Shown here one piece after another: positions 1 to 64,000 of a stretch of 64,000 nucleotides of DNA. Origin of the DNA: Paenibacillus borealis (lineage in GTDB: Bacteria; Bacillota; Bacilli; Paenibacillales; Paenibacillaceae). A model generated the notes under the pieces. It ran no database searches, had not been told where the DNA came from, and saw only the letters and a program-made list of their open reading frames with translations. A program made the translations under genes and the position numbers. The stretch covers positions 5,270,001 through 5,334,000 of the forward strand of contig NZ_CP009285.1 in assembly GCF_000758665.1 (NCBI RefSeq), in the 5' to 3' direction. The first letter of the stretch is position 1. Each line of letters starts with the position of its first letter.

Positions 1-72
1 GCTCCAGCTCCCGTCCCAACGGGAAATAGAAGGACAAGTAATCATGCGCAGCAAATAAATCCTTATATAAAG

Positions 73-98
73 AAAAAGCCGGGGCATTATGCCCCGGC
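73..98 (-). terminator. Intrinsic terminator of the trp-hisC-tyrA operon
   Basis: A perfect 9-bp stem (GCCGGGGCA and TGCCCCGGC, 3-nt loop) is followed on the minus strand by a run of five T. It sits just after the tyrA stop codon, so the operon appears to end here rather than running on into aroA as in Bacillus subtilis. Confidence 0.9.
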
Positions 99-104
99 TC
101 TACT

Positions 105-1199
105 CTACACATATACCGTATAATCATTCTGCTGCAGCACAACCTTGGCCCGCTCCATATCATGCTCCTGGCGGAAGGACAAGCGCATAATCCCGGGAAC
201 ATCCTCCCGGCTCTCTATAATCTGCACGTTGCTAAGATTGATGCCCTGGTCGCCAAGCTCCGTTGTGATGCGTCCGATAATCCCGGGATGATCGGGAACA
301 TCAATATGAAGGTCGAACAGCGGGACAATCATTCCTTTGCGGCGTTCAGGCAGCTGGCTGCGGAATTCATTCGCCTCATGGAAAGCCGACTCGATCCCTG
401 CACCATCCCCCTGCTCCAGCAGATGGATGAACGAAGAGACCTCATCACTCCAGTCTTTGAGCAGACGCAGCATGACCGAGCGGTTATTCAGCAGGATATC
501 ACGCCAGATGATCGGATCACTTGAGGCAATCCGCGTAATATCCCGGAACCCTCCGGCCGCCAGTGTGCTGTACAAAGAATCTGAATCATGGTAGGCATGA
601 ATCTGGTTGACCAGCGCCACCGCTATAATATGCGGCAGGTGGCTGATCGCTCCGACAATCTCATCATGGCGCTCCGGGTCAAGCCGGACAATATGCGCTC
701 TGGTATGTAGAAGCAAAGATTCCAGTGCATGATAAGCTTCCTCCGGAACTCCGGGCGGAGGCGTCAGCACATAATAGGCATTCTCGAACAGCAAGGAGGA
801 GGCTGCCTCAACGCCTGAACGCTCCGAGCCGGCCATGGGATGGCCGCCGATGAAATGCACACCGGGAAGGTCAAGCGAAGCTGCGCAGGCCGCTATGCTG
901 GCCTTGGTGCTGCCGACGTCGGTGATAATACAGCCCGGCTTCAGCGGCAGCCGGCTTAGCTGCTGAAGATAATCCTCTATCATGCCTACAGGCACACACA
1001 GAAAAATATAATCGGCGCCCAGCGCCGCTTCCTCAAGGGATAGTGTAGCCTCGTCGACTACACCTCTGCTGACATATTTGATTGCTGATTCAGGACGGTG
1101 GGCATGTCCTACAACGGTCAGGCCCTCCTTGCCTTTGAAGCAAAGGGCCAGTGAGCCGCCGATCAGACCGACACCGAAAATTGCTATTTTTGTCGTCAT
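105..1199 (-). CDS. tyrA: Prephenate dehydrogenase with C-terminal ACT domain
   Basis: Oxidises prephenate to 4-hydroxyphenylpyruvate with NAD in tyrosine synthesis. The N-terminus holds a Rossmann motif (GVGLIGGS, residues 9-16 from the chosen start). The last ~75 residues form an ACT domain (core around DHPGIIGRI), usually a feedback-binding module. I chose ATG at 1199 because AAGGCAGG lies upstream and the Rossmann strand starts at once; an in-frame TTG at 1235 would add 12 residues with a weaker ribosome site. It is the last gene of the operon, 54 nt after hisC. Length (364 aa) is normal for the Bacillus type. Confidence 0.95.
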   Translation of the reverse strand: MTTKIAIFGVGLIGGSLALCFKGKEGLTVVGHAHRPESAIKYVSRGVVDEATLSLEEAALGADYIFLCVPVGMIEDYLQQLSRLPLKPGCIITDVGSTKASIAACAASLDLPGVHFIGGHPMAGSERSGVEAASSLLFENAYYVLTPPPGVPEEAYHALESLLLHTRAHIVRLDPERHDEIVGAISHLPHIIAVALVNQIHAYHDSDSLYSTLAAGGFRDITRIASSDPIIWRDILLNNRSVMLRLLKDWSDEVSSFIHLLEQGDGAGIESAFHEANEFRSQLPERRKGMIVPLFDLHIDVPDHPGIIGRITTELGDQGINLSNVQIIESREDVPGIMRLSFRQEHDMERAKVVLQQNDYTVYV

Positions 1200-1253
1200 G
1201 TTCTTAGAACTACCTGCCTTCTGTGATATCGTCAATCCCGCTTCTGATTCAGG

Positions 1254-2351
1254 TTATGCACGTACTCCCTGCTCTTGAAGCGCCTGCTCCAGGGCAGCGA
1301 TAAACGCTGTGTTCTGCTCGGCAGAACCGACTGTAACCCGGATGTAGGTCGGGTAGCGGTGATGGCCTGCTCTCACGATAAGACCTTGCCGCAGCAGGGC
1401 ATCGAAGACCTCAAAGGCCGGCTTACGTACATCCACCATAATGAAATTACCGTGAGCCGGGAAGGATTCCAGCCCAAGCCGCTGGAATTCCGCCTGCAGC
1501 TGCACAATCCCCGCACTGTTAAGCGTACGGCACTGTTGGACATATTCCTGATCAGCCAGTGCAGCCAGAGCCCCTACCTGGGCTAAGCGGGTGGTATTGA
1601 ACGGTTCCCGCACTTTATTGATCAAGGAGATAATCTGCGGGCTGGCCACGCCGTAACCGATGCGGAGTGCAGCAAGACCATAGATCTTGGAGAATGTACG
1701 GAGTACAACAAGATTCGGATAAGTGTCCAGCAGCTTAATGCCGTTAGAGTAACTCAGATCAGTTACATATTCGAAATATGCCTCATCCAGTACAACCATA
1801 ACTCCAGCCGGTACTGCATCCAGGAAAGTAATCAGGGCATCCTCCGGCACAATCGTTCCGGTCGGATTGTTCGGATTGCAGATCCAGATTGCCTTGGTAC
1901 GGTCCGTAATCTTCGCCAGCATGGCATCCAGATCATGGGTACCGTTCTTCAAAGGCACTTCAATAGATACAGCACCTTCTATATCAGCGTTGCTCTTATA
2001 GACGGAAAAGGTCTGATCAGCCATAATTGTCTCGTCACCGGGCAGGAAAAAAGCACGTGCGATCAGTGCGATAATCTCGTCAGACCCGCAGCCGAAAATA
2101 ATGTTGTCACTTGCTACTCCCAGATGTTCGGCCAATGCTGCAGTCAGCTCGGCAGCGGAACCGTCCGGGTATAAATACAGATTATCCAGTTCCGCTACAA
2201 TAGCGGCTTTTGCGCTTGGTGCTGCCCCATAAGGGTTCTCGTTGGATGCCAGCTTAATAACATCGCTTAAGCCCAGCTCCTTCTTGACTTCTTCGATCGG
2301 TTTCCCCGGCTTGTAGACAGGGAGGTCGACGATATTCGGTTTCGGGTTCAT
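1254..2351 (-). CDS. hisC: Histidinol-phosphate aminotransferase
   Basis: PLP-dependent class I/II aminotransferase of 365 aa. It acts in histidine synthesis and, in Bacillus, also transaminates aromatic keto acids, which explains its place between trpA and tyrA. Visible marks are the SNENPYG substrate motif near residue 37, the NPNNPTG motif near residue 160 and the PLP-lysine context TFSKIYGLA. ATG start with GAGGAT upstream. Gene order trpA-hisC-tyrA is that of the B. subtilis aromatic supra-operon. Confidence 0.95.
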   Translation of the reverse strand: MNPKPNIVDLPVYKPGKPIEEVKKELGLSDVIKLASNENPYGAAPSAKAAIVAELDNLYLYPDGSAAELTAALAEHLGVASDNIIFGCGSDEIIALIARAFFLPGDETIMADQTFSVYKSNADIEGAVSIEVPLKNGTHDLDAMLAKITDRTKAIWICNPNNPTGTIVPEDALITFLDAVPAGVMVVLDEAYFEYVTDLSYSNGIKLLDTYPNLVVLRTFSKIYGLAALRIGYGVASPQIISLINKVREPFNTTRLAQVGALAALADQEYVQQCRTLNSAGIVQLQAEFQRLGLESFPAHGNFIMVDVRKPAFEVFDALLRQGLIVRAGHHRYPTYIRVTVGSAEQNTAFIAALEQALQEQGVRA

Positions 2352-2407
2352 GGCCCATCCTCGCTCTCTAGAAGTAATTGGCTAGTATCAGGTCAGTATG
2401 CAGACCG

Positions 2408-3229
2408 TTATGGTCTTAATTGTGCCACAAATTCACGAATTTGCAACAGTCCGGCACTTCTAGTCTCCGGCTGGGCCAGCAGAGGAATGACATCCTCTAC
2501 CTTGCGGACAATGGCGCTGCCGACGACTACACCATCGCAAATCTTCGCAAACCGGGACACTTGTTCTCCAGTGGAGATCCCGAATCCTACAGCGATCGGC
2601 AGGTCTGTAGAGCGGCGGACGGATTGAATGAAGTCATCCACCCCAGTATGAAAGGTTGACCGTTCTCCGGTTACACCAAGTGAAGAAACGCAGTAGACAA
2701 ATCCGCTGGCGCCGGAAACAATCCGGGCAATCCGCTCACTGGAAGTCGGGGCCACCAGCGGAATCAGATTCACTCCGGCTGCACGGCTGCGCTCCCGCAT
2801 TTCCTCCGACTCTTCAACAGGCAGATCGGGAATAATCAGCCCGCTGATTTCATGGGCATCCAGCTCGGCGAAGAAGGTATCCAGCCCCATCTGCATCACC
2901 GGATTATAGTAGGTGAACAGGATGAACGGCAGCTGGCTGCCGGCCTGACGTGCCTTGAGGGCTGTCTCCATGCAGGTGCGGAGATGAATGTTGCTGCGCA
3001 GGGCTCTGGAGGAAGCCCGCTGAATGACCGGACCGTCGGCTAACGGGTCGGAATAGGGAACTCCTAGCTCCAGAATGTCCGCACCGGCCGCCTCCAGCTC
3101 AGTGATAATATCCAGCGTTGTCTCAAGATCGGGATCGCCTACGGTAAGAAAAGGAATCAGGGCTGCCCGGCCCTCTGCCCGCAGCTTTTTGAAAGTCAGA
3201 TCCATCCGGTTAGTAGTTTCGGTAGTCAT
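2408..3229 (-). CDS. trpA: Tryptophan synthase alpha chain
   Basis: Cleaves indole-3-glycerol phosphate to indole, which is channelled to TrpB. It is a TIM barrel of 273 aa with the signature LELGVPYSDPLADGPVIQ (residues ~56-73), carrying one catalytic acid, and the second catalytic acid in the N-terminal strand. The phosphate-binding loop VGFGIS is near the C-terminus. The ATG overlaps the trpB stop by one base (TAATG), which indicates translational coupling. Confidence 0.97.
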   Translation of the reverse strand: MTTETTNRMDLTFKKLRAEGRAALIPFLTVGDPDLETTLDIITELEAAGADILELGVPYSDPLADGPVIQRASSRALRSNIHLRTCMETALKARQAGSQLPFILFTYYNPVMQMGLDTFFAELDAHEISGLIIPDLPVEESEEMRERSRAAGVNLIPLVAPTSSERIARIVSGASGFVYCVSSLGVTGERSTFHTGVDDFIQSVRRSTDLPIAVGFGISTGEQVSRFAKICDGVVVGSAIVRKVEDVIPLLAQPETRSAGLLQIREFVAQLRP

Positions 3230-4425
3230 TATTTCCCCGCCCCTTCCGTATAGGCCATGATCGATTCCACGTCTTTGTCGCCGCGTCCGGACAGGCAGAT
3301 GACCACGATATCATCCTTGGTCAGTGTCTTGCCGAGCTTCACCACATGGGCAATGGCGTGGGCAGATTCGAGGGCCGGAATGATGCCCTCCGTCTGGCAG
3401 AGCAGCTTCAGCGCATCCAGCGCTTCATCATCCGTTACCGGAACGTACTGCGCCCGGTGAATATCCTTGAGATAGGAGTGTTCGGGTCCGACACCGGGAT
3501 AATCCAGTCCGGCCGATATAGAATGGGCTTCGGTGACCTGTCCATGCTCATCCTGCAGCAGGTAGCTGAGCGATCCCTGGAAGACACCATGACTCCCCTT
3601 ACTCATAGTTGCTGCATGGAACGGAGTATCAATTCCTTTACCGGCAGCTTCAACACCGATCATAGCAACCTGCTCGTCCTCCATGAAAGGATAGAACATG
3701 CCGATGGCATTGCTTCCTCCGCCTACAGCGGCAACCAGCAGATCCGGCAAACGTCCTTCCGCCTCCAGAATCTGACGGCGGGTCTCATCCCCGATAACCC
3801 GCTGGAAATTACGGACCATCATCGGATAGGGATGCGGGCCTACCGCAGATCCAAGGATGTAGAATGTATCCTCAACGTTGCTCACCCAGTAGCGCAGTGC
3901 CTCATTACCGGCGTCCTTCAGTGTTCTTGACCCGGAGGTTACGGGAATCACTTCTGCACCAAGCAGCTTCATGCGGAAGACATTCAGCGCCTGGCGGCGG
4001 GTATCCTCTTCACCCATGAACACCTTGCATTCCATACCGAGCAGGGCTGCAACTGTAGCGGTAGCCACGCCGTGCTGGCCGGCTCCTGTTTCGGCAATCA
4101 CCTTGGTTTTACCCATCATTTTGGCCAGAATGCCTTGTCCGATAGCGTTGTTGATCTTGTGCGCACCTGTATGGTTCAGGTCTTCACGCTTCAGATAGAT
4201 CTTGGCTTCGCCCAGATGCTTGCTTAGCCGCTCCGCATAATACAGCGGGGTCTCGCGTCCGGAATACTGCTTAAGCAGGTAATCTATTTCCTCCTGAAAA
4301 GCCGGGTCTGCCGAGAATTTACGGTAGGCCTCCTCCAGCTCAATCAATGCATTCATCAAAGTTTCAGGAACGAAGCGGCCTCCAAAAGAACCAAAACGTC
4401 CGTTCTTGTCCGGTACTTGTATCAT
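3229..4425 (-). CDS. trpB: Tryptophan synthase beta chain
   Basis: PLP enzyme that condenses indole with serine to give tryptophan. Seen in the sequence are the PLP-lysine motif [10 protein letters not shown] (near residue 92), the phosphate-cradle GGGSNAIG and a normal length of 398 aa. Its start overlaps the trpF stop by four bases (ATGA). It forms the alpha2-beta2 complex with the next gene, trpA. Confidence 0.98.
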
Positions 4426-5102
4426 GATTGCTTCACCCTTTCCACGAAAGCTGTCATTTTTGCGATATCCTTAAGGCCGTTACTCTCCACTCCGCTGGAT
4501 ACATCCACGCCATATGGCGCGTAGCCGTCCAGCAGCTCATTCACGTTGTCCGGATTCAGTCCTCCGGCTATAAATAAAGGCAGCGCATAGTCCGCCGCCG
4601 CTTGCTGGTAGAGCGGAATCTGTTCCCAGTCAAACGTACGTCCGGAGCCTCCGCTGCCCTGCGGGTCATAGGTATCCAGCAGCAGCGCATCGATTGTACC
4701 GGCGTAGCTCTCCAGGAGAGCATGAATGTCTATTAATACATCAGGGTCATGGCCTGCTACAGAAAGTGCCTTCCATACTTGAATCTGCGGAAAAGCCTGC
4801 TTGACCTCGCGGCAGAACAGCGGGCTCTCTTGTCCATGCAGCTGCACGACATCCAGCGGTACTGTTCTGAGCAGCTCTGCCAGCTCCGCAAGCTGCGGAT
4901 TGACGAATACTCCCGCAGCGCGGGGTGCTGTCCCAGTCTCCCACGCTTTCAGCTCTGCAACAAGCTGAGCAGCAGCTTCTGCAGTAACTCTGCGGCGGCT
5001 CGGGGCAAATACAAGTCCGATATAATCTAGAGGCAAACTCTTCATAGATTTTAGCACTTCAACGTCCTGAAGTCCACAGATTTTTACGAGTGTATCAGCC
5101 AT
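4422..5102 (-). CDS. trpF: Phosphoribosylanthranilate isomerase
   Basis: Isomerises PRA to CdRP, the third step after chorismate in tryptophan synthesis. The Cys of VKICGL near the N-terminus and the Asp of LLLDTYD are the expected catalytic residues, and [11 protein letters not shown] is the phosphate-binding turn. ATG at 5102 overlaps the trpC stop (ATGGCTGA). An upstream GTG at 5111 is possible but lies only ~3 nt from the SD (GGAAGG). 226 aa. Confidence 0.95.
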
Positions 5103-5925
5103 GCAGCGCACGGTCCTTCCCTGCAGGAAGCGGTCCGAGCAGCTGATTCACTGCCTGCTCCACATCCGGCTGGCGCATCAGATATTCACCCACCAGCACG
5201 CCTGTAGCCCGGGTATTGCTTAAGAATGCAATGTCCTCCGGACCGGTAATCCCGCTCTCACTGATGACCGGCAGTCCCTCCGGAAGCAGTGCCGCAAGCT
5301 CGGCTGTGGCAGTAAGTGAAGTTTCAAAGGTCTTTAGATTCCGGTTATTGATGCCAAGCAGCACCCCTGGATGAATAGCCTTGCCGGTGGCCAGCACCTT
5401 TTCCAGTTCGCTGCGGTCATGGACTTCAATCAGAATATCCAGGCCAAGCGCTGCAGCGGTATCAGTGAATGCGCTCAACTGCTCGGATGTCAGGATAGCG
5501 GCAATGAGCAGAATGGCATCCGCTCCCAGCAGGCGTGCTTCATAGATCTGCTTCTCATCAATGATGAAGTCTTTGCGCAGCAGAGGAAGCTCTACCGCCT
5601 CCCTTACCTGCTGGAGATACAATCCGCTGCCCTGAAAATATTCCCGGTCCGTAAGCACAGACAGGCAGTCCGCTCCTCCTGCCGCATAGCCTTTTGCAAT
5701 CGCAACCGGATCAAAATCGGCACGGATCAGGCCTTTGGAAGGCGAAGCCTTCTTCACCTCGGCGATCAACCCCATCTCCCGGTTCCGCCGCCCGGTCAGC
5801 GCAGCGCGGAACCCTCTGGTTGAGGGCAATGCTGCGATTGCGCGTTCGGCCTCAGCCAAAGAAAATGTCTTGCTTAGTGCTTCAACCTCTTTCACTTTGG
5901 TGGCGACAATCCGGTCAAGATACAT
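5095..5925 (-). CDS. trpC: Indole-3-glycerol phosphate synthase
   Basis: Closes the ring of CdRP to indole-3-glycerol phosphate. It is a TIM barrel with the family motifs IAEVKKASPSKG (residues ~53-64), LLRKDFIID, LLGINNRNL and VISESGI. I chose ATG at 5925 (AAGGAGC seven bases upstream) over an in-frame TTG at 5931. It overlaps the trpD 3' end by 11 nt, which fits coupled translation. 276 aa. Confidence 0.96.
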   Translation of the reverse strand: MYLDRIVATKVKEVEALSKTFSLAEAERAIAALPSTRGFRAALTGRRNREMGLIAEVKKASPSKGLIRADFDPVAIAKGYAAGGADCLSVLTDREYFQGSGLYLQQVREAVELPLLRKDFIIDEKQIYEARLLGADAILLIAAILTSEQLSAFTDTAAALGLDILIEVHDRSELEKVLATGKAIHPGVLLGINNRNLKTFETSLTATAELAALLPEGLPVISESGITGPEDIAFLSNTRATGVLVGEYLMRQPDVEQAVNQLLGPLPAGKDRALHG

Positions 5926-6955
5926 AATCAAGCTCCTTCGTCATGGCTTTTAACTGCTCCAGCTTACGCAATGCTGCTCCTGAATCCACCACTTCTCTTG
6001 CCCGGTCCACGCCTTCCCGCAGCGTATTCGCCAGACCGGCAACATAGATGCACGCCCCGGCATTGGCTAATACGATATCGCGGTAGGGATTGATTTGTCC
6101 TTCCAGCACTGTAGTGATAATAGCCGCATTCTCAGCGGCATCACCTCCGAGCACATCCTCCAGCGGATGCCGGCTCAGCCCTAATTCTTCCGGAGTAATC
6201 TCATAGGTTGTGACCGCTCCGTTTCTCAGCTCGGAGACTTGGGTTGGCGCCGAAATGCTGATCTCGTCCAGACCATCCAGACTGCTGACAATCATCGCCC
6301 GCTTGGAGCCCAGCTCGCCCAGCACCTTAGCTACTGTTTCTGTTTTGTTCCGGTCGTAGATGCCCATAAGCTGCCGGTCAGCTCCAGCCGGATTGGTCAG
6401 CGGGCCGAGCATATTAAATACCGTGCGCACGCCCAGCTCACGGCGGGGAGCAGCCGCATGCTTCATCGACGGATGATAGATTTGTGCGAACAGGAAGCAG
6501 ATCCCGATGCTGTCCAGACATTGCCGGGCCTGCTCCGCATTCAGATGAATATTGACACCGAGTGCCTCCAGTACATCAGCGCTGCCCGCTCTGCCTGAAG
6601 CTGAACGGTTGCCGTGCTTCGCAACCCGGACGGAAGCAGCTGAGGAGATAATCGCCGAGGCGGTCGAAATATTGAATTTATGAATCCCGGAGCCTCCGGT
6701 ACCGCAGGTATCAAGCAGCTGGCTCCGTTCTGTCAGAACAGGAGTCCCGAATCCGCGCATCGCTTCCGCAAATCCGGTGATTTCCTCTACCGTTTCTCCC
6801 TTAATCCGCAGCGCGGTGAGCAGTGCACCGATCTGTGCATGTGTTGCCGCCCCCTCCATAATAGTACCCATAACCTCACGGGCCTGCGTACGGCTGAGGT
6901 CCTTACCCTCGATTAATCCGGCAATTCCTGTTTGTATTAACTGGCTAGCTTCCAT
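5915..6955 (-). CDS. trpD: Anthranilate phosphoribosyltransferase
   Basis: Transfers phosphoribose from PRPP to anthranilate. The glycine-rich PRPP/anthranilate loop DTCGTGGSGIHKFNIST (residues ~84-100), the HGNRSASG loop and the LGPLTNPAGA motif are all present. 346 aa, normal for the non-fused form. ATG with AGGAGGG upstream. It is 136 nt downstream of trpE; no promoter or terminator was evident in that gap. Confidence 0.97.
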   Translation of the reverse strand: MEASQLIQTGIAGLIEGKDLSRTQAREVMGTIMEGAATHAQIGALLTALRIKGETVEEITGFAEAMRGFGTPVLTERSQLLDTCGTGGSGIHKFNISTASAIISSAASVRVAKHGNRSASGRAGSADVLEALGVNIHLNAEQARQCLDSIGICFLFAQIYHPSMKHAAAPRRELGVRTVFNMLGPLTNPAGADRQLMGIYDRNKTETVAKVLGELGSKRAMIVSSLDGLDEISISAPTQVSELRNGAVTTYEITPEELGLSRHPLEDVLGGDAAENAAIITTVLEGQINPYRDIVLANAGACIYVAGLANTLREGVDRAREVVDSGAALRKLEQLKAMTKELDYVS

Positions 6956-7091
6956 ATTGTATTCCCTCCTAAGAGTTTTGTAGGCGGGGCTTCCTGAATC
7001 AGCTTCTTACAAAACTGGCTCCGGAAGCATACGCCAAAAATATTATGGAGCATTCTCTGCTCATCCTGGCTCATCTCTGCTTATCCCCGTC

Positions 7092-8648
7092 TCACGGGGT
7101 ATATTCGTACATATAATCCTGGTTGATAACCTGCTTCTCCTTGACCTCGGCGGGGAACATCGCTTCGGCCATCCGGATTGCTTTCAGCATGCCCCTGGCC
7201 TTGTTCAAGGTCTCTTCGTATTCCTTCTCAGGCACCGAGTCCCAGACAATACCCGCTCCGGCCTGCACATAAGCCCGGCCTTTGCGGAAGATGATGGTGC
7301 GGATTGTAATGCAGGAGTCCATATTCCCGGAGAAGCCAAGGTAACCTATAGCCCCGGCATAAGCTCCACGGGCTTCCTTTTCCAGCTCAGCGATGATCTC
7401 CATCGCCCGCAGCTTCGGCGCTCCGGATACGGTACCCGCCGGAAGGCAGGAGAGGAAGGCATCGAAGAAATCTTTATCGTCTGCCAGCGTTCCGGACACA
7501 TTCGAGACGATATGCATCACATGGGAGTATTTCTCGATTTCCATGAATGAATCGCATTTCACTGTGCCGAACTTTGATACACGGCCCAGGTCATTACGGC
7601 CCAGATCCACGAGCATCAGATGCTCCGCCCGCTCCTTCTCATCCTCCAGCAGTTCAGCGGCGAGCTGGCGGTCCTGCGCCTCTGTCTCTCCGCGCGGCCG
7701 GGTGCCGGCAATCGGCCGGGTCTCGACACGGCCGCTGCTGTCCACCTTGACCAGTGCTTCCGGCGAAGTGCCTACGATGATCTCTTCATCCATTTTCAGA
7801 TAATACATGTAAGGTGAAGGATTCAGCGTCCGCAGCATCCGGTACACATGCAGCGGGGATACCTCGGTCTCTATATGCAGCCGCTGGGACAGCACCACCT
7901 GGAAGATATCGCCGGCGCGGATATACTCTTTGGCCTGCTCCACATTGCTGATGTATTGTTCCTTGGTCAGGTTGGAGTGAATCTCACCCAGCTCAATGTC
8001 CTGCGGGATGCTGCGGCGGTTGACGTTCTCTTTCGGACCTTCCTTCTGCAGCTCTTCAGCCATATTCTCCAGGCGGCGGCTAAGTTCCTCATAACCTGCC
8101 CGGATATCGGAATCGGTATCTCCATCCTTGATATGCAGATTGCCCACCAGCAGAATCTGCTGCTTCACATGGTCGAAGACGATGATGCGGTCACAGAACA
8201 TGAAGCGGATATCATCCATATTGAGGTCATCTACGGCATGAGCGGACAATTTCTCGTAGTACTGCAGCAGATCATAGCCGAAGAATCCGATAGCGCCGCC
8301 CGTAAATGGCGGCATCCCGTCCAGCTTGGGACTGCGGTAGGAGCGAAGCAGCGCTTTAAGCTCCTCGACAGGTTTGCCCAGCAGCTGTTTTTTCTCACCG
8401 CCGACTTCAACGTGAATCAAGCCCTTTTTGCCTGAAATCATCAGGAACGGATCACTGCCGATAAAAGAATAGCGTGCCCATTGACTGCCGCCCTCTACAC
8501 TCTCCAGCAGGAATGCACGATCCTGCTCTGCGAAACGCTGGAACAAGCGGATTGGCGTTTCCATATCAGCCAGCAGCCTTTTCACGACCGGGATCAGATT
8601 GTACTCCCGCGACAGCGACACCACTTCTTCAATTCTCGGATTCGTCAC
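7092..8648 (-). CDS. trpE: Anthranilate synthase component I
   Basis: Converts chorismate plus ammonia to anthranilate. 518 aa. The N-terminal half carries the LLES feedback motif (FLLESVEGG, ~residue 47) that binds tryptophan in this family. The C-terminal chorismate-binding domain has PIAGTRPRG, DLGRNDLGRV and LPAGTVSGAPK. Start is GTG with AGGAGG eight bases upstream. No trpG glutaminase gene is in the operon; in Bacillus that subunit is the shared PabA, encoded elsewhere. First gene after the TRAP-regulated leader. Confidence 0.97.
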   Translation of the reverse strand: MTNPRIEEVVSLSREYNLIPVVKRLLADMETPIRLFQRFAEQDRAFLLESVEGGSQWARYSFIGSDPFLMISGKKGLIHVEVGGEKKQLLGKPVEELKALLRSYRSPKLDGMPPFTGGAIGFFGYDLLQYYEKLSAHAVDDLNMDDIRFMFCDRIIVFDHVKQQILLVGNLHIKDGDTDSDIRAGYEELSRRLENMAEELQKEGPKENVNRRSIPQDIELGEIHSNLTKEQYISNVEQAKEYIRAGDIFQVVLSQRLHIETEVSPLHVYRMLRTLNPSPYMYYLKMDEEIIVGTSPEALVKVDSSGRVETRPIAGTRPRGETEAQDRQLAAELLEDEKERAEHLMLVDLGRNDLGRVSKFGTVKCDSFMEIEKYSHVMHIVSNVSGTLADDKDFFDAFLSCLPAGTVSGAPKLRAMEIIAELEKEARGAYAGAIGYLGFSGNMDSCITIRTIIFRKGRAYVQAGAGIVWDSVPEKEYEETLNKARGMLKAIRMAEAMFPAEVKEKQVINQDYMYEYTP

Positions 8649-8692
8649 TTGGGTAACCTCCTAGGGTTATATGGGGTAATGTCCGAAATACA

Positions 8693-8719
8693 GAAAAACC
8701 TCTACCGGAGTAGAGGTTT
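8693..8719 (-). terminator. Attenuator hairpin in the trp leader
   Basis: On the minus strand AACCTCTAC and GTAGAGGTT form a 9-bp stem with a 4-nt loop, followed by TTTC, 45 nt before the trpE start. The left arm can instead pair with the GAG-CA-GAG units of the TRAP array (CUCUACUC against 8894-8901, 7 of 8 pairs). That gives a plausible antiterminator which TRAP binding would block. The pairing is inferred by eye, not folded. Confidence 0.8.
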
Positions 8720-8883
8720 GTGTTAGAAAGTATGTGATTAAGCGCCATAGGACCGGCATAAACCAAATTGAATGCAGATTATCCTTCAAAGGGTACACGG
8801 ATAGCGTATATGCAGCAGCTGCACGGCTATGCGGGTATGCCAAAAAAAGAAAACTAACAATCTATGGTCTGCCTATAAAAACC

Positions 8884-8955
8884 CTGTCCTGCACTCTGCT
8901 CAACTATACTCATCTCAACTAAACTAAACTCTGCTTAACTCGGCTAACTACACTA
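8884..8955 (-). promoter_or_regulatory. TRAP-binding array in the trp leader
   Basis: Reading the minus strand, eleven NAG triplets at exact 2-nt spacing run from 8946 to 8894: TAG, GAG, AAG, GAG, TAG, TAG, GAG, GAG, TAG, GAG, GAG. Two CAG follow in register and two more TAG precede. Eleven (G/U)AG repeats are what the 11-subunit TRAP ring binds in B. subtilis trp leader RNA. Its protein, mtrB, is at 19206-19454. The rest of the gene-free stretch 8649-8999 holds the promoter, the attenuator and the spacer between them. Confidence 0.93.
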
Positions 8956-8981
8956 TACATGATGGCGGCGGTTCATGACAA
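8952..8981 (-). promoter_or_regulatory. Sigma-A promoter of the trp operon
   Basis: TTGTCA (8976-8981) and TATAGT (8952-8957) are 18 bp apart. The predicted start near 8945 would put the TRAP repeats almost at the 5' end of the RNA, closer than in B. subtilis. Confidence 0.7.
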
Positions 8982-8999
8982 CCCCGCATAGATAATTTA

Positions 9000-9371
9000 T
9001 TACTTGCCTTGTGAGAGATCGGGACGAAGCCGCTGGGCTTCATTCAGATACACATGACGGATGTCACGCTGTGATTTGTCGGTGTTCACCTGGACCATCA
9101 GGCGGATGCACTGCGGCAGGCTGCCTTTGACCGGAATCTCTACGGAGCACATCAGCGGCACCATTTCCCAGCCTTCAATCTCACGGATGGCGCGCGCCGG
9201 AAAAGTGGCATCCAGATCAGCAGTCATCGTGATCCACACACTGCAGATATCCTCGGCGATCACTTCGTTGCGCTCTACAATCTCTCTGAGCAGCACAACA
9301 GTCTCGCGTAAAATTTCGGTTTCCTCATTCTTGGTTACGGTTGTAGCACCGCGTATCCCCCGGTTCACCAT
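9000..9371 (-). CDS. aroH: Chorismate mutase, AroH type
   Basis: Monofunctional chorismate mutase (123 aa) of the trimeric pseudo-alpha/beta-barrel AroH class; converts chorismate to prephenate for Phe/Tyr. The N-terminal RGIRGATTV carries the substrate-binding Arg, EIPVKGSLPQCIR carries the conserved Glu region, and IRHVYLNEA is the typical C-terminal motif. It overlaps the aroB stop by 7 nt. It supplies the precursor used by TyrA at the end of the neighbouring operon. Confidence 0.96.
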   Translation of the reverse strand: MVNRGIRGATTVTKNEETEILRETVVLLREIVERNEVIAEDICSVWITMTADLDATFPARAIREIEGWEMVPLMCSVEIPVKGSLPQCIRLMVQVNTDKSQRDIRHVYLNEAQRLRPDLSQGK

Positions 9372-10468
9372 GGGCTTTCCTCCTTCTTAAGCTGGGCGAT
9401 AACCCCGCGCACATCACTTGCCTGCACATCGCCCACAATACTCACAGCACCGATGCTGTCCGGCACGATAAAGGTCATTCTGCCTTCCTTGAACTTCTTG
9501 TCATGCATCATGGCTTCCATCAGCTCATCCTCATCGTACTGCGCCGGAAGTCTGACCGGCAGAGACAAAGCGGTGAGCATAGATACCGTATCCTCATAGA
9601 TCGCTCTGTCCCGGCCCAGCTTCGCGGCCAGCAGGGCAGCTCCCGCCATTCCAATGGCAATGGCTTCGCCGTGAAGAAATACACCATAGCCGCCTACTGC
9701 TTCAATAGCATGTCCAATGGTATGTCCAAGGTTTAGAATCGCACGCTGTCCCTGCTCTGTCTCATCATTACAAACAACGTCAGCCTTAATGGCACAGCCG
9801 CGTTCCAGCGCGTACCCCAGAGCCTCCGGGTCCAGAGCAAGCAGTTCACCGGCATGCTCACGGCACCAGTAAGCGAACTCTTTATCAAGGATCAGACCAT
9901 GCTTCACAACCTCTGCCAAACCCGAAGCAACCTGGCGTGGAGGAAGTGTAGCAAGGGTATCCAGATCATACAGCACCATAGACGGCTGGTAGAAGGCGCC
10001 GAGCATATTCTTGGCCAGCGGATGGTTAACCGCAACCTTGCCGCCTACACTGCTGTCATGGGCCAGAATAGTAGTGGGAATCTGCATGAATCCGATCCCC
10101 CGCATATAAGATGCGGCAACGAATCCTGCCAGGTCCCCAACAACTCCCCCGCCGAGCGCCAGCACCGCAGAGCTGCGGTCCAGGCCGCCCTGAATGGCAG
10201 TCGTAATGACTTCTTCATAGACGGCCAGTGATTTGGAAGCTTCACCAGCCTGAATAATATGGCTGACAACCGTATATCCGCTGCCGCGCAGGGATGCCGC
10301 CACCTTATCGAGATACAGCGGAGCCACTTCACTGTCGCTGACCAGCAGCAGCGGACTGCGCTGCGGGAACCCGGCTTCTATGCAGCGTTCGCCGGTGTTC
10401 TGCAGCAGGCCGCTGCCGATATAAATGGGATAAGAGCGTTCGCCCAAAGCTACCGTAATGCTGCGCAT
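9365..10468 (-). CDS. aroB: 3-dehydroquinate synthase
   Basis: NAD- and divalent-metal-dependent enzyme that cyclises DAHP to 3-dehydroquinate. Seen are GGGVVGDLAGFVAAS (NAD loop, ~residue 97), KHGLILDKEF and the metal histidines in LNLGHTIGHAIE and FLHGEAIAIG. The start is ATG at 10468, one base after the aroC stop, with GGAGAG upstream; the open frame continues further up but only inside aroC. 367 aa. Confidence 0.96.
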   Translation of the reverse strand: MRSITVALGERSYPIYIGSGLLQNTGERCIEAGFPQRSPLLLVSDSEVAPLYLDKVAASLRGSGYTVVSHIIQAGEASKSLAVYEEVITTAIQGGLDRSSAVLALGGGVVGDLAGFVAASYMRGIGFMQIPTTILAHDSSVGGKVAVNHPLAKNMLGAFYQPSMVLYDLDTLATLPPRQVASGLAEVVKHGLILDKEFAYWCREHAGELLALDPEALGYALERGCAIKADVVCNDETEQGQRAILNLGHTIGHAIEAVGGYGVFLHGEAIAIGMAGAALLAAKLGRDRAIYEDTVSMLTALSLPVRLPAQYDEDELMEAMMHDKKFKEGRMTFIVPDSIGAVSIVGDVQASDVRGVIAQLKKEESPW

Positions 10469-10469
10469 C

Positions 10470-11639
10470 TTAATAGCTCTCCAGCTGCGCCAGGTAATTA
10501 TTATAGTTGGCTTTGATCTCTTCCATTGAATCGCCGCCGAACTTATCCAGGAAAGCCTTGGCAATCTCCCAGGCTACCACATTCTCCAGTACGACACAGG
10601 CTGCCGGAACCGCACAGGCATCCGAACGCTCCACCTGGGCAGTGAACGGTTCTTTCGTATCGATATCCACGCTTTGCAGCGGCTTGTACAGGGTCGGAAT
10701 CGGCTTCATCACTCCGCGGACCACCACCGGCATTCCGTTGGTCATACCGCCTTCAAATCCGCCAAGCCGGTTGCTCGCCCGGAAGTATCCGTGTGAGGCT
10801 TCATACATAATTTCGTCATGAACCTGAGAGCCGCGCAGCTTGCCGGCTTCGAAGCCGATGCCGATCTCCACGCCTTTGAAGGCATTGATCGACATCACGG
10901 CTCCGGCGATGGCTCCATCGAGCTTGCGGTCAGACTGCACATGACTGCCAAGGCCGACCGGCAGACCTTCGACAATACATTCCACAATACCGCCGATGGA
11001 GTCGCCTTCTTCCTTGATCTTGTCTATGTAAGCCTCCATCTTCTGTTCCGTCTCTTTGTCGACGACTCTCACAGAGGACTCTTCTGTCTGCACGATCAGC
11101 TCATCGGCCGAAAGCTGGTTGGCGGGTGCTTCAATCTCACCGATGCGGATCACTTGTCCGGCAATCTTCACACCGAATGCGGCGAGCAGCTGGCGGGCTA
11201 CTGCGCCTACCGCAACTCTGGCAGCCGTTTCGCGGGCGCTGGAGCGCTCCAGTACATTACGCAGATCCGTAAGATTATACTTCAAACCACCGTTCAGATC
11301 GGCATGACCGGGACGCGGACGGTTGACCCGGCGCTTCTCTTCATCGCTGCCCGGAATCGGCTCGATATTCATGATGTTCTTCCAGTGCGTCCAGTCCTTG
11401 TTCTCTACCACCAGGGCAACAGGAGCACCGGTAGTGGAGCCGTGGCGCACACCGCCGACGATCTCAGCAGTATCCTTCTCAATCTGCATCCGGCGTCCGC
11501 GGCCGTAGCCCTTCTGTCTGCGGTGCAGCTGGAAATTAAGCTCTTCGAAATTAAGTGTCAAATTGCTGGGTAATCCTTCAATAATGGCAGTAAGCTGGGG
11601 GCCGTGCGTTTCCCCCGCTGTCAGATAGCGTAAACTCAT
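10470..11639 (-). CDS. aroC: Chorismate synthase
   Basis: FMN-dependent last step of the shikimate pathway: EPSP to chorismate. The N-terminus has [15 protein letters not shown], then [15 protein letters not shown] and the [12 protein letters not shown] motif. ATG at 11639 is preceded by AAGGGGG at 8 nt; an earlier in-frame start at 11657 has no SD. 389 aa. First gene of the aroC-aroB-aroH transcript. Its product feeds trpE, aroH and, in the next operon, mqnA. Confidence 0.97.
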
Positions 11640-11700
11640 GCTGCGTTCCCCCTTCACACTTTTGGACTGTAAACCGCTAAAATGTTAAATGTCTTTGCTT

Positions 11701-11729
11701 ATTATAGTATAGGGAATCGGCTTTGACAA
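11701..11729 (-). promoter_or_regulatory. Sigma-A promoter of aroC-aroB-aroH
   Basis: TTGTCA (11724-11729) and a perfect TATAAT (11701-11706) are separated by 17 bp on the minus strand, about 55 nt upstream of the aroC start codon. Confidence 0.85.
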
Positions 11730-11767
11730 GAAAGCGATCCCCTTTCCGGAGCTGCTTAACCCCCGGA

Positions 11768-11812
11768 ACAAGAACAGCGCCGCTCCCGCTCTTTCGAGCA
11801 GAAACGGCGCTG
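11768..11812 (-). terminator. Probable terminator after the 58-aa gene
   Basis: Minus-strand CAGCGCCG and CGGCGCTG enclose a second small stem and are followed by TTCTTGTT, a weak U tract. It lies just after the stop of the small gene at 11828-12004. Confidence 0.55.
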
Positions 11813-11827
11813 CAGTGCATCCCCGTC

Positions 11828-12004
11828 CTAAGAACCTGTCTCCAGCTGCCGGTTACCCGGTGCGGGTGGCAGGCTGCCGGTTCTGCCTTCCTCCGCTGCA
11901 AGCAGGCTCTGCAGCTGCAGCTCCTCGATCCCGAGAACTTGCCCGCATTCGCGGACTGTGAGGAAGCCGCGTCTATAGGCGGCTATAACCTTGCTTTTGT
12001 CCAT
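11828..12004 (-). CDS. Small conserved-looking protein of 58 aa, function unknown
   Basis: A short frame between cheR and aroC, starting MDKSKVIAAYRRGFLTVREC and ending in a Gly/Pro-rich tail (…QLETGS). ATG at 12004 has AAAGG upstream, about 12 nt away. The first ~35 residues read like two amphipathic helices joined by a turn (FLTVRECGQVLGIEE), resembling a small helix-turn-helix, but key features are too few to assign a family. A hairpin follows the stop. Longer overlapping frames in the same stretch look random in composition. I judge it real from its start, codon use and terminator; no function is proposed. Confidence 0.6.
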   Translation of the reverse strand: MDKSKVIAAYRRGFLTVRECGQVLGIEELQLQSLLAAEEGRTGSLPPAPGNRQLETGS

Positions 12005-12112
12005 CTAGTATAACGACCTTTCCCTTGGCATACGGTTACTACTCTTCAGTATCACTGAAAAGAAGTTAAAGTATACCTGTGGTGACAGGCCCTGCGGATA
12101 AGCGGCAGTCCC

Positions 12113-12916
12113 CTATTTCTTACGGTAGAAGAAGGTTTCTGTAGATTCGAAGCCATACTGCGCAGGCGTGAAAATCTGTTCCGTACTGCCCACGAACAGA
12201 TAGCCGCCGGGACGCAGGCTGGCCGAGAATTTGTGATACAGCTTATTCTTGGCTTCTTCAGTGAAGTAGATCATCACATTACGGCAAATAATCAAATCAA
12301 AGCCTTCATCGAACTTGTCCAGCAGCAGATTCTGCTTGCGGAAATCGATACTCTTCTTCAGCCCTTCACTAACCTTGAACACGGGGCCTTCCGGAGTGAA
12401 ATAACGTTCAGCCACATCTTTAGGCACGTCTTTCAAGGAACGCTCCAGATAGAGCCCCTGCTTCGCTTTGGCCAACGCCCCGTCATCAATATCCGTAGCC
12501 AGAATACCAGTCTGGGCCAGAATATTCTTGTCCGACAGGATCATCGCCAGTGTATACGGCTCTTCTCCGGTGGAGCAGGCGGCACTCCACAGCTTCAGTC
12601 TCCGGCCTGAACGCTGAAGATCAGGCAGAATAACGTCCCTTAATACTTCCCAACGGTTCGGATTACGCCAGAATTCGGAGACATTAATGGTCATCCGGTC
12701 GAGGAATTCATAGAATAAAGCCTTGTCCTTCATCATTGCGGCATAAAAATCACTAAATGAATTGTAACCATTCTTCATGCGGAGCGTCGTAAGACGCCGC
12801 TTCATCTGCGCTTCCTTGTACTGGGCGAGATCAATTCCGGTGCTCTGTTTGACATTATGAATAAATCCGGTGTAATCCGGGTCTGGGGTTAATGCGGGTT
12901 CTTCACGTTCTGCCAT
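12113..12916 (-). CDS. cheR: Chemotaxis protein methyltransferase CheR
   Basis: SAM-dependent methyltransferase that methylates glutamates of chemoreceptors. The N-terminal helical CheR domain (residues ~10-75) is followed by the SAM fold with LWSAACSTGEEPYTLA, ILATDID and LIICRNVMIYF. 267 aa, normal length. Its place next to ndk and aroC matches B. subtilis. A likely partner is the chemoreceptor at 43106-44356. Confidence 0.96.
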   Translation of the reverse strand: MAEREEPALTPDPDYTGFIHNVKQSTGIDLAQYKEAQMKRRLTTLRMKNGYNSFSDFYAAMMKDKALFYEFLDRMTINVSEFWRNPNRWEVLRDVILPDLQRSGRRLKLWSAACSTGEEPYTLAMILSDKNILAQTGILATDIDDGALAKAKQGLYLERSLKDVPKDVAERYFTPEGPVFKVSEGLKKSIDFRKQNLLLDKFDEGFDLIICRNVMIYFTEEAKNKLYHKFSASLRPGGYLFVGSTEQIFTPAQYGFESTETFFYRKK

Positions 12917-12943
12917 AACTATTCTCCTGTCTCCCGCCGGACC

Positions 12944-13387
12944 TTACATCCAGACTGAGATGTCTTTGTTATACTGGGCCAGTTCAGACGGAGCAAAGAA
13001 ATTGGCAATTTCACGTGCTGCGCTTTCCGGCGAGTCTGATCCGTGGATCAGATTAAGCGGGGTGTGGCTGGCATAATCACCGCGGATTGTTCCCGGCAAC
13101 GCCTCGCCCACTTTGGTTTTGCCGATCAGCAGACGCGACAACGCTACTACATCATCGCCTTCCCATACCATGGCAAACACAGGACCGGAGGTGATAAAGC
13201 CTACCAGTTCCGGGAAGAAATCTTTACCTTCATGCTCTGCATAGTGCTTTTTGGCTTGTGCTTCTGTAACGGTAGTAAGTTTAGCCGCAACCAGCTTGAA
13301 TCCCTTATCCTCCAGGCGGGCGACAATACGCCCGATCAATCCGCGTTGTACACCGTCCGGCTTGATCATCAGATACGTTTGTTCCAT
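12944..13387 (-). CDS. ndk: Nucleoside diphosphate kinase
   Basis: Transfers gamma-phosphate between nucleoside di- and triphosphates through a phospho-histidine. The catalytic His is in [11 protein letters not shown], and [11 protein letters not shown] at the N-terminus is typical. I start at ATG 13387 (GGAGAG seven bases upstream); an ATG five codons earlier lacks an SD. 147 aa, matching the family. A 19-bp perfect palindrome lies 77 nt upstream. Confidence 0.96.
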
Positions 13388-13463
13388 AGAGCCACTCTCC
13401 ATTTCCTTATTCTTAATGATTGCTAGGCTTATCTGTATGGGATTGCATAATCAGGTTGTTCAT

Positions 13464-13482
13464 TTTCTGATATTATCAGAAA
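13464..13482. promoter_or_regulatory. Perfect 19-bp palindrome between hepT and ndk
   Basis: TTTCTGATA-T-TATCAGAAA is an exact inverted repeat in the 136-nt gap upstream of ndk. Form and position suggest an operator for a dimeric repressor. It does not match the Fur, PerR, Rex or CodY consensus well enough to name one. Confidence 0.5.
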
Positions 13483-13523
13483 CCACGTCATCTGTGAACG
13501 CTTAATCTCGGGAAGCTGCCCGG

Positions 13524-14492
13524 TTAATATGCACGGCCTGTAACAAAGAAGGCGATGTCGCGCAAATTGCGTTTGGTCCGGTTGCCAGGGAGCTGCTCCA
13601 GCGCCTCCAGCGCCTTGGCGATGTAACGAGAAGCCAGCTCCTCCGCACGGGTAATTCCATCTCCGGAGAGAATCAGATCGATTGCCCGGCCGACTCCGCC
13701 TTTGCCCTCACGGATCAAATCCAGCTCTTCCAGCAGCGCTTCGCGCAGCCGCGAATCCTGCAGGCAGTAGATCACCGGCAATGTAATGTTCCCCTGCCGC
13801 ATATCGCTTCCCGGCGGTTTGCCGATTTGTTTCTCGGTTCCGGAAAGATCGAGCAGATCATCACGGATCTGAAACGCCATTCCCACGTTGTATCCGTAAT
13901 TATAGAGCAGCCGTGCCGTCTCCGGCTCTGCTTCTGCAGCCAGAGCGCCGAGCTGACAGCTGACGGCTATGAGCAGCGCCGTCTTACGGCGGATTCTCCG
14001 CAGGTAATGGCGCACGCTCTGCTCGCTGTTGAAGAAATCACGAATCTGCTCCATCTCTCCGATCGACATCTCCACCATAGCTTTAGAGAGAATCTGGTGA
14101 ATCCGGGGATTCTTCAGCTCCGAAGTCATAACCAGTGCCTTGGCATAGATATAGTCGCCGGTATACATGGCGATCTTGTCGCCCCACTTTGCCTTAACGG
14201 TGGGCTCTCCACGCCGGAGTTCAGCATCATCGATGACATCATCATGGACAAGCGAAGCGCTATGTATCAGTTCCAGCGGAATTGCCACGCGCTTCAGCTT
14301 GTCGAGGTCATATTGTCCGAATTTGCCGCCCATCAGGACGAATACCGGACGCAGGCGCTTGCCCCCTGCCTTAAGCAGGTGCAGCGAGGTTTCTGTCAGC
14401 AGTTCATCATCGCCCTGGACACTGCGGTACAGTTCCTTTTCAATCTGATCCATATCTTTGTTCAGCAAGCCGAATATTTGCATTCGCTTCAT
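13524..14492 (-). CDS. hepT: Heptaprenyl diphosphate synthase component II
   Basis: Catalytic subunit of the two-part synthase that makes the C35 side chain of menaquinone-7. The first Asp-rich motif HDDVIDDAELRRG and the second FQIRDDLLDL, both Mg-diphosphate binding, are present, as is GGKRLRP. ATG at 14492 overlaps the mqnA stop (ATGA) and has GGGTGA upstream; a second ATG at 14483 is also possible. 322 aa. It needs HepS (17576-18445), encoded in the same operon. Confidence 0.94.
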   Translation of the reverse strand: MKRMQIFGLLNKDMDQIEKELYRSVQGDDELLTETSLHLLKAGGKRLRPVFVLMGGKFGQYDLDKLKRVAIPLELIHSASLVHDDVIDDAELRRGEPTVKAKWGDKIAMYTGDYIYAKALVMTSELKNPRIHQILSKAMVEMSIGEMEQIRDFFNSEQSVRHYLRRIRRKTALLIAVSCQLGALAAEAEPETARLLYNYGYNVGMAFQIRDDLLDLSGTEKQIGKPPGSDMRQGNITLPVIYCLQDSRLREALLEELDLIREGKGGVGRAIDLILSGDGITRAEELASRYIAKALEALEQLPGNRTKRNLRDIAFFVTGRAY

Positions 14493-15349
14493 TCTTTCAC
14501 CCGTGTCAGCAGATTGTGGCTCCAAAGCTCCATCTTCACTTCCTGCGGCAGCAGGCCCAATTCATAGGCGTAGCGGAAATAGAGGTTCAGACCTTCCTGC
14601 TGCCTTTCCCCAAAGTCGTAACATAAATTACGGAAGTAATCGTTCCAATAAGCAGCTGTACCTCCGATAGTGCAGCATGCTTCATGCGTAATTGGCGCCA
14701 GATCACGCAGGCCGCGCCTCTTGCTCACGGCAAAAGCCTCAGCAATCTCGGCGATCGCTTCCGGCTTATGTGAAGCAGCCCCGCGGTTAACAGCCCAAAC
14801 GGCAAAGGTCATGCTGAGGCCAGTCCATTCCTTCCATAGCTGACCCAGATCCGTTACGTAATACCCCTGATCCTGCCAGGATACCCGGATGGCATGATCC
14901 CCGATCAGCAGACAGGCATCTGCCTGCTCCATCATTTCGTTCAGATCAGGAGGGGCAGTGATATATTCAGGGCTGGCGCCTACCGCTTTGTCCATGAGAA
15001 TTTTCAGCAGATTGACTGAAGTTGCCGATGTATTCGTTACGGCGATCCTGCCGCTGCCGATAGACTGCACCGGCATTCTTGAGAAGAGCAGGATCGATTT
15101 GACCGGCCCGTCAGCACTGACAGACAGATCAGGAAGCAGCAGAAGCCGGTCGCTTGCCGCTGCGTACGCGAAGGAGGATAATGCGCCCACATGGATACTC
15201 CCTGCGGCCATGCCTTGATTGAGAATGGCGGGCACTTCACTCACCATCTCTGCGGGGAAGCTTAGAGAAGAAGGATGGAAATTATGAAATACCGGCCATG
15301 AGTTGGTATAACTGATTTTACCGATAACGGTGTGCTCTGGATGTATCAT
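14489..15349 (-). CDS. mqnA: Chorismate dehydratase MqnA (futalosine pathway)
   Basis: 286-aa protein of the MqnA/MqnD periplasmic-binding-like fold. MqnA dehydrates chorismate to 3-enolpyruvylbenzoate, the first step of the futalosine route to menaquinone. Seen are IGKISYTNSWPVFH at the N-terminus, the GALSSFAYA ligand loop, TNTSATSVNL and ACLLIGDHAI. It sits inside the quinone operon between the ubiX-like gene and hepT, so its substrate is made by the next operon (aroC). MqnD is related, but the family arrangement and context favour MqnA. Confidence 0.9.
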   Translation of the reverse strand: MIHPEHTVIGKISYTNSWPVFHNFHPSSLSFPAEMVSEVPAILNQGMAAGSIHVGALSSFAYAAASDRLLLLPDLSVSADGPVKSILLFSRMPVQSIGSGRIAVTNTSATSVNLLKILMDKAVGASPEYITAPPDLNEMMEQADACLLIGDHAIRVSWQDQGYYVTDLGQLWKEWTGLSMTFAVWAVNRGAASHKPEAIAEIAEAFAVSKRRGLRDLAPITHEACCTIGGTAAYWNDYFRNLCYDFGERQQEGLNLYFRYAYELGLLPQEVKMELWSHNLLTRVKE

Positions 15350-15352
15350 CCT

Positions 15353-15955
15353 TCATTCCCCCCATCTGCGAAATAAAGTATGTTCAATATTAAAGCTGTC
15401 CAGCACTTTGCCTACCATGAAATTAATCAGATCATCCATCGTTGCGGGTCCGAAATAAAACGCCGGCATCGCCGGGATAAGCTTGACTCCCATCCGGGAC
15501 AGCTTCAGCATATTCTCCAGGTGAATCGCGTGCAGCGGTGTCTCCCGGGGGACAAGCACCAAGGGACGCCCCTCCTTCAGCATGACATCCGCAGCCCGCG
15601 TCATCAGATTATCAGAGCTGCCGTGCGCTACAGCAGACAGTGTTCCCATGGAGCAAGGCATAATAATCATTCCCTCCGTCCGGAAGGAGCCGCTGGCAAT
15701 TGAAGCACCAATGTCAGCAATAGGATGATACAGAAGAGAACCGGGATAGCTGCTGAACTGCTCGTCCAGAAACCCTTCCCGGTCTGAGGCGGTGAAGCCT
15801 AATTCTTCTTTGAAGACACGCCAGCCCGCATTGCTAACCACCAGATGTACCGTGTACCCGAGCGAGAGCAGGGTTTCTGTCAGCCGGATGCCGTAGATCC
15901 CGCCGCTTGCGCCGGTAATGCCAACTACGAAATTTCTAGGCTTAAGCTCGGTCAT
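15353..15955 (-). CDS. ubiX: UbiX-family flavin prenyltransferase (menaquinone)
   Basis: 200 aa with the FMN-binding VVGITGASGGIYGIRL N-terminus and the MIIMPCSMGTLSAVAHG and LVLVPRETPLH motifs of the UbiX/Pad1 family, which makes prenylated FMN for UbiD-type decarboxylases. Beside mqnA, ubiA and menG it most likely serves the decarboxylation step of the futalosine pathway (the MqnM role). The ATG overlaps the upstream ubiA-like stop by four bases. No UbiD partner is in the window. Confidence 0.92.
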   Translation of the reverse strand: MTELKPRNFVVGITGASGGIYGIRLTETLLSLGYTVHLVVSNAGWRVFKEELGFTASDREGFLDEQFSSYPGSLLYHPIADIGASIASGSFRTEGMIIMPCSMGTLSAVAHGSSDNLMTRAADVMLKEGRPLVLVPRETPLHAIHLENMLKLSRMGVKLIPAMPAFYFGPATMDDLINFMVGKVLDSFNIEHTLFRRWGE

Positions 15956-16827
15956 TTGTAGAACTGCACCACCAGGTCAATCAGAGTAAAGGAAAAGACA
16001 ACAATACTAAGCACCCCGTTCATCGTGAAGAACGCCGTCTGCAATTTACTGAGGTCACCCGGGGATACAATATAATGTTCATAAAATAAAATAATGTAGG
16101 CGATCAGCATGCCGGCCACATACCACCAGCTCAATTCGGTGATAAAGAGCAGCGATACAAATCCGATTCCCGTAAGCAAATGAAACACCTTGGCAATGAG
16201 AAGCGCACGGGCAACCCCGAAGCGGACAGGAATGGAATACAGACCTTCCTTCCGGTCAAACTCAACATCCTGACAGGAATATATGATGTCAAAACCCGCT
16301 GTCCAGAAGACGATGGTGAAATAGAAAACCATGGAGGTCCAGTCTACAGTTCCTGTTACCGCAACCCAGCCTCCCAGAGGCGCAAGCGCGATTGTCAGGC
16401 CGAGAATCAGATGACAGGCCCAGGTGAAGCGCTTCGTGAACGAATAGAACACGAGCAGGAAAACGGCGATCGGCAGCAGCTTCGCAGACAGCGGATTCAG
16501 CTTAAAAGCAGCCCAGAACAGCAAAAAGAAAGAGAAGGCGATAAAGAGCGATACTTCTCCAACCTTCAGCAGTCCTGCAGGAATCGCTCTTCCTGCTGTC
16601 CGGGGATTCTTCGCATCGCTGATACGGTCGATCAGCCGGTTAAGTCCCATAGCCGCGCTGCGTGCACCGAACATGGCAATTACAACCCAGCCGATCTGGC
16701 TCCAGGAAGGCAGCTCGCCAAACATTACAACTGATCCGAGCAAAGCGCCCATAAAAGCAAAGGGTAGAGCAAAAACTGTATGTTCAAATTTTATCATTTG
16801 TAGAAAAATGCCGATTTTCTTAAACAT
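15952..16827 (-). CDS. ubiA: UbiA-family prenyltransferase (menaquinone)
   Basis: Integral membrane enzyme of ~291 aa with about eight hydrophobic segments. The two Asp-rich motifs of the family are clear: NRLIDRISDAKNPRT near residue 70 and DVEFDRKEGLYSIP near residue 190. It should attach the heptaprenyl chain to the naphthoate ring. With mqnA and ubiX alongside, the MqnP role is more likely than MenA. ATG at 16827 overlaps the menG stop by 8 nt; an earlier frame opening at 16848 adds residues only inside menG. Confidence 0.9.
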   Translation of the reverse strand: MFKKIGIFLQMIKFEHTVFALPFAFMGALLGSVVMFGELPSWSQIGWVVIAMFGARSAAMGLNRLIDRISDAKNPRTAGRAIPAGLLKVGEVSLFIAFSFFLLFWAAFKLNPLSAKLLPIAVFLLVFYSFTKRFTWACHLILGLTIALAPLGGWVAVTGTVDWTSMVFYFTIVFWTAGFDIIYSCQDVEFDRKEGLYSIPVRFGVARALLIAKVFHLLTGIGFVSLLFITELSWWYVAGMLIAYIILFYEHYIVSPGDLSKLQTAFFTMNGVLSIVVFSFTLIDLVVQFYK

Positions 16828-17572
16828 TGCTGTTCTCCTTGAGCCCAATATGTAATGCCGCGATGCCGCCGGTCAAGGGGAAGGATTCCACTTTTTGCAA
16901 GCCGGTTTCACGGAAGATCACTGCCAGCTGCTCTCTGTCCGGGAACAAGGCCAGTGACTCGGGAAGCCACTTATATTGCTCATACCGCTTGGCAAAAAGC
17001 TTGCCGAGCAGGGGAAGCACACGCTGGAAATAGAAGAAATAAATCCCCTTGAAGGGCTGCTTCATCGGCTTCGACAGCTCCAGACATACCACCATGCCGC
17101 CCGGCTTCACCACACGCTTCATTTCGTTCAGCACTTGAACAGGATCAGGCACATTGCGGAGACCAAAGCCAATCGTCGCATAATCGAAGGAATTATCTCC
17201 GAAAGGCAGGTTCATCGCATTGCCCTGAATCAGGGATATCCGTTCCTGCAGTCCGCGCTCCTCCACTTTACGTTTGCCGACCTCCAGCATGCCTGCACTG
17301 AAATCCAGCCCCATTACACAGCCGGTTTCACTGGCCTCTGCCAGGGCAATGCTCCAGTCGCAGGTACCGCAGCATAGATCCACTGCCGAGTCTCCACGCT
17401 TCATGTTCATCTTGCGCATTGTAAACTTGCGCCACGCCTTATGGCGGCGGAAGCTTAAGATATCATTCATTAAATCGTATTTGCCGGCAATGCTCTCAAA
17501 AACGGAATGTACAAATTGTTCTTTCGGCTTTATGCCTTGGTCACCCATAACGGAAGTTTTATCTACAGTCAT
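16820..17572 (-). CDS. menG: Demethylmenaquinone methyltransferase
   Basis: SAM-dependent C-methyltransferase for the last step of menaquinone synthesis (UbiE/MenG family). 250 aa with FESIAGKYDLMND, DLCCGTCDWSIALAE (SAM loop), NAMNLPFGDNSFDYATIGFGLRNV and KPGGMVVCLE. The usual SAM motif has G at the second Cys; here it reads CCGTCDW. ATG four bases after the hepS stop with GGAGGG upstream. Shared by classical and futalosine routes. Confidence 0.95.
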   Translation of the reverse strand: MTVDKTSVMGDQGIKPKEQFVHSVFESIAGKYDLMNDILSFRRHKAWRKFTMRKMNMKRGDSAVDLCCGTCDWSIALAEASETGCVMGLDFSAGMLEVGKRKVEERGLQERISLIQGNAMNLPFGDNSFDYATIGFGLRNVPDPVQVLNEMKRVVKPGGMVVCLELSKPMKQPFKGIYFFYFQRVLPLLGKLFAKRYEQYKWLPESLALFPDREQLAVIFRETGLQKVESFPLTGGIAALHIGLKENSNV

Positions 17573-17575
17573 CCT

Positions 17576-18445
17576 CTAACCCTCCACGGCAGCTTGTCCG
17601 GAAATTTTCATTTGCAGAAGAAGGCGGTCCAGCGCACCACTCAGCTCACTGATCAGTTCCTCGTCCTTGATGCCCTGCAGCAATCCCTGAATGGACTGAA
17701 GCGATGCATGCAGTTTGTCTGTCAGCAGGGCATCACATTTGCTTCTTAGCTTAAGCTTCTTCCAGTCCCTGTTATCCAGCTTCTGCTCTCCCAGCAGCTG
17801 GCGTTCCTCTTCCGTTGCCGACTCCAGCACCTTCCAGTAGCAGTAGCCTTCCAGAGCGCTTACAGGGTCTCCGCCGCGGCGCAGCTCCTGCGTTACGGTT
17901 TCGTACTGGCTGAATTCCACCAGCAGCTTCTCCCAGCTATCCCGGAGCGGCTCCTCAATCATCGGTGTAAAAGAAAGAAACAGCCTCATATTGAGCTGTA
18001 CCGTGTGCTTCAAATATTGTTCGGCTGTGAAAAACATCTCTTTCATCTTGCCGTAAAGATTGGCTTTCATCACATTAAAATCAGCGATGGCAGTGCTCAG
18101 GACGCCTACCATCTCAATTTGTTCATGTTTGGCGAGCAGATGGTAGAACCAGCTGCTGAAGTAATCGCCTGCCAGCACCTTCAGCTGGCGGGAGCGCATA
18201 ACATCACCGCCGGGTTCATCATGATAACGGTCGATGCTCTCATGCGTATCAAGCCCGAGCTGCACAAGCCCGGTCACCAGAGTGAACAGCTCTCCACTCT
18301 GGAATCCGGCACCCCGGCCGTGCCCCAGAAAAATATATAACAAATGACCCCGCCCGTCTGAGAACGGCGGCAACTCCGTATGCCGCTGAATCATGTCGTA
18401 GTCGGTGTAGGGTTTAGCCAGTTGCGGTATGCGGTACGGTTTCAT
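17576..18445 (-). CDS. hepS: Heptaprenyl diphosphate synthase component I
   Basis: Non-catalytic subunit of the C35 synthase, mostly helical, poorly conserved, partner of HepT. It is recognised by the block LPPFSDGRGHLLYIFLGH, by a helical body of about 289 aa and by its place before menG, as in B. subtilis. The SD (GGAGG, 5 nt) supports the ATG at 18445; the in-frame ATG at 18463 has no SD. Confidence 0.87.
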   Translation of the reverse strand: MKPYRIPQLAKPYTDYDMIQRHTELPPFSDGRGHLLYIFLGHGRGAGFQSGELFTLVTGLVQLGLDTHESIDRYHDEPGGDVMRSRQLKVLAGDYFSSWFYHLLAKHEQIEMVGVLSTAIADFNVMKANLYGKMKEMFFTAEQYLKHTVQLNMRLFLSFTPMIEEPLRDSWEKLLVEFSQYETVTQELRRGGDPVSALEGYCYWKVLESATEEERQLLGEQKLDNRDWKKLKLRSKCDALLTDKLHASLQSIQGLLQGIKDEELISELSGALDRLLLQMKISGQAAVEG

Positions 18446-18558
18446 TTCAGCCTCCGAAGCCATTGACGTTTGACTATATCTTTGTTCACAATCTTGTCTA
18501 TTATATCACATGTTTTTTGGTCACGCACGGTGGAGCCTTCTAGTTTCTTTTACCCACT

Positions 18559-19098
18559 TCAGGGATAAATGAACTGCTTCTTCCACAGCTCGCTTTCACT
18601 AATGCGGAAGCCGTTCTTCAGCGAATCCGGCAGCGGGGAATTGCCGGCATTCTGCAGCGCATCCTGCAGCCGGGGAGACCATTCCGCCCGGCGGATATCA
18701 CCAGCCAGCAGCAGGCGGCGGGTATCCAGCCATTTATCCTCTGCCACCACACGGAGCAGCAGCTGATCGGTATTGCCGGTCTCCTGAAAGGCAAAAGCGA
18801 CCGCCAGCGCCATGTTCTGATACAGCTCCTGAGGTTCATGGTCATTGCCGGTCACTTTCAGATCCAGAGATAACACCTCGTCTTCCCAGCCCGCCTTATC
18901 TATTACCAGGGTAAAGGGAATCTGCGCGAGGAGATCGACCAGATTATCATCAGCCAGAACGGTGCCGTCCCGGCTTAATGTCTCAACAGCACCATAGTTG
19001 CCTTGGGGCGCAGCCCCGAAGCCGGCTAGCTGAGGCAGCAGCATGGTAGATGCCGCGGTCAGCAGCAAGGCAGTTCCGATCAGCCAGCTCCGGTTCAT
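18559..19098 (-). CDS. Exported or membrane-anchored protein of unknown function
   Basis: 179 aa with an N-terminal hydrophobic segment (residues ~5-28, WLIGTALLLTAASTMLLPQL) and a soluble remainder of alternating strands and helices (TLVIDKAGWEDEVLSLDL; AVAFAFQETGNT; DTRRLLLAGDIRRAEW). I do not recognise the family. It lies between mtrB and hepS on the same strand, 95 nt before the hepS operon. Codon use looks like that of its neighbours, so it is probably a native lineage-specific gene. Confidence 0.8.
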   Translation of the reverse strand: MNRSWLIGTALLLTAASTMLLPQLAGFGAAPQGNYGAVETLSRDGTVLADDNLVDLLAQIPFTLVIDKAGWEDEVLSLDLKVTGNDHEPQELYQNMALAVAFAFQETGNTDQLLLRVVAEDKWLDTRRLLLAGDIRRAEWSPRLQDALQNAGNSPLPDSLKNGFRISESELWKKQFIYP

Positions 19099-19180
19099 GA
19101 CAAGCCCCCTTACACATAATTTCCGCTGTACAGTAGGATTATACTGATCCGCAGACAGCCCTATATCTAGTTATATTTTG

Positions 19181-19204
19181 AAAAAAAGCAGGCTATGCCT
19201 GCTT
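19181..19204 (-). terminator. Terminator after mtrB
   Basis: Perfect 8-bp stem (AAGCAGGC / GCCTGCTT, 3-nt loop) with a T run on the minus strand, directly after the mtrB stop. Confidence 0.85.
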
Positions 19205-19205
19205 C

Positions 19206-19454
19206 TCAGCTTTCACTCTCTAATTGTCCGTGTTTGCTCCATATTTCAGCCTTACCGCGGATTTTCATTGCTGAGGTATGATCTGTGAATTGGGCAATGA
19301 GGACCTCGCCTTTATCAAGCTTCTCCGTATGATGAAACCGTGTATCCAGACCCCGGGTAAGCCCGATGACCTGAACACCGTTCTCTTTGGCTTTGACTAC
19401 GATATAGTCGCTGCCTGATGGTGCAGGATTCACTTCATTGTTCTTCTCAGTCAT
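19206..19454 (-). CDS. mtrB: TRAP, trp RNA-binding attenuation protein
   Basis: 82 aa. It matches the TRAP family over its whole core: [20 protein letters not shown], then [15 protein letters not shown], then [18 protein letters not shown] forms an 11-subunit ring that, loaded with tryptophan, winds RNA bearing (G/U)AG repeats around its rim. Its clear target is the array at 8884-8955. In B. subtilis mtrB follows mtrA (folE); here it follows hup directly and no folE is seen. A terminator on each side makes it a single-gene unit. Confidence 0.96.
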
Positions 19455-19491
19455 TTGTGATCCTCCTTAAAATAGGGATAGCCTAAGTTTC

Positions 19492-19523
19492 TAAAAAACA
19501 AATGCCGCCTTGGAGGGCGGCAT
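19492..19523 (-). terminator. Terminator after hup
   Basis: GCCGCC / GGCGGC stem with 6-nt loop, followed on the minus strand by ATTTGTTTTTT. Lies between hup and mtrB. Confidence 0.85.
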
Positions 19524-19564
19524 AGTTGTTATTCAAAGACTATGGGATAGATATGTAGAAATCT

Positions 19565-19837
19565 CTATTTGATTCCGTCTTTCAGCGCTTTACCGGGTTT
19601 GAATGCCGGTACCTTGCTCGAAGGAATTTCGATTTCTTCACCAGTCTGCGGGTTACGGCCTTTACGTGCGGAACGTTCGCGCACTTCAAAGTTTCCGAAT
19701 CCAACCAGCTGTACTTTATCTCCGCTTTGCAGTGCACCTGTGATAGCTTCGAAAACGGCATCTACCGCTTTAGTAGCATCTTTCTTGGGAAGTTCAGTTG
19801 CTTCTGTAACTACGTTGATCAAATCTGATTTATTCAT
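19565..19837 (-). CDS. hup: HU-type nucleoid protein
   Basis: 90-aa histone-like DNA-bending protein. It begins [20 protein letters not shown], with the DNA-arm block [21 protein letters not shown] and the C-terminal [11 protein letters not shown]. Length and sequence match B. subtilis HBsu closely. Strong SD (GGGAGGTGAG). Own promoter at 19963-19991 and own terminator. Confidence 0.98.
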
Positions 19838-20156
19838 GTGTTCTCACCTCCCTGGGCAAATTTCCGGTATCATACACTGTTTCCGTTTCAACGCAAAATA
19901 TACGTGATAATCCCGTTTATTACTGGATACTGGTGCCTCTCTTCTAGAAGCGCAACAAACTTATAGTAATACAGCCCACCCATAATTTCAAGGCGTTATA
20001 CAAAAAAGGAGCAGAAAGTAGCATGTTTCCACACATTTTTTAGGTTTCTCGCAGTCTATTACTACCAAATATTCCGTAAAAACGGAGTCTTCCCTGGGAG
20101 AATCCCCCTTTTACTCTCTTCTAAACTGTCAGGCAAATCCAATAAAACAGCAGCAC
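19838..20156. other. Gene-free hup upstream region
   Basis: Holds the hup promoter at 19963-19991 and a small CCGT-TTTT-ACGG hairpin near 20081. I see no gene on either strand. Confidence 0.6.
19963..19991 (-). promoter_or_regulatory. Sigma-A promoter of hup
   Basis: TTGAAA (19986-19991) and TACTAT (19963-19968) with a 17-bp spacer, giving a ~120-nt leader before hup. Confidence 0.7.
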
Positions 20157-20182
20157 AAAAGAGCGGGATTGCTCCCGCTCTT
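20157..20182 (-). terminator. Terminator after spoIVA
   Basis: AAGAGCGGGA / TCCCGCTCTT stem, 4-nt loop, then TT on the minus strand, about 20 nt after the spoIVA stop. Confidence 0.8.
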
Positions 20183-20201
20183 ATCTCGTACCTGCTTAAA
20201 T

Positions 20202-21680
20202 TTAGAGAATTATGGCAATCAGTCCGCCTGAACCTTCGTTGATAATCCGGCCCAGCGTTTCCTGCAGCTTATAGCGGGCATTATCCGGCATCATGGCAAT
20301 CTTGCCCTGGATGCCTTCGCGTACGATGGAATGCAGGGAGCGGCCGAAGATATCCGATTCCCAGATTTTGATCGGGTCATTCTCGAAGTCCTGCATCAGG
20401 TAACGCACCAGCTCTTCACTCTGCTTCTCTGTGCCGATAATCGGCGAGAATTCAGATTCGACATCAACCCGGATCATATGGATCGAAGGTGCTGTGGCTT
20501 TCAGCCGGACCCCGAAGCGGGAGCCCTGGCGGATCAGCTCAGGCTCATCCAGAGCCATCTCGGCCAGAGATGGAGCTGCGATGCCATAACCCGTAGTTTT
20601 GACCATTTCCAGTGCTTCCGAGAAGCGGTCATACTCACGTTTGGCATGGGAGAAGTCCTGCATCAGCTGGAGCAGATGATCTTTGCCGCGGATCTCTACG
20701 CCGACCACTTCCATGAGAACCTGGTCATACAGCTCTTCAGGCGCATACAGGTCGATCTCGGCTACCCCCTGGCCCATATTCATGCCGCTAAGACCTGCCC
20801 TGTCGATGAAATCATATTCAGTAAACTGGGAGACCAGCCGGTCTACATCCCGCAGGCGGCGGATATCCTTCACCGTATCACGGACGGAATTCTCGTAGCT
20901 GCTGCGCAGCCAGTGATTCTCGCCCAGCACCATTACCCAGCTAGGCAGATTGACATTGACTTCATGTACCGGGAATTCATACAGCACTTCACGGAGGACT
21001 CCGGTCACATCATCTTCCGTCATATTGGCGGCGCTGAGTGTCATTACCGGTATATCATATTTGAGTGCGAGCTCGTTGCGCAGCTGCTGTGCTTCCTCGC
21101 TGCGCGGGCGGGTGGAGTTAATGACAAGCACAAACGGCTTGCCAACCTCCTTCAGCTCAGCGATGACGCGCTCCTCGGAATCTACATATGAGTTCCGGGG
21201 AATCTCAGCGATGGTGCCGTCGGTTGTCACTACCACACCGAGTGTGGAATGTTCCTGAATCACTTTGCGTGTGCCGATCTCAGCCGCTTCCTGGAACGGA
21301 ATCGGCTCCTCAAACCAAGGTGTTGAGATCATACGCGGACCATTCTCATCCTCATAGCCTTTCGCACCTTCTACCGCATAACCTACACAATCGACCAGCC
21401 GGACATTGACTTCCAGACCTTCCGCTACCTTGATCTGCACCGCATTATTCGGTACAAATTTAGGCTCAGTAGTCATAATTGTTTTGCCTGCCGCACTTTG
21501 CGGCAGTTCATCCACCGCTCTTACCCGGTCCGCTTCACTTGTGATGTTCGGAAGAACAATCGTTTCCATGAACCGTTTGATGAATGTCGATTTCCCCGTG
21601 CGAACCGCGCCGACGACGCCGAGATAAATGTCTCCGCCGGTACGCTCGGCAATGTCCTTGAAAATATCCACTTTTTCCAA
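20202..21680 (-). CDS. spoIVA: Stage IV sporulation protein A, spore-coat ATPase
   Basis: Cytoskeletal ATPase that polymerises on the forespore surface and anchors the coat. The Walker A loop GAVRTGKSTFIKRF is near residue 22, and the C-terminal middle and end domains close with GSGGLIAIIL. The start is TTG at 21680 with an excellent SD (AGGAGGGGA, 6 nt). That gives 492 aa, the same as B. subtilis SpoIVA. The frame is open for 24 more codons upstream, but only over low-conservation sequence. Confidence 0.97.
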   Translation of the reverse strand: MEKVDIFKDIAERTGGDIYLGVVGAVRTGKSTFIKRFMETIVLPNITSEADRVRAVDELPQSAAGKTIMTTEPKFVPNNAVQIKVAEGLEVNVRLVDCVGYAVEGAKGYEDENGPRMISTPWFEEPIPFQEAAEIGTRKVIQEHSTLGVVVTTDGTIAEIPRNSYVDSEERVIAELKEVGKPFVLVINSTRPRSEEAQQLRNELALKYDIPVMTLSAANMTEDDVTGVLREVLYEFPVHEVNVNLPSWVMVLGENHWLRSSYENSVRDTVKDIRRLRDVDRLVSQFTEYDFIDRAGLSGMNMGQGVAEIDLYAPEELYDQVLMEVVGVEIRGKDHLLQLMQDFSHAKREYDRFSEALEMVKTTGYGIAAPSLAEMALDEPELIRQGSRFGVRLKATAPSIHMIRVDVESEFSPIIGTEKQSEELVRYLMQDFENDPIKIWESDIFGRSLHSIVREGIQGKIAMMPDNARYKLQETLGRIINEGSGGLIAIIL

Positions 21681-22061
21681 AAGAGATCCCCTCCTCATAT
21701 TACTCCGAAGAAAAAATGCCTGAAGAGCATCGACTTCGCGTTCCGCCGGCAAACTGACCCTTGCAGGACAACCACCGGACTAAGCTTTGCCCGCCCGAAG
21801 CCTAGCTACTGCCTGAGGCGGAACATGTTGCCCCGCGCTAAACTCCGAATGCTCGGACATGCATTTGGACTAGTATCATCATATGTATCCAGAACGGATT
21901 TATGACCCTCGTCCGTGCATTTTGCAGCTGAAATTTTGTATGCCCGCTCTAGCACGCCAATGCGTCACGACGCCCGGAAGTCTTCTCATCAATCCTATGA
22001 GGCCGGGTTTTCGCCTAGAACCACTTTAACTGCAGGGTTTGTAATTAATCCTTACAAATAC
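21681..22061. other. Gene-free spoIVA upstream region
   Basis: No gene supported. On the minus strand CATATGAT (21878-21885) with TCATAAA (21899-21905) upstream resembles a sigma-E promoter, expected for spoIVA. The leader would be about 190 nt. This is a pattern match by eye only. Confidence 0.35.
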
Positions 22062-22089
22062 AAAAAAACACCGGAATGATAATCCGGTG
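22062..22089 (-). terminator. Terminator after the YphF-like lipoprotein gene
   Basis: CACCGGA / TCCGGTG stem followed by seven T on the minus strand, 15 nt after the stop codon. Confidence 0.88.
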
Positions 22090-22104
22090 CTGCATCTAAA
22101 GCCT

Positions 22105-22857
22105 CTATTCTACCGGAGCCTGCGGAACCGCCTGGCCGTCAACCCACATATAAGGCAAGGACTTAACGGGCACGTAATACGATGCCTGCTCGAGCTCCAG
22201 ACGCAGGTCGCGGTCCGCCTCTGGCGTTCCGCCATTCTTATCTATAGCTGAGCTGATATCCGCGCCGTAGTCGGCATATACGGTTCCGTCCTTGTCCATA
22301 AGGAACCGCAACAGTTGGCCGGAATATACACTGTCAAGTTTAATAGACGCTGTTCCTGCCTTCTTGGCATCAATCGAAGAGAGGCCCGGATACACCTCTT
22401 CTTCAACCGGCAGTACTCCCCCGTGCGCAGACTTGTAGAGGTTAACCTTGCGCTGGACATCATTAACCTTCTGCACGGTCACCAGGTCCATCAGCTTAAC
22501 CTGAGGGTCACTTTCTTCGTCCAGAATCAGAAAATACGCGCTGCCGCCTTTCTCGAAAGACGCTGCCGGCAGTTCATCCAGGTATCCCTCCTGCTGCAGC
22601 TTATTCAGATCGACCACGAATTTCTCATATCTTGGCGTAGCTTCATCGCTGGTCTTGATCGGAAGCAGGCCCTCCTGCTCCTGATAGTCATCTACCGCTG
22701 CCTGCACCCGCTTTACACTCTCACGGTATCCGCTACCGGGCTGCTGCTGATCCGAATCTCCGGGATACATGCAGCCGCCAAGCGGCAATAGCAGCAGAAC
22801 GACCCAGAGCAGCAGCGCTGCTCTTCCCAGCAATTGCCTGAGTTTCACCTCATACAT
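22105..22857 (-). CDS. YphF-like lipoprotein
   Basis: 250 aa. A type II signal peptide ends in the lipobox LPLGGC (Cys at residue 29), so the mature protein is lipid-anchored outside the membrane. The rest is soluble with two similar stretches (VKRVQAAVDDYQEQEGLLPI near 50-70 and VQKVNDVQRKVNLYKSAHGG near 125-147), suggesting an internal duplication. Position just upstream of spoIVA and size match B. subtilis yphF, an uncharacterised lipoprotein. Function unknown. Confidence 0.82.
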   Translation of the reverse strand: MYEVKLRQLLGRAALLLWVVLLLLPLGGCMYPGDSDQQQPGSGYRESVKRVQAAVDDYQEQEGLLPIKTSDEATPRYEKFVVDLNKLQQEGYLDELPAASFEKGGSAYFLILDEESDPQVKLMDLVTVQKVNDVQRKVNLYKSAHGGVLPVEEEVYPGLSSIDAKKAGTASIKLDSVYSGQLLRFLMDKDGTVYADYGADISSAIDKNGGTPEADRDLRLELEQASYYVPVKSLPYMWVDGQAVPQAPVE

Positions 22858-22907
22858 GAAGTTGATAAATACGCCCCCTCTCTCTGTTATCCGCTAAGCC
22901 TTCCCGG

Positions 22908-23276
22908 TCACCATAAATCCTCTGCTTCTCCACGGCGCGCAGCTTCCAGTCTGCGGCGTACGGCCGCCTTAAGCGGGTCCTCGGGAATGTGCACGCTCAC
23001 ATCATCCCAAACGGCGGCCTGGCAGGCCAGACGGACGCCTTCATCCAGCAGGCTGCCCAGCTTGCGTCTCTCCGCCTCTGCCGGAGGTCTCAGCGCTGTC
23101 GAATCTCCCGGATCTATAGACACTTTGCACATTAGACAGCCGGCTTTGCCGCCGCAGCGCGTAGGCAGTACGATTCCGGCTTTGCGTACGGCCTCCAGCA
23201 ACGATACGCCATACCCCACCGAGACGCGCCGGGTGCCGGGCAGGAAAGCGACATTTATTTTATTATGAGGTGCCAT
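22908..23276 (-). CDS. [2Fe-2S] ferredoxin, adrenodoxin-like spacing
   Basis: 122 aa. Cluster ligands are Cys41, Cys47, Cys50 and Cys85 (CGGKAGCLMC … ACQ), a CX5CX2CX34C pattern as in adrenodoxin/Isc-type rather than plant-type (CX4CX2C) ferredoxins. The N-terminal half (VSVGYGVSLLEAVRKAG) is the usual beta-grasp. A basic C-terminal helix (KAAVRRRLEAARRGE) extends past the domain. SD AAGGAAGG before ATG. Electron-transfer partner unknown. Confidence 0.9.
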   Translation of the reverse strand: MAPHNKINVAFLPGTRRVSVGYGVSLLEAVRKAGIVLPTRCGGKAGCLMCKVSIDPGDSTALRPPAEAERRKLGSLLDEGVRLACQAAVWDDVSVHIPEDPLKAAVRRRLEAARRGEAEDLW

Positions 23277-23301
23277 GATGTTGTTCCTTCCTTAGTTCAG
23301 G

Positions 23302-23952
23302 TTAAATCTGTATGGATGCAGGTATCCCCAGCAATGCCTCCAAATTCGTCTGCAGATGATCTTCCAGGTGATTCCCTTGAATGAGCTGATACAGCAGCGG
23401 CAGATGGGTGTCCAAATCCTGTTTGATCAGATCCGCTATGGCATGGCAGCGCTCGTCCCTGCCCCGCAGCAGATTAAAAATCAGCTCATGAACAGCCGGC
23501 ATCAGGCGCACAAGGCCAATCCCTTCGAAGTTGCGTACAGGGGCGTATTGCTGCAGCATGCCGACATCCACCGAATAGTGCAAATCGCTGCTGCCCATTC
23601 TGAATCCGCCAACCAGCTCCGCCTTTGCCTCCCCCATGAAATAGAGACTGCGCAGAGAATAACAGCTCCCGCTGAAATCCTCTTCCGGCGGACTGACCGC
23701 ATAACGGAGCAGCGATTGATGAAGACGCCAAGTATCCTCCAGGTCGCAATAGATATCAATATCACGCGGTGGTGCAGCCAGCCGGGCCCCATGCAGCAGC
23801 AGCCCGCAGCTTCCTCCCAAAAGCCATACAGGCGGGTTGCCCAGCCCATAGAATTCTAACTCTTCCACTATGCTGCAGAGCGCAATCTCCAGTGCATAGG
23901 GAATTCCTGAACCGCTCATCGATCTGCACACGCCCCATTCCTGTAAAATCAT
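23302..23952 (-). CDS. Nucleotidyltransferase-fold protein
   Basis: 216 aa. The N-terminal WLLGGSCGLLLHG followed by PRDIDIYCD is the GS…DxD metal-binding signature of the polymerase-beta-like nucleotidyltransferase fold, as in minimal or aminoglycoside-type transferases. The C-terminus is helical. A target cannot be told. The start is unsure: ATG at 23952 lacks an SD, while an in-frame GTG at 23931 has AGGA seven bases upstream. It precedes the ferredoxin gene by 25 nt, so they may be co-transcribed. Confidence 0.75.
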   Translation of the reverse strand: MILQEWGVCRSMSGSGIPYALEIALCSIVEELEFYGLGNPPVWLLGGSCGLLLHGARLAAPPRDIDIYCDLEDTWRLHQSLLRYAVSPPEEDFSGSCYSLRSLYFMGEAKAELVGGFRMGSSDLHYSVDVGMLQQYAPVRNFEGIGLVRLMPAVHELIFNLLRGRDERCHAIADLIKQDLDTHLPLLYQLIQGNHLEDHLQTNLEALLGIPASIQI

Positions 23953-23999
23953 CTATCGATTCTGTCAGAAATACGTCTGTCTGAGTGCATTGTAAATGC

Positions 24000-24179
24000 T
24001 TACATAATTGAAGCGGCTCCGCCTAATATCCCGATCAGCATAATCACAAAAGCAAGTACGGATAATACGCCTCTAAGCCAGCCTTTGGTCCTGCTGCGTG
24101 CAAATGTAATCAAAAAAACCGATAACCCCATAATCAGTACCGCAATCAGAGACAGCCACATTTTCGTCATCGGATCCAT
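24000..24179 (-). CDS. Small two-helix membrane protein, DUF2768/YphE-like
   Basis: 59 aa with two transmembrane helices (LSLIAVLIMGLSVFLITFA, then RGVLSVLAFVIMLIGILGG) joined by a short basic loop RSRTKGW, so both ends should face the same side. ATG at 24179, GGAGG nine bases upstream. Size, topology and place between gpsA and yphF match the YphE (DUF2768) family of spore formers. Function unknown. Confidence 0.8.
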   Translation of the reverse strand: MDPMTKMWLSLIAVLIMGLSVFLITFARSRTKGWLRGVLSVLAFVIMLIGILGGAASIM

Positions 24180-24259
24180 GGTTCATGCGCCTCCATTTCA
24201 CTATACCCGGATTGCGACTATTATAGCGTGAAACCTTAGATTTTATAAGTCTATTTTTA

Positions 24260-24311
24260 TAAAAAAAGAGCAAAAACCTCAGAATCTGGATAGATTCCGG
24301 AGTTTTTGCCC
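24260..24311 (-). terminator. Terminator after spoVIF
   Basis: Long stem of ~20 bp with one or two mismatches (AGGGCAAAAACTCCGGAATC against its partner), then seven T on the minus strand. Confidence 0.9.
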
Positions 24312-24371
24312 TACGCAAGTAGAAAAGGAATTTGCCGGCCCTGAAGGGTTGGCCCTTTTCTGCGAGATATG

Positions 24372-24647
24372 CTATTTTTTCAGCAGCATTTTCATTAAAG
24401 ACTCCATCGAACCGGAACCCGCGCCGCCTTTTTTGACTGCATTGATAATTTCCTGTACGGTAGCTTCACTGACCGGCACTTTGGCCATTGCCGACACCTG
24501 CTTAATTAACTGGCGGAGCTGGGCTTCATTCTGCGTAGTACCCGGCTTGACCGTACTGGCCAGCTTCTTGATGGCACCCTCCGTAATGTTCTTGCCCGCC
24601 TTCTTGTTGATGGCGTTCAATGCATCCTTGGAAAAATCTCTGCTCAC
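24372..24647 (-). CDS. spoVIF: Stage VI sporulation protein F
   Basis: 91-aa helical protein resembling the SpoVIF family: FSKDALNAINKKAGKNITEG near the start, a central LRQLIKQVSAMAKVPVSEAT and the Met/Lys-rich end MESLMKMLLKK. In B. subtilis SpoVIF supports late coat assembly under sigma-K. GTG start with GGAGGAGG upstream. It lies between gpsA and the YphE-like gene in a sporulation-rich stretch. No sigma-K promoter could be assigned. Confidence 0.85.
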   Translation of the reverse strand: MSRDFSKDALNAINKKAGKNITEGAIKKLASTVKPGTTQNEAQLRQLIKQVSAMAKVPVSEATVQEIINAVKKGGAGSGSMESLMKMLLKK

Positions 24648-24713
24648 TATTCATCCCTCCTCCGTCAATCCCCATAACAACATATGAGGTATTCCGGCAA
24701 AAGGTGAACGTGA

Positions 24714-25754
24714 TCAGGAATGCCACTGCTCCCAGGTTTCCTGTGAAATGGCCTCCATCTCCGTCTTGCGGTCACGGCCCATCAAGGCTTCCACTGCATT
24801 ACGCGGTGTTCTTCCCTTAAACAGCACGTGATAAATCTGGTCGGTAATCGGCATCTGCACGCCCAATTTAAGCGAAATCGCATATGCAGCTTCCGTTGTC
24901 CGGATGCCTTCCACCACCATGCCCATGGACTCCAGGACCTCTGCCAGCGGCTTGCCCTGGCCCAGCATGGAACCGGCACGCCAGTTGCGGCTGTGCTGGC
25001 TGGTCGCCGTCACGACAAGGTCACCGAGTCCGGCAAGGCCGGAGAACGTCAACGGATTGGCGCCCAGCTCTACGCCCACACGGGAAATCTCGGCCAAGCC
25101 GCGGGTTAGAAGTGCCGCTTTGGCATTGTCACCGAAGCCCAGGCCGTCGGACAGCCCTGCACCCAGCGCGATAATATTCTTCAACGCGCCGGCCAGCTCT
25201 ACGCCGACCTGGTCGCGGTTGGTATATACCCGGAAGTCATTGTTAATGAACAGCCCTTGTGCAGCAGCGGCACGGCTGTCCTCAGGTGAAGCCACCACAA
25301 CGGTGGTCGGACAGAGCCGCACCACTTCCTCAGCGTGACTCGGGCCCGAGAGGACAACGACCTGGCTTTCCTTGCAGCCGAGCTCTTCTGAGATCACTGT
25401 CGACATACGCTTCATGCTCTCCGTCTCAAAGCCCTTCGTAGCATGAATACAGAGCATGTCTTCCTTCCAGAAGGGCTTCAGGCTGTGCGCAACCTGGCGC
25501 ATTCCGGAAGAAGGCGCAACAATAACTACCGCCTTCGAACCGGAAACAGCCGTTTCCATATCCGTAGTGGCAATAATGTTCGCAGGAAGAGTGATTCCCG
25601 GCAGAAAATGATGATTCGTATGGGCTTCATTAATCTCGGCAGCTTGTTCCGGCTTTCGCGTCCACAGATAAACCTCCGAGTGGTTAGCCGCCAGCACAGT
25701 GGCCAGCGCAGTTCCCCAACTGCCCGCGACCAGCACGGTTACTTTATCAGACAA
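24714..25754 (-). CDS. gpsA: Glycerol-3-phosphate dehydrogenase (NAD(P)+)
   Basis: Makes sn-glycerol-3-phosphate for phospholipids. 346 aa from a TTG at 25754 (AAGGAGG nine bases upstream; overlaps the plsY stop by 8 nt). Family motifs: VLSGPSHAEEV, GALKNIIALGAG (catalytic Lys) and NPLTFSGLAGLGDL. Oddly, the nucleotide loop reads VLVAGSWGTALA where most relatives have GAGSWG; the first Gly of GxGxxG is Val. Co-transcribed with plsY, which uses its product. Confidence 0.96.
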   Translation of the reverse strand: MSDKVTVLVAGSWGTALATVLAANHSEVYLWTRKPEQAAEINEAHTNHHFLPGITLPANIIATTDMETAVSGSKAVVIVAPSSGMRQVAHSLKPFWKEDMLCIHATKGFETESMKRMSTVISEELGCKESQVVVLSGPSHAEEVVRLCPTTVVVASPEDSRAAAAQGLFINNDFRVYTNRDQVGVELAGALKNIIALGAGLSDGLGFGDNAKAALLTRGLAEISRVGVELGANPLTFSGLAGLGDLVVTATSQHSRNWRAGSMLGQGKPLAEVLESMGMVVEGIRTTEAAYAISLKLGVQMPITDQIYHVLFKGRTPRNAVEALMGRDRKTEMEAISQETWEQWHS

Positions 25755-26364
25755 CGCGATTCGCCTCCTTAACTTTAGAGCCGATTTTGTTCTCACGGCC
25801 CTGTGAAATCTTAAGTATGTTACTGCGGTGACGCCAGAACGCGAACAGCGCGATAATCAGGCTGCCCCACAGCTCAGGCGCTGTGAACCCGGTAAACAGC
25901 AGGAATACCGGAGTCAGTGCCACGAAGATCAGCGAGCCCAGCGATACATAGCGGGTCAGAACGATTGCAAGAATAGCAATGATACCCGCAATCAACGCAG
26001 GCCAAAATACAAGCGTAGCCATTACGCCAATTGTCGTTGCAATGCCTTTCCCTCCGCGAAAGTGAAAATAGAGCGGCCAATTATGCCCGATGATGGCAGC
26101 GATACCACAGCCCACTGCAATCCAGGTTCCCCAGCCGCCGGCCCATGTTCCAAGCCAGACTGCGGCAATTCCCTTCAGTACGTCCAGAAACAGCACCAGT
26201 ATGGCCGGTCCCTTCCCCATCACGCGCAGTGTATTCGTTGCCCCCGCATTGCCGCTTCCATATTGGCGGATATCGATGCCTTTAAGCAGCCGGGCGAGCA
26301 ATACACTGAAGCTGATAGAGCCAAGCAAATAGCTTACAACGATAACCAGAAGTTCAAACGCCAC
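25747..26364 (-). CDS. plsY: Glycerol-3-phosphate acyltransferase PlsY
   Basis: Integral membrane enzyme transferring acyl from acyl-phosphate to glycerol-3-phosphate. Three cytosolic motifs are visible: SGNAGATNTLR (~37-47), HFRGGKGIATTIG (~99-111) and the RHRSNI region (~180). About five transmembrane segments, 205 aa. It ends inside the gpsA start, so substrate supply and use are coupled. Confidence 0.96.
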   Translation of the reverse strand: MAFELLVIVVSYLLGSISFSVLLARLLKGIDIRQYGSGNAGATNTLRVMGKGPAILVLFLDVLKGIAAVWLGTWAGGWGTWIAVGCGIAAIIGHNWPLYFHFRGGKGIATTIGVMATLVFWPALIAGIIAILAIVLTRYVSLGSLIFVALTPVFLLFTGFTAPELWGSLIIALFAFWRHRSNILKISQGRENKIGSKVKEANRVV

Positions 26365-26376
26365 TACTCTTCTCCC

Positions 26377-27702
26377 CTAACCTTCGTTTTCGGATTTGCG
26401 CCGTGTAAAGAGACGGATCGGTGTGCCTTCGAAATTGAATGCCGCGCGCAGCTTGTTCTCCAGATAACGCTCATAGGAGAAGTGCATCAGCGAAGGATCA
26501 TTGACGAATACCACGATTGTCGGCGGCTTCGTAGCAACCTGGGTTACATAATTGATGCGCAGACGGCGTCCTTTGTCTGTTGGAGGAGGATTGATCGCTA
26601 CTGCATCGGATACCACATCGTTCACCAGATGCGTGGTAATCCGGAGAGCATGCTGTTGTGCGACATGCTGCACGACCGGCAGCAGCTTCTGCAGGCGCTG
26701 TTTGGTAAGCGCAGACAGGAACACTACTGGCGCATAGCTCATGAACAGGAAGTGATCACGGATATTGCGTTCGAAATTCTGCATCGTCTTGTCGTCTTTC
26801 TCAATGGCATCCCATTTGTTGACGACAAAGATAGAGGCTTTGCCCGCATCATGGGCATAACCGGCAATATGCTTGTCCTGATCGATAATGCCCTCTTCCC
26901 CGTTGATCACGACCAGCACAACATCAGCGCGCTCAATAGCCTTCATGGCTCTCATAACGCTGTATTTTTCCGTATTTTCATAGACCTTGCCGCGTTTGCG
27001 CATGCCCGCAGTATCAATAAGCACATAACGCTGGCCATCCCGTTCAAACGGCGTATCAATCGCGTCGCGTGTAGTACCCGCAACATCGCTGACAATTACA
27101 CGTTCTTCGCCAAGAATAGCATTCACCAGCGAGGATTTACCTACATTCGGACGGCCGATCAAAGCTACACGAATGACATCATCGTCATATTCCTCATCGG
27201 TTTTATCAGGCAGACGTTCAACAACCGCATCCAGCAGATCTCCGATTCCGGTTCCGTGGCTTCCTGATATTCCGATCGGGTCGCCAATTCCAAGGCTGTA
27301 GAATTCATAAATATCCTCGGTACGCTTCATGTTATCCACTTTATTAATAGCCAGTACGATCGGCTTGCCGGAACGGAAAAGAATCTGTGCTACTTCTTCA
27401 TCCGAACTCGTAAGTCCGCTCTTCGCCTCGCACATAAAGACGATGACATCCGCTTCTTCAATGGCCAGCTCCGCCTGAACGCGGATCGACTTCAGAATGG
27501 CGTCTTCACCGTCAATCTCAATCCCACCGGTATCAATCACACTGAAGGATTTGCCGTTCCAATCGGAAACTCCATATATCCGGTCACGTGTAATCCCCGG
27601 TTTATCTTCTACAATGGCCAGTCTATCGCCAATCAGCCTGTTAAAAATCGTCGATTTACCGACGTTAGGCCTGCCAACGATGGCCACAACGGGTCTTGCC
27701 AT
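26377..27702 (-). CDS. der: Ribosome-assembly GTPase Der (EngA)
   Basis: Essential double-GTPase acting on 50S assembly. Two G1 loops (GRPNVGKST at ~9-17 and GRPNVGKSS near ~185), two DTAG/DTGG G3 motifs, NKVD and NKWD G4 motifs and a C-terminal KH-like domain. The start is ATG at 27702 (GGAGG, 7 nt); an ATG two codons earlier sits on top of the SD. 441 aa. Gene order with gpsA and the S1-like gene matches B. subtilis. Confidence 0.97.
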
Positions 27703-27801
27703 ATTCATTCCTCCTGTCTTCCTTACGTTACTCATCATAGCAAAAAACAATACAATTGGCTAACAGTCTTACAACTGTTCTGCCGCTCCGTACCTGCCTG
27801 T

Positions 27802-27843
27802 AAAACACAATCGGCGAACCCTCGTATCGAGGGCTCGCCGATT
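27802..27843 (-). terminator. Terminator after the S1-like gene
   Basis: A 16-bp stem (AATCGGCGA-CCCTCG and partner) with 3-nt loop and a moderate GTGTTTT tail on the minus strand, between the S1-like gene and der. Confidence 0.8.
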
Positions 27844-27875
27844 ACTTTACCCGTTATGATGAAATAACAAAGGGA

Positions 27876-29189
27876 TTAGTTGTTACCCTTGAATTTGTCC
27901 AGCTTATCGCCGAAACGTTCAGCCAGTGTGAAGCTGAGGCCTTCATTGCTGAGCGATACGTTAGGATTGTTCAGCACTTCTTTTGGCGCTCTGTCTCTGC
28001 TGTTGCTGCGTTCAGGTCTAGCCGTAGGAGCCGGAGCTTCTTCGGTTTCCTTGATGCTGAGGCTTACGCGCTTCTCGGATGGGTTGAAGTCAAGCACTTT
28101 CACTTGTACTTCCTGTCCTTCTTTGAGCACTTCATGCGGAGTACCGATGTGCTTGTGGGAGATCTGGGAAATGTGCACAAGGCCTTCAACGCCTGGAAGC
28201 AGTTCAACGAATGCGCCGAAGTTTACAAGGCGTTTAACTTCGCCTGTAACTACATCGCCGATGTTGATTTGGCCGGCTGCGGAATCCCAAGGACCTGGCG
28301 CAGCGGCTTTGATGCTGAGGCTGATTTTGCCTTTTTCAGGATCAACCTTAAGTACTTTAACGCGAACCTTATCACCTTCGGATACTACATCAGATGGCTT
28401 CTCAACGTGGTTCCAGGCGATCTCGGAAACGTGAACCAGACCATCAACGCCGCCTACATCAACAAATGCGCCGAATTGGGTCAGACGTTGTACAGTACCT
28501 TCGATGATTTGTCCTTCGGACAGCTCAGCCATGATCTTCTGTTTGTTAGCTTCGAATTCTTCTTCCAGAACTTCTTTGGCGGAAAGAATAACCTTGCTGT
28601 TCTCACGGTCAAGTTCTTTCACTTTCACACGCAATGTGCGGCCTTTGTAGTCGCTGAAATCTTCAACGAAGTGACGCTCAACCATGGAAGCCGGAATGAA
28701 TCCGCGCGCGCCAACATCAGCCACGAGGCCGCCTTTGACAACGTCAGCCACAGTAACTTCGAAGGATTCCTGGGAAGCGAAGTATTTCTCAAGATCTTCC
28801 CATGATTTTTCGCTGTCGATTGCACGTTTGGAAAGCACCAGGCTTTCCTTGTTGTCGTTGATGCTGACAACCTTGCATTCCACTTCTTGTCCGACTTCTA
28901 CCGCTGCTGCGGCATTGTCCAGTTGTACGGAAGACAATTCGCGAATAGGAATTACGCCGTCGTATTTATATCCAATGCTTACATAAGCTTGGTTATCTTC
29001 GATTTTGACGATCGTTCCTTTCACGGTATCGCCTTTTTTCAAAGAAATGATTTCCAGGCCTTCTTGGCTTGTCACTTCTTCTTCGGTACCCGTAACAGCT
29101 TCTGCGGATTCCACAGCTTCTGTTTCTTCCACGGTATCGTTGTTCTCAACGTTATCCGCAGCTTCTTGATTTTTGATTTCTTCAGACAT
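27876..29189 (-). CDS. ypfD: S1-domain RNA-binding protein (YpfD-type)
   Basis: 437 aa with four S1 repeats: ~50-120, ~135-205, ~222-292 and ~308-378, the last two ending in KISLSIK and RVSLSIKE. The N-terminus is acidic (many Glu) and the C-terminus has a short unstructured tail. Four rather than six S1 domains is typical of the Bacillota homolog of ribosomal protein S1, which is not a strict ribosome component there. Strong SD (GAGGAGGG). Confidence 0.94.
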   Translation of the reverse strand: MSEEIKNQEAADNVENNDTVEETEAVESAEAVTGTEEEVTSQEGLEIISLKKGDTVKGTIVKIEDNQAYVSIGYKYDGVIPIRELSSVQLDNAAAAVEVGQEVECKVVSINDNKESLVLSKRAIDSEKSWEDLEKYFASQESFEVTVADVVKGGLVADVGARGFIPASMVERHFVEDFSDYKGRTLRVKVKELDRENSKVILSAKEVLEEEFEANKQKIMAELSEGQIIEGTVQRLTQFGAFVDVGGVDGLVHVSEIAWNHVEKPSDVVSEGDKVRVKVLKVDPEKGKISLSIKAAAPGPWDSAAGQINIGDVVTGEVKRLVNFGAFVELLPGVEGLVHISQISHKHIGTPHEVLKEGQEVQVKVLDFNPSEKRVSLSIKETEEAPAPTARPERSNSRDRAPKEVLNNPNVSLSNEGLSFTLAERFGDKLDKFKGNN

Positions 29190-29350
29190 GTGATTACCCT
29201 CCTCGATTCAAAACCCCATTTATTTAAACCCGCGCATAGCAGAGTTCAAAACAATCATCACTTGCACTTTATACGTTAGTATGTTCCAAAAAATAACGGT
29301 TATGCTGTTAATCATCTGCATTCGCAGAAGCAGCTGCACGGTGCCCCGGT

Positions 29351-29938
29351 TTAGCGTGCACTGGGCTTGCCTGTTCGGATCATCTCGTGGATACGCCCCA
29401 TGATAACATCGGTTACCGCCTCCAGAGATTCACTTCCCGTACCTTCAAACGAACTGAGATCTATGGGAGCCCCGTAAACAACAGTCATCCGGCGAAAGGG
29501 CTTGTAAGATCCGATAATGGCTGCAGGTACAACGGCAGCGCCGCTGCGAAGGGCAAAACTTGCTGCGCCTTTCTTAGCTGCACCGGAGTCAGAGTTGCGC
29601 GTTCCTTCCGGAAAGATGCCCATAACATTTCCGCTGCGAAGCGTATTAAGGGACGTTTTTATGGATTCTTTGCTTACGCCTCCACGTTTGACAGGAAAAG
29701 CGCCCAGTTGCTTAATGAGCCAGCCTAGTACAGGAACATTAAAGAGCTCCGCCTTGGCCATGTATTTGACCTGTCGTTTCAGCTTAATACCAATCGTCAT
29801 CGGATCGAGCAGGCTGATGTGATTTGCGCAGAGCAGGACTCCGCCCTCCTTTGGCACATTTTCTCTTCCCACAATCTTAAGCGGGAACAGTATGGCATAA
29901 ATCAAGCGAAGCAATCCACAGCAAATTGCATAAATCAT
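29351..29938 (-). CDS. plsC: 1-acyl-sn-glycerol-3-phosphate acyltransferase
   Basis: 195-aa membrane acyltransferase making phosphatidic acid. NHISLLDP gives the catalytic HX4D (near residue 39), FPVKRGG and FPEGTRN the substrate motifs. An N-terminal hydrophobic segment anchors it. It overlaps the cmk stop by four bases; the cmk-plsC-S1 order is as in B. subtilis relatives. Confidence 0.95.
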   Translation of the reverse strand: MIYAICCGLLRLIYAILFPLKIVGRENVPKEGGVLLCANHISLLDPMTIGIKLKRQVKYMAKAELFNVPVLGWLIKQLGAFPVKRGGVSKESIKTSLNTLRSGNVMGIFPEGTRNSDSGAAKKGAASFALRSGAAVVPAAIIGSYKPFRRMTVVYGAPIDLSSFEGTGSESLEAVTDVIMGRIHEMIRTGKPSAR

Positions 29939-30645
29939 AGATGATTTCTCTCCCCGTCAACATAAGTTCTGCAGTGGGAGACGATGGCTTCCACGGCCTG
30001 ACTGATATCCATATGGGTCGTATCCAGAAGAACAGCGTCTTCGGCACGGCGCAGCGGTGAAATCTCACGGCCCTCATCAAGACGGTCCCGCGCTGCAATA
30101 TCATGTTCAAGCTGCTGGAGAGTCACTGTTTCCGTATCCTTCAGTTCCTTGTAACGACGGAGAGCACGCTCCTCCACACTTGCCGTCATGAAAATCTTCA
30201 CTTCGGCATCCGGCAGCACGGTCGTACCGATATCCCGGCCATCCATTACGACTCCCTTGCGGAGCGCCATCTGGCGCTGCAATTGACTGAGTCTGGATCT
30301 GACACCCTCGATCTTCGAATACTGCGACACTTGGCCGCTGACCTGAAGACTCCGGATATGCGGGGTCATGTCTTCCCCATTAATCAACACTTTCTGCACG
30401 TCTTTCTCCGGAAGAAGATCAATATTCATGCCCTGGACGATCTGATCCACCAGTTCATGTTCCTCCGCAGATATGCCTTCACGAATCATATACCAGGTGA
30501 TTGCCCGGTACATCGCACCCGTGTCCACATAAATGTAAGACAACTCCCGTGCTACCAATCGGGCTACAGTACTCTTGCCTGCCCCGGCAGGTCCGTCGAT
30601 GGCGACGTTAATTCTGTCGTAAGTATGTGTCCCCTGCCTGTCCAA
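29935..30645 (-). CDS. cmk: Cytidylate kinase
   Basis: Phosphorylates CMP/dCMP. P-loop IDGPAGAGKSTVAR near residue 14, the DTGAMYRAITW substrate motif, VMDGRDIGTTVLPDA and the R-rich lid. The frame opens at TTG 30663, but AGGAGG is nine bases before TTG 30645, so I take that start; 236 aa. The intervening ATG is out of frame. Confidence 0.95.
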   Translation of the reverse strand: MDRQGTHTYDRINVAIDGPAGAGKSTVARLVARELSYIYVDTGAMYRAITWYMIREGISAEEHELVDQIVQGMNIDLLPEKDVQKVLINGEDMTPHIRSLQVSGQVSQYSKIEGVRSRLSQLQRQMALRKGVVMDGRDIGTTVLPDAEVKIFMTASVEERALRRYKELKDTETVTLQQLEHDIAARDRLDEGREISPLRRAEDAVLLDTTHMDISQAVEAIVSHCRTYVDGERNHL

Positions 30646-30726
30646 CGGGGCATTCCTCCTCAAACACTCTCCGCAGGAAATATGCCTATCGGCATATCTC
30701 TCTAGGGACTTGCTGATATTATCAAG

Positions 30727-30747
30727 AAAAAAGCAGGCATTGCCTGC
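30727..30747 (-). terminator. Terminator after the PilZ gene
   Basis: GCAGGC / GCCTGC stem, 3-nt loop, six T on the minus strand. Confidence 0.8.
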
Positions 30748-30857
30748 GACTTATAAAATTATACCACAGTTTATACCTCAGTGCAAAATGACCCGGAGGT
30801 TTTTACGGAGAAAAAAAGCTTATATTGATGCCTTTTTGGGATTCCTGCACAGTCCTA

Positions 30858-31520
30858 TCAACGGTTACGGAAATCAAATTGGCGTTCAAAACAGTAACGG
30901 ATTATTTTTTGGCGTTCCGAATCGGATATTGCCGAAAATTTTACCATAACCAGATTACGTCCGGTTTCCAGCTTCTTGATCCGCACAATCTCACCCTCGA
31001 AATTAACATGCTCCGTGCTGCCGTTGCGGTACGATACCAGCAGCCAGCAGGCAAGCTTATCTCCTACCTTCAGTGCAATTTTGGCATCGCTGAGAAACGA
31101 GGTTCCGCCGCCGCCGATATCCTCAGTCCGCACCAGAAAACGGCTGCCCAAGGAGTCCTTAACGGCAAGCTCCAGCTCGGCATTGACGCGGAAAAAGCTG
31201 CGGCGCTGGATTTTGAAGATGGATTCTACAGCAGGCTTGCGCAGCCGCACCATCCGGATGACCTCTTCCTTGAAGCCAATCACATGAGTATTGAAATAAT
31301 TCTTAATTCCGCCTTCTGTAAGAAAATAAACAGACAGCTCATCACCGACAAACAATTTTTTCAGCCGCCCGTTACTCTCCTGCATGGGGATTTCTATCAG
31401 GAAAGTCTCATCCTCCATGTCAGCAATTCTTGCCCGGTATTCGATCTCTGACTCCGCTGCATCGCTGGAAGCAACCTGTAGGTATAAATATTCGTTGATT
31501 TTGGGATACAAACCTGTCAC
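30858..31520 (-). CDS. ypfA: YcgR/MotI-type PilZ c-di-GMP receptor
   Basis: 220 aa: N-terminal YcgR-like domain (residues ~1-95) and C-terminal PilZ domain. The c-di-GMP arginine motif QRRSFFR (~104-110) is present. The second PilZ motif, usually (D/N)xSxxG, reads DIGGGG, with Ser replaced by Gly. In B. subtilis the gene beside cmk (ypfA/motI) is a flagellar clutch that binds c-di-GMP and stops the motor. GTG start with weak SD. It fits the GEMM riboswitch at 44850 as evidence for c-di-GMP signalling. Confidence 0.88.
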   Translation of the reverse strand: MTGLYPKINEYLYLQVASSDAAESEIEYRARIADMEDETFLIEIPMQESNGRLKKLFVGDELSVYFLTEGGIKNYFNTHVIGFKEEVIRMVRLRKPAVESIFKIQRRSFFRVNAELELAVKDSLGSRFLVRTEDIGGGGTSFLSDAKIALKVGDKLACWLLVSYRNGSTEHVNFEGEIVRIKKLETGRNLVMVKFSAISDSERQKIIRYCFERQFDFRNR

Positions 31521-31625
31521 CGCCGCTTGAGTTAGTAATTAATGCTAACCCGATTATAGCATGGCCTTTCATGCCCGGTCAGAAATATTATTAAGCCACG
31601 GGAATGAATACCGGTACACGCCCGG

Positions 31626-31663
31626 CAAAAAAGGCGCTTTCCGGTTTCGGAAATACGCCTTTC
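31626..31663 (-). terminator. Terminator after ypeB
   Basis: AAAGGCG…TTTCCG and CGGAAA…CGCCTTT form a two-part stem followed by T run on the minus strand. Confidence 0.85.
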
Positions 31664-31697
31664 CTAAAGATTAAGCTTATTCTGCTGGAATCTCCGG

Positions 31698-33056
31698 TTA
31701 TTTGTCCTGCGCTCCTGAGGAGGTACGGACCTGCTCAACCGATTCCTCATTCCCGTCTGCAGCATTCAGATAGATCCGGAACTGTGAGCCGTTGATTTTG
31801 CCTCCGAATTCATACGTCAGCAGTTCTTCGGCATCTTCATTCTCAATCCAGGCCAGCCTGTTATACAATTCTTTGAACTCCGGGTTCAGCTTGGCTCTGA
31901 CTTCGGCCAGGGACAGCTGCGGCTTAGGAATCTCACGTTTTTCCTTATGCTCATGCACATAATCGCTGGCCTGAAATCCGGTTGCTTCCCCCGTATCCAG
32001 TCCGACCCGCACCGACATCTTCTCCGGATAGATCAGCACGCCGTCCTGGCTCGTAACGAAGGTCAAATTGCCCAGGTTATCGTATCTGTCAGCACTGACT
32101 GCAGTCATGCCGGGATATCCCTTCTTCTCCAGAAACTTGCCCGCCTTCTCCACAGCCTGCTTCATCGACACCTTGGCCGGACCCACTTCTCGGTTGTCGT
32201 TGTAGGAGATCAACAATCCGCCTTCTGCCGTGAAATCCATGGTGACCGGCTCTTTGTGGTCTGCCGAGGTAATAGTTGCTGTGTAGGATGCCCATTCGGT
32301 CCCCTTACCATTTTCCTGGATCTTCACTTTTGCATTCCCGCCCAACCCGGCAAATTTTAGCGCCTTGGCTTTGACCTGCTCTGCTGTGACGGGCTTGCCG
32401 CCCAGCTTCTTGACAGAACGCTTATCATATATACTTGCTACCGAAGGGCCATAGTCCAGCTCAGGATAGGCAGCAACCCGCTTGTCGACCGTTTTGAACC
32501 CGTCAATGATCGTATTGTCTTCTGCTTTCTCCTCTGTAGCCAATGCCGTTTCGACATCCATCCAGCGCAGCCGGTTGCTAATGACTTTGTTCTGGACATC
32601 CTGCAGATCCTTGGAAATCTCAGCCGAATTGGCATAGAGTGTCTTCAGGTTGGCCATTTCCCCTTCTGTCAGCGGCTGCTTGGTGAAATCCCGTACCGCT
32701 GCCTTATAGGAGAAATTGGAGATCTTTGAGAGAAATTCTTCCGTCTCACTGAACGGCAGCAGCGTAAGCGGCAGCTGGTTGATCTCGTTCTGCGCCTCGC
32801 TCGTAATCCGCCATACATTCACCAGACCTTTGCGGTGCATTCCATTGGAGGTGGTGTTGACCGCCAGCGTATTACCCAGCTCTCCATGAAGCCGCTCCAC
32901 ATGATAGGACAGATCATGGAACGCACGCTGATATTGATTCTCCGCTTTGATCAGAATCGAATTCTTCTCCTGGTTCTCCTGATACCCCCAGACCAGCGCT
33001 CCAAGCAGCAAGAGTGCGGTAAGCGGGAACATTATGGCACTTAATCTTTTGTACAT
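31698..33056 (-). CDS. ypeB: Spore germination protein YpeB
   Basis: 452 aa with one N-terminal transmembrane helix (residues ~7-24) and a long outside part containing PepSY-like repeats. YpeB guards and localises the cortex-lytic enzyme SleB in the spore. Family recognition rests on the N-terminal block (NSILIKAENQYQRAFHDLSY) and length. Normally sleB lies directly upstream; here it is replaced by a 368-nt gap with a tiny zinc-ribbon gene, so SleB must be elsewhere or absent. Confidence 0.92.
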   Translation of the reverse strand: MYKRLSAIMFPLTALLLLGALVWGYQENQEKNSILIKAENQYQRAFHDLSYHVERLHGELGNTLAVNTTSNGMHRKGLVNVWRITSEAQNEINQLPLTLLPFSETEEFLSKISNFSYKAAVRDFTKQPLTEGEMANLKTLYANSAEISKDLQDVQNKVISNRLRWMDVETALATEEKAEDNTIIDGFKTVDKRVAAYPELDYGPSVASIYDKRSVKKLGGKPVTAEQVKAKALKFAGLGGNAKVKIQENGKGTEWASYTATITSADHKEPVTMDFTAEGGLLISYNDNREVGPAKVSMKQAVEKAGKFLEKKGYPGMTAVSADRYDNLGNLTFVTSQDGVLIYPEKMSVRVGLDTGEATGFQASDYVHEHKEKREIPKPQLSLAEVRAKLNPEFKELYNRLAWIENEDAEELLTYEFGGKINGSQFRIYLNAADGNEESVEQVRTSSGAQDK

Positions 33057-33202
33057 AGGTCCGCAAAACTCCCTTCATTAGCTTATTGCCGTTAGTTTGA
33101 CAATAACTGAGAAGTCTTATGCACCCGGAAGACCCATTAAAGGAAGTGAATACTTCCCATAATCCCAACACAATGTGGGGACTTAGCTCAAGAAACGGCT
33201 TG

Positions 33203-33349
33203 TCATGCCCGTTCTTCGATGTCGAAGCCGCTGACACTGCTGCACAAGCACTGCTTGAAGCCGGTCTGGATGATCCCCTGTTCCTTGCTTCCTCTTAATA
33301 TGTAAGTTTCTCCGCACTGTTTGCAGACGATCCGAACTTTTACACGCAA
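33203..33349 (-). CDS. 48-aa zinc-ribbon-like protein
   Basis: A short frame starting with TTG at 33349 (AGAGGAGAGGGG upstream). It reads MRVKVRIVCKQCGETYILRG, then a basic linker, then FKQCLCSSVSGFDIEERA. Cys9-X2-Cys12 and Cys34-X-Cys36 form a likely zinc knuckle. It lies on the minus strand between prsW and ypeB. No family or function assigned. The regular Cys spacing and the SD argue for a real gene. Confidence 0.6.
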   Translation of the reverse strand: MRVKVRIVCKQCGETYILRGSKEQGIIQTGFKQCLCSSVSGFDIEERA

Positions 33350-33424
33350 AAAAAGACACCCCTCTCCTCTCTGGAATTCCTTGCATAAGGAACTGCCCTG
33401 TAGGATTAAGTGTGTCCATCTCTT

Positions 33425-34120
33425 TTATAGGTTAACCTCTTCCTCCCGCTTCAAAAAACGAAACGGGGAGCGGCTGTTGGCCCGCGCCACCTTGCCCATC
33501 CCTCCGTACCATAAAACAGCCATCAGGGGCACGATGAACCAGATCCAATAGTTTGCCGTAGTTGTCAGTATAAAATCATAGATCCCGTGCCAGAGCCAAG
33601 GCAGCAGCAGGGAAATAAGCAGAATCCCCCTGGTCTTGACTCCTTTTGAAAACTTGGCCCTTCCCATATGGTAACCCATAATCACGCCAAACATGGCATG
33701 GCCGGATACCGGAAGCAGCGCCCTCATGACCATTGAACCGATTGAAGCATTGCTGTACCAGGCATACATTACATTCTCTATCGTTGCGAAGCCGAGCGAA
33801 ATCGCTACGGCGTATAGTATTCCATCATAGGGCTCGTCAAATTCGGTATGATTGTAAATCATATGGTACAGCACAAACCACTTCAGACCTTCCTCCACGC
33901 CGGAGGAGATCAGAAACGAATCTACATAAGGGCCGCCGTCCAGACCAAGCACAAGACCTCTCTGGATGATCATCACCGGCAGAACGATAATCAGGCCGAG
34001 CAGGAACACCTTCAGCACCATATGGAGCGGCTCCTGATCATACTTGTCTTTCAGATAGAAAAAAGTCAGCAGCGCAAGTCCCGGTGCCACTGCTGACGAA
34101 ATGACCGATAACAAAAGCAC
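33425..34120 (-). CDS. prsW: Intramembrane protease PrsW
   Basis: 231 aa with about seven transmembrane helices. Glu-Glu in SSGVEEGLKW, the ATIENVMYAW motif and His in SGHAMFGVIMG and WLWHGIYD form the PrsW glutamic-protease-type active site. In B. subtilis PrsW starts cleavage of anti-sigma-W factor RsiW. GTG start with GGGGAGG. Its neighbours match the ypbH-prsW-ypeB interval of Bacillus. Confidence 0.94.
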   Translation of the reverse strand: MLLLSVISSAVAPGLALLTFFYLKDKYDQEPLHMVLKVFLLGLIIVLPVMIIQRGLVLGLDGGPYVDSFLISSGVEEGLKWFVLYHMIYNHTEFDEPYDGILYAVAISLGFATIENVMYAWYSNASIGSMVMRALLPVSGHAMFGVIMGYHMGRAKFSKGVKTRGILLISLLLPWLWHGIYDFILTTTANYWIWFIVPLMAVLWYGGMGKVARANSRSPFRFLKREEEVNL

Positions 34121-34265
34121 CGAATAGCCTCCCCGCGCCTAAAAACTAGTATCTCCTGAATTTCAATACAGGGCTGAACTACTGCCCGTCCTCAAGATCG
34201 GCCGTCTCCCGTTAGTAAACCTCAGTAAGAGCAATTAAGCGGGTGCTTCCTTGCCCTTACCTGCT

Positions 34266-34880
34266 TTATTCCTGGCGTTTAAAATGAGTGCACAATGTCT
34301 GGATTGCGTTCTCCGCCATCACTGTTTTGCCGTATTCAGCCAGTACAGCCTGGGTAACCGGAGAAGAATCACCGAACTCCGCAAGCACGCCTACAAGACC
34401 CGATAATGCCGCTTCTTCAAATTCCTTCGGATCAAAGTAGAGATACCATTTATCATTATAAGAATACAGCTGTCCTTGAGAAGTAATATTGCCGATGAGC
34501 ACATGGGCCGCTTCAACCAGAACCTCAAAATCGCGGAATGCATATACAATGGAGTCGCTTTGTTCAAGAGTAACTTCCATCTCGTAAATCTCTTCAGGCA
34601 ATTCATCTTCCCCGGAACCACCGTACGAATGGTGATCATATTTCCCCCGGGTCACAATAACGACCATGCCTTGCGCGGGCAATGCGAACACTTCCACGGC
34701 AAGCGGACCTGTAGCGTCAAAACCAAGTTCACTGTACGCCTGATCCATCATTTCCGTAAAGAGGTCGTGCACCTTGGGAACTTCCTGCCACATGTCTTCC
34801 TTCTGGATGCCCCGCTCGCTCAGGTCGTCAAAAGTGAGGAAAATCCGTATCTTATCTTGACTTAATCGCTCTATTCTCAT
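34266..34880 (-). CDS. mecB: MecA/YpbH-family ClpC adaptor
   Basis: 204 aa. An N-terminal domain (MRIERLSQDKIRIFLTFDDL) and a C-terminal ClpC-binding domain (YAFRDFEVLVEAAHVL … WYLYF) are joined by an acidic Gly/Ser linker near residues 90-105. Such adaptors hand substrates to ClpCP. Position by prsW suggests YpbH (MecB) rather than MecA. ATG at 34880 has AAGGAGG eight bases upstream; the frame opens nine codons earlier without need. Confidence 0.88.
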   Translation of the reverse strand: MRIERLSQDKIRIFLTFDDLSERGIQKEDMWQEVPKVHDLFTEMMDQAYSELGFDATGPLAVEVFALPAQGMVVIVTRGKYDHHSYGGSGEDELPEEIYEMEVTLEQSDSIVYAFRDFEVLVEAAHVLIGNITSQGQLYSYNDKWYLYFDPKEFEEAALSGLVGVLAEFGDSSPVTQAVLAEYGKTVMAENAIQTLCTHFKRQE

Positions 34881-35166
34881 GACAGGATCCTCCTTTTGCA
34901 AGCTCATTTAGTATTAATGTATGATGAGTCCCGAGTAATGAGCCAAAAATGGTTACTATGTATGTATGTTATCATTTTGACGCTACAAATGCACGTAAAT
35001 AAATATAGAAAAGGCCCAATTTACTGCCCAATATCTGCAAAGCACGGCTTAGCCGCCTATTGGGTGTATGCACATGCATGTATTACAAACCTCCTCCAGG
35101 CTAAAAAAAAGAACCATTCCGGCGACTTTGGAGTCTCCAAAATGATTCTGAAGCGGCCTGTTCCGG

Positions 35167-35538
35167 TTACAATCCCGGTATGGCTGTATGTGTATCCTTA
35201 AGAATCTGTTCTACTTCATGCTTCACATCGGGATTGCTGCGGATGAAGTCTTTCAGCATATTCAGGTTGGACTCTTTGGACTTCACCGGAGAATCCTCAT
35301 GTTTGTGTTCGCTGCTGCCGGATGCATGAGAGCCGTTATCATGGCTGCTGCCCTCAGCGGTACTTCCGAAGCCGGTCATAGCCATTCCCATAATTTTGTC
35401 CTTGGCTTTCTCACCGGCATTTCCTGAAGAACCGGCCGTATGAAGCAGTGAAGACATCATGGCGCTGCGTTTTTTGGACATAATCATACTGGCGGCCGCA
35501 CCCATCACCACTCCGCATAGAAATGACGAAGTATTCAT
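35167..35538 (-). CDS. Small membrane-anchored protein, YtxH-like N-terminus
   Basis: 123 aa. Starts MNTSSFLCGVVMGAAASMIM, a Gly/Ala-rich helix like that of YtxH-type proteins, then a Ser/Gly/His-rich flexible linker (residues ~55-90) and a C-terminal helix ending in DVKHEVEQILKDT. ATG at 35538 with AAGGAGG. Convergence of 5' ends with the deacetylase gene means the two promoters share about 85 nt. Function unknown. Confidence 0.75.
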   Translation of the reverse strand: MNTSSFLCGVVMGAAASMIMSKKRSAMMSSLLHTAGSSGNAGEKAKDKIMGMAMTGFGSTAEGSSHDNGSHASGSSEHKHEDSPVKSKESNLNMLKDFIRSNPDVKHEVEQILKDTHTAIPGL

Positions 35539-35623
35539 ATCTCTAACCTCCTTGTATGGTAAAATCATGCTTAGTGTTCGCGGAAAGATTCCGGCTCATA
35601 CAGCCAAACAACAAGAAAGCGAG

Positions 35624-36550
35624 ATGAAAAAAGTGGGTAAAGCGACAACACTGCTGCTCCTGGCTGCTTTTCTGCTGTCAGCCTGCAGCAACAATGACGG
35701 AAATACAGGCAGCACTGCTGCGGGGAATGAATCGCAGCCTCCGGCTACAATACAGCCTGCCACAGGGCAGCCGGCCTCCGCTTCGGCTCAGCCGGACAGT
35801 TCTGCCGGAGCATCTCCTGCTGCGCAGGCTACACCTGCCGTAACTCCTGCAGCTGCAGTCACAGCAACAGTTCAGCCAACCGGGGCAGCAGCTTCAGAGG
35901 AAGTACCGGTGCTGTACCATATGAACAAAAACTACGACATCATCCCGAACGATGCCGCAACAAACAAAAAGGTCGTCCTGCTGACCTTCGATGACGGGCC
36001 CAAGGATGCGGAATTAATCAATCCGCTGATGGATACGCTGGACAAGCACAAGGCCAAAGCCATTTTCTTCGTCAACGGTTACCGGGTGAAGGAGCATCCC
36101 GAGCTGCTTGAGCTGATTCATAGCCGCGGAGGCATTATCGGGAACCACAGCTGGGATCACATTGTGCTGAAGGATAAATCCGAGGTGGAAGTAAAGAAAC
36201 AGATTGAAGATGTGCAGAATATTGTCAAAGAAGTCACCGGTGAGACCCCACAGTTCTTCCGTCCGCCGCACGGGGCAGGCGGTGATGTCGGCAAGAAGAT
36301 TGCTGCTGACAATGGCCTGCTCTATATGACCTGGTCCGTCGGCTCGCTGGACTGGGAGATGAAGGAAAAGGATGCCAATAAAACGGACAAGCTGATTACG
36401 AATGTTACCAGCCAGCTGCATTCCGGCAGCAACATTCTGATGCACGAGCTGCCTTGGACTGTTGAGGCGCTGGATACACTGCTTACTACGCTTGAAGGCA
36501 AAGGCTATAGCGTTGTCGATCCGCGCAGTATCGAGCTGAAAATGCGTTAA
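35624..36550 (+). CDS. Polysaccharide deacetylase lipoprotein (NodB domain)
   Basis: 308 aa. A lipobox LLSAC ends the signal peptide (Cys ~21), then an 85-residue Pro/Ala/Thr/Gln-rich linker, then a carbohydrate-esterase-4 domain with TFDDGPKD (metal and catalytic Asp), GNHSWDH (metal His pair) and RPPHG. It should deacetylate cell-wall or exopolysaccharide N-acetylhexosamines outside the cell. ATG at 35624 is chosen because the signal peptide begins there; the frame is open upstream across the opposite gene. Confidence 0.9.
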   Translation: MKKVGKATTLLLLAAFLLSACSNNDGNTGSTAAGNESQPPATIQPATGQPASASAQPDSSAGASPAAQATPAVTPAAAVTATVQPTGAAASEEVPVLYHMNKNYDIIPNDAATNKKVVLLTFDDGPKDAELINPLMDTLDKHKAKAIFFVNGYRVKEHPELLELIHSRGGIIGNHSWDHIVLKDKSEVEVKKQIEDVQNIVKEVTGETPQFFRPPHGAGGDVGKKIAADNGLLYMTWSVGSLDWEMKEKDANKTDKLITNVTSQLHSGSNILMHELPWTVEALDTLLTTLEGKGYSVVDPRSIELKMR

Positions 36551-36861
36551 GTCTATCTGAAAAATTCAAATAGTTAGAGGCTGTCTCATAAGTACATTTT
36601 CAACAAAAGAAACAGCCCATATTTGTTCAAGAAGCCGTAAAAAAACAGTAAGGCAGCGATTTTCCTGTTATTGGAGAATCGCTGCCTTGCTTTTTTGGTC
36701 CACCGTGGTTTGCTTTAACATATGATCGGCAAGCGAAAGCCAACCGACCTCAAGCGTCACATTTTCCATGCGCGAAGTAGACCGTGCCGTAAGGCTTACA
36801 CAAGGGCATAGCCTTCCTCGCTTCGCCGGATAGTCCCGAGCCTGCTCCTGGTAACGCAGGT
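36551..36861. other. Gene-free gap after the deacetylase gene
   Basis: Holds the terminator at 36650-36696 and, just before it, an IS-end-like GAGGCTGTCTCATAAGTAC at 36578-36596. No gene supported. Confidence 0.5.
36650..36696 (+). terminator. Terminator after the deacetylase gene
   Basis: AAGGCAGCGATT / AATCGCTGCCTT stem extended by TCC/GGA, then GCTTTTTT. A run of A before the stem lets it work on the minus strand too. Confidence 0.88.
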
Positions 36862-37701
36862 TTATAAGTGCTGATCCTGCATGCAGCGCAGTGTCAGTAC
36901 ATGCATCTCGGCCGGGCTGCCCCAGCGCAGCGGTAAGTGCGCAGTGCCGAAGCCACGGCTGATCAGCATCTTCAGCGGGTGTGCGGAATTCCCGTACCCG
37001 GGAATTTCGTACCTGCCGGCATTGTAGTGACGGTAAAAGTCATCGCCATGCCTGCTTCCGATAAAGGGAAGCACCACTTGCCCGCCATGTGTGTGTCCAG
37101 CCAAAATAAGATCGGCGGGCACTTCCTGCTGCCGGGACAGCCAGAGCGGATCATGCACAAGGATGATCCGCAGGAGCTCTGAATCCCCGGCTGCCACTGG
37201 CGGCAGCGCTGAATACGCCTTCTTGCCGCCAGTTCGCGGGAAATCAACACCGGTGAGGATAACCTTGGACCCGGACCGTCCGATAGTCACATTCTCATCC
37301 AGCAGCAGTCTGGCTCCGCTGCCGCGGATGATATTATCGACAAGCGAGATATTTGCCCGGTAATCATGATTGCCATGCACAGCGTAGACAGGCGCCTCCA
37401 GCGAGGCCGTCAGCTTCATATTATCCGCCAGGCGCTCTGCCGGGCTGCCCTTCTCCGTCAGATCGCCGCCCAGGAAGACTGCATCCACCTTCCCGCGCAG
37501 GGGTGCCAGCATGGCCGCGGGAAGACGGCGGCGGTGAATATCGGTAATGAACAGAATACGGAAGCCGTCAAAAGCGGCCGGCAGTCTGTCCAGCACTATT
37601 TCCTCGGCAATAATGCGTTTTTTGAAGGCTGCGGCAACCATGATTATACCCATGATGCCTGCAGCTCCCGCACATACACTCAAGAAAATCAGCAGCCGCA
37701 T
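36862..37701 (-). CDS. Membrane-anchored metallophosphoesterase
   Basis: ~279 aa: N-terminal hydrophobic helix, then a calcineurin-like domain with all metal motifs: TDIHRRRL (DxH), FLGGDLTEKG (GGD), VHGNHDYR (GNHD), VHDPLW and AGHTHGGQV (GHTHGG). Related to YaeI/YkuE-type enzymes; the substrate is unknown. The start lies at the end of the upstream gene: ATG at 37701 overlaps its TGA and has GGGAG 10 nt away, while ATG at 37710 is too close to the SD. Confidence 0.9.
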   Translation of the reverse strand: MRLLIFLSVCAGAAGIMGIIMVAAAFKKRIIAEEIVLDRLPAAFDGFRILFITDIHRRRLPAAMLAPLRGKVDAVFLGGDLTEKGSPAERLADNMKLTASLEAPVYAVHGNHDYRANISLVDNIIRGSGARLLLDENVTIGRSGSKVILTGVDFPRTGGKKAYSALPPVAAGDSELLRIILVHDPLWLSRQQEVPADLILAGHTHGGQVVLPFIGSRHGDDFYRHYNAGRYEIPGYGNSAHPLKMLISRGFGTAHLPLRWGSPAEMHVLTLRCMQDQHL

Positions 37702-38078
37702 CACTGCCATAACTCCCGCAGCGGAGGCGCTCCCTTGATTCCCCAGAACAAAAGAAAGGCAAGCAGCATTATAAATATGACAATCAGTGAGTTAATGAAC
37801 ATTTTACTGAAACGGATTCGTTCGGACGGATAACTCTGCGCCCGGGAAGGCGTTGCCTCCCCCTCCTGCTGTTCTGCTTCATGCTTCGGTTTCTTCTGGG
37901 CCTGCTGTCCGGCATGGCGGACCTTCCTGGACAATATTCCAGGTGCAACTACTGGAGCATCCGGCGGTCCGGCAACTGCATCGGAAGTACTATTTCCATT
38001 TTTTTCTTTGACAGGAGACTGTCCTCCGCCCTTATACTGTTTCTGGCGGGACCTTACCCGGCTTAATTCTTCACTCAT
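37701..38078 (-). CDS. Single-pass membrane protein, unknown
   Basis: 125 aa. A long polar, basic, Pro/Gln/Glu-rich cytosolic part (MSEELSRVRSRQKQYKGGGQ at the start) leads to one C-terminal transmembrane helix (SLIVIFIMLLAFLLFW). ATG at 38078 has GGAGG and overlaps the upstream CPBP stop (ATGA). Its stop overlaps the phosphoesterase start, so the three genes form one tightly coupled operon. Family not recognised. Confidence 0.8.
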   Translation of the reverse strand: MSEELSRVRSRQKQYKGGGQSPVKEKNGNSTSDAVAGPPDAPVVAPGILSRKVRHAGQQAQKKPKHEAEQQEGEATPSRAQSYPSERIRFSKMFINSLIVIFIMLLAFLLFWGIKGAPPLRELWQ

Positions 38079-38668
38079 GATGTCCTCCTGTAACGAATCA
38101 CCATTCCGGAGAACAAATCTATGAGGAAGTGGCACAGAATCGGGGCCCATAGACTGCCGGAATGGATATAAATGTAGCCAAGGCCGTAACTGCTGAGAAA
38201 TACCCAGCCGGTTGGAATCCAGTGGCGCAGATAGCGCACATGAATCACAGCGAAGAGAATACTCGTCCAATACGGTCCGAGTGAATGCTGTATGGCACCG
38301 CGGAACAGAAGCTCTTCGCATACTGCAACAACCGCTGCAATGACAACGATATGCCACAAAGGACGGTTGCCGAACAGCAGTTCATTAATCCCCCCGTCAT
38401 CCATGCTGTCTTCAGGCACAATATGGGTCAGCAGGAAATCAACAACCAGCATAACAGCTGCGAGTCCAAGGCCCCAATACACAAAATGTACATTCTCCGG
38501 AAAATTTAATATGTGAATAGGATTTCTCTTCTGTAATAATATCCATATCAAACCGATAAATAGAGTAAGGCCTTGAGTAATATACAGATTGATCAAGAGC
38601 AGCTTGTCTGTTAACTGCTGAGGATCGGCCTTTTTAATTTTGATTTCACCTAATTTGAATTTTTTCAT
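38075..38668 (-). CDS. CPBP-family intramembrane metalloprotease
   Basis: 197 aa with about five transmembrane helices. The Abi/CPBP motifs are present: CEELLFRGAI (EExxxR), FAVIHVRYL (FxxxH) and a C-terminal HFLIDLFSG (HxxxD). Members include Rce1-type proteases and bacteriocin-immunity proteins; the target here is unknown. First gene of a three-gene operon with the small membrane protein and the phosphoesterase. Confidence 0.9.
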   Translation of the reverse strand: MKKFKLGEIKIKKADPQQLTDKLLLINLYITQGLTLFIGLIWILLQKRNPIHILNFPENVHFVYWGLGLAAVMLVVDFLLTHIVPEDSMDDGGINELLFGNRPLWHIVVIAAVVAVCEELLFRGAIQHSLGPYWTSILFAVIHVRYLRHWIPTGWVFLSSYGLGYIYIHSGSLWAPILCHFLIDLFSGMVIRYRRTS

Positions 38669-38734
38669 CGTAACCTGCCTGTTCTATAAATATTTTTACA
38701 TAAGATAATTTCCCTATACGAAGGAGCACTAATT

Positions 38735-39640
38735 ATGAACAGCCGTACCTCCCGCACTCAAATGTTGTACACACTAGGTTTTATATTATTTTTAATATCC
38801 GCATTCGCCTCATTTTTTACGGGAGTAAAGGTTGGAGCAGACAAAACGGAGGCCAAATATGCACAGCTGACCGGCCATGAAGTTACGGAGGAATTCTCCG
38901 GCTCCTACCAGCAGCAGGACCTTGTTACGTTCTATCATAACGTATTTCTGCCGTATCGGGAATTCAAGCGAAACTGGAACGATCAGGTGGACACCCTTGC
39001 ACGCAGCACAGATGCACGGCAGAACGCGGCAACATTGAAGAACCTGAGCATTCTGGCGGACAAGCAGTACGACAAGGTCACACAGGATTCCCTCTTTACC
39101 AATTCACCGCTGCTGTATGAGTCACAGCTTAACGTTCTTAAGAGTCTGACTCTCTTCTCACAGGCTTCAGGCAAGGTCACAGCAGGATCCTCAGGAGCAG
39201 AAGCCGCCAAGCTGCTGAGAAGCGATAACTTTACGTCCAGCGCTGTGAAATTCGGCCTTATGGCCCAGAAGAACTTCTATGATTCTATGCTTAAGTGGGG
39301 GTCCAAAACTAACTCTGCTATACCCGATGAATCCGGGGATCTGAAGACTCTGACTTTCATTCAGTGGAAAAAGATGCCCCTGCTGCTTAAGAATGCTTCC
39401 ATCGCCAACATGATGCTGAACCGCGGAATTTATGCCGGCTATGACCCGCAGGATATTACGGCCAAGATTGACGATATGATCTACTCCGGAACCGCTAGTT
39501 CCCTGAAGCTTGCGGATATCCAGTCTTCGGTCACCCTGCTCATTTCTACCGGTGCTGTGCAGGAGCAGGACTTCATCAAATGGCGGGAACAATATTACGG
39601 CAAGGAAACGATGCCGCAGCTCCCTTTCTTCTATGAGTAA
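38735..39640 (+). CDS. Single-pass membrane protein with helical outside domain, unknown
   Basis: 301 aa. One N-terminal transmembrane segment (TLGFILFLISAFASFFTGVK, residues ~13-32), then an all-helical soluble part rich in Gln, Lys and Ser (for example DVTLARS-type and LNVLKSLTLFSQAS helices). SD GAAGGAG at 6-8 nt. Probably extracytoplasmic. I do not recognise the family. It is the only plus-strand gene before the serA leader. Confidence 0.78.
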   Translation: MNSRTSRTQMLYTLGFILFLISAFASFFTGVKVGADKTEAKYAQLTGHEVTEEFSGSYQQQDLVTFYHNVFLPYREFKRNWNDQVDTLARSTDARQNAATLKNLSILADKQYDKVTQDSLFTNSPLLYESQLNVLKSLTLFSQASGKVTAGSSGAEAAKLLRSDNFTSSAVKFGLMAQKNFYDSMLKWGSKTNSAIPDESGDLKTLTFIQWKKMPLLLKNASIANMMLNRGIYAGYDPQDITAKIDDMIYSGTASSLKLADIQSSVTLLISTGAVQEQDFIKWREQYYGKETMPQLPFFYE

Positions 39641-39707
39641 GACCAGTTATTGCATCATAACGAAAAACAGGGCGCACTTCAAGGCGGCTCATCGCAGAAT
39701 AAGCCTA

Positions 39708-39737
39708 TTGACACACTTGGCATCACCATGTTACATT
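39708..39737 (+). promoter_or_regulatory. Promoter of serA leader
   Basis: Perfect TTGACA (39708-39713), then TACATT (39732-39737) at 18 bp. Just upstream of the T-box. Confidence 0.65.
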
Positions 39738-39749
39738 ATGAAAAATTAA

Positions 39750-40013
39750 TCAAGCAAAACCGATGATGGAACAAAGATTACTGATGTCTTCAGAGAGCCG
39801 GTGGGTGGTGCAAACCGGTGGCAGACGGAAATCTTTAGCGCTCCTGAGATATTGTATTGAACCTTGAGTAGATACAATCGGATCACCTCCGTTACCAGTG
39901 TGGCCTTTGCAGGCCAATGAGGCTGCTTCTTAACCGTTGCAGTGAATTAGGGTGGTACCACGAGAACTCTCGTCCCTTACTACGGCAGTAGTATGGGGTA
40001 GGGAGTTTTTTTT
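39750..40013 (+). promoter_or_regulatory. T-box riboswitch (serine) upstream of serA
   Basis: The conserved T-box sequence AGGGTGGTACCACGAGAACT starts at 39949 and is followed by a terminator stem and T8 (to 40013). Upstream the GGAACAAAGA K-turn element and a stem I apical region (GAGAGCCGGTGGGTGG…) are present. The specifier region holds two Ser codons, AGC (39837-39839) and TCC (39842-39844); either fits a Ser-tRNA, which suits serA. Uncharged tRNA-Ser would allow readthrough. The rest of the gap to serA (40014-40219) holds no gene. Confidence 0.92.
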
Positions 40014-40219
40014 GTTACCCGGATCCTTTGAAATCACCCTGCCCGCCCAGACTCTGCCTGAATCAGTACTTCTGCACGCCTTTTCTTTTATGCGACAACG
40101 CGTTGCCCCGTTATTCTGACAAATTTCAACCTTTTATGAATCAGGTACTGCGGATTACCCTACCAGGGCATCCTTGGCATATATATTAGGCTTTCCAATT
40201 TGAAGGAGGACAAGAGACC

Positions 40220-41812
40220 ATGTTTAAAGTATTAGTATCGGATCCGATCAGTGATTTGGGCATTCAGAAATTGATGGACGCAAGCGATGTGACTGTGGAC
40301 AAGAAAACAGGACTTAGTGAAGACGAGCTTATTGCAATCATTGGCGAATACGACGGCTTACTCGTCCGCAGCCAGACAACCGTGACTGAGAAAATTATTG
40401 CAGCCGGTACTAATCTTAAAGTTATTGGCCGTGCCGGGGTAGGCGTGGATAATATTAAGCTGGAGGCAGCTACACAACGCGGTGTGGTGGTCATTAATGC
40501 TCCGGACGGTAATACCATCACCACCTGTGAACATGCTTTTGCCATGATGATGGCTCTGGCCCGTCATATTCCTCAAGCCTATGCCAAGACTATTTCCGGC
40601 GTATGGGACAAAAAGACCTTCCTGGGCGTAGAGCTGCGCGGCAAAACGCTGGGTGTGCTCGGCATGGGACGGATCGGCAGCGAAGTGGCCAAACGGGCCA
40701 AAGCTTTTGGAATGGACATTCTTGCCTATGACCCGTTCCTGACTGCAGACCGTGCGGAGAAACTGGAAGTGAAGCTGGCTTCGGTAGACGATATCGTCCG
40801 CGGGGCAGATTTCATTACTGTTCATACACCGCTGACACCGGAAACGCGCCATATGATCTCCCGTCCGCAATTTGAAGTCATGAAAAAAGGGATGCGCATC
40901 ATCAACTGTGCCCGCGGCGGTGTAATTGATGAAATGGCGCTGGTTGAAGCTATCGACAGCGGCATCGTTGCCGGCGCAGCCTTTGACGTCTTCGAGAAAG
41001 AGCCGCCTGAAGCGGATCACCCGTTCCTCTCCCATCCAAAGATTATCGTGACCCCGCATCTGGGTGCCTCGACCGTAGAAGCCCAGGAGAACGTTGCGAT
41101 CGATGTATCGGAGCAGGTGCTGCATATTCTGCGCAACGAGCCGTTCATCAACGCCGTGAACATCCCTCCGGTTGCTCCGAGTGTAATGAACAAGCTGCAG
41201 CCATACTTCACCCTCGGCGAGAAGCTCGGCAGCTTCGTGACCCAGATTACAGACGGAGCGATCCGTGAGATTCATGTGGAATATGCCGGTGATCTCTCCG
41301 ATGTGGATACACAGCCGCTGACCCGCTATATTGTCAAAGGCGTGCTCTCCCGCCATTTCGCCGGTGATGTTAACATCGTCAACTCGATGCACCTGGCAAA
41401 AACGCGTGAAGTCAATGTAGTAGTGACCAAGGCTTCCAAGACCAAAGGCTTCACTAACCTCATTACGGTTACGCTCAAAGCTGAGCATGACGAAGAACGC
41501 CTGGTTGCCGGCACCCTGCTGCAAGGCTATGGTGAACGGATTGTGCAGGTTAATAAATTCCCGGTGGATATCGCTCCGGAAGGCCATCAGATCGTAATCT
41601 CCCACAACGACAAACCGGGGATTATCGGGCTCGTCGGCACATTGCTCGGCCAGAATGACGTCAATATCGCTTCCATGCAGGTTGGCCGTAAAATTGTCGG
41701 TGGAGCTGCCATTATGCTGCTGACTGCTGACAAGGCTGTTCCGCAGGATGTATTGGTTAAACTGGCCGGATTGCCGGAGATCAATACTGCAGAAGAAATC
41801 ACTCTGCTGTAG
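40220..41812 (+). CDS. serA: D-3-phosphoglycerate dehydrogenase
   Basis: First step of serine synthesis. 530 aa: substrate and NAD domains (TLGVLGMGRIGSEVAKR at ~145; RGGVIDEMAL; catalytic His in VTPHLGAST), the extra ASB domain (~320-450) and a C-terminal ACT domain (HNDKPGIIGLVGTLL). This long type-1 form is usually Ser-regulated. SD AAGGAGGA. Expression is set by the T-box leader. Confidence 0.97.
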   Translation: MFKVLVSDPISDLGIQKLMDASDVTVDKKTGLSEDELIAIIGEYDGLLVRSQTTVTEKIIAAGTNLKVIGRAGVGVDNIKLEAATQRGVVVINAPDGNTITTCEHAFAMMMALARHIPQAYAKTISGVWDKKTFLGVELRGKTLGVLGMGRIGSEVAKRAKAFGMDILAYDPFLTADRAEKLEVKLASVDDIVRGADFITVHTPLTPETRHMISRPQFEVMKKGMRIINCARGGVIDEMALVEAIDSGIVAGAAFDVFEKEPPEADHPFLSHPKIIVTPHLGASTVEAQENVAIDVSEQVLHILRNEPFINAVNIPPVAPSVMNKLQPYFTLGEKLGSFVTQITDGAIREIHVEYAGDLSDVDTQPLTRYIVKGVLSRHFAGDVNIVNSMHLAKTREVNVVVTKASKTKGFTNLITVTLKAEHDEERLVAGTLLQGYGERIVQVNKFPVDIAPEGHQIVISHNDKPGIIGLVGTLLGQNDVNIASMQVGRKIVGGAAIMLLTADKAVPQDVLVKLAGLPEINTAEEITLL

Positions 41813-41863
41813 AACGCAGCTTTATACCCGGACAGAATTAGAAGGACACAATTAAGCGCACAC

Positions 41864-41915
41864 AAAAACACTCTTTAGGAATGACGGCCCTGCCGGCATT
41901 TCAAAGAGTGTTTTT
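41864..41915 (+). terminator. Terminator after serA
   Basis: AAAAACACTCTTT and AAAGAGTGTTTTT form a 13-bp stem around an inner GCCGGC hairpin; T-rich tail. Confidence 0.85.
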
Positions 41916-42022
41916 GATTAATATTAATCTTTATATATGACAAACCCCGGCATATATATATGATAAACTTAAAGTATTTTCCGGCAGAAACTAATCTCAC
42001 TATAATAGGAGGTATCCGACTA

Positions 42023-42994
42023 ATGAGAGCAGACCGCTTATTGTCGATCCTGCTGCTGCTGCAAAGCCGCGGCAAAATCAGCTCCCGGGAGCTGGCACAA
42101 ACACTGGAGGTATCCGAACGGACCATCTTCAGGGATATGGAGTCCCTGAGTATCTCCGGTATTCCCGTGCTGGCTGAACGCGGCCGTGAAGGAGGCTGGA
42201 AGCTGGCTGAGGGGTACCGGACCTCCTTGACAGGTATGAACCCCAAGGAAATCGGTGCGCTGCTGCTGCCGGCAGATCCGGCGATTATGCAGGCACTCGG
42301 GATTCAGGAAGAGTTCTCTTCCGCCGTACGTAAGCTCCAGGCCGCTGGGGCAAGGCAGCCCGCTGCAGCTTTCAGCTTCCTTAATGAGCGTATCCATATT
42401 GACGGTGCGGGCTGGCATCCGTCCGGCGAGACCTACCCCTGCCTCACTGCATTACAGGAGGCCATATGGGAGGACCGTAAAGTGAGAATCTGTTACTTGC
42501 GCGGGGATGATAGTACTGAACGGCTGATTTCACCATTTGGGCTCGTAGCCAAACGTGGTGTCTGGTATACCGTAGCCGAATCAGACGGTGAAATGAGGAC
42601 CTACCGGGTATCCAGAATCACTAGTGCTGAAGTCACGGATGAACATTTTAACAGACCTCTTGATTTCAATCTGGCGCAGTACTGGGAAGCCTCTACTACG
42701 GCATTCAAATCTGCATTGCCCCGTTATCATGCCAAGCTGCTCGTGAAAGACAATATAATGAAGGATCTTAAGCAGGAGCGCTATGTTTCCTTACTATGCC
42801 AGGAGCATTCATCGTCTCCCGGCTGGCTCTCAGTGGAAGCCGAATTTAACACGCCGGAGTCTGCCTGCCGGATCATATTATCCCTGAGTCCGGGCATAAG
42901 AGTTACTGCCCCGGCGGAGCTCGCAGACAATGTTGTATCCACCCTGCGGGAAGCGGCTGCATTATATGAAGACAATGTGCAAAACTACTCTTAG
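42023..42994 (+). CDS. HTH-WYL transcription regulator (YafY type)
   Basis: 323 aa. A DeoR-like winged helix at the N-terminus (LLSILLLLQSRGKISSRELA … VSERTIFRDMESL), then a WYL domain (RISYLRGDD-like RICYLRGDDSTERL, FGLVAKRGVWYTVA, ITSAEV). WYL regulators sense small ligands or nucleic acids. ATG at 42023 has AGGAGG nine bases upstream. Target unknown; stands alone between serA and the chemoreceptor gene. Confidence 0.92.
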   Translation: MRADRLLSILLLLQSRGKISSRELAQTLEVSERTIFRDMESLSISGIPVLAERGREGGWKLAEGYRTSLTGMNPKEIGALLLPADPAIMQALGIQEEFSSAVRKLQAAGARQPAAAFSFLNERIHIDGAGWHPSGETYPCLTALQEAIWEDRKVRICYLRGDDSTERLISPFGLVAKRGVWYTVAESDGEMRTYRVSRITSAEVTDEHFNRPLDFNLAQYWEASTTAFKSALPRYHAKLLVKDNIMKDLKQERYVSLLCQEHSSSPGWLSVEAEFNTPESACRIILSLSPGIRVTAPAELADNVVSTLREAAALYEDNVQNYS

Positions 42995-43105
42995 TGAACA
43001 GCCCGGAAAGAAGTTTTATGTCAGTTCTTACAATAGACCGATTACGCTCTAATCCCCTATAATATTACAATACACAATATTTATTTCTAGGGGGAACTAT
43101 AGTCT

Positions 43106-44356
43106 ATGGACTGGATGAACAAGCTGCCGTTAAAACAAAGAATCGTTGCCGGATGTTACCTGGTTGCCGCTTTATTCGCTGTCCCTGTGTTAATTACTCT
43201 GATCGTAATGGGAAAGGTAATTATCGGCATTATTCTTATTGCGGCATTGGCTGCGCTGACCTACCCGCTTGCGCGCTTTATTGAGAGAACGCTTACATCC
43301 TCGTTCGAGGACATCTCTAATGTGACGCATACGATCGCCAAAGGCGACTTCACCAGCCGTGCTGACGAGAATGGATCAATGGGCGACATCAGCCGCTCCT
43401 TCAACACCATGATTGATAAATTGAAGAAGATCCTGACCGATGTTTCACAGCTTACCCGCCAGGTTATGGATGCCAGCCGGGGGATCGAGGACAAGAATCA
43501 GAACCTGAAGATTGTAATGGCACAAGTAGCCTCCTCTTCCAATGAACTGGCCCTGGGCGCGAATGAAATCTCAGTAGATATCGCCGATATGACAGAATCG
43601 ATCAAAGATATCGAAACCAAAGTCTCCAATTATACGAACTCTACCAAAGAAATGAACAAACGCTCCGCCCATACGCTTGAACTGGTTGAACAGGGCCGCC
43701 AGTCTGTGGATACTCAAGCTGAAGGCATGCGGAAGAATATCCAGGCTACGCAAAAAGTAGCAGATACGATTGAGGCACTCTCACAGAATGCCCGCGGTAT
43801 TACCATGATCACCAAGACCATCACGGAAATTGCCGAACAGACCAACCTCTTGTCGCTTAATGCCTCCATCGAAGCTGCACGCGCAGGTGAGCATGGACGC
43901 GGATTTGCAGTTGTGGCCCAGGAGGTCCGTAAGCTAGCCGAAGAATCAACCGCTTCCACCAAAGAAGTATTCGGGCTGGTACGCAGTATCGAGGCCGACA
44001 TCAAGCAGGCTATCGATAACATCGCTATTAATGAAGAGGTTGTCCAGGTGCAGAACCAGATGATTACGGAGACCGCAAATATTTTCGCCCAAATCGTACA
44101 TAGTGTGCAATACATAACCGAGCAGATCTCCTCTTTCTCCGCAGAGAGTGATCTGATGCTGGAGAGCGCGCTCAAAATTTCCGGGGCGATTGAGAATATC
44201 TCCGCTATTACCCAGGAGACGGCCGCAGGTACTGAGGAGGTATCCGCAGCCATGAACGAACAGATCCATGCCTTGCAATCCGTCGCGGAAGAGACCGAGA
44301 AAATGACACAATCTGTCTTCCAGCTGCAAAAAACGATCCATATTTTCAAATTCTAG
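43106..44356 (+). CDS. Methyl-accepting chemotaxis protein without outside sensor
   Basis: 416 aa. Two hydrophobic segments come back to back (~14-35 and ~38-58), leaving no room for an extracellular domain. Then a HAMP-like linker (SFEDISNVTHTIAKGDFTSR) and a full signalling domain with the conserved hairpin tip EIAEQTNLLSLNASIEAARAGEHG. Substrate could be a cytosolic or membrane signal. SD GGGGGAA. CheR for methylation is at 12113-12916. Confidence 0.93.
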   Translation: MDWMNKLPLKQRIVAGCYLVAALFAVPVLITLIVMGKVIIGIILIAALAALTYPLARFIERTLTSSFEDISNVTHTIAKGDFTSRADENGSMGDISRSFNTMIDKLKKILTDVSQLTRQVMDASRGIEDKNQNLKIVMAQVASSSNELALGANEISVDIADMTESIKDIETKVSNYTNSTKEMNKRSAHTLELVEQGRQSVDTQAEGMRKNIQATQKVADTIEALSQNARGITMITKTITEIAEQTNLLSLNASIEAARAGEHGRGFAVVAQEVRKLAEESTASTKEVFGLVRSIEADIKQAIDNIAINEEVVQVQNQMITETANIFAQIVHSVQYITEQISSFSAESDLMLESALKISGAIENISAITQETAAGTEEVSAAMNEQIHALQSVAEETEKMTQSVFQLQKTIHIFKF

Positions 44357-44366
44357 CATCAGCCCT

Positions 44367-44411
44367 AAAAGACCGTTTCTGCAGATCAGTCTGCCGGAAC
44401 GGTCTCTTTTT
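44367..44411 (+). terminator. Terminator after the chemoreceptor gene
   Basis: AGACCGTT / AACGGTCT plus inner TCTGCAGA…TCTGC pairs, then CTTTTT. Confidence 0.85.
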
Positions 44412-44787
44412 GGAGAATATAATGTAATATTCACAAAGTGTTAAAATAGTGCATAACACTAAAAACTCACCTTTGCACTTCTTTACTGCTAACTCATAAT
44501 GACTAATAAATTGACACTATTTTAAATTTGAATTACCCATTTCTTAAGTCCCATTCCGCAGTTCTCCCAGCTTATATTTCTGTTACTTCCGCACTGTTTC
44601 TTGAAAAAACCAGGATTTTATGAGGCTTTAGACTTACTCAAATTAAATTCAACTCTTTTTTTGCATTTGCATTATAAGACTTTGGTCTTCCAGGCGCATC
44701 CATTTTCAAAAGTTTGAATATCTAATATTTCAGCTCTCTTCCCCTCTGAATATTCGCCAAATTTCGCGCTTTACTGCGAAAGACTTA
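44412..44787. other. AT-rich gene-free region
   Basis: About 376 nt, clearly richer in A+T than the neighbouring genes. I see no gene, long repeat or clear structure. It separates the chemoreceptor from the riboswitch-controlled cluster. Confidence 0.5.
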
Positions 44788-44815
44788 TTGACAAAAGGAG
44801 AGCGAGGAATATATT
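44788..44815 (+). promoter_or_regulatory. Promoter of the c-di-GMP riboswitch operon
   Basis: TTGACA (44788-44793), 16-bp spacer, TATATT (44810-44815). The predicted start near 44822 is about 30 nt before the aptamer. Confidence 0.7.
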
Positions 44816-44849
44816 GTAAAGGAAAATTATCCTTCCGTTATATTGATAA

Positions 44850-44955
44850 CAACATATGAGGCAAAATTCACCGAAAGGGAATGACGCAAAGCCATGGATC
44901 TACAGTCTCACTATTCTGGTGAGATCATGACAGCCAGGTTGCTGAAAAACTATGA
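44850..44955 (+). promoter_or_regulatory. c-di-GMP-I (GEMM-I) riboswitch aptamer
   Basis: The hallmarks follow in order: GAGGCAAAATTC, the GNRA-capped hairpin ATTC-ACCGAAAGG-GAAT, then GACGCAAAGCC (44884-44894), a variable hairpin (TCTCAC…GTGAGA), and ATGACAGCCAGGTTGCTGAAA (44928-44946 plus). These match the class-I c-di-GMP aptamer consensus, as in Vibrio Vc2. Downstream a CGTT-type hairpin (TGAACG…CGTTCA, 44953-44976) overlaps the 3' side of the closing stem, then comes a terminator at 45000. One aptamer only. ON or OFF cannot be told by eye. Confidence 0.92.
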
Positions 44956-44999
44956 ACGTCCGGGAACCCGCGTTCAGATATGGTGATTCGTGCGACAGG

Positions 45000-45030
45000 C
45001 CTGTGCTCCTATTTTGAGTACAGGTTTTCT
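45000..45030 (+). terminator. Riboswitch expression-platform terminator
   Basis: CCTGTGCTC (45000-45008) and GAGTACAGG (45016-45024) form a 9-bp stem with one G-U, loop of 7, then TTTTCT. It lies before the first gene and makes transcription attenuation likely. Confidence 0.82.
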
Positions 45031-45063
45031 ATTGCTAGCATATATCAAATAACAACTTGTGGG

Positions 45064-46707
45064 GTGGATGTTCTGAAGACAGTTGCAGATTATATGGCGG
45101 AAGCATTACACGATCTTGGGGTAACACATTCTTTTGGTATTATTGGTAAGTCCATTTGCCCTATTGCTCTCAAACTTGTTGACTACGGCATTGAGTTTAT
45201 TCCCAGTAGGCATGAGTCCAGCTCCGGTTTCGAAGCAGGCGGCTACGCACTGAAAACAGGCAGTCTCGGGGTAGCCTTCGGCACCTCCGGTCCAGGCGGA
45301 ACGAATCTGCTCACCGCAGCGGCACACGCCAAGGCCAACAATCTCCCGGTCCTCTTCATTACCGGTCATCAGTCCATTAAAGAGCTTGGGATTCCCCAGT
45401 GTCAGGATTCCACATCCTATCTTGCCGATTTGGCGGATATGTTCAGACCGGCAACTCTATTCAGTAAGCTTGTTGAACGGGGGGACCATTTCAGCACCAT
45501 TTTCAATCATGCCATATCTATCGCACTTGGTGACAAAAAAGGACCTGTCCATTTATGCATTCCGTTTGATGTTCAGACCGAGCGGCTTGAAGAATGCCGG
45601 ATTGTCCTGCCGCAGCGCGAAAAACTCGTCAGCTACGCGAACTACGACCGGGTCATTTCAGCTATCAATGCGTCCAGCAGACCACTGATCATTGCCGGCA
45701 AAGGCGTTAACCGCTCCGGTGCGCACAAGGAACTGGTTCAGTTAGCCGAGACCTTCAACATACCTGTGGTAACCTCACCTGGCGGCAAAGGAGCCATTGC
45801 ATCAGATCAACCGCTGTATCACGGTCCTGTAGGCGTTGGCGGATGCACGCACGGCGATGAATTAATGAATGATAGTGATTTGTTTATCGTACTTGGCTCA
45901 CGGCTAAGCGATATGACCATATGCAATCTTAAGCGTGAGAATCATCCGGAGCAGTTAATCCAGTTTGATGTTGATCCTACCTTCGTCGGTAAAATCCTAA
46001 CTTCCTCCACCATCTCTGTCGGCGGTGATTTGCGGGATAATCTGGAGCTGTATCTCGAAAAAATCGATCATTCTGCTATTACCAGACATGAAAGAAAGAT
46101 CTTCAATTCCTATACTGAAGAGCTGCCTCTGTTGCCCAAACTCTCTCTGGCTTCGGTAATGAGCACGATGAGCGATTTGATTCCTTACAACAGCAGTGTG
46201 TTTGTAGATGACGGCAGCCACGGCTTCAATGCGGTCAAATGGTTCAATGTGAAGAAACCGGGCAGCTTTATATTTGATGCTTACTTTGCCTGCATGGGTA
46301 ATTCAATCGGTATGGCTATCGGCGCCAAGGCTGCTTCCCCGGAAGAGACTATCTTCTGCATCACCGGTGACGGCTGCTTCATGATGCTCGGTACTGAAAT
46401 AAACACTGCGGTTTGCAAGAATATCCCGGTCATTTTCATTGTGGTGAATAATATGCAGCTGGATATGGCACTCAAGGGTATGGAAAAAACAACCGGCCGG
46501 ATCGATGGAACCATCTTCGAAGTTCCTATGGATGCCGTAAAGTTTGCTGAATCCCTGGGGGCCGCCGGCTTCCGTGCGGAGACGCAGGAGGAGTTTGCTG
46601 CCGCAATCAGCCAGGCTGTTGAACTTAACCGCGTTGCCGTCATTGAACTGTTGACCGACCGTGATGAAATGCCTCCTACTGCCCACCGTACACTGGATCT
46701 CAATTAG
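45064..46707 (+). CDS. Thiamine-diphosphate enzyme, acetolactate-synthase family
   Basis: ~547 aa with the three-domain layout of the ALS/benzoylformate-decarboxylase family. The activating Glu is in SRHESSSGFEAGGYA (near residue 50), and ThDP/Mg binding is GDGCFMM … VVNNMQ (near 440-465). It differs from true AHAS in the quinone/FAD regions as far as I can judge, so substrate and product are open (decarboxylase, carboligase or hydrolase). Start is uncertain: GTG 45064 lies in GGGGTGG without a good SD. The frame runs back to 44980 but through the terminator, so that is rejected. First gene of the riboswitch cluster. Confidence 0.88.
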   Translation: MDVLKTVADYMAEALHDLGVTHSFGIIGKSICPIALKLVDYGIEFIPSRHESSSGFEAGGYALKTGSLGVAFGTSGPGGTNLLTAAAHAKANNLPVLFITGHQSIKELGIPQCQDSTSYLADLADMFRPATLFSKLVERGDHFSTIFNHAISIALGDKKGPVHLCIPFDVQTERLEECRIVLPQREKLVSYANYDRVISAINASSRPLIIAGKGVNRSGAHKELVQLAETFNIPVVTSPGGKGAIASDQPLYHGPVGVGGCTHGDELMNDSDLFIVLGSRLSDMTICNLKRENHPEQLIQFDVDPTFVGKILTSSTISVGGDLRDNLELYLEKIDHSAITRHERKIFNSYTEELPLLPKLSLASVMSTMSDLIPYNSSVFVDDGSHGFNAVKWFNVKKPGSFIFDAYFACMGNSIGMAIGAKAASPEETIFCITGDGCFMMLGTEINTAVCKNIPVIFIVVNNMQLDMALKGMEKTTGRIDGTIFEVPMDAVKFAESLGAAGFRAETQEEFAAAISQAVELNRVAVIELLTDRDEMPPTAHRTLDLN

Positions 46708-46752
46708 ACTGTATCTTACAGATTTTCTAACTTACTATCAGGAGGCAAACAA

Positions 46753-47121
46753 GTGAATATGAACGTAGACAGCGGACTGGACCATTTCACCAATCTTTCC
46801 GGGGACTATGGGGCCAAAGCCCTAGCTCCCATTAAAGAGCATTTTCCCGAATTAGCCGAGTATATCATGGGCAACGCATACGGTGATATTTTTCAGCGGA
46901 CCACCATCGGTTCAGACTGGAAAGAAATTGCTGTCATCTCTTCTTTGATCACCATGGGACAATTTGAGCAGTTGGGGGTTCACTATGTAATGGCACTCCG
47001 CGTGGGGATGACCGTTGATCAAATTAAAGGTATCCTGCTTCATCTGACACCTTGCATCGGCGCACCCAGAGTGATCTCGGCATTCAATGTTCTGCTGGAG
47101 ACGCTGGAAGAAATTCGTTAA
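46753..47121 (+). CDS. Carboxymuconolactone-decarboxylase-like protein
   Basis: 122 aa, helical. The C-terminal half (EIAVISSLITMGQFEQLGVHYVMALRVGMTVDQIKGILLH…GAPR) is the CMD fold, with the conserved His in GVHYVMAL and the HLTPCIGAPR end. The AhpD-type CxxC pair is missing, so it is not a peroxidase of that kind. GTG start with GGAGG at 7 nt. It follows the ThDP enzyme by 45 nt and is probably co-transcribed. Substrate unknown. Confidence 0.85.
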   Translation: MNMNVDSGLDHFTNLSGDYGAKALAPIKEHFPELAEYIMGNAYGDIFQRTTIGSDWKEIAVISSLITMGQFEQLGVHYVMALRVGMTVDQIKGILLHLTPCIGAPRVISAFNVLLETLEEIR

Positions 47122-47156
47122 GTAACAACAAAATATTACATCATTCGACTTTTGTA

Positions 47157-47186
47157 TTGCGCATTTAAGAAATATCTGGTTATAAT
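47157..47186 (+). promoter_or_regulatory. Internal promoter before the STAS-like gene
   Basis: TTGCGC (47157-47162), 18-bp spacer, perfect TATAAT (47181-47186). It would allow the last two genes to escape the riboswitch. Confidence 0.55.
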
Positions 47187-47195
47187 GAAGGCAAA

Positions 47196-47257
47196 ATATC
47201 CCAAAACCAAGTTCATATTGTCGAATCTAGTCGCATGAACGTAGTTTTTCGGGATAT
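47196..47257 (+). ncRNA. Structured leader, long hairpin of unknown class
   Basis: ATATCCC pairs with GGGATAT, AAAAC with GTTTT and GTTCAT with ATGAAC, with a symmetric 3x3 internal loop (CAA/GTA) and an 18-nt loop (47217-47234). No T run follows, so it is not a terminator. It starts about 10 nt after the predicted promoter, ~64 nt before the STAS-like start. The class is not one I recognise. Confidence 0.55.
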
Positions 47258-47320
47258 CAACATGATGAAATATCAGATTACTCTGAATAGTCATGCAATT
47301 AAATTACGGGAGAGATGAAC

Positions 47321-47671
47321 ATGGGACAATTTATTTTGAAGACAGACACTGCGAAGAAAGTAATTAACATCGAGCTGGAAGGAACCTTCTCGAACGAGGA
47401 CGGTCTTAAATCCATACAGGCCTATCAGCAAACCATCAATCCGATTAATCCTTCTGAATATGCACTGGATATCGATTGCCGCAAGCTCAATGTAACCGCT
47501 CCTGATGTTGTGCCGTTGCTCGAAGGCTGCTTCATCATGTTCAAGGCCGACGGCTTCCAAAAAGTGAGCCTGACCCTTGAGAATAACCCTATTCTCAAAA
47601 TGCAGCTGGCGCGTCTGGGCCGCAAAGCTGGACTCGAAAACCTGGAAATCACGTCTACGGTACAAGCTTAG
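47321..47671 (+). CDS. Small STAS-like protein
   Basis: 116 aa. The pattern of strands and helices (VINIELEGTF; DGLKSIQAYQQTIN; YALDIDCRKLN; VVPLLEGCFIMFKADGFQKV; LTLENNPILKMQLARLG) resembles the SpoIIAA/STAS fold, but no phospho-Ser motif (DxSxxxS) is obvious. The assignment is by shape, not by a known family. ATG at 47321 has GGGAGAG six bases upstream; the ATG two codons earlier is too close. Between the CMD-like gene and the KASIII-like gene. Confidence 0.62.
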   Translation: MGQFILKTDTAKKVINIELEGTFSNEDGLKSIQAYQQTINPINPSEYALDIDCRKLNVTAPDVVPLLEGCFIMFKADGFQKVSLTLENNPILKMQLARLGRKAGLENLEITSTVQA

Positions 47672-47772
47672 GTTAACTTATTTTTAAACCATTATTAGCG
47701 GTTTGAAACGCAAAATTCGCTCACGAAACCAAGTGTATGCTTACGGGCTACAAAACTTTTAGGAGGTTCACT

Positions 47773-48765
47773 ATGGCAGGGATTCGCATTAAGGACATTG
47801 ATATCTATCATCCAAGCAAAAGCATCGGCAATGACTTCTTCATTCAGCACTTCGATGAGAAGGGAATTGATATCCGTGGCCTGCTGGCTGCTCTAGGCCG
47901 TGAAAACCGCTACAGTATCGACAGCAAGGATGAGAACTCCCTGACGATGGCTTTTGAAGCCGCAAGCAATGTACTGGACAAGACCGGCCTGACCGGCGCA
48001 GACATTGACCTGATCGCTTATGCAAGCCAGACTCCTGAATACATTTTCCCAACGAATTCATTGATGATTCACCGCCTGATTAATGGCGCATCCCACACGA
48101 TCTGTATCGACAGTAATGCCAACTGTGCAGGAATGACCGCTTCCATGGAACAGGTCAGCCGCCAGATGATGGCGAACCCGAGAATCCGCCGTGCACTTGT
48201 TATCGGCTCTGACTACGTTGCCCCGCATGCCAACAAGAATGACCCGGTATATTACGCCAACTTCGGCGATGCTGCTGCCGCACTTATTCTGGAGCGTGAC
48301 GAGAATTCTGTAGGTTTCATTGATTCGATCTATCAGACTGATACCTGCGTCTACGGCAACTCGCTGTTCCCGGCGGAAGGTTTAGCTAATCTCGGACGTA
48401 CAGGTGTGGCTGCCGGAGAGTTCAATGTCAAGTTCATTCCATTCGATGATTCTATCTGCGTGGATGCTGCTTCAGAATCGATCATCACACTGCTGAGCAA
48501 TAACGGAATCGCACCTGAATCCATCAAGGCTGCCTGCTTCTCGCAGCTGTCACTTCCGAACATCAAGGCTGTTGCCGGCAAAACCGGAATTGACTCTGAT
48601 GCAGCCGTCTACATCGGTGATGAATTCGGCTACACCTCTACCAGCAGCCCGTTTATCGCGCTGCACAAGGCAGTGACTACTGGAAAGCTCGAACGCGGAG
48701 ACAAGGTCCTGTTCTGGACCGTAGGCGCCGGATGGCAGAATGTCGCTTTTGTAATGGAGTATTAA
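47773..48765 (+). CDS. KASIII-like thiolase-fold protein lacking the His-Asn pair
   Basis: 330 aa, FabH/HMG-CoA-synthase superfamily. The active-site Cys is kept (NANCAGMTASM, Cys118). Where FabH has its catalytic His (HQAN) this has FSQLS (Ser257), and where FabH has Asn (GNTS) it has FGYTST (Tyr287). So it should bind or transfer acyl chains but not carry out normal decarboxylative chain extension. SD AGGAGGTTCACT, ATG at 47773; the longer frame from 47737 is not used. Last gene of the cluster; a bidirectional terminator follows. Confidence 0.88.
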   Translation: MAGIRIKDIDIYHPSKSIGNDFFIQHFDEKGIDIRGLLAALGRENRYSIDSKDENSLTMAFEAASNVLDKTGLTGADIDLIAYASQTPEYIFPTNSLMIHRLINGASHTICIDSNANCAGMTASMEQVSRQMMANPRIRRALVIGSDYVAPHANKNDPVYYANFGDAAAALILERDENSVGFIDSIYQTDTCVYGNSLFPAEGLANLGRTGVAAGEFNVKFIPFDDSICVDAASESIITLLSNNGIAPESIKAACFSQLSLPNIKAVAGKTGIDSDAAVYIGDEFGYTSTSSPFIALHKAVTTGKLERGDKVLFWTVGAGWQNVAFVMEY

Positions 48766-48800
48766 TCTTACCAGTTGAACTTGTACTTTCATGTGCATAT

Positions 48801-48841
48801 CAAAACAGCCCGCAGCAGATTTTCTGCCAGCGGGCTGTTTT
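48801..48841. terminator. Bidirectional terminator between the KASIII-like gene and glpK
   Basis: CAAAACAGCCCGC / GCGGGCTGTTTTG-type stem of ~12 bp, A run before and T run after, closing the plus-strand cluster and the minus-strand glpK. Confidence 0.9.
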
Positions 48842-48850
48842 GATATGTAG

Positions 48851-50347
48851 TTATGAGGGCAGTCCTTCATGCTTCTCCCAGCCCATGGTCCGTGACACGG
48901 CATCCTGCCAGGCGTTGTAACGGCGTTCTCTCTCTTCGGCTTCCATCTGTGGCGAGAACACCTTCTCAGCCTTATTGAAGCTCTCCAGTTGCTCACGGGT
49001 CCATATGCCGGAGGTGAGTCCGGCAAGCAGCGCAGCGCCGAGCGCTGTAGTCTCCGCATACGTTGTGCGGGTTACCTCGCTGCCGAGAATATCCGCCTGG
49101 AACTGCATCAGCAGATTATTGCGCACGGCGCCTCCGTCCACCCGCAGGCCGCTGAGCGGCATGCCGGCGTCTTTCTCCATCGCACCAATGACATCACGGG
49201 ATTGAAAGGCCAGCGACTCCAGCGTCGCACGGACAAGGTGGCCGGCAGTCGTGCCGCGTGTCAATCCGAACACTGCGCCCCGGGCATACATATCCCAGTA
49301 GGGTGCGCCAAGGCCAGTAAAGGCCGGCACGACCACAACACCCTCACTGTCCTCCACCTCACTCGCCTTCTCTTCCGAGTCAGCCGGAGCTACGATCAGC
49401 CCAAGGCCCTCCTGGAGCCATTGCACCGCTGCTCCAGCCACGAACACACTGCCCTCAAGGGCATAATAGAGCTCATCCCCCATGCCCCAGGCGACCGTGG
49501 TCAACAGGCCATGACTCGAAGCCACTGCCTCTGTGCCTGTGTTCATCAGGATAAAGCAGCCTGTGCCGTAGGTGTTCTTGGCACTGCCAGCCTCCAGGCA
49601 GGTATGTCCGAACAGCGCTGCCTGCTGGTCCCCAAGCACAGAACGGATAGGGATATCTGCACCGAACCACTGCTTGTCTGCAGCTCCGAAGTCCCCGCCT
49701 GACATCCTCACCTCAGGCAGAATCGAGGGCGGAATGCGCAGCGCTTCGATCAGGCCTGCATCCCATTTGCGCTCATGGAGATTGTAGAGCATGGTACGCG
49801 AAGCATTGGTGACATCCGTAGCGTGCACAGCACCTCCGGTAAGCTTCCAGATCAGCCAGCTGTCTATGGTTCCTGCCAATAGTTCGCCTTGGGATGCGCG
49901 CTCCCGCGCTCCCGGCACATGGTCCAGGATCCAGGCCAGCTTCGTTGCCGAGAAATACGCATCGATGACAAGCCCGGTCTTCTCCGCGATCTCTCCGGTC
50001 ATCCCCTGCGCCTTAAGCTCCTCACACTGCCCCGCTGTCCGGCGGTCCTGCCAGACGATGGCCGGATAGATAGGCGTTCCGGTAGCCTTGTCCCAGATCA
50101 GCGCCGTCTCGCGCTGATTGGTAATACCGATGGCTGTAATACTGTCAGCAGGAGCGGAGCTTGCCGCAATAGCATCTCTGCCCGCAGCCAGCTGACTCTC
50201 CCAGATTTGCTCCGGATCATGCTCTACCCAGCCCGGCCGGGGAAAGGATTGTTTAATCTCGTATTGCCCCTGCGAGATCATTCCTGCCTCCTCATTAAAG
50301 AGGATCGCCCGTGAACTGGTGGTACCTTGGTCCAAGGATAAGATCAT
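48851..50347 (-). CDS. glpK: Glycerol kinase
   Basis: ATP-dependent phosphorylation of glycerol. 498 aa, FGGY family: DQGTTSSRAI at residue 6, RPGWVEHDPEQIW, GAPYWDMYARGA and DGGAVRNNLLMQFQADI. Stands alone here, without glpF or glpD. GTG/ATG: ATG at 50347 with GGAGGC upstream. Confidence 0.97.
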   Translation of the reverse strand: MILSLDQGTTSSRAILFNEEAGMISQGQYEIKQSFPRPGWVEHDPEQIWESQLAAGRDAIAASSAPADSITAIGITNQRETALIWDKATGTPIYPAIVWQDRRTAGQCEELKAQGMTGEIAEKTGLVIDAYFSATKLAWILDHVPGARERASQGELLAGTIDSWLIWKLTGGAVHATDVTNASRTMLYNLHERKWDAGLIEALRIPPSILPEVRMSGGDFGAADKQWFGADIPIRSVLGDQQAALFGHTCLEAGSAKNTYGTGCFILMNTGTEAVASSHGLLTTVAWGMGDELYYALEGSVFVAGAAVQWLQEGLGLIVAPADSEEKASEVEDSEGVVVVPAFTGLGAPYWDMYARGAVFGLTRGTTAGHLVRATLESLAFQSRDVIGAMEKDAGMPLSGLRVDGGAVRNNLLMQFQADILGSEVTRTTYAETTALGAALLAGLTSGIWTREQLESFNKAEKVFSPQMEAEERERRYNAWQDAVSRTMGWEKHEGLPS

Positions 50348-50420
50348 TATGCACAGCCTCCTGCAGCCTCAGCTTCTAAGATATGTTCCACGATGAACAA
50401 GATTAATGTGGTGGTTTCAA

Positions 50421-50449
50421 CAAAAAGCACCTCTGCTGTCAGAGGCGCT
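50421..50449 (-). terminator. Terminator of the res operon
   Basis: AGCGCCTCTG / CAGAGGTGCT stem (one G-U), 4-nt loop, then TTTTT on the minus strand, after resE. Confidence 0.88.
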
Positions 50450-50467
50450 GTCATGCATTGTCCGGAT

Positions 50468-51913
50468 TTACTGTTTTTCGACAGGAAGCCGCAGGGTAAA
50501 GGCGGTGCCTTCTCCAAGCTTACTGGAAGCAGTGATGCTCCCATGATGCGACTCGACGATATTCTTCACGATTGCAAGTCCCAGACCGGTTCCTCCCGAT
50601 TCTCCCCTGACACGTGCTTTGTCGGCTTTGTAGAAGCGTTCGAAGATATACGGCAGATCCTCAGGCGTAATTCCTACCCCCTGATCCCTGATCACAATCT
50701 CCAGGTACCTCCGGCCTTCCTGTACAATGGAATCCGCTGTAATGGAGATCCGCTTATCGGCCGGGGTGTGGCGGAAGGCATTGTCGAGCAGATTGGTGAG
50801 CACCTGCTCCAGCTTGTCTTCATCGGCTGCCTTAAGGAGCAGGTCTGTCCCGGGTCTCTTCAGCTCCAGAATAATATCCCGTTCCTTGGCTCTGACCGAG
50901 AACTTGCGGTACACGCGTTCCAGCAATTCCCCCGCGTCCACTTGCGCCTTCATCATATCCGTATGCCCTGCTTCCATGCGGGCCAGATCCAGCAGATCCT
51001 TGACCAGCCGTCCCATACGCAGGGACTCATCATGAATCACCTGAACCAGCTCGCTGCTCTCCTCCGGTGAAGAGGCCATTCCATCCAGCAGTGCCTCGCT
51101 GTAGCCCTGCATCATCGAGAGCGGTGTGCGGATCTCATGCGAGACATTGGCCACGAAATCGCGGCGCATTTTCTCCAAACGCACTTCTTCGGTCACATCC
51201 CGCAGGACAGCTACCGCTCCCCGGAGGTTATCCTCAGAATATAGAGGCGCCATATGCACAGACCATACGCCCTGCCGGACATGAATATTGGAGCGCTGGT
51301 CGCCTCCCTGGCTGAGCGTACTGTAGAATAGCGGCCGCAGCGGGGGAGGCACATCACCAGATGGTCCAACCTGCGGATACATTCCGCTATCCTCTTCCTC
51401 TTCCTGCTCCCAGGTAAGATCACTCCAGGTTTCCAGAAGCGTCTGGCCGTGCGGATTAGTGAGAATAATCTGTCCCTCTATATCGAAGGTGATTACCGCA
51501 TCGCTCATACTGCGCAGGACGCTGGACAAATGCCCTTTTTCATTATTTAAACTGCGTATATTCTCTTCCAGCTCTTCTGCCATGTGATTAAAGGATGTAG
51601 CCAATTGACCGATCTCATCACTGGTGACCAGCGTCAGTCTCGTTCCATATTCGCCGCGGCGGATATTGTTGGCCGCCTCAATCACCTGCTGCATCGGCTG
51701 GGTAATCTTCGTAAACAGGAATAAGGCAAAGAATGTCGTTAAGGAAAACCCGATCATACAGGTATACATAAACAAACGTTTGATCGCCCCGGAATTGGCG
51801 AAATTACTGTCGATGTAGGGCAACAGGAACAGCCCCAGCGTAATGAGCACGACAGCAACCAGACAGATGATCGTGATCCACAGCTTACCGACAAGACTTC
51901 TCCAGAAGTTCAC
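50468..51913 (-). CDS. resE: Sensor histidine kinase ResE, short outside loop
   Basis: 481 aa. Two transmembrane helices (~13-32 and ~47-67) are separated by about 15 residues, so there is almost no external sensor. Then HAMP (FTKITQPMQQVIEAANNIRR…), PAS (SVLRSMSDAVITFD), HisKA with FVANVSHEIRTPLS and HATPase with DNAFRHTP, DQGVGI and GGTGLGLAI. B. subtilis ResE is ~590 aa with a large outside domain. It pairs with ResD, one base upstream (TAA-GTG). Respiratory and anaerobic control is the known family role. Confidence 0.92.
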   Translation of the reverse strand: MNFWRSLVGKLWITIICLVAVVLITLGLFLLPYIDSNFANSGAIKRLFMYTCMIGFSLTTFFALFLFTKITQPMQQVIEAANNIRRGEYGTRLTLVTSDEIGQLATSFNHMAEELEENIRSLNNEKGHLSSVLRSMSDAVITFDIEGQIILTNPHGQTLLETWSDLTWEQEEEEDSGMYPQVGPSGDVPPPLRPLFYSTLSQGGDQRSNIHVRQGVWSVHMAPLYSEDNLRGAVAVLRDVTEEVRLEKMRRDFVANVSHEIRTPLSMMQGYSEALLDGMASSPEESSELVQVIHDESLRMGRLVKDLLDLARMEAGHTDMMKAQVDAGELLERVYRKFSVRAKERDIILELKRPGTDLLLKAADEDKLEQVLTNLLDNAFRHTPADKRISITADSIVQEGRRYLEIVIRDQGVGITPEDLPYIFERFYKADKARVRGESGGTGLGLAIVKNIVESHHGSITASSKLGEGTAFTLRLPVEKQ

Positions 51914-52630
51914 TTATTTAGGCACCTCAAGCTTATAGCCGACTCCCCATACCGTAGTGATCATAGCCGCCGATTCCGGGGATACCTTATTCAGTTTCTC
52001 GCGAAGCCGCTTGACATGGGTATCCACGGTCCGCAGGTCTCCGAAGAATTCGTAATTCCACACATCCTTGAGCAGTTCCTCACGCGAGAACACCTTATCC
52101 GGTGAGATCGCCAGATAATGCAGCAGCTCATATTCCTTAGGGGTCAGACTTACCTCCTGGCCGCCGGCGGTTACGCGGTGTGCATCATGCTCAATAATGA
52201 GAAACGGGAAGACGATATTATTGCTGGAATTGCTCTCTTTGGATAGAAAAGCAGTTGCTGAAGAACGGCGCATAATCGCCTTAACCCGGTATATCACTTC
52301 ACGCGGGCTGAACGGCTTCACGACATAGTCATCTGCGCCCATTTCAAAGCCCTGAACCCGGTTAATCTCTTCGCCCTTGGCAGTAAGCATCAGGACCGGT
52401 GTAGACTTGACTCCTCTTAGTCTGGTCAGCACTTCAATCCCGTCGATGCCCGGCAGCATGACATCCAGCAATATCAGTCCATAGTCATTGGCTGTTGCTT
52501 TGCGCAGAGCAATTTCTCCGTCTTCGGCCTCGTCAATTTCATAACCTTCTTTTTCAAGATACATTTTGAGCAGGCGGCGGATGCGTTCTTCGTCATCCAC
52601 CACCAGAATTCTATTCAAGTGCTCTGCCAT
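51914..52630 (-). CDS. resD: Response regulator ResD
   Basis: 238 aa, OmpR/PhoB family. Receiver domain with DDEERIRRLL, the phospho-acceptor Asp in LLDVMLPG (~residue 54) and LTAKG; winged-helix DNA-binding C-terminus with KVFSREELLKDVW and RTVDTHVKRLREKL. Upstream of resE and downstream of resABC, as in B. subtilis. Confidence 0.95.
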   Translation of the reverse strand: MAEHLNRILVVDDEERIRRLLKMYLEKEGYEIDEAEDGEIALRKATANDYGLILLDVMLPGIDGIEVLTRLRGVKSTPVLMLTAKGEEINRVQGFEMGADDYVVKPFSPREVIYRVKAIMRRSSATAFLSKESNSSNNIVFPFLIIEHDAHRVTAGGQEVSLTPKEYELLHYLAISPDKVFSREELLKDVWNYEFFGDLRTVDTHVKRLREKLNKVSPESAAMITTVWGVGYKLEVPK

Positions 52631-52705
52631 TTACACAACAACCCCTTCATCAAATACAGTAGAACGTTTCCCTATATCTTGTGCGTGCCGGAGAATAAAG
52701 TACAC

Positions 52706-53968
52706 TCAGTCTGTCCCCGCATAAGAATGAAGTCCGGCGATAACAAGATTAACGCCAACCAGGGTAAACATTACGATTAGAAAGCCGAGTACAGCGAGCC
52801 AAGCGGACTTGCGTCCCTGCCATCCGCGGGCCAGCCGCAAATGGAGATACGCACTGTAGAACAACCAGGTGACGAGTGCCCATACTTCCTTCGGGTCCCA
52901 TCCCCAGAACCTGCCCCAGGCCACTTGAGCCCATATCATTGCAAAAATCAAAGCCCCCAGCGTAAAGATCGGGAAACCGATGGCGATCGCCCTGTACGTA
53001 ATTTCATCAAGGTCATTCTCATCAATTCCGTCGAGTACCGGATGAATAGCTTTACCCAGCGGCTTGCGGACAGCCAGGCGGAGAATTCCATACAGAATCA
53101 GCCCGGACAGCAGCGACCAGATAACGGTATTGAACTTGCGGCCGGCATTGACCCCGTTCATCCAGGATGGAGCTTCGAAGAGCGGTTCTTTTATGCCAAG
53201 AAACGACTGGAAGCTCTCAATTTCGCTATGGTAAGGTGCCACAATCGGCGGCATTTTATAACTCACTTTCTCTATTGTACTATCTTCCTGCCCGGGGCTG
53301 TCAATCGTAACGTTGGTGCGGACAAAAACAGATTCATACCCGGCACCGCGGAACGCAAATACAGATCCAAGAAACCCAATTATAACAATGATTGAGAAGA
53401 GAGTAAATTCGACAAGTCTCTGCTGCTTGCGGTCACTGCGTTCACGGCTGTCAAAATTCACTGTCCGCAGAAGATACATCAGACCGGCGGCGAAGCCTAC
53501 CGCGAAGAAGGATTCACCCAGTGCTGCCAGTGTGACATGGATATTGAGGTAGATCGATTTCAAAGAAGGGATCAGCGGCTGTACTTCCTGGGGAAACACT
53601 GCCGCATAAGCCATCACAATAATGGAGATCGGAACTGCGAATACACCGAGAATAATCTTACGGTAAATCGCAAAGATCACTGTAAAGGCAACCATAACCA
53701 TCATCGATAAGAAGGTCATGAACTCATACATGTTGCTCACCGGGATATGGCCCGAGCCCATCCAGCGGGTAATGAAGTACGCCAAGTGGCATAGCAGCCC
53801 AAGTGAGGAGGCGATAAAAGCAACTTTTCCCCAGCGTGCGGTATGCTCCTCCGGCTTCCTGCCGGACCATCTGCGGCCCATTATGGCGATGGTGAACAAC
53901 ATGAAAGCTCCGCTGTACAAAAAGAATGCGGCTATAAAGACGTCACTGCTGAAATCGAGCAAGCTCAT
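52706..53968 (-). CDS. resC: Cytochrome c biogenesis protein ResC (CcsA/CcsB type)
   Basis: 420-aa multi-pass protein. The haem-handling WWD-type domain is near the end: WGRFWGWDPKEVWALVTWL, followed by HLRLARGW. It joins ResB in the system II complex that carries haem outward and fixes it to c-type cytochromes. Start overlaps the resB stop (ATGA). Confidence 0.95.
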   Translation of the reverse strand: MSLLDFSSDVFIAAFFLYSGAFMLFTIAIMGRRWSGRKPEEHTARWGKVAFIASSLGLLCHLAYFITRWMGSGHIPVSNMYEFMTFLSMMVMVAFTVIFAIYRKIILGVFAVPISIIVMAYAAVFPQEVQPLIPSLKSIYLNIHVTLAALGESFFAVGFAAGLMYLLRTVNFDSRERSDRKQQRLVEFTLFSIIVIIGFLGSVFAFRGAGYESVFVRTNVTIDSPGQEDSTIEKVSYKMPPIVAPYHSEIESFQSFLGIKEPLFEAPSWMNGVNAGRKFNTVIWSLLSGLILYGILRLAVRKPLGKAIHPVLDGIDENDLDEITYRAIAIGFPIFTLGALIFAMIWAQVAWGRFWGWDPKEVWALVTWLFYSAYLHLRLARGWQGRKSAWLAVLGFLIVMFTLVGVNLVIAGLHSYAGTD

Positions 53969-55653
53969 GCCAGGCCTCCTCCGTTGTCCAATGATTTTTC
54001 ATCGACTGTCATGTCTATCTTCTGGAGAATAGAAACGATCTCACGGCGGAAGCCGAACCAGTTCTTGTTCGTATGGCCTCCGAGTACCAGCTCCCCGCTG
54101 TCGACGGTCAGCCAGATGCGCCTGTGCTGCCAGTAGAAGCCGAGGATCAGCCCCAGCATGATAATGCCCGCACCCACCCAGACAAAAGGCATGGCACGGT
54201 CCACTCTCACATTGAGATAGGTGGTGGATTCCGAGAAATCAACGTCGCTCATGCTGCCGACCTCAAGCTCCAGGAATCGCCCGCTGCCGCCAAGCTTGTC
54301 GTTGATGGCTGACTGCTGGAATTGCTCCTTATCTACCTGCTTCGGAAAATAGAAGTACTGCTGCCCGTCCGCCGGAAGCTCCGGCCCCTTAATGAGGAAG
54401 AGGAATGCAGGGGCATTCGGATAAGGTGATTTGGACACCGGCTGGCCATCATCATTCAGTCCGAAATCCATATATTTCTCCTTCAGCTCCAGCGTATATG
54501 GACCCGCCTGGAAGCTGCGCTGCGGATTCTTCATATCCAGCTCAAACTTGCCGTAGATCTCACCGGTGGACGAATTGACCAGGCCAGGCTGTACAGAACG
54601 CAGCACAGGAGTCAGGTCATAATCAAACTGATACGCTTTCAATCCGTTGTAGCTGAGCGGTGAATTCACCTGAATGTCATGGCGGGCCACTTCTGTAAGC
54701 TGCGGCTCTTTGGACGGGTCCGTACAATCCGCAGTGCATTCATAGAGAACCGCCTTGGTCTCGTAGAGCTTCGGAAGAACCTTGGTGCCTCTGAACTCCT
54801 CCGGCATCTCTTCTTCCGTATAGAATTCAACGGTGAATTTCTCATTCTTCAGGTAGAGGCTGGTATCTGGTATCTTTACCGTCTCACCTTGCGGAAAAGC
54901 AAGATGCTGATCCATATTCAGTCCCGGAAGTCCCCTCGCCAGTACAGCGAGTAAAAAAATAATTAGACCGATATGTATTACATAAGGTCCCCAGCGGCTG
55001 AAACGGTGTTTCTCGGCCAGTAATGCGCCGCCCTCCGTCCGGACGCGGTAACCTTTCTTCCTGAGCGGCTGGACGATGCGTGCCACCCACACCTCCGGCT
55101 CCTCTTCCACTTGCGCTGTGAGCACCAGCTTCTGACGGGTCAGAAACTGCCGGTGCTTGCGGATCTTTTGCCGGGTCAATGCCTTGTACAGCGGAAGCAC
55201 CCGGTCCAGGCTGCAGATGACCAGTGAAGCTCCGATCATCACGAGCAGCGTCACAAACCACCAGGATTCATAGGTATGCGAAAGGCCGAGTCTATAATAT
55301 ATATTCCCGGCTGTTCCGTACGTTTCTTGATAATATGTTGAAGCGTCAATATTCAGAAAAGTGCTCTCTTGCGGAAAAATCGTACCCAGCATAGCACCCA
55401 GCAGGGTCAGCACAATCAGATAGATGGCGATTTTGACCGAGGAAAAAAAGTTCCAGACCCTGTCGATCACCCCGGGACTTACGCGCTGTGACCGGCGGGC
55501 TACACCGTCGTAACGCATCTCCAGATTCTCGGAAGAGTTCACTTCCTTCTCATCCAGCGGCTTGCCGCAGGCTTCGCAGAGGACGGTTCCCACAGGATTC
55601 TGATGCCCGCATTCGCATTTGGTATTGCTGATCAGCGGCGTACGCTCCTTCAT
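53965..55653 (-). CDS. resB: Cytochrome c biogenesis protein ResB, zinc-ribbon N-terminus
   Basis: 562 aa. A zinc-ribbon-like head (CECGHQNPVGTVLCEACGK, residues ~13-31) comes before the usual ResB body: transmembrane helices at ~85, ~150 and ~235, a large outside domain and a final helix at ~505. Haem-binding partner of ResC. ATGA overlaps at both ends show resA-resB-resC are translationally coupled. Confidence 0.94.
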   Translation of the reverse strand: MKERTPLISNTKCECGHQNPVGTVLCEACGKPLDEKEVNSSENLEMRYDGVARRSQRVSPGVIDRVWNFFSSVKIAIYLIVLTLLGAMLGTIFPQESTFLNIDASTYYQETYGTAGNIYYRLGLSHTYESWWFVTLLVMIGASLVICSLDRVLPLYKALTRQKIRKHRQFLTRQKLVLTAQVEEEPEVWVARIVQPLRKKGYRVRTEGGALLAEKHRFSRWGPYVIHIGLIIFLLAVLARGLPGLNMDQHLAFPQGETVKIPDTSLYLKNEKFTVEFYTEEEMPEEFRGTKVLPKLYETKAVLYECTADCTDPSKEPQLTEVARHDIQVNSPLSYNGLKAYQFDYDLTPVLRSVQPGLVNSSTGEIYGKFELDMKNPQRSFQAGPYTLELKEKYMDFGLNDDGQPVSKSPYPNAPAFLFLIKGPELPADGQQYFYFPKQVDKEQFQQSAINDKLGGSGRFLELEVGSMSDVDFSESTTYLNVRVDRAMPFVWVGAGIIMLGLILGFYWQHRRIWLTVDSGELVLGGHTNKNWFGFRREIVSILQKIDMTVDEKSLDNGGGLA

Positions 55654-56174
55654 TCTCCCACCAGCTTCCCGATTTGCTCGTCAAGCGAGCTCAAATCCAG
55701 CTGGCCGATATGAATGCTGTCCACCTTGCCCTTCGTATTAATGAAGAAGGTGGTGGGCAGCGGAGATACCCCGTAGCTGCGGACGGCATCGCGCCCCGTA
55801 TCCATCACAACCGGAAAATCGATATCCACCAGCTTCACGAAATTGTCCACCGTCATCTGATCCTCGCCTACATTCACGCCTACGACCACTACACCCTGGT
55901 CTTTCCACTTCTCCCACTGAGCCTGCAGGGCCGGCATCTCCTTCACACAGGGAGCGCACCAGGAGCCCCAGAAGTTAAGCACTACCGACTTGCCTTTGTA
56001 TTCCTCCAGCGTATGGGTCACGCCGTCCAGCCCTAGCAGCTCAAAGTCCGGCGCTCTCCCGCCTTCCCTGGGTTTGCCGTCTCCTCCAAACACCGAGGAA
56101 CCGATTGCATAACCCCCGAGCAGAAGGATTAGAAATAGTATCACGATTTGGATTGGCTTTCTGGCTTTGCCCAC
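55650..56174 (-). CDS. resA: Thiol-disulfide oxidoreductase ResA
   Basis: 174 aa. N-terminal membrane anchor (IQIVILFLILLLGGYAIGSSVF) and a thioredoxin fold with the redox pair WCAPC (~residue 76) and cis-Pro in SPLPTTFFI. It keeps the apocytochrome c CXXCH Cys residues reduced outside the membrane. GTG start with AAGGGGG. Confidence 0.95.
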   Translation of the reverse strand: MGKARKPIQIVILFLILLLGGYAIGSSVFGGDGKPREGGRAPDFELLGLDGVTHTLEEYKGKSVVLNFWGSWCAPCVKEMPALQAQWEKWKDQGVVVVGVNVGEDQMTVDNFVKLVDIDFPVVMDTGRDAVRSYGVSPLPTTFFINTKGKVDSIHIGQLDLSSLDEQIGKLVGE

Positions 56175-56285
56175 ACGCGCTGCCCCCTTCTGTGACGCAA
56201 CTCATTACTTTAGTTGTTAGGTGTGAACATCCTATGAACATTATAACGAATATTGTCACAGTTTTAGGAGGGGGAATTGTGAACT

Positions 56286-57044
56286 TTATGTGTCTTTGCG
56301 TGTCGTATTCTCTCTTAGCGCTCCGGCTTTGGCGATTTGCTGCAGATGATTGATTTCATCCTTGGTCAAATGGCGGTATGAACCGCGCTTCAGGTTCTGA
56401 AGCAGGATATCTCCGAAGGAAATCCGCTTCAAACGGATTACTGGATGCGCAATCGCTTCAAACATCCGGCGAACCTGACGATTGCGGCCTTCGTGAATTG
56501 TAATGCTGATGACAGCTTCTTTATTAGCTTCATCAATGTCTTTGTATTCCACCTCCGCCGGAGCCGTCATGCCGTCTTCCAGCTTGATGCCGGCCTTCAG
56601 CTTGTCCAGCGCCGTGCCGTGCGGCACACCCTTGACCGTGGCCAGATACGTCTTCGGCACGTGATGCTTCGGATGCGTGAGCAGGTTGGCAAACTCACCG
56701 TCATTCGTCAGCAGCAGCAGCCCTTCCGTATCATAATCCAGACGGCCTACAGGGTACACACGCTCTGTAATGCCTTTCAGGTAATCGGTTACCACCTTGC
56801 GGCCCTTGTCATCGGATGCACTTGTAATTACACCCTTGGGCTTGTTGAACATGATGTAGATTTTGTTCTCGCCCCGGATCAGTCTACCGGAGACCTTAAT
56901 AATATCTGTTGCGGGGTCCACCTTCGTGCCAAGCGTAGTTACGAGTTCCCCGTTGACTTCCACTTTACCGGCCAAAATCATTTCTTCACATTTGCGTCTG
57001 GACGCAACACCTGCTTGCGCCAAAATTTTCTGTAATCTTTCCAT
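56286..57044 (-). CDS. rluB: Pseudouridine synthase RluB
   Basis: 252 aa. S4 RNA-binding domain (MERLQKILAQAGVASRRKCEE…) and a RsuA/RluB catalytic domain with the Asp in VGRLDYDTEGLLLLTNDG and the motif EGRNRQVRRMFEA. Modifies 23S rRNA (position 2605 in E. coli). Precedes resA, as in B. subtilis. Confidence 0.95.
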   Translation of the reverse strand: MERLQKILAQAGVASRRKCEEMILAGKVEVNGELVTTLGTKVDPATDIIKVSGRLIRGENKIYIMFNKPKGVITSASDDKGRKVVTDYLKGITERVYPVGRLDYDTEGLLLLTNDGEFANLLTHPKHHVPKTYLATVKGVPHGTALDKLKAGIKLEDGMTAPAEVEYKDIDEANKEAVISITIHEGRNRQVRRMFEAIAHPVIRLKRISFGDILLQNLKRGSYRHLTKDEINHLQQIAKAGALRENTTRKDT

Positions 57045-57064
57045 TTTCGACTACTCACCTCAGG

Positions 57065-57409
57065 TTAATGATAACCATCGGAAGGATAAATCACAAGATC
57101 ATTCCATGGAAAAAATGCTCCCGGACAAGTTTTACTATGCGGTTCAACGAGTAATGGCGTAATTTGATAGCGCCCTGCCAGCTCCAGAATCAGTTTACCT
57201 GCCGCAAACAGCTGCTGCTGGCGTTCCTGCGGCTGCGTAATCTCATCCGGCTCCCCGTAGTTGCCTTCCAGGCAGATATGGATATGTTCTGGGTCTGTCA
57301 GCAGCGGCGCAGCGTAGATCGTTCCGCCCAGCCCGACCCAGAAGTCAAAACCCTTGCCGTTAATAGACGGACAGCGGGAATGATGCAGAATAAAGCCTTT
57401 GTATTCCAT
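57065..57409 (-). CDS. Short amidase_2/PGRP-like protein
   Basis: 114 aa. HHSRCP (first zinc His), GNYGEPDEITQ and PHSKTCPGAFFPW (His and Cys ligands) match N-acetylmuramoyl-L-alanine amidases of the PGRP fold, though the domain is at the short end. No signal peptide, so it may act in the mother cell. ATG at 57409 has AAGGG and GGAGG upstream; the open frame before it is GC-rich, low-complexity and rejected. Confidence 0.78.
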   Translation of the reverse strand: MEYKGFILHHSRCPSINGKGFDFWVGLGGTIYAAPLLTDPEHIHICLEGNYGEPDEITQPQERQQQLFAAGKLILELAGRYQITPLLVEPHSKTCPGAFFPWNDLVIYPSDGYH

Positions 57410-57816
57410 CCCTTGTCGTCCTCCCTCCGTATTGCTGAAATAGCATATGAAACGGGAGGGCGCGGGGTGATGGCCGGTTGTTAAAATCTTTGGGGCTCGT
57501 GGAGGGGGCGTGGGAGCAGACGCAAGACTCGAGGGCCCGGACCGTGAAGGGCGGGCGCGGGACGTGAGGCGCAAAAGCGGGGCGAGGTGCGGGAACAGAG
57601 CTCGGCACGTGAACGGGCGCTGACTAATCGTTACTCCGCCAGCACCAAGCAACCCCAGTATAGATTAGAACAAACAGTCCTCCCCCGGTGTGGCGGGTGA
57701 GGACTGCAGGGGCAAGCGGCGGCTGCGCAGCGCTTGGAACAGGCGTTAAGCCTAAGTAAATATTGGAGCTAAGGGTGGTTTCAGCTCTCGTACCACTTAC
57801 ACCATTCTGAAATCCT
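57410..57816. other. GC-rich gene-free region
   Basis: 57450-57620 is strikingly G-rich on the plus strand (for example GAGGGGGCGTGGGAGC), unlike its neighbours. No gene supported; possible degraded coding or structured RNA. Confidence 0.4.
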
Positions 57817-57985
57817 GCACTAAATACAACAATCCCTAAACGATATCTGCCTAAATCGAGAATTGTTGTATAAAAGGCATGATTTCCCCTTCTTTTAGGA
57901 GAATGATGAAGAAATTCTTGTATTTCATACAACAATCCTCCAGTAAACCGGCTTTTCGCTGTATGCAAGTTGTAATTCTTACAAC
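57817..57985. repeat. Cluster of TTGTA…TACAA palindromes
   Basis: Four related pieces: TACAACAAT (57825-57833), ATTGTTGTATAAAA (57862-57875), TTGTATTTCATACAACAAT (57919-57937) and GTTGTAATTCTTACAAC (57969-57985). Two are near-perfect inverted repeats around a 5-7 nt centre. The same family recurs at 59730-59914. From here to 58106 no gene is supported. Confidence 0.6.
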
Positions 57986-58106
57986 ATTTTGCCTGATGCC
58001 GGTTGTCAGCGAGACATCGAATGCTTAACGGAGGATTCTTAAGAGCGGGCTAATGCAGGTGGCCGCATGCCGGATCAAATGAATGAAAACAAATGCATAA
58101 TCCCCC

Positions 58107-58640
58107 TTATCCGAACACCAGCAGACAAACCGCAATAGCCGCGATAAAGCCGACTACATCCGAAAACAGGCCCACCTTAAGGGCATAACGGCCGTTGCGG
58201 ATTCCTACAGCACCGAAATATACAGTCAGCACATATAAGGTTGTATCCGTGCTGCCCTGTATAGTAGAAGCAATCATACCGATCAGAGAGTCCGGTCCGT
58301 GGACGCGGATCAGGTCTGTGGTATAGGCAAGTGATCCAGTGCCCGTCAGAGGGCGCAGGAGACCGAGCGGGAGGACTTCAGCCGGAATCCCAAGGCTCTG
58401 CACAAGAGGGCTTACAAAGCCCATCAGGAAGTCCAGCGCACCCGAAGCGCGGAAGACACTGATCGCGACCAGCATGCCGACCAGATGGGGGATAATCGCA
58501 ATGGCGGTGCCGAATCCGTCTTTCGCGCCTTCGACGAAAGATTCATAGACAGGAACCTTGCGGGAGAAGGCATACAGCGGAATAAAGGTGACCATCACCG
58601 GAATCGCCCAGGCGGAGATCAGACTGATTAACTGGAACAA
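58107..58640 (-). CDS. spmB: Spore maturation protein B
   Basis: 177-aa membrane protein with about five helices of the nucleoside-recognition (Gate) fold. LLRPLTGTGSLAYTTDL and IGMIASTIQGSTDTTLYVL are family landmarks. With SpmA it helps dehydrate the spore core. Directly follows spmA on the same strand. Confidence 0.95.
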   Translation of the reverse strand: MFQLISLISAWAIPVMVTFIPLYAFSRKVPVYESFVEGAKDGFGTAIAIIPHLVGMLVAISVFRASGALDFLMGFVSPLVQSLGIPAEVLPLGLLRPLTGTGSLAYTTDLIRVHGPDSLIGMIASTIQGSTDTTLYVLTVYFGAVGIRNGRYALKVGLFSDVVGFIAAIAVCLLVFG

Positions 58641-58647
58641 GGAAGGC

Positions 58648-59319
58648 TCACCCTTTCACTGAAGAATGTGGGAGCGTTGCGCTCCCTGTCGCTGAAGCAG
58701 TGCCGGCCCTGATGGCAGGCGGCGGTCCGGGCGGCCTGCGCAGCAGTGTCAGACGGCGGCACAGCCTGTCCGCAGCAATGGCGGCAAGTGTAGCCACCGC
58801 CGTGGCCGCCAGCGTGGTGCCGACGATTGCCGCCGGGTCAGCCGATCCGTAATTCAGCCGGATCGCAATCAGGGTTGCCGGAATCAGCGTGATACTGGCA
58901 GTGTTCAGTGCAAGAAGGGTACACATGGCAGGCGTTGCGGTTTCCTTATCCGGATTAAGTGTCTGCAGCTCCTGCATCGCCTTAATGCCCATAGGTGTAG
59001 CGGCATTTCCGAGCCCCAGCAGGTTAGCGCTCATATTGGAGAGGATGTAGCCGATCGCAGGATGGCCTTTGGGCACATCCGGAAACAGAAACGAGACTAC
59101 CGGTCCCAATACTCTGGAGATCTTCTTCAGCAGGTCTGCATCCTCCGCAATCCGCATAATCCCCAGCCAGAACACCAGCACACTGATCAGCCCGAAGCTG
59201 ACGGTGACCCCGCTCTTCGCACCGTCGAACACGGCAGCGGTGAACTCGTTCATCCGTCCGTTAACCGCTGCAAATACAAACCCGATCAGGATCATCCCCA
59301 GCCAGATTCCATTTAACAT
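58648..59319 (-). CDS. spmA: Spore maturation protein A
   Basis: 223-aa membrane protein, nucleoside-recognition/Gate fold. ATG at 59319 (GGAGGGGATAAGC) begins MLNGIWLGMILIGFV. Landmarks: FDGAKSGVTVSFGLISVLVFW, SNMSANLLGLGNAATPMGI and LNTASITLIPATLIA. The C-terminal ~45 residues (RRPPGPPPAIRAGTASATGS) are Pro/Ala-rich, longer than the ~196-aa B. subtilis protein. dacF and spmA-spmB are together as in Bacillus. Confidence 0.95.
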   Translation of the reverse strand: MLNGIWLGMILIGFVFAAVNGRMNEFTAAVFDGAKSGVTVSFGLISVLVFWLGIMRIAEDADLLKKISRVLGPVVSFLFPDVPKGHPAIGYILSNMSANLLGLGNAATPMGIKAMQELQTLNPDKETATPAMCTLLALNTASITLIPATLIAIRLNYGSADPAAIVGTTLAATAVATLAAIAADRLCRRLTLLRRPPGPPPAIRAGTASATGSATLPHSSVKG

Positions 59320-59729
59320 GCTTATCCCCTCCTCCAGCTCTATTCTTCTTATCTCCCCTAGCCCTCTGCATAACCCCACTTTAGAAATCGGCTTAAAGTT
59401 AACCTGTACAGATGCTGCTATCTGAGTATGATATCTTGCTTTAAAGTTATATTACTCCGGGGGAATAGCGGGATTTATGTTACATATTCTCCGGCTCTCG
59501 GCAGTTTTGTGGATTTTCGCTGCTTCATTCCGCCCATCCCCTTGGCCACCTAACGCCCCTCCCGCCATGAGCAAGACACGATAAGGTGGTTTATCTTTGG
59601 CGCTAGTAGAACACTTATTGAGCTATAGTTGAGCATTAGTTTTGCGTCCGATTTAAACTAGTGAAAACCGCTTTGATATATCGCTGCTGAGGGTTGCCGA
59701 GACATGATCACAGTATATTAGGTATGCTT
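59320..59729. other. Gene-free region upstream of spmA
   Basis: About 410 nt before the repeat cluster. I see no gene or named element. A sporulation promoter for spmA is expected here but I cannot assign one. Confidence 0.4.
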
Positions 59730-59914
59730 AATTGCACTTTGTACAACTAAAACGTCTGCTCTTTCAACCGGCCACCCGTTTAGTTGTATTTCGTACAATT
59801 AAATTACCTTTGCACCTTGGTTCTCGCCCATTAGGGCAGATTTAGTTGTACAGACTACACTTAAAAGATGCAAGCAGCCCTTTTCGCTGTTATTAATTGC
59901 ACATTATACAACTA
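59730..59914. repeat. Second cluster of TTGTA…TACAA palindromes
   Basis: Four units: AATTGCACTTTGTACAACTA (59730-59749), TAGTTGTATTTCGTACAATTA (59781-59801), TTTAGTTGTACAGACTACAC (59841-59860) and TAATTGCACATTATACAACTA (59893-59913). The shared core is TAGTTGTA-N5-TACAATTA in both directions. The last unit ends on the dacF stop codon. Confidence 0.7.
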
Positions 59915-61150
59915 TCTCTGATCTTCGCCGCTCTGGAACAAGGCTCGCAGCGCGCTGCCGAATGCCTGCAGCCAGTTATCCGCCGGATAAGCAGTTCCTC
60001 CCGCAGGACTGTATTTCTTCTCGTAGGCGGATGTTTCCGGCGGCAGCTGGCTTGGCGTATACACGGGAACCCGGCCGATTTCCTTGCCGCCAAGCTGCAT
60101 TATAATCACACCCTTCAGCCCGAAGCTGCTGGCGTTGGCGCTGCTACTGGCGCCGGTGCCGCTATTGCCACGCGCATCCGCCACCCCTGCACTCTTCTCC
60201 TCACTAAGTACCAGCTTCGTAATTAGCCTTGCCTCTTCCCCTTGTCCGAGCGGATAGGCGAAGTCCTTGCCGGTAACCAGGCTGTAGCCGCTGACAGCTT
60301 CTCCGCGTTCCACTAAGGTCTTGAGCGGATAGTGGTTGAAGCCGAAATCCAGCAGCGCCGAATGGTCATTCCAGTCATTGCCGTCATTGAGCGTAACAGC
60401 GACAAGCTGCTGGCCGTTTCTGGTGGCAGAGCTGACCAGGCAGCGGAGCGCTTTTTTGGTATAACCCGTCTTCACACCGTCCGCCCCTTCGTAGAGGCGC
60501 AGCATTTTATTTTTATTACTCCATTTGTAATCCCATTTCTCATACGGATTGTCCGCCGTCTTCTCTTTGGTGGCCACAATCTCCTTGAACACGGGGTTAT
60601 GCATCGCATAAGCAGTCAATACAGCCAAATCATTTGCGCTGGAATAATGCCCTTCGGCATCAAGCCCGTGCGGGTTGGCAAAATGCGTATGGGTTAAGTT
60701 AAGCGCCTCCGCCTTGGCATTCATCAGATAGACAAAGCCCTGCTCGGAACCTCCGACATGCTCAGCAATTGCGGTTGCCGCATCGTTGCCCGAACGCAGC
60801 ATTAATCCATACAGCATATCCTCCAGCGTCATTTCTTCGCCCTGCTTCAGATACAGTGAAGAACCTTCCTTGGCAAAGGCATTTTTGCCGACCTTGACCT
60901 TTGACGTCAAATTACCGTTTTCTATCGCTACTAGTGCAGTCATTATTTTGGTCAAACTGGCAATCAGCATCGGCTCATCACCGCGGCTGCTGTATAGAAG
61001 TCTTCCCGACTCCACATCAATCAGCGCCGCCGCTCTGGCATGAGTAGAAATCGAACTGTTCTCTGCCCGGATAGAAGACAATGGCACCAGTGCAAGCAGC
61101 AGTAAACACAAAATTAAGGAAATCAACGATTTACGGGTTAATGTCTTCAT
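59912..61150 (-). CDS. dacF: D-alanyl-D-alanine carboxypeptidase, DacF/DacB type
   Basis: 412 aa. Signal peptide (residues ~8-30), then the penicillin-binding motifs SLTK (catalytic Ser), RSGND (SGN) and GVKTGYT (KTG), then a C-terminal domain and a Ser/Ala/Gly-rich insert (GNSGTGASSSANASS). Trims peptidoglycan side chains. In Bacillus, dacF-type genes beside spm genes act in spore cortex. ATG at 61150 has GGAGG at 6 nt; ATG at 61156 is too close. Confidence 0.94.
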   Translation of the reverse strand: MKTLTRKSLISLILCLLLLALVPLSSIRAENSSISTHARAAALIDVESGRLLYSSRGDEPMLIASLTKIMTALVAIENGNLTSKVKVGKNAFAKEGSSLYLKQGEEMTLEDMLYGLMLRSGNDAATAIAEHVGGSEQGFVYLMNAKAEALNLTHTHFANPHGLDAEGHYSSANDLAVLTAYAMHNPVFKEIVATKEKTADNPYEKWDYKWSNKNKMLRLYEGADGVKTGYTKKALRCLVSSATRNGQQLVAVTLNDGNDWNDHSALLDFGFNHYPLKTLVERGEAVSGYSLVTGKDFAYPLGQGEEARLITKLVLSEEKSAGVADARGNSGTGASSSANASSFGLKGVIIMQLGGKEIGRVPVYTPSQLPPETSAYEKKYSPAGGTAYPADNWLQAFGSALRALFQSGEDQR

Positions 61151-61262
61151 GTTCATCCTCCGGCTTCTTATCAGGTCTAGGGCAGCGGTTCTTCCGTCTT
61201 GCCTGGTTGTACAAGTGTATGCGGTACGGGGGACTGGTATGTCCCATCCGCTTCTGTCCGTC

Positions 61263-61297
61263 AAAAAAGGGATATCACCTTTGAAAGGCGATACCCC
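61263..61297 (-). terminator. Terminator after gerW
   Basis: GGGGTATC-CCTTT and AAAGG-GATATCCC pair with two small mismatches, then six T on the minus strand, separating gerW from dacF. Confidence 0.85.
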
Positions 61298-61332
61298 CGC
61301 TTATACATAACCGTCAGCTTCCTGGCGGTGTG

Positions 61333-61821
61333 TTAATGTGCCGACGAGTGAGTGGTTGGCTCAGTTTTGACTACAGTTTTGGTCACCTCGGCAACATGGG
61401 CATCATTCCCCACAGGAATGCCGCCTGGCTGGAACATATTCTGGATTTTATCGATCAGGTTAGGTGTGGCATCAATAATTTTCTCGAACAGATGGGTTTG
61501 ATTGTCAAGCGGCACAATATGTACCCCATCCCTGCCCACTACCAGAAAAGCGATTGGACGTATGGATACACCGCCCCCGCTACCGCCTCCGAAGGGAAGC
61601 ATTTTGACTCCGGTTCCGCTGCCGTTCACGCCCGGAGCATCGTCTTCCACCCGGAAGTCACTGCCGCCTGCGGCAAAACCGAACGCAACCTTACTGATCG
61701 GCAGAATGATACTGCCATCCGGCGTTTCTACAGGATCACCGACAATCGTATTTACATCAACCATGCCTTTGATATTTTCCATAGCCGTCTGCATGAGACC
61801 TTGAATAGGATGATCTGACAT
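61333..61821 (-). CDS. gerW: Spore germination/coat protein GerW (YtfJ)
   Basis: 162 aa. The family body is clear: MQTAMENIKGMVDVNTIVGDPVE, LPISKVAFGFAAGGSDF, then a Gly-rich run (LPFGGGSGGGVSI) and PIAFLVVGRDGV. Sporulation protein needed for efficient L-Ala germination in B. subtilis. Follows ytfI on the same strand, as in Bacillus. Confidence 0.95.
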   Translation of the reverse strand: MSDHPIQGLMQTAMENIKGMVDVNTIVGDPVETPDGSIILPISKVAFGFAAGGSDFRVEDDAPGVNGSGTGVKMLPFGGGSGGGVSIRPIAFLVVGRDGVHIVPLDNQTHLFEKIIDATPNLIDKIQNMFQPGGIPVGNDAHVAEVTKTVVKTEPTTHSSAH

Positions 61822-61903
61822 TGTTTTTCTCCTCCTCGTGTGTATATAAGTGTACCTTCAGTCTTATCTTGCCCACTATGGAATGGAGTATGTAGTTTTT
61901 TTA

Positions 61904-62599
61904 TTACTGTGTCCGGCTAAGCAGTTTCTTCCATCTTCCAAGGCCGCCTTCCACCTTCGATACACGCCGCAGTAATAACAGTCCGGCATAAAAAGCATAC
62001 CCTGCAGACAGTTTGCCTGTGCATACCGCTTCCGTAGAGAAACATGGTTCGTCCCGGAACACCGGGGCAACGAACATCCGCGGATTCCGCTGGAGTCTGA
62101 CGAAACGTGACACCCAGCCGATCATCGTCCACTTCATGCCCCATAAGGCCCCCGCCGCAGTTGCCGTATCAGCCGCATCACCCAGCGAGAAATCCGTGGA
62201 CCAGTCCAGCTTGGTAATCTTGACATGCGATAATGTGCCAACCAGCCATTTTTTGAGCCCACGGGTTGCCTTGAGTGCAGTACGGATGTTCTTTAACCAT
62301 TCCGTCACGGATTCCCGGTCAATTTTTTCTTCCTTGTCACTGTCCATTTTCACCGGTGCGATTCCGCTTTTTTCGAGTTTAACTTTAATTCCTTGTTCGA
62401 GACTATCAAAAACCAGCGCAGGCAGCTCATAATGAAATTTGACCAGCCCGAATACAGCTTTAATATCAAACTCAATACGGTCATCCTTTCCCAGCCTGCA
62501 CAGACGGAAATGAAAATGAATCGATGAAGCCAGAACCAGCACGAACAGCAGAATAACCAGCAGCAGCAGGCATAAGGGTATCGCAAGCCATAACGTCAC
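61904..62599 (-). CDS. ytfI: DUF2953 membrane protein YtfI
   Basis: 231 aa. One N-terminal transmembrane helix (LWLAIPLCLLLLVILLFVLV), then a soluble DUF2953 body with KLDWSTDFSLGDAADTA and PVFRDEPCFSTEAVCTGKL. GTG at 62599 has GGAGG at 8 nt; the frame opens at TTG 62614, but the SD overlaps that. Linked to gerW in spore formers; role unknown. Confidence 0.88.
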   Translation of the reverse strand: MTLWLAIPLCLLLLVILLFVLVLASSIHFHFRLCRLGKDDRIEFDIKAVFGLVKFHYELPALVFDSLEQGIKVKLEKSGIAPVKMDSDKEEKIDRESVTEWLKNIRTALKATRGLKKWLVGTLSHVKITKLDWSTDFSLGDAADTATAAGALWGMKWTMIGWVSRFVRLQRNPRMFVAPVFRDEPCFSTEAVCTGKLSAGYAFYAGLLLLRRVSKVEGGLGRWKKLLSRTQ

Positions 62600-62719
62600 A
62601 ATCGTAACCTCCAAGAAGCCTCAGATAATGTGAATAGCGGAGCCTCTGATTTAGTATGGCAAATCCTGCTGGATAAAATTCGGCATTTCTGCAAACATCT
62701 CCAAAAAGAATCTGCAGCC

Positions 62720-62759
62720 AAAAAAAAATGCCGCTGTCCCGGCGGGGACAACGGCATTT
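62720..62759 (-). terminator. Terminator after scpB
   Basis: AAATGCCG-GTCCC and GGGAC-CGGCATTT pair with a small internal loop, then a run of nine T on the minus strand. Confidence 0.9.
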
Positions 62760-62784
62760 ATAGAACAGCGTTCATCCGCTGCGT

Positions 62785-63387
62785 TTATTCTGTCTCTACC
62801 TCTTCAAAGGTCATCTGGCTGTCCAGCTTGCTGAACAGCAGCTGCGTCTCTTCTTCCAGGCCCTCTGAAGTATCGAAGCTCGACGGCTCCGGAAGCTCCT
62901 TCAGGCTGGCCAGGCCAAAGCTGTCCAGGAAGGACTTGGTCGTTCCGTACAGGATCGGACGTCCGACAGCCTCCGCCCGGCCCACCTCATGAATCAGATC
63001 CTTATTCCCCAGCGTATGAATGGCCCGTTCAGACTTCACACCACGGATTTCTTCGATTTCCACTCTCGTGATAGGCTGGCGGTAAGCCACAATCGCAAGT
63101 GTCTCCAGCGCTGCCTGGGACAGGGATGATCTGGAAGGGGAATACGCCAGACGCTCGAAATACTGTGCATGCTCTGGAAGTGTCGCCAGACGGTAATTCC
63201 CGGCGATCTGCACTACCTGCAGGCCCCGGCCCTGCGAAATATAATCCTCTTTCAGATCCTCAAGCGCTCTTGTGGCCAGATCGGGCCGCTGCTCGGTAAT
63301 TTCGGCAATCTGGCGGACGGATAACCCTTCATCCCCTGAGAGAAACAGCAGGCCTTCAATAATTGATTTCAGCGTGTTGTAGTCCAC
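62785..63387 (-). CDS. scpB: Condensin subunit ScpB
   Basis: 200 aa with two winged helices ([16 protein letters not shown]…; [33 protein letters not shown]) and an acidic C-terminal tail. Kleisin partner in the SMC-ScpAB complex. GTG start with AGGAGGAGAGGAA. Its start overlaps the 3' end of scpA by 32 nt. Confidence 0.96.
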
Positions 63388-64000
63388 TGACTTCCTCTCC
63401 TCCTCTCCACTCCATCACAATATCGTCAAATAATTTCTCCTGGTAGCAGAAAATCGCCTTCATCTTCATCAGCTCCAGAATAGCTAAGAAGGTCACTACA
63501 ATCTCATGCCGGGCCATCTCATCATGCAGAAGCGACGAGAAGCGCAATCTGCCGCCCATCCCTTTACGCTGCAGTGCTTCCGTCACATCACGGATCCGGT
63601 CCTTCACCGAAATCTCATCACGTGTAATCCGCTGATAAGAGGATCTCCGGGCAGCCTTGCTCAGCGCCTTACGGAACGCCGCAATCAGATCGGCGGTATG
63701 TAATCCCGTCAGCGGATTGTCAATCTGCGTAGGAACAAAGGGGCCCAGATCCTCCGGCTCCTTCGTGAAAATAAGGCTGCGCTCACTCTCCATATCCAGC
63801 AGCTGCACGGCAATGCTCTTGAATTTGCGGTATTCAATCAGCCGCTGTACCAGCTCCGCACGCGGATCATAACCGTCGTCCTCGTAATAATCGAAATCCT
63901 CAATCTCGATCACCGGCGGCTTCGGCAGCAGCAGCTTGCTCTTGATCGACAAGAGGGTAGCAGCCATGACCAGAAACTCGCTGGTGATATCCAGCTCAAG
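63356..64000 (-). CDS. scpA: Kleisin ScpA, partial (5' end beyond window)
   Basis: The last 214 codons of scpA. The edge reads [20 protein letters not shown], matching the end of the N-terminal SMC-binding part, and the C-terminal winged helix ([32 protein letters not shown]) is complete. The gene continues off the right edge, where about 40-45 N-terminal residues are missing compared with other ScpA proteins. It bridges SMC heads and binds ScpB. Confidence 0.95.

Follow-up and report, generated by a model that had tools for sequence, protein, structure and literature searches.

The window, a 64,000-nucleotide stretch of the Paenibacillus borealis genome, carries a leader with the elements of a c-di-GMP riboswitch, followed by four plus-strand genes. 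The features of the locus and of its upstream neighbor are as follows.

43106..44356, plus strand: chemoreceptor gene (HAMP and MCPsignal domains, Pfam), the upstream neighbor
44365-44416: the chemoreceptor gene's own hairpin terminator
44788..44815, plus strand: promoter, -35 TTGACA, 16 nt, -10 TATATT (pattern scan and leader comparison)
44850..44946, plus strand: c-di-GMP-I (GEMM-I) aptamer (RF01051)
45000..45033, plus strand: terminator-type hairpin (45000-45024), then the T-rich tail TTTTCTATT (folding and leader comparison)
45073..46707, plus strand: ThDP-dependent enzyme (Pfam TPP_enzyme_N, M and C), probable CTG start, frame open from 44980
46753..47121, plus strand: CMD/PcaC-like protein, 122 aa, with one Cys and no CxxC (PF02627)
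47321..47671, plus strand: STAS-like orphan protein of conserved family A2; 116 aa, or 118 aa if started at 47315
47773..48765, plus strand: KASIII-like protein (KAS), 330 aa (PF08541, PF08545)
48797..48846, both strands: hairpin terminator common to the operon and a convergent glycerol-kinase-like gene (folding)

The promoter, aptamer, terminator, four genes and bidirectional terminator were all recovered at the positions given by the first-pass annotation.

The riboswitch leader

The aptamer scores 64.7 bits with the RF01051 covariance model (gathering score 35; E 2.2e-10), and compensatory changes are seen at 4 of its 23 predicted pairs in a comparison of ten sequences. The promoter pattern alone is no better than chance, with 9 such sites in the region against 7.3 expected; the TTGACA box recurs at equal spacing in 25/25 leaders compared, out of 32 available type A leaders. 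The terminator hairpin folds at -17.6 kcal/mol (44990-45035; z -3.8), and its 3' arm and the following UUUU are present in all 24 distinct leaders; the pattern scanner returned no entry for the hairpin at 45000-45024. As in c-di-GMP-I riboswitch operons generally, an aptamer and a terminator platform stand behind a single promoter, and a c-di-GMP riboswitch is well supported by the sequence. Comparison of 27 leaders indicates that the ThDP gene probably starts at the CTG at 45073. At the far end of the operon, the shared terminator has a z of about -10 on either strand.

Binding of c-di-GMP would stabilize the aptamer, whose 3' strand would otherwise be free to pair with the 5' arm of the terminator, and termination would be favored. 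We infer that c-di-GMP probably turns the operon off. In predicted folds of ligand-free transcripts ending before the 3' arm of the terminator, the alternative pairing exceeded aptamer pairing in 19 of 20 usable leaders, a count made without L042, L079, L080 and L086, in which a loop CCUG was mistaken for the 5' arm. When ligand-free leaders were folded at full length, the terminator formed at 0.99 or above in 20/20 usable cases, sometimes alongside the alternative pairing (e.g., in L082), and the proposed pairing site ranked first among duplex windows in just 11 of the 20, results that together make the OFF model a weak one. The opposite polarity, in which c-di-GMP would turn the operon on and aptamer folding would block the terminator by another route, is possible but the less likely arrangement. 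It would fit the near-complete terminator formation of ligand-free full-length leaders, and the other GEMM-I sites of the genome precede proteins that look, by eye, to be secreted or on the surface, which would suit high c-di-GMP. Against it, the alternative pairing that could restrain the terminator in those 19 leaders uses the aptamer's own 3' strand, which is the usual OFF layout.

Conservation of the cluster in relatives

The comparison covers 80 named loci, the top-ranked of 227 by likeness to the KAS of Xenorhabdus bovienii, and they are an uneven sample. Among these best 80 of 227, all 18 loci whose ThDP enzyme is of the window's type (at least 82% identity) have GEMM-I at the head of the operon. 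A divergent type is represented by 16 loci, two of them (L062 and L064) cut at a contig end, and in 9 of the 16 GEMM-I precedes a chemoreceptor gene. The P. amylolyticus/pabuli group accounts for 26 loci of the same set, all of which lack GEMM-I and keep the four genes. The leader search pattern missed L081, which was found by a covariance model. Three of the 27 matches to that model (L063, L121 and L122) may not be independent of the training loci L051, L049 or L042, and the GEMM-I matches of the close type resemble the model's training sequences.

Gene order is the same in relatives, and of the 52 genomes that have the type A ThDP, 44 encode a KAS at least 78% identical no more than 4 kb away. 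Eight genomes keep the ThDP gene without KAS at the locus, and at least seven have ThDP and CMD genes without KAS at the locus and carry STAS-KAS as a pair at another place in the genome. Both halves of the operon also occur singly: STAS-KAS is missing at the locus in L158-L162, which have ThDP-CMD, and the ThDP and CMD genes are missing in L125-L138, which have the STAS-like gene and KAS. Two further ThDP lineages adjoin the same KAS family, suggesting that ThDP enzyme and KAS are functionally linked. The 26 loci without GEMM-I and the eight genomes without KAS at the locus argue against a tight association of the parts. Conserved co-occurrence in related genomes, to which the first-pass annotation had pointed, was thus found, and, as judged by sequence comparison, four genes on one strand behind a GEMM-I aptamer and terminator are kept in many relatives.

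The encoded proteins and a probable xenocyloin relative

The labels originally given to the ThDP, CMD and KASIII-like proteins are borne out by Pfam domains above cut-off. The CMD-like protein belongs to the PF02627 superfamily (38.8 bits against a Pfam cut-off of 23) and misses the PcaC equivalog cut-off (40 of 155.7 bits). The STAS-like label fared less well: no curated-model cut-off was reached, and the window protein gave zero matches to Pfam or NCBIfam. Pfam STAS matched 2 of 27 family members, the window protein not among them, with a best E of only 0.1. An hhalign comparison with five STAS domains of the same genome was colinear over 97 columns (E 0.002) at a probability of just 13.9, and a PDB profile search with the STAS-like protein gave nothing better than E 0.37. 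The STAS profile used to find the family across loci was built from 27 sequences that are among those later found with it.

In the ThDP enzyme, the Glu and GDG...NN motifs are kept. Its best NCBIfam model is acetolactate synthase at 288.6 bits, which misses the IlvB/AlsS equivalog cut-offs (288.6 of 538.35; AlsS, 215.9 of 551.1), and the ScyA-related model is absent from its 25 best models. The nearest solved proteins are BbmA and CsmA, for which a literature search gave no paper; a connection through BbmA to bacillimidazole/discolin chemistry was dropped, DisA being an amino acid decarboxylase in that literature. ThDP sequences form separate deep branches in a tree that has one outgroup and does not show the branching order, and in which the fragments L108 and L119 are uninformative. 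One stop was flagged in the ThDP genes of genomes G074 and G110, but the aligned part has none, and these genes are not counted as broken.

FabH (KASIII) has a Cys-His-Asn catalytic triad. The window KAS likewise belongs to a thiolase-type family with an active-site Cys, and all 79 sequences compared retain Cys118 within the NxNCxG motif; L119 and L124, with KAS split over two frames, were left out of the 79. The triad is incomplete, however: Ser257 stands for the FabH His and Tyr287 for the FabH Asn, each in 79/79 without exception, which argues against decarboxylative condensation, and the window KAS scores 109 of 292 with the FabH model, far under the cut-off. CerJ, Pau29 and XclB/XclC, described in the literature as KAS-like, ester-forming proteins of acyl transfer, resemble the window protein in being KAS-like.

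The KAS homologue of X. bovienii is 47% identical, has the same Cys/Ser/Tyr pattern, and adjoins a ThDP gene and a second ketosynthase gene. X. bovienii produces xenocyloin, and papers citing the account of xcl biosynthesis (Proschak et al. 2014) describe XclB/XclC as ester-forming, condensation-like enzymes. The X. bovienii locus is probably the xcl locus, and an XclC-type KAS would then adjoin a ThDP gene there as in the window. The two loci differ in several respects. The Xenorhabdus ThDP protein is ScyA-related by its best NCBIfam match (467 bits against a model cut-off of 1000), whereas the window ThDP enzyme lies outside the ScyA family by these models and is only 24% identical to it. 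A second ketosynthase takes the place of the Bacillota STAS-like gene, and a CMD gene and GEMM-I were looked for at the Xenorhabdus locus and not found. An XclB-like second ketosynthase gave weak matches only in L059, L060, L119 and L124 and none in the window operon. The first-pass annotation knew of no described system with this gene set; the enzymatic core now has a described relative in xcl, and the gene set itself, as well as a GEMM-I operon containing it, went without description in a literature search.

Candidate pathway and its significance

We tentatively propose, at a little under even confidence, that the operon is controlled by c-di-GMP and makes a small acyloin-derived metabolite. 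The ThDP enzyme would join two 2-keto acids into a labile beta-keto acid in the manner of ScyA, and the CMD-like protein would remove CO2 to give an acyloin, the weakest of the enzyme steps. Cys118 of KAS would take up an acyl group, which KAS and its small STAS-like partner would then pass to the hydroxyl of the acyloin with no new C-C bond, as described in citing work for XclB/XclC. The product and the acylation step are conjectural. The proposed logic resembles the carboligation and decarboxylation of scytonemin biosynthesis, in which ScyA is reported to couple two 2-keto acids into a labile beta-keto acid, the substrate for decarboxylation by ScyC. An acyloin or acyl-ester product had been guessed at the outset, and that guess is strengthened by the X. 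bovienii KAS beside a ScyA-related ThDP gene and by the ester-forming XclB/XclC. Against the acyloin model stand the distance of the window ThDP enzyme from its Xenorhabdus counterpart and its preference for acetolactate synthase models, the missing XclB counterpart, the 26/26 loci of one group that hold the operon without GEMM-I, and the at least seven genomes in which KAS lies away from ThDP and CMD.

That same preference suits an unlikely alternative, acetoin-type metabolism, in which the ThDP enzyme would be a divergent acetolactate synthase, the CMD-like protein would replace acetolactate decarboxylase, and STAS-KAS would be separate and merely co-transcribed. The only other protein of the genome matching the ThDP enzyme at E 1e-15 or better (30%) looks like IlvB by eye, and the ThDP-CMD loci L158-L162 fit this reading too, but every acetolactate synthase model scores far under its cut-off and two other ThDP lineages adjoin the same KAS family. 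Rather less likely still, KAS and the STAS-like protein could form a noncatalytic binding or regulatory pair, as the replacement of two of three FabH catalytic residues and the STAS-KAS loci lacking ThDP and CMD genes (L125-L138) might suggest; the invariant Cys118 and NxNCxG, and the ester formation for which XclB/XclC are cited, speak against such a pseudo-enzyme module.

Improbable as well is a product read as a signal by the neighboring chemoreceptor. In the divergent type, the only one in which the chemoreceptor belongs to the operon, the receptor gene directly follows the riboswitch in 9/9 GEMM-I loci, and a GAF protein lies between chemoreceptor and ThDP gene where looked at; in the window, by contrast, the receptor gene lies upstream of the riboswitch and ends in a terminator of its own. 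A dedicated receptor was set aside as the best reading because the chemoreceptor is kept where the cluster is almost lost (L164). It is a long shot that c-di-GMP directly gates a diffusible acyloin ester which the chemoreceptor next door reads, joined in the divergent type by the GAF protein, so that the messenger becomes a population-level chemical cue, and that a new acyltransferase of two proteins, the STAS-like protein and the Cys-only KAS, stands in place of XclB/XclC.

If the acyloin model is true, RNA alone would let c-di-GMP switch a specialized small-molecule pathway in Paenibacillaceae, and a lifestyle signal may have direct control over a metabolite. The STAS-like partner represents an unannotated protein family that travels in Bacillota with a KASIII family in which two of the three catalytic residues are missing. 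That KAS family is also tied to the ketosynthase that probably serves xenocyloin formation, and both functions thereby become open to direct testing.

Operon layout and its ketosynthase

The genome containing the window (G000) is a single contig of 8.16 Mb. The first-pass annotation had described a promoter, a GEMM-I aptamer, a terminator, four plus-strand genes and a bidirectional terminator, and this arrangement was confirmed.

Features of the operon and its flanks
44788-44815, plus strand: promoter
44850-44946, plus strand: c-di-GMP-I aptamer (64.7 bits, E 2.2e-10)
45000-45024, plus strand: terminator-type hairpin with a T-rich tail (z -3.8)
Next, plus strand: four operon genes, encoding a ThDP enzyme, a CMD/PcaC-like protein, a small orphan protein (called STAS-like here) and a KASIII-like protein (KAS)
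Operon end: hairpin common to both strands
Upstream of the operon: chemoreceptor gene, ended by a separate hairpin terminator
Downstream of the operon: convergent FGGY kinase gene (glycerol kinase, named by eye)

Named relatives of the operon proteins are mostly from Paenibacillus. Judged from sequence, CTG at 45073 seems to be the start codon of the ThDP gene; the homologous place in 27 leaders holds CTG in 10, TTG in 15 and GTG in 2, the candidate codon being preceded by a G-rich ribosome site, and in most of the P. amylolyticus group the codon at this place is ATG or GTG. Elsewhere in the window, a T-box leader (39754-39980, 105.8 bits) lies ahead of a 530-aa open frame that by eye resembles SerA.

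In alignments to FabH chains, Cys118 of the window KAS aligns with Cys, and Ser257 and Tyr287 with His and Asn, the catalytic residues of FabH. All 79 sequences compared have Cys118, Ser257 and Tyr287, and the Xenorhabdus bovienii homologue (P0086), 47% identical, has the same Cys/Ser/Tyr pattern. In X. vietnamensis, both of the loci found (L119, L124) have a KAS gene broken into two reading frames, at about 8441-8504.

Distribution of the riboswitch

Compensatory changes were seen in 4 of 23 predicted aptamer pairs among ten sequences. A covariance model built from 16 GEMM-I sequences gave 27 matches in 1.3 Mb from 80 named loci (the best 80 of 227 by likeness to the X. bovienii KAS), a count not independent of the model because three matches (L063, L121, L122) evidently lie on contigs used for training and those of the close type are similar to training sequences. 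Every match was the only one in its locus, ahead of the operon and on its strand. When these best 80 of 227 were grouped by gene content, GEMM-I was present in 18 of 18 loci whose ThDP enzyme shares at least 82% identity with that of the window and in 9 of 16 loci of a divergent type, and was found in none of 26 loci with a 72-74% identical ThDP enzyme (P. amylolyticus, P. pabuli and others), 4 gammaproteobacterial loci or 16 loci with KAS but without such a ThDP enzyme. Since the organisms are all relatives of one another, these loci cannot be counted as independent trials. A set of 30 loci yielded 14 matches, 10 previously identified and 4 new (L155-L158).

The divergent type (Cohnella, P. 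macerans, P. oralis, P. caui and others) has the order chemoreceptor, GAF protein, ThDP, STAS-like and KAS; its Pfam analysis covered the L063 proteins and the L061 chemoreceptor. Identity to the window proteins is 26-30% for ThDP, 44-58% for STAS-like and 46-55% for KAS, and the closest PDB protein to its ThDP enzyme is CsmA (393 bits). Its nine GEMM-I matches lie 0.1-0.3 kb 5' of the chemoreceptor gene; an Rfam search of five divergent loci (L065, L073-L076) gave no GEMM-I above the gathering score. The riboswitch thus accompanies two operon versions, in two positions. In P. caui (L070, 9218-9568), a second STAS-like gene lies immediately 3' of KAS.

The window's own genome has eight GEMM-I sites (L001-L008), L002 and L003 in tandem; by eye, the frames behind several resemble secreted or surface proteins, those behind L001 and L004 being ambiguous. 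In the group without the riboswitch (L083, L096, L112), another chemoreceptor-like gene (572 aa, at about 2.1-4.8 kb of the locus) precedes the ThDP gene in the same orientation; in L083 and L096 a gene of opposite orientation separates the two.

Two putative modules

Among 245 genomes of the family, KAS of the window's family was found in 92 (E 1e-30), the window's ThDP type (type A) in 52 (E 1e-150) and STAS-like in 90 (E 1e-6). In 44 of the 52, a KAS with at least 78% identity is encoded no more than 4 kb from the type A ThDP gene, and none of these 44 KAS genes occurs without it. The eight ThDP loci lacking a nearby KAS retain GEMM-I, ThDP, CMD and STAS-like (L155-L157), GEMM-I, ThDP and CMD (L158), ThDP and CMD with no GEMM-I match (L159-L161), or ThDP and CMD in a different setting (L162); in seven of the eight (not G062), a STAS-KAS pair lies elsewhere in the genome. 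L163 holds KAS and ThDP remnants, and L164 a chemoreceptor and an interrupted STAS-like gene. These patterns of retention and loss suggest two modules, ThDP-CMD and STAS-KAS, the riboswitch going with ThDP-CMD.

The STAS-KAS pair occurs without window-type ThDP or CMD in L125-L138 (Oceanobacillus, Robertmurraya, Gottfriedia, Ornithinibacillus, Neobacillus and some Paenibacillus). The STAS-like profile matched 93 of 100 loci, repeat genomes and its own training members included, with no match in L058, L078, L087 and the four gammaproteobacterial loci. In the phylum, STAS-like was found in 7 of 398 sampled genomes, six of them from the same family.

Xenocyloin-like core and proposed switch

The KAS homologues of X. 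bovienii, X. vietnamensis and Pectobacterium lie 3' of both a ThDP gene and a second ketosynthase gene. Excerpts of published reports describe X. bovienii as a xenocyloin maker (PMC6305712), cite XclB/XclC as ester-bond-forming condensation-like enzymes (PMC4425429) and cite the xenocyloin ketosynthases as acylating (PMC4578411). We infer that the X. bovienii KAS locus is the xenocyloin locus, xcl. The best model for its ThDP enzyme is ScyA-related (467 bits, below the model's cut-off). In excerpts of two further reports, ScyA joins two 2-keto acids, and the labile beta-keto acid that results is cyclised and decarboxylated by ScyC (PMC4870267, PMC9822442). The window operon shares with this probable xcl locus a KAS beside a ThDP enzyme, a xenocyloin-like enzymatic core, but its ThDP enzyme is of another lineage and it includes an unnamed partner protein.

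In the proposed pathway, the ThDP enzyme, whose window type retains the Glu and GDG...NN motifs, would carboligate two 2-keto acids; the CMD-like protein might decarboxylate the product, the least certain step; and STAS-like plus KAS would move an acyl group onto a hydroxyl. As a switch, the aptamer 3' strand CAGGTTGC could pair with the terminator 5'-arm region. In predictions for ligand-free transcripts ending 5' of the terminator 3' arm, this alternative pairing exceeded aptamer pairing in 19 of 20 usable leaders (0.75 versus 0.0 in the window's own), which favours an OFF switch, c-di-GMP favouring termination. Against an OFF switch, the terminator forms at at least 0.99 in 20 of 20 full-length leaders, at times alongside the alternative pairing, and the best duplex window coincides with the proposed site in only 11 of 20 leaders, the window's own not among them.

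Titles and abstract openings in the open-access literature yielded no description of this operon. The earlier interpretation, a small-molecule pathway switched by c-di-GMP and perhaps making an acyloin, ketone or acyl-ester signal, is partly supported, by the riboswitch in every close-type locus and by the likeness of the KAS to that of X. bovienii. Overall, the layout is confirmed and its interpretation holds in part: an operon headed by a c-di-GMP riboswitch, with an enzymatic core like that for xenocyloins, a ThDP enzyme of a different lineage and a partner protein that has no name.
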